Source: Pseudomonadota bacterium (lineage in GTDB: Bacteria > Pseudomonadota > Alphaproteobacteria > Paracaedibacterales > CAIULA01). Taken from it: a stretch of 12,928 bases of DNA. Each line of letters opens with the position of its first letter. The stretch's first letter is position 1. Positions 1 to 12,928 of this stretch are shown piece by piece. Position numbers and translations under genes: made by a program. The stretch spans positions 1 to 12,928 of the forward strand of contig JAJZHT010000018.1 of the NCBI GenBank assembly GCA_021804455.1, in the 5' to 3' direction. The notes below the pieces were generated by a model. The model was not told the origin of the DNA and searched no databases. It was given only the letters and a program-made list of their open reading frames with translations.

Positions 1-3000
1 GTAAACAAAGTTCCAATAGTCATTCCCCCCACAATCACCCATCCTAACTGACGCCGGCTTTCCGCGCCGGCTCCGGTGGCAAAGGCCAGGGGCAACGCCC
101 CCAAAACCATGGCAAACGTCGTCATTAAAATAGGACGCAGGCGCAATCTACAGGCTTCAACAATAGCCTCTGAAAGAGAAGTCTTCTTTTCATCCCGCAG
201 CTTGTTAGCAAAATCCACCATCAAAATTCCATGTTTGGTAATCAAACCAATTAAAGTAATCAAACCAATATTAGAATAAAGATTCAGTGTTCCTCCGCTG
301 ATCATGGCCAATGTAATCACCGCACCAGCTAAGGATAAAGGAACACTTAAAATAATAATAAAGGGGTCACGCCAACTTTCGAACTGGGCAGCCATCACCA
401 AATAAATAAAGCAAATAGCCAAGGCAAAAATAAACTGCATGGTTTTGCTTTCTGTTAAGAAACGTTTGGTGTCACCGATATAATCCAGACGGGCATCCGA
501 TGGCATAACCTCCGAAGCAAGGTAGGAGACCAACTCAACTCCATCTCCTACACTAAAGTTGGGTTTTAAAAAGGCATTCATCGTAATAGCACGAGTACGA
601 TTATGGTGGTGAATTTCAATAGGCCCAGCCCGCGAATGAACACTAACCAGTTCGGATAAAGGCACTAAAGTACCGTCTTTATCTCCTGCTTTAACAAACA
701 GATTGGTAATATCATGGGGACTGGTACGGGCACTGTTTTCAACCTCGACTTTAACGTCATACAATTTGTTGTCACGCTTAAAAGTGTTAGCCTTACGACC
801 GCGAATCAAGGCATCAATGGTGTCAGCAATGGTTGCAGGTTCAATATTCAATGAAGAAACTTTATCACGCATAATGGTAACCGTGAAATCCTCGGTATCG
901 CCTCGGATTTCTGATGTAACGGCCATAATTTTACCGGACATATACAAGGACGCTGTCATGTTATGGGCGATATCTTTTAATTCACGATAAGATTTATTGC
1001 CACGAAGTACAAATTGAACGGCTCGGTTATCATCGCCGCTAATCCCTGAGGAACCACTGCTAATTTTAGCCTCAATGCCCGTAATATCCTCAAGTTTTTT
1101 ACGAATCTCCATCGTAACGTCATCCGTAGAACGCTGACGATCATTTTTTAATTGGATACTTCCATCAAAGGTGGGATTCACAATTTGAGTAACGCGCCGT
1201 TCCACTTCAGGAAGGCTACCCAAAATATCGTCAATTTTATTAACGTATCGTTCTGTATATTCTAAGGTTGCTGTTTGGGGAGCCTGACCTTCCATATTAA
1301 TCCAGCCTTGGTCCTCGCGAGGGGTTAATTCTGAGGGAAGTCTTTGATGGACTAAATACCCTATACCCGCAAAGACAATCGCTGCCAAAACAACATAATG
1401 ACGATAAGACAAACAAAGCCTTAAATAACGGTCATAAATATTTTCGATTTGAACCAACCACTCGTCATTACGGAAACGATTGATAAGCTTTTGCAAAGGA
1501 TTAAAAGGAGAAAGAAATGTGAAATTCTGTGAAGAGGAGTGCTGAGGTTTTAACATACGGGCACACATCATGGGCGAAAGTGTCAAAGCAGCAAACCCTG
1601 AAATTATAACAGCCCCTGCTAAAGTGATGGAAAATTCCGTCAGCAATTTACCCGTTAAACCCTGGGCTAAAGAAACAGGGGCGTACACCGCGGCCAAAGT
1701 TAAAGTCATAGCAACAACCGCAAAGCTGATTTCTCGTACGCCTTTAATTGCCGCCTGAAAGGGTTTTTCACCTTGTTCGATATAACGATACACATTTTCC
1801 AGAATTACAATGGCATCATCCACCACCAAACCAATCGCCAGAACCATGGCCATTAAAGTAAAGGTATTAATGCTAAAATCCAAAAGATACATAATGAACA
1901 ACGCACCAATCAAAGAAACAGGAATGGTGATCAAGGGAATGAAAGAAGCCCTGGCCGAACGCAAGAATAAAAAGACAACCAGAACAACCAAGGCTGTCGC
2001 CTCAAAAATGGTTTTGTACACCTCCTGAATCGATTTTTCGATATAGATGGTTTTATCGCTCCCCACATGGATTGACATTCCCTCTGGCAAATGTTGCTCA
2101 ATTTTTTCTAAAGCGACTTTAATACCCCGAGCCACGTCGATGGGATTGGCTGTTGACTGTTTAACCACACCAATACTGATACCGGGCTTTCCATTATAAC
2201 GCGTACGGGTTTTACGATCGCTTGAGATAACTTCTGCCCTCCCAATATCACGAAGTCGAACCAGATGGTTTTTACGGGGGGCAACAACAAGGTTTTCGAA
2301 TTCCTCTGGTTTTTCTAGGTTTGCCACCGTTGTCACTAAATATTCTCGATCCCGGCTGATTAATTTACCAGCTGGTTTTTCAATGCTTTGCCGTTTCAGA
2401 GCTGTTATGACTTCTGAAACCGTAATGTTGTAGGCCGCCAGCTTTATGGGATCGAGGAAAATGTTCATTTCATACAGTCCTGACCCCAAAACATCGACAC
2501 GGGCCACACCACTTAGGGACTCTAAATCTTTTTGAATTTCACGCACGGCATAATCATGAAGCTCATTCGTGGAAAGTTTGTCGCTTGTCAGAGCCAAAGT
2601 TATAATCGGTTTTTCCTCGGCACGAGACTTCGTTAAAATAGGTTCTGTTGACTCATCAGGGAGCTTATCGCGTGATTTACTTAATCGATCGCGGATATCA
2701 TTGGTCGCATCATCGACACGACGTTCAGCGCGAAATTCCAAGGTGACTTTGCTATCTTCAGTGCTGCTGATGGAGGTAATGCTTTCAACCCCTTCAATAC
2801 CAGCCACCGCATCTTCAATCACACGGGTAACCTGGGCTTCAACAATTTCAGGTCCCGCTCCGGGAATGCTGGTTTCAATGGTGACAAACGATCGTTCAAT
2901 TTTTGGGTATTGTTGCAAAGGCAAACGATACCCCCCCACCAAACCAATAAGAACAAGAACAAAAGTCATCACCCAGGCAAAGACGGGTCTTTGAATACAA

Positions 3001-3017
3001 ACTTCCGATAGTTTCAT
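1..3017 (-). CDS. RND-family multidrug efflux inner-membrane permease (AcrB/MexB-like), partial at C-terminus
   Basis: This is the proton-driven pump subunit of a tripartite RND efflux system, acting in the inner membrane with the adaptor encoded just upstream. The open frame begins MKLSEVCIQRPVFAWV, the usual RND N-terminus with TM1, and continues for 1005 residues without a stop until the window edge. The TM4 proton-relay pair is visible as GLVVDDAIVILENV (D400 and D401, matching AcrB D407/D408). The TM10 lysine is visible in GLITLIGLITKHGILMVDF (K928, matching AcrB K940). The frame ends at GGMTIGTLFT, the start of the last membrane helix, so roughly 25-40 residues are missing. No strong Shine-Dalgarno precedes the ATG; 22 bases separate it from the adaptor stop, so both are probably on one transcript. 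Family assignment is secure; the substrate cannot be read from sequence. Confidence 0.96.
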   Translation of the reverse strand, partial: MKLSEVCIQRPVFAWVMTFVLVLIGLVGGYRLPLQQYPKIERSFVTIETSIPGAGPEIVEAQVTRVIEDAVAGIEGVESITSISSTEDSKVTLEFRAERRVDDATNDIRDRLSKSRDKLPDESTEPILTKSRAEEKPIITLALTSDKLSTNELHDYAVREIQKDLESLSGVARVDVLGSGLYEMNIFLDPIKLAAYNITVSEVITALKRQSIEKPAGKLISRDREYLVTTVANLEKPEEFENLVVAPRKNHLVRLRDIGRAEVISSDRKTRTRYNGKPGISIGVVKQSTANPIDVARGIKVALEKIEQHLPEGMSIHVGSDKTIYIEKSIQEVYKTIFEATALVVLVVFLFLRSARASFIPLITIPVSLIGALFIMYLLDFSINTFTLMAMVLAIGLVVDDAIVILENVYRYIEQGEKPFQAAIKGVREISFAVVAMTLTLAAVYAPVSLAQGLTGKLLTEFSITLAGAVIISGFAALTLSPMMCARMLKPQHSSSQNFTFLSPFNPLQKLINRFRNDEWLVQIENIYDRYLRLCLSYRHYVVLAAIVFAGIGYLVHQRLPSELTPREDQGWINMEGQAPQTATLEYTERYVNKIDDILGSLPEVERRVTQIVNPTFDGSIQLKNDRQRSTDDVTMEIRKKLEDITGIEAKISSGSSGISGDDNRAVQFVLRGNKSYRELKDIAHNMTASLYMSGKIMAVTSEIRGDTEDFTVTIMRDKVSSLNIEPATIADTIDALIRGRKANTFKRDNKLYDVKVEVENSARTSPHDITNLFVKAGDKDGTLVPLSELVSVHSRAGPIEIHHHNRTRAITMNAFLKPNFSVGDGVELVSYLASEVMPSDARLDYIGDTKRFLTESKTMQFIFALAICFIYLVMAAQFESWRDPFIIILSVPLSLAGAVITLAMISGGTLNLYSNIGLITLIGLITKHGILMVDFANKLRDEKKTSLSEAIVEACRLRLRPILMTTFAMVLGALPLAFATGAGAESRRQLGWVIVGGMTIGTLF

Positions 3018-3039
3018 CTTTTTTGTCCAATCTTATAGT

Positions 3040-4440
3040 TCAGCTTTGAGTCCCAGGGCTGGTTTTATGGGGTGAGGGGGAGGTCTTATCCCCTGAATCT
3101 TCAGACTTTTTTTGATCCTGGGTAGATTTTTCTTTGCCTTCTTCATGGGCAGAGATTGACTGGGGTTGAGTAGAAGGATTTCCCGGTTTTGTTTTGCTGT
3201 CAGTTGCTTTTTGATCCGTCTCTTTTGTTGTCGAGGTTTCCTTCTTGGCCGCTTCTTCCTCAAAATTTGAAACCTTAACACGGACACCATCGCTTAATTT
3301 TAACTGTCCAGCGGTAACCACGACCTGTCCTGGACGTATACCTGCAATAATCTCAATCTTACCATTTTCCCGAACCCCGGTTAAAATGCGACGACGGGAA
3401 GCCTTACCTTTTTCCACAACCCAAACAAATTCAATCTCGCCTTCCCGATCAACGGCAGCCTCATCCACTTGTATCGTATCACCTTGTTCCCCAATAATCA
3501 GGCCAATGTGGGCAAAAAGCCCTGGACGTAACAAGTTATCTTCATTCGGAATAGACCCACGAATCGCAATGCTGTGGCTTTCAGTTTCAACTTTTGCATC
3601 AACCGCCTCAACGGTTCCTTTGAAAATACGATCTTTGAAGGCATCAATCCGAACCTCAATTGTTTGGCCCACACCAATATCATGGACGTGCTTTTCAGGA
3701 ACCTTAAAATCAACCTTAATTGGAGTTGCATCAACAACACTTACAAGATCTTGAGCAGCCTGAACATAGGCGCCAACACTGACATCAATTAATCCAATGG
3801 TTCCTTCAAAGGGTGCTTTAATTAAAGTTTTATCGACACGGGATCGGGCAGCATCCAGGCGCGCCTCTGCGATCGACAGCTCAGCACGGGACTTATCGTA
3901 ATCTTTTGTACTGCCAATTTTTTGTTCGTGTAATTTTGCAATACGGTCAAAATCGGCCTTACGAAGCACCATTTCTGCCTCGGCCTGTTTCAACTCTGCT
4001 TTTGCGTCAGCATCCTCGAATTGGATGATGGGCTGATCTTTTTTAACACTGGCCCCTTCTGTGAAGAGAAGTTCTTTAATACGACCGTTCATTTCGGAGC
4101 GAATCGTAACAGAGGCATTGGCGCGAATTGTACCAACCGCGACAATTCGTTTTGTCATAGTTCCGGTTTTAACCACCTCTGCCTCAACCGTAACAATACG
4201 ACTTTGACGAGCGGCTGTATTCTCATCGGATTCCAAAACGTAAGTACAAAAAGACCGGACAACAGGTTGCATAGCCTTAAAAACAAGCCAAAGGGCAAGC
4301 ATTCCAACAATAATTCCCAAAGTTAACATTAAGGTTGTATTACGGCTTTGTTGTAAATGCCGCTTCAATTCTAAAAATTTCGAAAACATAATCTTTTTGC
4401 TCTTAAAGCTCTTAGGGAAAAATGGACTTCCTTTACTCAT
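3040..4440 (-). CDS. RND efflux periplasmic adaptor (membrane fusion protein, HlyD/AcrA family)
   Basis: This adaptor would bridge the inner-membrane RND pump to an outer-membrane channel. The 466-residue protein has a basic cytoplasmic N-terminus, one membrane anchor at about residues 36-56 (TLMLTLGIIVGMLALWLVF) instead of a lipoprotein signal, a lipoyl half-motif (VGTIRANASVTIRSEMNGRI), an alpha-helical hairpin rich in A/E/K (about 150-200), the second lipoyl half (IKAPFEGTIGLIDVSVGAYV) and beta-barrel and membrane-proximal domains to about residue 393. The last ~73 residues are a low-complexity tail of S, T, K, E, Q and P with no recognisable fold. An alternative start is Met18 (codon at 4389-4387); neither start has a convincing ribosome binding site. 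It is first in a two-gene operon with the pump. No outer-membrane channel or regulator gene is seen in the window. Confidence 0.93.
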   Translation of the reverse strand: MSKGSPFFPKSFKSKKIMFSKFLELKRHLQQSRNTTLMLTLGIIVGMLALWLVFKAMQPVVRSFCTYVLESDENTAARQSRIVTVEAEVVKTGTMTKRIVAVGTIRANASVTIRSEMNGRIKELLFTEGASVKKDQPIIQFEDADAKAELKQAEAEMVLRKADFDRIAKLHEQKIGSTKDYDKSRAELSIAEARLDAARSRVDKTLIKAPFEGTIGLIDVSVGAYVQAAQDLVSVVDATPIKVDFKVPEKHVHDIGVGQTIEVRIDAFKDRIFKGTVEAVDAKVETESHSIAIRGSIPNEDNLLRPGLFAHIGLIIGEQGDTIQVDEAAVDREGEIEFVWVVEKGKASRRRILTGVRENGKIEIIAGIRPGQVVVTAGQLKLSDGVRVKVSNFEEEAAKKETSTTKETDQKATDSKTKPGNPSTQPQSISAHEEGKEKSTQDQKKSEDSGDKTSPSPHKTSPGTQS

Positions 4441-4479
4441 ACCATATTCTTACTATTTCCGTATCCAAATTTTTAAGGG

Positions 4480-4509
4480 TTGACGTGACAAAGTCCTCTG
4501 TCATATAAC
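4480..4509 (+). promoter_or_regulatory. Putative sigma-70-type promoter for the tRNA pair
   Basis: TTGACG (4480-4485) and TATAAC (4504-4509) are separated by 18 bases and lie about 30 bases before the first tRNA base, so the predicted start near 4516 fits a short leader. The spacer contains a small inverted repeat, TGACA (4486-4490) and TGTCA (4499-4503), in the gap shared with the divergent efflux operon. Its role is unknown. Confidence 0.55.
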
Positions 4510-4539
4510 AGTAAGGTATTTTTTGTCCTACGAGTTTGT

Positions 4540-4615
4540 GGGCCCTTAGCTCAGTCGGTAGAGCATCTGACTTTTAATCAGGGGGTCGAAGGTTCGAATC
4601 CTTCAGGGCCCACCA
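4540..4615 (+). tRNA. tRNA-Lys (anticodon TTT)
   Basis: A complete 76-base cloverleaf is visible: acceptor GGGCCCT pairs with AGGGCCC, the D-arm is GCTCAGTCGGTAGAGC, the anticodon stem TCTGA/TCAGG encloses loop CTTTTAA with anticodon TTT at 4573-4575, and the T-arm contains GGTTCGAATCC. The discriminator is A and CCA is encoded (4613-4615). It reads lysine codons AAA/AAG. Confidence 0.98.
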
Positions 4616-4664
4616 ATCAAATAAAAATAAATAAGACGTTGGACAAAATTTTGAGTTTGGTTAA

Positions 4665-4740
4665 GCCGGTTTAGCTCAGTTGGTAGAGCAACTGATTTGT
4701 AATCAGTAGGTCGAGAGTTCGAGTCCCTCAACCGGCACCA
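4665..4740 (+). tRNA. tRNA-Thr (anticodon TGT)
   Basis: Acceptor GCCGGTT pairs with AACCGGC, the D-arm is GCTCAGTTGGTAGAGC, the anticodon stem ACTGA/TCAGT encloses TTTGTAA with anticodon TGT at 4698-4700, and the T-arm contains GAGAGTTCGAGTCCCTC. Discriminator A and an encoded CCA end at 4740. It lies 49 bases after tRNA-Lys and is probably co-transcribed with it. Its 3' end is the likely integration target of the element that follows. Confidence 0.98.
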
Positions 4741-4993
4741 GGAAAACTGCGGATTTTATCTTCCACAGTAATGTATAAATTTCCTTGGGTATACGCCGGG
4801 TATACTTTTGAGACTCCCTAGCCTACAGCAAAGTAAAACTATTTTCCAAATCTCTAGAAATGGGGCTAAAAAGGCTAAAAAACGGTAAAAACTAGTGTTT
4901 CTGCGGATTACAGCCCCCTGCCAAAAGGCTAAAGAGGGGCTAAATGTTGCTAAAAGTAACTTTATAAAACTTAAGCAGCATTCGTGAACGATA
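4741..4993. other. Non-coding junction after tRNA-Thr: probable attachment region of an integrative element
   Basis: No gene is seen here. Immediately past the tRNA CCA end lie two exact GGGTATAC repeats (4787-4794 and 4798-4805) with an 11-bp period, then GGCTAAA repeats at 4864, 4873, 4927 and 4938 and a related TGCTAAA at 4948. A 9-bp direct repeat CTGCGGATT occurs at 4747-4755 and 4901-4909. AGCCCC (4912-4917) and GGGGCT (4936-4941) could form a weak hairpin. Helically phased repeats next to a tRNA 3' end are typical of arm-type binding sites for P4-like tyrosine recombinases. That is inference, because no integrase gene or second copy of the tRNA end is seen in the window. Confidence 0.5.
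4787..4805. repeat. Paired GGGTATAC direct repeats, one helical turn apart
   Basis: Two identical 8-bp copies each contain the palindrome GTATAC and are separated by GCC, giving an 11-bp centre-to-centre spacing. Such phasing puts two bound protein subunits on the same face of DNA. Candidate integrase or excisionase arm sites. Confidence 0.6.
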
Positions 4994-5015
4994 AAGCCGA
5001 AGCGATATAAAATGG

Positions 5016-5489
5016 TTATAGGTTATAAGATTGGAAGAGGTGTTCGATGGAGCATTGATATTTTCTGCGGAAGGTTTTGGCTTGAGCCCATTTGTGTTCA
5101 ATAGGATTAAGGTCTGGGCTGTAGGCTGGCAGATACTGTAAAGTATGACCGGCATTTTTTATCGTCATTTGCATGGTTTGGTTTTTATGAAAAGCAGCAT
5201 TGTCCATAACAAGGATACTATTGGGTGGCAGCTTTGGCAGTAAGTCTTTTTCTATCCAAGCTGTAAAGACTTCTGTATTAATGTTACCCTGGAAGAGGCT
5301 CACCGTTAAGAGGGCCTTACCGATAAGAGCGCCAATGACATTAGTTCTCCCTTTAGCGCCCCAGTCATGTTTTCCATAACATCGATGTCCTTTTAAGGCA
5401 TACCCATGAGTTCTTGGCATATCATGGGCAAACCCTGACTCATCAACATAAACAATCGTCCTATCAGCTTCTTGATAAGCTTGTATCAT
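5016..5489 (-). CDS. IS630 transposase, C-terminal frame (DDE catalytic part)
   Basis: This is the catalytic half of the transposase, with the RNase H-like triad: D16 in VYVDESGF, D96 in ILVMDNAAFH and E131 in LNPIEHKW, counted from the Met at 5489. The last two are 35 positions apart, as expected for the Tc1/mariner-IS630 superfamily. The frame is open upstream to the A8 run at 5540-5547 (reading TLYHPKAKEEERHAFCQ before the Met), so the functional protein is probably a fusion of about 274 residues made by slippage or frameshifting from the N-terminal frame. The stop lies inside the left inverted repeat. If slippage does not occur, this copy is inactive. Confidence 0.88.
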   Translation of the reverse strand: MIQAYQEADRTIVYVDESGFAHDMPRTHGYALKGHRCYGKHDWGAKGRTNVIGALIGKALLTVSLFQGNINTEVFTAWIEKDLLPKLPPNSILVMDNAAFHKNQTMQMTIKNAGHTLQYLPAYSPDLNPIEHKWAQAKTFRRKYQCSIEHLFQSYNL

Positions 5490-5841
5490 CTGACAAAATG
5501 CATGCCGTTCTTCTTCTTTGGCCTTGGGATGATAAAGAGTTTTTTTTAAACGTTATCCCAAGACGCTTCAAGGCATCCCGGATACCCGTTGGGCTTGCTT
5601 TCAAACGCTTGGCTCTTTCATAATGATAAGCATCAGGATAAGCCTCAACATCTTTCCTTAAAGCTTCTCTGTCTATCTTTAGGGAAGGCTTATTGCGCCC
5701 CTTCTTAGCCATTAAACGCTTTGTCCAACGCAAAACACTCATCTTACCGATACCAAAGCGTTTAGCAACTCCTTCCATCGTCAATCCTTCCTTGCGGCGA
5801 ATCAACAATACCTTACGGCGAAAATCTAGCGAATAGGTCAT
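5464..5841 (-). CDS. IS630 transposase, N-terminal frame (HTH DNA-binding part)
   Basis: This is the DNA-binding half of the IS630 transposase. The start is taken at 5841 (MTYSLDFRRKVL), the usual IS630 beginning, behind a weak AGGG; an in-frame ATG at 5859 inside the right inverted repeat would add six residues. The helix-turn-helix is visible in GLTMEGVAKRFGIGKMSVLRW. Homology runs as far as GIRDALKRLGITFKK, where the frame meets a run of eight A residues (minus strand; 5540-5547 on plus). After that the frame reads an unrelated tail to its stop at 5464. The catalytic half continues in another frame, reached by a +1 shift. Confidence 0.85.
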   Translation of the reverse strand: MTYSLDFRRKVLLIRRKEGLTMEGVAKRFGIGKMSVLRWTKRLMAKKGRNKPSLKIDREALRKDVEAYPDAYHYERAKRLKASPTGIRDALKRLGITFKKNSLSSQGQRRRTACILSDDTSLSRS

Positions 5842-5877
5842 ACACCCTACTATAACCATTTTATATCGCTTCGGCTA

Positions 5878-6193
5878 TAAATCATAGATTTTTTTATTCT
5901 TTTCCTTCCTCAACCTTTTTTTGCCACAGCAGTCTTCTTAATGACTCTTTCACCAGAAGAGAATGCTTTATCGTCGTTTTTCTCCTAAGGTGTGCTGAGT
6001 TTAGTAATTTTCTCTAATTTTGCCATGACCTAAGCAAGTTACATAAATTTAGGCTGCTATCGCAGAGAATTCCTAGGTTTAAGAGGGTTTGGCTATCCCA
6101 AAGGAGTGCAAGCTAATACCTCTCCATTCCCCTAAAAAGCATCAAATAACGCTGTTTTGTATCAAATTCGTCACTATTCTATCAAAAAAGCAC
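5878..6193. other. Non-coding stretch between the IS and the control region
   Basis: No convincing gene is present. On the minus strand a 39-codon frame at 6026-5910 begins MAKLEKITKLSTP, meets an in-frame TAG, then continues EKNDDKAFSSGERVIKKTAV and ends AKKG before TGA. Its composition looks protein-like and it may be a gene remnant, but it is too short to identify. Confidence 0.4.
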
Positions 6194-6213
6194 AAATACT
6201 ATTAAATACTATT
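6194..6213. repeat. Perfect tandem 10-bp repeat AAATACTATT
   Basis: Two head-to-tail copies (6194-6203 and 6204-6213) lie just upstream of, and overlap, the proposed -35 region of the AlpA-like gene. The 10-bp period places both copies on the same DNA face, suggesting a protein-binding site. Confidence 0.6.
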
Positions 6214-6241
6214 GTTTTAAACAATAATAAAAGTTTATAAT
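6210..6241 (+). promoter_or_regulatory. Putative promoter with overlapping operator palindrome for the AlpA-like gene
   Basis: TTGTTT (6212-6217) and a perfect TATAAT (6236-6241) are separated by 18 bases. The -35 lies within the palindrome TATTGTTT-T-AAACAATA (6210-6226). The predicted start is near 6248, leaving a leader of about 80 bases. This layout fits repression or autoregulation by a DNA-binding protein, plausibly the AlpA-like protein encoded downstream. Confidence 0.5.
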
Positions 6242-6264
6242 TTACATTTTTGTTTTTTAATCGC

Positions 6265-6278
6265 ATACTGTTCAGTAT
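6265..6278. promoter_or_regulatory. Second palindrome in the leader, ATACTG-TT-CAGTAT
   Basis: Perfect 6-bp arms with a 2-bp centre lie about 20 bases after the predicted transcription start and 52 bases before the AlpA-like start codon. It could be an operator or a weak RNA hairpin. Confidence 0.35.
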
Positions 6279-6330
6279 AAGAGATGACCTCTCGCTTTTT
6301 CATAACACCTTTAATTAAGGATTATTACCT

Positions 6331-6546
6331 ATGAGTTTAACCTCTCACCAGAAAGTTTCCCCTCTTTTATCGCGTCGTGAAGCGGCTGAGTTTTTAGGCA
6401 TTCGGGAAAGTACGTTGGCCATTTGGCACGCGACGGACCGTTACCCTCTGCCTGTAATTAAGGTTGGTCGCTTGGCGCGGTATCGGCGGGAAGATTTAGA
6501 ACAATTTCTACACCAACGGACAACCCCTCATACGTCTCAAGGCTAA
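6331..6546 (+). CDS. AlpA/excisionase-type helix-turn-helix protein
   Basis: This small protein of 71 residues is almost entirely one winged-helix DNA-binding domain (about residues 12-62): LLSRREAAEFLGIRESTLAIW, then PVIKVGRLARYRREDLEQFL, the layout of the HTH_17 and AlpA families. In P4-like satellites and genomic islands such proteins activate integrase expression or act as excisionase. The ATG at 6331 is preceded by AAGGA at 6317-6321. The gene opens the plus-strand gene module and its stop overlaps the ribosome binding site of the next gene. The fold is clear from sequence; the role as excision or transcription switch is inferred from context. Confidence 0.88.
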   Translation: MSLTSHQKVSPLLSRREAAEFLGIRESTLAIWHATDRYPLPVIKVGRLARYRREDLEQFLHQRTTPHTSQG

Positions 6547-6556
6547 GGAGGTGACC

Positions 6557-6820
6557 ATGTTAAAAACTAATTCTGATAAGCCGTTGTTAACTCAGGGTCT
6601 GTTATTTGATGACGTCCTGACAGGATGCCTTAAGCAAGAGAACGATGACTCTGCTAGGCCAACGGCTTTCCCTTTTGAAGGGCAAAAGCGGACAAGAAAG
6701 CTGATAAGGAGAAGGACCATAAAGCCCGCCTTATCCAGGATTCCCTATCGGCAATTACCCTTATGTTTTAGGGAACAAGAAAAAAGGGCTGCTGGCTTTA
6801 CTAGCTCAACAGCACCTTAG
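6557..6820 (+). CDS. Small unknown gene, possibly frameshifted (87-residue frame)
   Basis: The ATG at 6557 follows a strong Shine-Dalgarno AAGGAGG (6545-6551) that overlaps the stop of the AlpA-like gene, so a translated gene should start here. A GTG at 6551 is in frame but lies on the Shine-Dalgarno. The first ~40 residues (MLKTNSDKPLLTQGLLFDDV and on) look ordinary, but from about 6680 the frame becomes arginine-rich and unconvincing. A different frame reads KADKKADKEKDHKARLIQD at 6690-6741, and a third reads FPIGNYPYVLGN, KKKGLLALLAQQHLRDNESL and RQSAQRKFFV until TGA at 6867-6869. The true product may therefore extend to 6869 through one or two shifts, or two small genes overlap. No family is recognised. 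Confidence 0.4.
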   Translation: MLKTNSDKPLLTQGLLFDDVLTGCLKQENDDSARPTAFPFEGQKRTRKLIRRRTIKPALSRIPYRQLPLCFREQEKRAAGFTSSTAP

Positions 6821-6895
6821 AGATAACGAAAGTCTCAGACAGAGCGCCCAGCGAAAGTTCTTTGTCTGAGTCGATTACTATAAGGAAAGTATAGA

Positions 6896-9388
6896 ATGAT
6901 TGTAGTCAACAATCCAGTTGAAAAGACACCCTTATCTCCTGTTATCCACGAGTGTCTGCAAACGTTAGGAGCTGACACTCAAGATTTAGACAAAAGTTTT
7001 TCCTTTGAGAGCTGGACGCGCTGGGGGAAGAATAACCGTTATACGGCTAAACTGATTCGTGGCAGGAGGGGCAATGAAGGGATTGTGTTTCAAGATTTTG
7101 CTTCTTGTGATAAACCCAAAATTGCTTTCTTTCAAGAGGTTCCAGACTTATCTGACGAAGAGATCAACCATCGCAAGACGCTGACAGAACAAGCGTATCA
7201 AGAAGCCGTTGCCGAAATGCAACGAAAGCAAGAAGAAGCCGCCATCCTGGCTAATCATCTTTGGCAAGAAGCTTCTCAAGAAGGACACTCCAACTATTTA
7301 AAACAAAAGCAGGTTTTATCCTATGGTCTGCGTTTTAGCGCCGATCGGTATGGGCGTTTCTTGGTTATCCCCTTATACGATACCCAGGGTAAACTTTGGA
7401 ATGTGCAAAAGATTTATGATCCCCAGCCTGATCCGTCTAATCATAAATGGTTTTTAACGGGAGGACGGAAAAAGGGTTGCTTTTATGTTCTGGGCCATCC
7501 TCTCCGTCAGGAATCGGTGGGTAATCCTTATCTTATTTGTGAGGGATACGCGACAGGCGCCAGTCTTCATGCAGCGACGGGCCTATCGGTGGTGGTTGCT
7601 TTCGATGCTAATAATCTTGACCCTGTGCTGGCTTCCCTTCAAGAGGCTTTGCCCAGTTTAGAAGTTATGATTGCGGCTGATAATGACCAATGGCACGCAA
7701 AGGGTGTCAACAAAGGTTTAGAAGAAGCCCAAAAAGCGGCTTCTGTGTTTGGCTGCTCTGTCATCTATCCAACCTTTAAGGCTGAGCATCATGTTTTAAA
7801 ACCGACAGACTTTAATGATCTCCACTGTCTTGAAGGCTTAGAGGCGGTTCAAAACCAAGTTAAACTTGCAAGACACAAGGACGTTTGGCATAATCCCCAA
7901 ACAATTCATCATGACCTTTTACCTGTCGAACCACTACCGTTGGCCATGGTACCGGAATCCTTAAAACTCTGGTTACAGGATATTTCTTACAGGATGCAAT
8001 GCCCTTTAGAACAGGCGGCTATTCCAGCGTTAGTTATGATAGGCAGTGTGATAGGAGCGGGTTGTTCAATCCGACCCAAGCGTCATGATTCTTGGATGAT
8101 TGTTCCAAACCTTTGGGGCGGGATTATTGGTCCTCCTAGCAGCTTAAAGTCCCCTGCGCTTGCTGAAACTCTGAGTCCTCTGGTTCATTTAGAAAAAGAA
8201 GCACGAGAAGAGTTTCAAGCTGAACAAGAAAATTATCTCCGTACTCTAGAAGCCTATAAAATTATGAAGGACGCCAAAGTCTCGCAGATTAAAAGCGGTC
8301 TTAAATCAAGCCAGGGCAGTTTATCCTATGACATAATTGCAGGAGAAATGAATCAGCTTGAGATCCCTGAAGAACCCAGTTGTCGGCGTTTTAAGACCAA
8401 CGATACCACGATTGAGAAGATGACGGAACTGTTAGAGCAAAACCCGCGAGGTTTGATGCTTTTTCGGGATGAGTTGATGGGGTTATTAACCATGTGGGAT
8501 CGTCAAGGTCGTGAAGCCGATCGGGCTTTTTACTTGGAAGCATGGAATGGATATGGTTCTCATACAACCGATCGTATTGAAAGAGGAACCACCCACTGTG
8601 ATCATATGTGTGTGTCAATTATGGGCGGGACACAACCCACCAAAATACTGCGTTATCTGCAAAAAGCGATTCGTGGCATCGACAATGATGGCTTGGTTCA
8701 GCGTTTTCAACTTTTTGTTTATCCTGATGACCACAAAAATTGGAAGCTGGTTGATCACTATCCTGATCAAGCGGCAAAACAGAAAGTTTTTCAAATTGTT
8801 AAGACGATTAGCGAGATGGACTTTATACATCAGGGAGCTTATCAAGAGGAAGAAAAGGGTATCCCTTATTATCGGTTTTCTCAAGAGGCGCAAGAGCTTT
8901 TTTATGAGTGGCTAACAGAGCTTGAAACGGTCAAACTTCGTGGTTCTGAAGACCCTATTCTTGTGGAACATTTAGCAAAATACCGAAAACTCATGCCGGC
9001 GCTGGCTTTGATTTTTCATGTTATTGAGGTAGCTAATGGCACAGCTGACGGGGATGTCTCGCTAGAAGCAGCCCAAAAAGCAGCGGCCTGGTGTGATTTT
9101 CTCGAACTCCATGCCAAGCGCATCTATGGTATGGCACGGAACATCACGCTTTCTGCAGCCGCCATCCTGTTTAAAAACCTTAAGCAACATAAGTTAGAAA
9201 ACGGGTTTACCGTGCGTGATGTTTATAGGAAAGAGTGGAGTCTTTTATCGGATAAAGAAGTGGCTCAGGATGCTTGTGACGAACTGGTTCATCTTGGATG
9301 GTTAAAGGAAATTGTTACCGAGACGGCGGTTGGCCAAAAAGGAAAAGTTACTTATAAAATTAATCCCAAGATAGGAGCTAAGCTATGA
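6896..9388 (+). CDS. Primase-helicase: Toprim domain plus DUF3987 P-loop domain
   Basis: This 830-residue protein is probably the replication initiator/primase-helicase of the element. The N-terminal ~150 residues include a K/E/Q-rich helical stretch (about 95-130). Next comes a TraC-like primase region (FLVIPLYDTQGKLWNVQKI). The Toprim domain (about 205-290) has the catalytic E216 in LICEGYATGAS and the acidic D262-N-D264 in MIAADNDQ. The C-terminal half is DUF3987-like: a Walker A-like loop GPPSSLKSP (412-420, K418), a Walker B-like LMLFRDELMGLL (D525, E526) and a sensor-like SIMGGTQP. A zinc-finger motif is not seen. Shine-Dalgarno AAGGAAAG lies at 6882-6889. The stop overlaps the polymerase start by four bases (ATGA). 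Domain calls come from motifs; the replication role is inferred from them and from the polymerase next door. Confidence 0.87.
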   Translation: MIVVNNPVEKTPLSPVIHECLQTLGADTQDLDKSFSFESWTRWGKNNRYTAKLIRGRRGNEGIVFQDFASCDKPKIAFFQEVPDLSDEEINHRKTLTEQAYQEAVAEMQRKQEEAAILANHLWQEASQEGHSNYLKQKQVLSYGLRFSADRYGRFLVIPLYDTQGKLWNVQKIYDPQPDPSNHKWFLTGGRKKGCFYVLGHPLRQESVGNPYLICEGYATGASLHAATGLSVVVAFDANNLDPVLASLQEALPSLEVMIAADNDQWHAKGVNKGLEEAQKAASVFGCSVIYPTFKAEHHVLKPTDFNDLHCLEGLEAVQNQVKLARHKDVWHNPQTIHHDLLPVEPLPLAMVPESLKLWLQDISYRMQCPLEQAAIPALVMIGSVIGAGCSIRPKRHDSWMIVPNLWGGIIGPPSSLKSPALAETLSPLVHLEKEAREEFQAEQENYLRTLEAYKIMKDAKVSQIKSGLKSSQGSLSYDIIAGEMNQLEIPEEPSCRRFKTNDTTIEKMTELLEQNPRGLMLFRDELMGLLTMWDRQGREADRAFYLEAWNGYGSHTTDRIERGTTHCDHMCVSIMGGTQPTKILRYLQKAIRGIDNDGLVQRFQLFVYPDDHKNWKLVDHYPDQAAKQKVFQIVKTISEMDFIHQGAYQEEEKGIPYYRFSQEAQELFYEWLTELETVKLRGSEDPILVEHLAKYRKLMPALALIFHVIEVANGTADGDVSLEAAQKAAAWCDFLELHAKRIYGMARNITLSAAAILFKNLKQHKLENGFTVRDVYRKEWSLLSDKEVAQDACDELVHLGWLKEIVTETAVGQKGKVTYKINPKIGAKL

Positions 9389-11550
9389 GTCGGTGGTTAG
9401 CAGAATTTAAACGTAAAACAGATACCAGCCCCACAATGTCGGGAATGTCGGTGTATGACCTAAGCCTTTTAGGAAAAAATACAGCTCTCCAGAAACAAGG
9501 TGGGCGTTTGGGGGCTGATAGGGATAAGGGCGACCAAGAGATCACCTTAAAGGATTTTAGGAATGATCTTGAAAAGATTTTTAACGCCATGAGCGCCTTT
9601 TTACAAAAATATCAACCTCAGGCTTCTCTTATCATTCCTAAAAAAGATACTATCGATCAGACAGCAGAAGCAGCTCTGGCAAACAAGTTTTTGAGTGGCT
9701 TGCAGGAGGAATTGCCTTATAGAAAGGAATCTGAAACGTTGCCTGCTCTCGTTGCTTCACTGACTCTTTCCCCTCCTATGAAGAGTGCCTACAAGCTTAT
9801 AACCAACCTTAGCGAAGCCCACGTTATTCTGGCTGATTTAGTCGCCAAGGGAGAGCTTGTAGGATTGGATATAGAAACCACGGGGTTATTTCCGCATGAA
9901 GGGGCTAAGGCACGTTTGTTGCAGCTGTCGCCTCAGGAAGGTCCGGTTTATATTATTGATTTATTTGAGGTAGGGGGACTGGCTGCTCTTCAAGAACCTT
10001 TGTCCCACCTCAAGGCGGTGGCCCATAACGCGGTGTTTGAGATGAAGTTTTTTAAAGCAGAAGGGATTGACTTAACCTTGGATTGTACCCTGTTAGCTCA
10101 TCATGCGTTGACAGGCGAGATGAGCAAACTGTCAGACTTATGTCAGCACTATTTAGGTATTGAGCTGGATAAAACCCTCCAAACGTCAAACTGGCAAGGA
10201 GATTTAACATCTGACCAACTCCAGTATGCCGCTGCCGATGCTTTTTATACCCATCTTCTGTTTGATAAGCTTTGGCCCCTAATCCAGAAGCAAGGATCAG
10301 AACGTGTCTATCAGGTTTGTAAGCAAGCGCAACCTGCGGCAGCCTTGATGGAATTAACCGGCATGCCATTTGACGCAAAAGAGCATCAAACGCTTTTAGA
10401 TCATTTGATTGAGGAACGGGACGCTTACCAAACCAAGCTCCGTGACCATCTCGGGGACATCAATGTCAATTCCAGCAAACAACTGGGTATCTGGCTAAGC
10501 TCGGTTCTAGAAAGGTCTGGCAAGGCTTCCTTGAAACAGTGGCCCCGAACGGCGACAGGTCAGTTGGCAACATCAGAGAAAGATTTTAAGAAAGGCTTAT
10601 TGCTTCTTCCTCAAACTGAACAAGCTTTGATCAAAGATTGCTTTTTACCCTATAAAGCTTTGGAAAAACAAGTCAGCTCTTTTGGCGAAGGATTAGCCCA
10701 GTCTGTTTCTCCAGCCACCGGACGGATTCATGCCAGTTTCAAGATGACAGGCACACGGACAGGGCGGTTTTCGTGTAGCAGACCGAATCTCCAACAAATT
10801 CCAAGAAACAAAGTGTTTCGGGGTTTATTTAAGGCGCCTCAGGGCTGCACCTTGGTGATTGCTGACTATTCGCAGATGGAACTACGGGTGGCAGCGATTG
10901 TGGCCAAAGAAACAAAACTTCTCGAAGCTTACGAACAAGGCCAAGATACCCATGCCTTGACCGCGGGTATGTTGCTCAAGAAGAACCCTGAAGAGGTGAC
11001 GAAACAAGAGCGGCAACTGGCCAAAGCCGTGAACTTTGGTTTGTTATATGGTCAAGGAGCCAAAGGGTTAAAAGACTATGCTGCAAGCAGCTATGGAGTT
11101 GAGATCACAGAAGCTGAGGCCAAGGCTTATCGTGAAGCTTGGTTTGCAACCTATCCTGCTTTTGCGGCTTGGCATCGGTTGGAAGGGTTCAACAGCAAGA
11201 TGAGAATGCAGGTCACCACCCCTTTAGGACGTACCCGCAGGTTTTCTGGTGCTGACACAGGAGATACTTACAGCGCCACCAAAGCTTATAATACTCCGAT
11301 TCAAGGAGGGGCTGCGGAAGTCATGTTAGCAGCTTTAAACAAACTGCCTCACCTGTTGGAAAACTTTGACGCTCAACCTCTGGCTGTTATCCATGATGAA
11401 GTCATTGTAGAAGCTTCTGTAGCGGATGCCCCCCAAGTTGCCCAAGCCCTTGAACTGGCGATGATCCAAGGCATGCTCGATGTTTTCCCAGAAGCGTGTA
11501 CGCGGGGTCTGGTTGAAGCTACCATTGCCCCATCCTGGGCGGAAAAGTAA
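9385..11550 (+). CDS. Family-A DNA polymerase (Pol I-like) with 3'-5' exonuclease domain, no 5' nuclease
   Basis: This 721-residue enzyme should copy DNA with proofreading. Residues 1-135 are a non-conserved extension. The DnaQ-like exonuclease follows, with Exo I LDIETTG (D162, E164), Exo II AHNAVFEMKF (E219 where Asp is usual), D233 in LDCTLLAHH and Exo III YAAADAFYTH (D285). The polymerase domain has TGRFSCSRPNLQQIP, motif A ADYSQMELR (D494, E499), motif B RQLAKAVNFGLLYG (R543, K547, F551, Y555) and motif C HDEV (D671). All expected polymerase catalytic residues are present. It is shorter than cellular Pol I because the 5'-nuclease domain is absent, as in phage-type and mobile-element enzymes. 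The ATGA overlap with the primase-helicase implies translational coupling, so this is more likely an element replicase than the host repair enzyme. Confidence 0.96.
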   Translation: MSRWLAEFKRKTDTSPTMSGMSVYDLSLLGKNTALQKQGGRLGADRDKGDQEITLKDFRNDLEKIFNAMSAFLQKYQPQASLIIPKKDTIDQTAEAALANKFLSGLQEELPYRKESETLPALVASLTLSPPMKSAYKLITNLSEAHVILADLVAKGELVGLDIETTGLFPHEGAKARLLQLSPQEGPVYIIDLFEVGGLAALQEPLSHLKAVAHNAVFEMKFFKAEGIDLTLDCTLLAHHALTGEMSKLSDLCQHYLGIELDKTLQTSNWQGDLTSDQLQYAAADAFYTHLLFDKLWPLIQKQGSERVYQVCKQAQPAAALMELTGMPFDAKEHQTLLDHLIEERDAYQTKLRDHLGDINVNSSKQLGIWLSSVLERSGKASLKQWPRTATGQLATSEKDFKKGLLLLPQTEQALIKDCFLPYKALEKQVSSFGEGLAQSVSPATGRIHASFKMTGTRTGRFSCSRPNLQQIPRNKVFRGLFKAPQGCTLVIADYSQMELRVAAIVAKETKLLEAYEQGQDTHALTAGMLLKKNPEEVTKQERQLAKAVNFGLLYGQGAKGLKDYAASSYGVEITEAEAKAYREAWFATYPAFAAWHRLEGFNSKMRMQVTTPLGRTRRFSGADTGDTYSATKAYNTPIQGGAAEVMLAALNKLPHLLENFDAQPLAVIHDEVIVEASVADAPQVAQALELAMIQGMLDVFPEACTRGLVEATIAPSWAEK
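9431..9452 (-). repeat. 22-bp sequence repeated in inverse orientation at 12587-12608
   Basis: Inside the polymerase's N-terminal extension, encoding roughly TMSGMSV, lies a 22-bp stretch whose reverse complement is found exactly at 12587-12608. The core on this strand contains ATGTCGGGAATGTCGG, a 9-bp-period near-tandem repeat. Its function is unknown. Confidence 0.8.
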
Positions 11551-11698
11551 AGCTTCCCGCTGTTTCATGACACGGACAGAAGATTATGAAGGGATAGGTA
11601 GTGTGTTAATGAAGAATCTGCCTTTCTCCTCGAGGTCCACCCCTAAGAGTCTTCAAGGGGGCAGTGGGTAAGAATTTCTCCAAGAACCTAAGAATCTG

Positions 11699-11741
11699 TG
11701 CCAGGAATCTAAGAATGCAGAGAAATGTTGGATTCCTGGCA
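11699..11741. repeat. Long inverted repeat (14-bp stem, 15-base loop)
   Basis: TGCCAGGAATCTAA (11699-11712) pairs with TTGGATTCCTGGCA (11728-11741) through 13 Watson-Crick pairs and one T-G wobble. It lies about 150 bases after the polymerase stop and 138 bases before the DUF5681 gene. There is no T-run on either side. It could be a protein or primase recognition site, a cis replication region or an RNA processing structure. Confidence 0.75.
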
Positions 11742-11865
11742 TTCCTAAGTCTCCCGAACTCAAGAAAACCAAGTCCCAGTAAGGGTTTTAAGGGGCTTTG
11801 AGGGGTTGGAAAGCTTGACTTTTCCATCAAAACAGCCCGGGGTGGGTCTTGTTAAGTGATTTTTT

Positions 11866-11871
11866 AGGGAG
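11866..11871 (+). promoter_or_regulatory. Ribosome binding site fixing the DUF5681 gene start
   Basis: AGGGAG lies 7 bases before the ATG at 11879. An in-frame TTG at 11849 would add ten residues but has no such site, so the ATG is preferred. Confidence 0.65.
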
Positions 11872-11878
11872 AAAAAGG

Positions 11879-12256
11879 ATGGTTTTTAAGCCTGGAAAGA
11901 GCGGAAACCCTTGTGGACGACCAAAAAAGAGAGTCTCGAAGTCTTTTGATTTACAATCGTTTATCAAAGAACATCAACACGATATCAATAAAGTTGGCAA
12001 GATTATTCTTGAGCAAGCCCTAAAGCATGAAGAGCCATGGGCGATGAAGCTGTGCCTGGAGCCTTTTGATCCCAAACCCCAAACTTCTGTGACCATCAGC
12101 CAGGAAGAAGGCCAAGAGGTCACCATGACGCTCCAGGGTTTGACGCAAACCTTAAGCCCTGAGGATCAGCAAACGTTTCTTAAATTATGGATGAAGAGTC
12201 AAAGAGGCGTCCCTGCGTTTGCCTATCCTCTAGGGGAAGACACGATCAAACAGTAG
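11879..12256 (+). CDS. DUF5681-type protein (phage/mobile-element associated, unknown function)
   Basis: The 125-residue protein starts MVFKPGKSGNPCGRPKKRVS, a close fit to the KPGQSGNPxGRPK motif that defines DUF5681 at the N-terminus. Family members often lie just before phage terminase genes. The rest (about residues 25-125) is a helical region followed by a polar C-terminus and has no catalytic motif I recognise. No terminase or other packaging gene follows in the window, so it may be a small-terminase-like or DNA-binding remnant, or an independent regulator. The start is set by AGGGAG 7 bases upstream of ATG. It lies about 330 bases beyond the polymerase and may have its own transcript. 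Confidence 0.8.
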   Translation: MVFKPGKSGNPCGRPKKRVSKSFDLQSFIKEHQHDINKVGKIILEQALKHEEPWAMKLCLEPFDPKPQTSVTISQEEGQEVTMTLQGLTQTLSPEDQQTFLKLWMKSQRGVPAFAYPLGEDTIKQ

Positions 12257-12287
12257 AGGGTCACGGTCAAATAGGGTCTTAGGGAAC

Positions 12288-12331
12288 CTTTGAGGCAGGA
12301 TAGAGGTAGAATAATACCCTATGCCTCAGGG
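12288..12331 (+). terminator. Imperfect stem-loop after the DUF5681 gene, possible terminator
   Basis: TGAGGCA (12291-12297) pairs with TGCCTCA (12322-12328). The inner arm TAG-a-GGTA (12301-12308) pairs with TACCCTA (12315-12321) around a 6-base loop GAATAA. It begins 32 bases after the stop codon. No U-tract follows, so termination is only a guess; it could instead protect the transcript end. Confidence 0.3.
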
Positions 12332-12436
12332 ACTTTGGCTGTCAGTATTGATTAAGAGCCTATGGTCGTATGATCAACTGTCTGAAGGTCTGGGTTTTTC
12401 TTACTAATCTTCACTTCCTTAACCCTGCCAAAAACA

Positions 12437-12484
12437 CCCCCCAGAACCTCAAAAAATGACCCTGGGGGGGCGGAGGGGGAGGGG
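12437..12484. repeat. CCCCCCAG/CTGGGGGG inverted repeat fused to a G-rich block
   Basis: CCCCCCAG (12437-12444) and CTGGGGGG (12462-12469) form an 8-bp stem over 17 bases. The plus strand then has G-runs of 7, 5 and 4 (12464-12484), enough to consider a G-quadruplex. Read on the minus strand, the hairpin is followed by TGTTTTTGG, a poor terminator-like tail, but no minus-strand gene leads into it. Confidence 0.45.
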
Positions 12485-12586
12485 ATCAAGCCCTTGGATA
12501 GCCTAGGTCTAAGAATCCTACTCCAGTCCTCGGTCTGCACTTGTTATCAAACTTAGCCAATTTTCTTAAAAGATCTAGGTTAGTGT

Positions 12587-12608
12587 ACCGACATTCCCGA
12601 CATTGTGG
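12587..12608 (+). repeat. Second copy (inverted) of the 22-bp repeat, with internal CCGACATT tandem
   Basis: CCGACATT occurs at 12588-12595 and again at 12597-12604, a 9-bp period. The surrounding 22 bases are the exact reverse complement of 9431-9452 in the polymerase gene. Here the sequence is not in a supported gene. Confidence 0.8.
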
Positions 12609-12776
12609 AACACCGGATGGTATGAGTCCTTATATGGGGAAGGTTCTTCTTATATCAAACCAATTTAAATTGATAGCGTTATATCTTGATGGTTGTATGG
12701 ATACCTGTTTTTCTCCTTTTAGACGAAATATCCCCTTTTTTCTGTTTGAGTAAAAACTGTAAAAGGCGGTTTGTTG

Positions 12777-12797
12777 CCATTAAGGCTTCCTTAATGG
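12777..12797 (+). promoter_or_regulatory. Perfect palindrome/hairpin just upstream of the signal-peptide gene
   Basis: Arms CCATTAAGG and CCTTAATGG (9 bp each) enclose CTT. It ends 11 bases before the start codon and overlaps the only Shine-Dalgarno-like bases (GGGA, 12796-12799). It could be an operator, or an RNA hairpin limiting ribosome access. Confidence 0.55.
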
Positions 12798-12808
12798 GAT
12801 AGACAAGA

Positions 12809-12928
12809 ATGCACTTTCCTTTTAAACGCCCCCTCAGTTATCTCGTCCTCTTCAGCTTTTTCTTCCAAACGCTTTGGCCGAGTACAGTCTTGGCCTTTTA
12901 CCCGGGGCGAGCCATTTGGAAAGATCAT
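12809..12928 (+). CDS. N-terminus of an exported protein of unknown function (partial)
   Basis: Forty codons are open to the window edge. The N-terminus MHFPFKRPLSYLVLFSFFFQ has the shape of a signal peptide: a basic start, a hydrophobic core (LVLFSFFFQTLW) and a likely signal peptidase I site at STVLA, followed by FYPGRAIWKDH. The product should be secreted to or across the inner membrane. The start is chosen because an in-frame TAA lies a few codons upstream. Expression may be controlled by the 21-bp palindrome that ends 11 bases before the ATG. The mature protein cannot be identified from the few residues available. Confidence 0.6.
   Translation, partial: MHFPFKRPLSYLVLFSFFFQTLWPSTVLAFYPGRAIWKDH

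Follow-up and report, generated by a model that had tools for sequence, protein, structure and literature searches.

The window analysed here (the whole stretch of 12,928 nt) contains two perfect, mutually inverted 22-bp copies of one sequence, which we consider quite likely to form, as its two arms, an iteron-type origin from which a mobile module replicates. The sites have a 9-bp internal period, a defined position behind the primase stop codon and an inverted partner; pairs of this kind recur behind DUF3987 genes, and their sequence co-varies with that of the primase. From these features we infer that the sites are bound and act as an origin, and that the split copy in the window may still work. 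The module would comprise an AlpA-like helix-turn-helix (HTH) protein, a DUF3987 primase-helicase and a polymerase, and would be of satellite or plasmid type.

Two inverted copies of a 9-bp-period site bracket the polymerase gene

The two copies (Table 1) are exact reverse complements of each other (100% over 22 nt) with 3134 nt between them, as the first-pass annotation had read from the letters alone. The core, TGTCGGGAATGTCGG (9437-9451), consists of two half-sites at 9 bp spacing and begins 51 bp past the first base of the primase stop codon, and the 9-bp period reported earlier was confirmed (TGTCGGGAA TGTCGG). The similarity of the two copies extends further, from 9431-9477 against 12608-12561 (83% over 48 bp, E 5e-7), with the 22-bp match as its best-conserved part. 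Chance had been judged an improbable source of the match, and indeed dinucleotide shuffles of the window gave 0.15 expected matches to the 15-mer core at ≤3 mismatches against two found, both perfect, the pattern being taken from the 22-bp match itself. The proximal copy is read as TMSGMSV within the polymerase ORF, and the distal copy falls in no ORF of ≥80 aa and ends at a stop in the polymerase frame (MSVH*), which agrees with the earlier assignment of one copy to coding and the other to non-coding DNA. The genome-wide count of copies that had been called for was also made: a 17-mer at ≤2 mismatches occurs twice in the source genome G000 (1.2 Mb, 174 contigs, 84% complete, with the window as the whole of contig C126), just as the window pair.

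Table 1 Coordinates of the sites and genes discussed in the text
Feature	Position	Strand	Remark
AlpA-like helix-turn-helix ORF, 71 aa	6331..6546	+	Pfam and PHROGs hits, to HTH_17 and an excisionase family, are those of the relative on G001 C195, not of the window ORF
Primase-helicase (Toprim_3 + DUF3987), 830 aa	6896..9388	+	Pfam, PHROGs; proposed initiator
Last 88 primase codons, with FTVRDVYRKEW	9122..9385	+	Co-variation with half-site sequence; putative site-recognition domain
Family-A DNA polymerase with 3'-5' exonuclease, 721 aa	9385..11550	+	Between the two arms
Proximal copy of the 22-bp match	9431..9452	+	Inside the polymerase ORF
Repeat unit recognisable at the proximal copy	9431..9481	+	80% to G001 C13 array
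DUF5681 protein	11879..12256	+	51%-identical relative behind G001 C7 polymerase
Repeat unit at the distal copy	12561..12609	-	Similarity to G001 arrays
Distal, inverted copy of the 22-bp match	12587..12608	-	Non-coding

The window primase combines Toprim_3 and DUF3987 in one protein, and its PHROGs match is a helicase family; the assignment of DUF3987 as a helicase is given as a prediction in the cited text (PMC5862659). The polymerase start overlaps the primase stop (ATGA). Viral contigs gave only distant relatives of the polymerase and no relative of the primase by alignment, and genome contigs gave one relative of the polymerase, a G001 contig. AT-rich stretches lie near both arms, with a GC content of 0.32 at 9550-9649 (inside the pair) and 0.30 around 12644-12747 (outside it), and 2.4% of the 100-bp stretches of the window are at GC ≤0.32. 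Between the arms lies a 2.1-kb polymerase gene. The single site per arm and the 3.1 kb between the arms are the weak points of the window for the origin reading.

Elsewhere in the window, Rfam detected two tRNAs and nothing else, and an IS630-family element (4992-5879), bounded by 30-bp terminal inverted repeats that are 97% complementary and carrying its transposase in two ORFs, lies near the tRNA-Lys and tRNA-Thr genes. An adhesin-like ORF starts at 12809-12928; in its signal region it is similar to a large haemagglutinin-repeat protein, with an open frame of 3192 aa, that is encoded behind the same polymerase on G001 C13. An adhesin-like ORF is the next gene downstream in both the window and C13.

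The copies are single units of a 63-bp repeat tied to one polymerase family

Comparison with G001, the sole other same-genus genome among the 143 searched, indicated that each 22-bp copy represents a single 63-bp repeat unit. Eight copies of the 15-mer at 0-1 mismatch were found in G001, all tied to the polymerase family, and a further four at 2 mismatches are of a kind that a reversed control yields too (five in G001). On contig C195 the N-terminal part of the polymerase holds three units, each exactly 63 bp long; C13 carries four inverted units of exactly 63 bp and one partial unit behind a polymerase stop; and C7 carries one good inverted unit and an adjoining damaged unit, likewise behind a polymerase stop. 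The window has one unit per side, and its number of coding units differs from that of C195 (one versus three) in steps of 21 codons. The motif is absent from the C30 polymerase, which is 57-60% identical; whether homologous polymerases lack the TMSGMSV insert had been listed as a check in the first-pass annotation. The coding and inverted halves lie on different contigs in G001. C7 and C13 share 119 identical bases of the polymerase 3' end and diverge thereafter, so the same 3' end stands in at least two contexts in the G001 assembly.

Outside the units, none of six comparisons between coding and inverted copies exceeded shuffles. The flank 5' of the unit is similar between the two coding copies, and the polymerase-proximal flank is similar between the two G001 inverted arrays. 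Within window 12257-12806, from the DUF5681 gene to the adhesin-like gene, the unit is the only clear match to the intergenic DNA of C13 (E 6e-8) and C7 (E 9e-6). Identity at third codon positions of the primase is only 46%. Divergence is lower in the core than in the adjoining 29 bp, both in four coding units (0.033 vs 0.414) and in eight non-coding units, two of them with a damaged core (0.221 vs 0.410, p 0.01). This lower divergence favours a role at the DNA level and would do so more strongly had the units not been found through the core. Among the coding copies alone, 3/3 core third positions are invariant compared with 4/10 beside the core, on too few sites, and codon-position tests inside the units do not separate protein from DNA constraint. 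Searches for the core DNA patterns in viral contigs and of the repeat array by blastn against phages and plasmids gave no match.

A second short motif, by eye ~CGGTGGG..TTGTTA, apparently recurs behind these polymerases (window 11829-11854; intergenic DNA of L036 and L087); the region matches between the window and C13 over 26 bp (81%, E 0.005) and between C13 and C7 over 48 bp (83%).

Inverted lag-9 pairs recur behind DUF3987 primase genes

A search with the window primase gave a match in 23 of 385 alphaproteobacterial genomes, its own counted. When the DNA behind the primase stop of nine relatives was read by eye, half-sites at 9 bp were present in seven (all except L124 and L131); they were of varied sequence, occurred in both orientations and often lay inside a small ORF overlapping the primase stop. 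For scoring, the 500 bp past the stop were scanned for a 16-bp block of two 7-base half-sites, 9 bp apart and 6/7 alike, and a locus was called positive when the reverse complement of the block recurred at ≥13/16. The loci examined were the best-scoring ones, up to 30 per search. Set 1 comprised 27 of the 29 loci of one search (the window was left out and L151 was too short) and two plasmid loci, set 2 comprised 28 previously unused loci, and set 3 comprised 28 previously unused loci from another class, in some of which the domain was matched in part only. The 13/16 threshold was set after set 1 had been seen and the motif classes described below after sets 1 and 2; both were fixed for set 3.

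An inverted lag-9 pair was found in 16 of the 29 best-scoring loci of set 1 (6/9 of the first-read loci and 10/20 of the rest), counting L137, which is AT-rich and doubtful and was left out of the half-site correlation and motif-class analyses; set 2 gave the pair in 10 of its 28 best-scoring loci. The control windows for these sets, mostly coding DNA, gave 5/236 (unrelated polA windows), 1/149 and 5/140 (upstream windows) and 0/27 (+500 to +1000). Pooled, 26/57 best-scoring loci of sets 1 and 2 were positive versus 11/525 controls (Fisher p 5e-21), and in set 3, for which the expectation had been recorded in advance, 19/28 best-scoring loci were positive versus 2/131 controls (p 7e-16), the loci being not fully independent because several genomes gave two or three. 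Lag 9 accounted for 16, 10 and 19 loci in sets 1-3, whereas lags 7, 8 and 10-15 each gave 0-4 loci in set 1, 0-3 in set 2 and 0-5 in set 3.

Among the 85 best-scoring loci, 45 were positive, with the first arm starting at a median of 50 bp past the stop (quartiles 36-57) and a median spacing of 59 bp between the arms (quartiles 41-98); a mechanical ORF scan placed the site inside an ORF beginning at the primase stop in 34 of the 45. No pair was detected in the other 40, including G279, whose primase is 45-47% identical over the matched part. Outside the 85, no convincing pair was seen at E. coli K-12 yfjI, a Sulfitobacter plasmid or G001 C30, and plasmids of Salinibacter and Rhodovastum, also outside the counts, gave 13/16 and 15/16. 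The pair search covered arms within 500 bp of the stop, and the window and G001 C195 fell below the score (10/16 and 11/16) because their second arm is distant or on another contig. The open-access literature searched yielded no account of sites of this kind behind DUF3987 genes.

Two further observations concern these loci. The ORF overlapping the primase stop often starts M-x-W or M-x-R-W-L (L138, L143, L157 and others), and the window polymerase has a similar start, MSRWLAEF; a small conserved protein may be fused to the window polymerase. L193, a Rhodovastum 10.7-kb plasmid, is a phage-like record encoding ParA along with a DUF3987 and a capsid protein, in which a long palindromic lag-9 pair starts at the DUF3987 gene stop.

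Half-site sequence co-varies with the primase C-terminus

Over 27 loci, the window and C195 included, half-site similarity correlated with identity in the last 88 primase residues (r 0.32, p 0.0002) and, over 27 loci, with identity in the DUF3987 part (r 0.28, p 0.0002). With the DUF3987 part taken into account, the C-terminus still correlated (partial r 0.18, p 0.002, 27 loci), this partial correlation being the sole correction for phylogeny in the site-protein tests. Correspondingly, primases with R[DEQ][VIA][YF]R[KN].W had TGTC sites in 10/10 cases compared with 3/17 of the others, and those with [FRYHK]GP..[LIF]R had GCTA sites in 5/5 compared with 2/22, both with classes chosen after the fact. 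Among the 19 positive loci of set 3, the first class had TGTC in 2/2 (others 4/17) and the second GCTA in 2/2 (others 3/17). The primase C-terminus matched no DNA-binding fold among the family profiles, and the PDB hits of a profile built from 15 C-termini all stayed below threshold, the best being a transcriptional regulator (E 0.24).

Proposed mechanism of the split origin

Each arm contains two direct half-sites (TGTCGG) at 9-bp spacing, and the arms are mutually inverted. We propose that the primase-helicase binds the two arms, probably by way of its last ~88 residues, and that it then opens the DNA and primes replication in the manner reported for P4 alpha (PMC4234260). Related elements with a detected pair typically have both arms directly behind the primase stop, ~60 bp apart, and in this genus a family-A polymerase stands between them. 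With the polymerase between the arms, one arm becomes coding, as a variable N-terminal linker of the polymerase, and the other lies 3.1 kb away.

More generally, we favour, with less assurance, the view that Pseudomonadota DUF3987 primase-helicases mark a large and so far unnamed set of mobile replicons sharing one origin plan. Inverted 9-bp-period iteron pairs would lie ~50 bp behind the initiator stop, usually inside the next small gene; the half-site sequence would be set by the last ~88 residues of the initiator as a readable specificity code; and in this genus the origin arms would bracket, and partly encode, the replicative polymerase. If true, this would provide a sequence rule for locating the likely origin of common, little-studied satellites, plasmids and islands from DNA alone, and would connect a protein domain with the DNA word that it recognises in a way that can be tested.

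Alternative explanations

The first-pass annotation had offered four candidates for the pair, among which initiator or iteron sites are the sole one that gained support; recombination or inversion and a mobile in-frame repeat fared poorly, as detailed below. Two explanations outside or beside that list have more to recommend them. The sites might be operators through which the primase or the AlpA-like regulator controls downstream transcription with no role in replication, and they do lie between the primase and the downstream genes, in the window and C13 upstream of the adhesin-like gene. We consider this unlikely, since the position is fixed to the primase stop and often falls within the ORF that starts there, the half-site varies with the primase sequence, and the published origin region of a phage-inducible chromosomal island (PICI) has the same look.

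Quite unlikely, in our judgement, is a feature of the protein, in which the polymerase N-terminus carries a 21-residue repeat (SGMSV...GKN) and decayed inverted duplicates of that coding region make up the distal copies. The units are multiples of 3 bp and keep a single frame in the polymerase, and the C13 array is open in the polymerase frame over four units whose order resembles that of the coding ones by eye. A local rearrangement is also seen at C13, where a second polymerase C-terminal fragment adjoins the inverted array (L036 9568-9711, equal to G001 C13 17567-17710); the junction, CGACATTGTGGAAGCC, is similar to both the repeat edge and polymerase codons. However, the similarity of coding and inverted copies ends at the unit edges on both sides, which is unexpected for a recent gene duplicate, the C30 polymerase is without the motif, and other genes behind other DUF3987 primases show the same period in both orientations. 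The first-pass annotation had named a protein-conserved stretch with a distal gene fragment as the case that would overturn its reading. That case does not hold: the C30 polymerase lacks the motif, the C195 polymerase has three copies to the one of the window, and outside the unit no similarity was detected between the distal copy and the polymerase.

Site-specific inversion or recombination flipping the polymerase segment, suggested by a gene bracketed by two exact inverted copies, is very improbable: the core is a direct repeat without palindromic symmetry, the distal copies point the same way at the three loci seen (window, C13 and C7), the only recombinase-like products among the six window ORFs scanned are the two IS630-type transposase pieces, and the arms elsewhere are a median of 59 bp apart. 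We give hardly any credence to a dispersed palindromic short repeat inserting in frame as Rickettsia palindromic elements do; the copy is in frame in a gene of an alphaproteobacterium, but the folding of five single units did not exceed that of shuffles (z from -0.06 to 1.39), and 15-mer copies at 0-1 mismatch in both genus genomes occur only inside, or ≤~1.1 kb behind, this polymerase family. A hairpin or terminator in the RNA downstream of the primase gene is scarcely plausible either, for although inverted arms with a median spacing of 59 bp could base-pair in a transcript at many loci, a five-T run follows the second arm in only 1/45 positive loci, the window arms are 3.1 kb apart, and the 9-bp period within the arms serves no hairpin role.

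Comparison with known replication origins

The split iteron origin proposed here is close in layout to that of PICIs, which in the cited text lies directly 3' of the primase or initiator gene and has two iteron sets flanking an AT-rich stretch; the EcCICFT073 primase together with the origin segment is reported there to maintain a plasmid (PMC6092414). As a control we scored one such origin, without a low-complexity filter, in the E. coli CFT073 island that we take to be EcCICFT073 from its gene content. The island primase has D5_N and DUF5906 domains. Past its stop, lag 9 has the most direct repeats (18), followed by lag 11 (11), and inverted copies are present of TGTCTACCCTGTCTAC (14/16) and at lag 11 (15/18). 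The signature is therefore present at a reportedly working origin served by another helicase family. The proposed origin in the window resembles this one in lying directly 3' of the primase, in the 9-bp lag and in the inverted copy. Its core stands at the PICI-type position, +51 bp from the primase stop, with the distal arm 3.2 kb away, and it has two iteron sets in the form of one inverted site per arm, with multi-unit sets in G001. The PICI initiator is a D5_N/DUF5906 protein, whereas the initiator candidate of the window is a Toprim and DUF3987 protein. Unlike those of the PICI, the two sets of the window are 3.1 kb apart, with a polymerase between them and one set coding.

Satellite phage P4 has a separate crr region. 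Its alpha protein is reported to bind the origin arms, open the DNA and prime replication, and to have a C-terminal winged-helix domain (PMC4234260). Like the window primase, alpha joins a Toprim-type primase to a helicase part in a multifunctional initiator, and the C-terminal DNA-binding domain reported for alpha is paralleled by the one that we propose for the window primase, whose sequence gave no match to the alpha winged helix. The PICMI satellites of Vibrionaceae share with the window an AlpA-type regulator and a primase, as judged from their description; deletion of the primase lowered copy number, their authors searched for it as DUF3987 and DUF5906, and the term iterons is absent from the cited text on them (PMC10803314). 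The palindromic elements of Rickettsia, as described in the cited text, are also repeats lying in frame in alphaproteobacterial genes, but the units of the window have no fold, are not dispersed and are tied to one gene family (PMC10969869).

The proposed placement of an origin arm inside a gene has a counterpart in lambdoid phages, whose origin lies inside gene O and whose extra iterons add in-frame residues, 13 in the O protein of Stx phages according to the cited text (PMC7466680). Candidate iterons of this genus likewise lie in coding sequence and change in number by in-frame steps, of 21 residues compared with 13. The lambda origin is within the initiator gene itself, whereas the window arm is within the gene that follows the proposed initiator (PMC7466680). 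Our reading suggests that a polymerase coding sequence conceals an origin arm, much as gene O contains the lambda origin.
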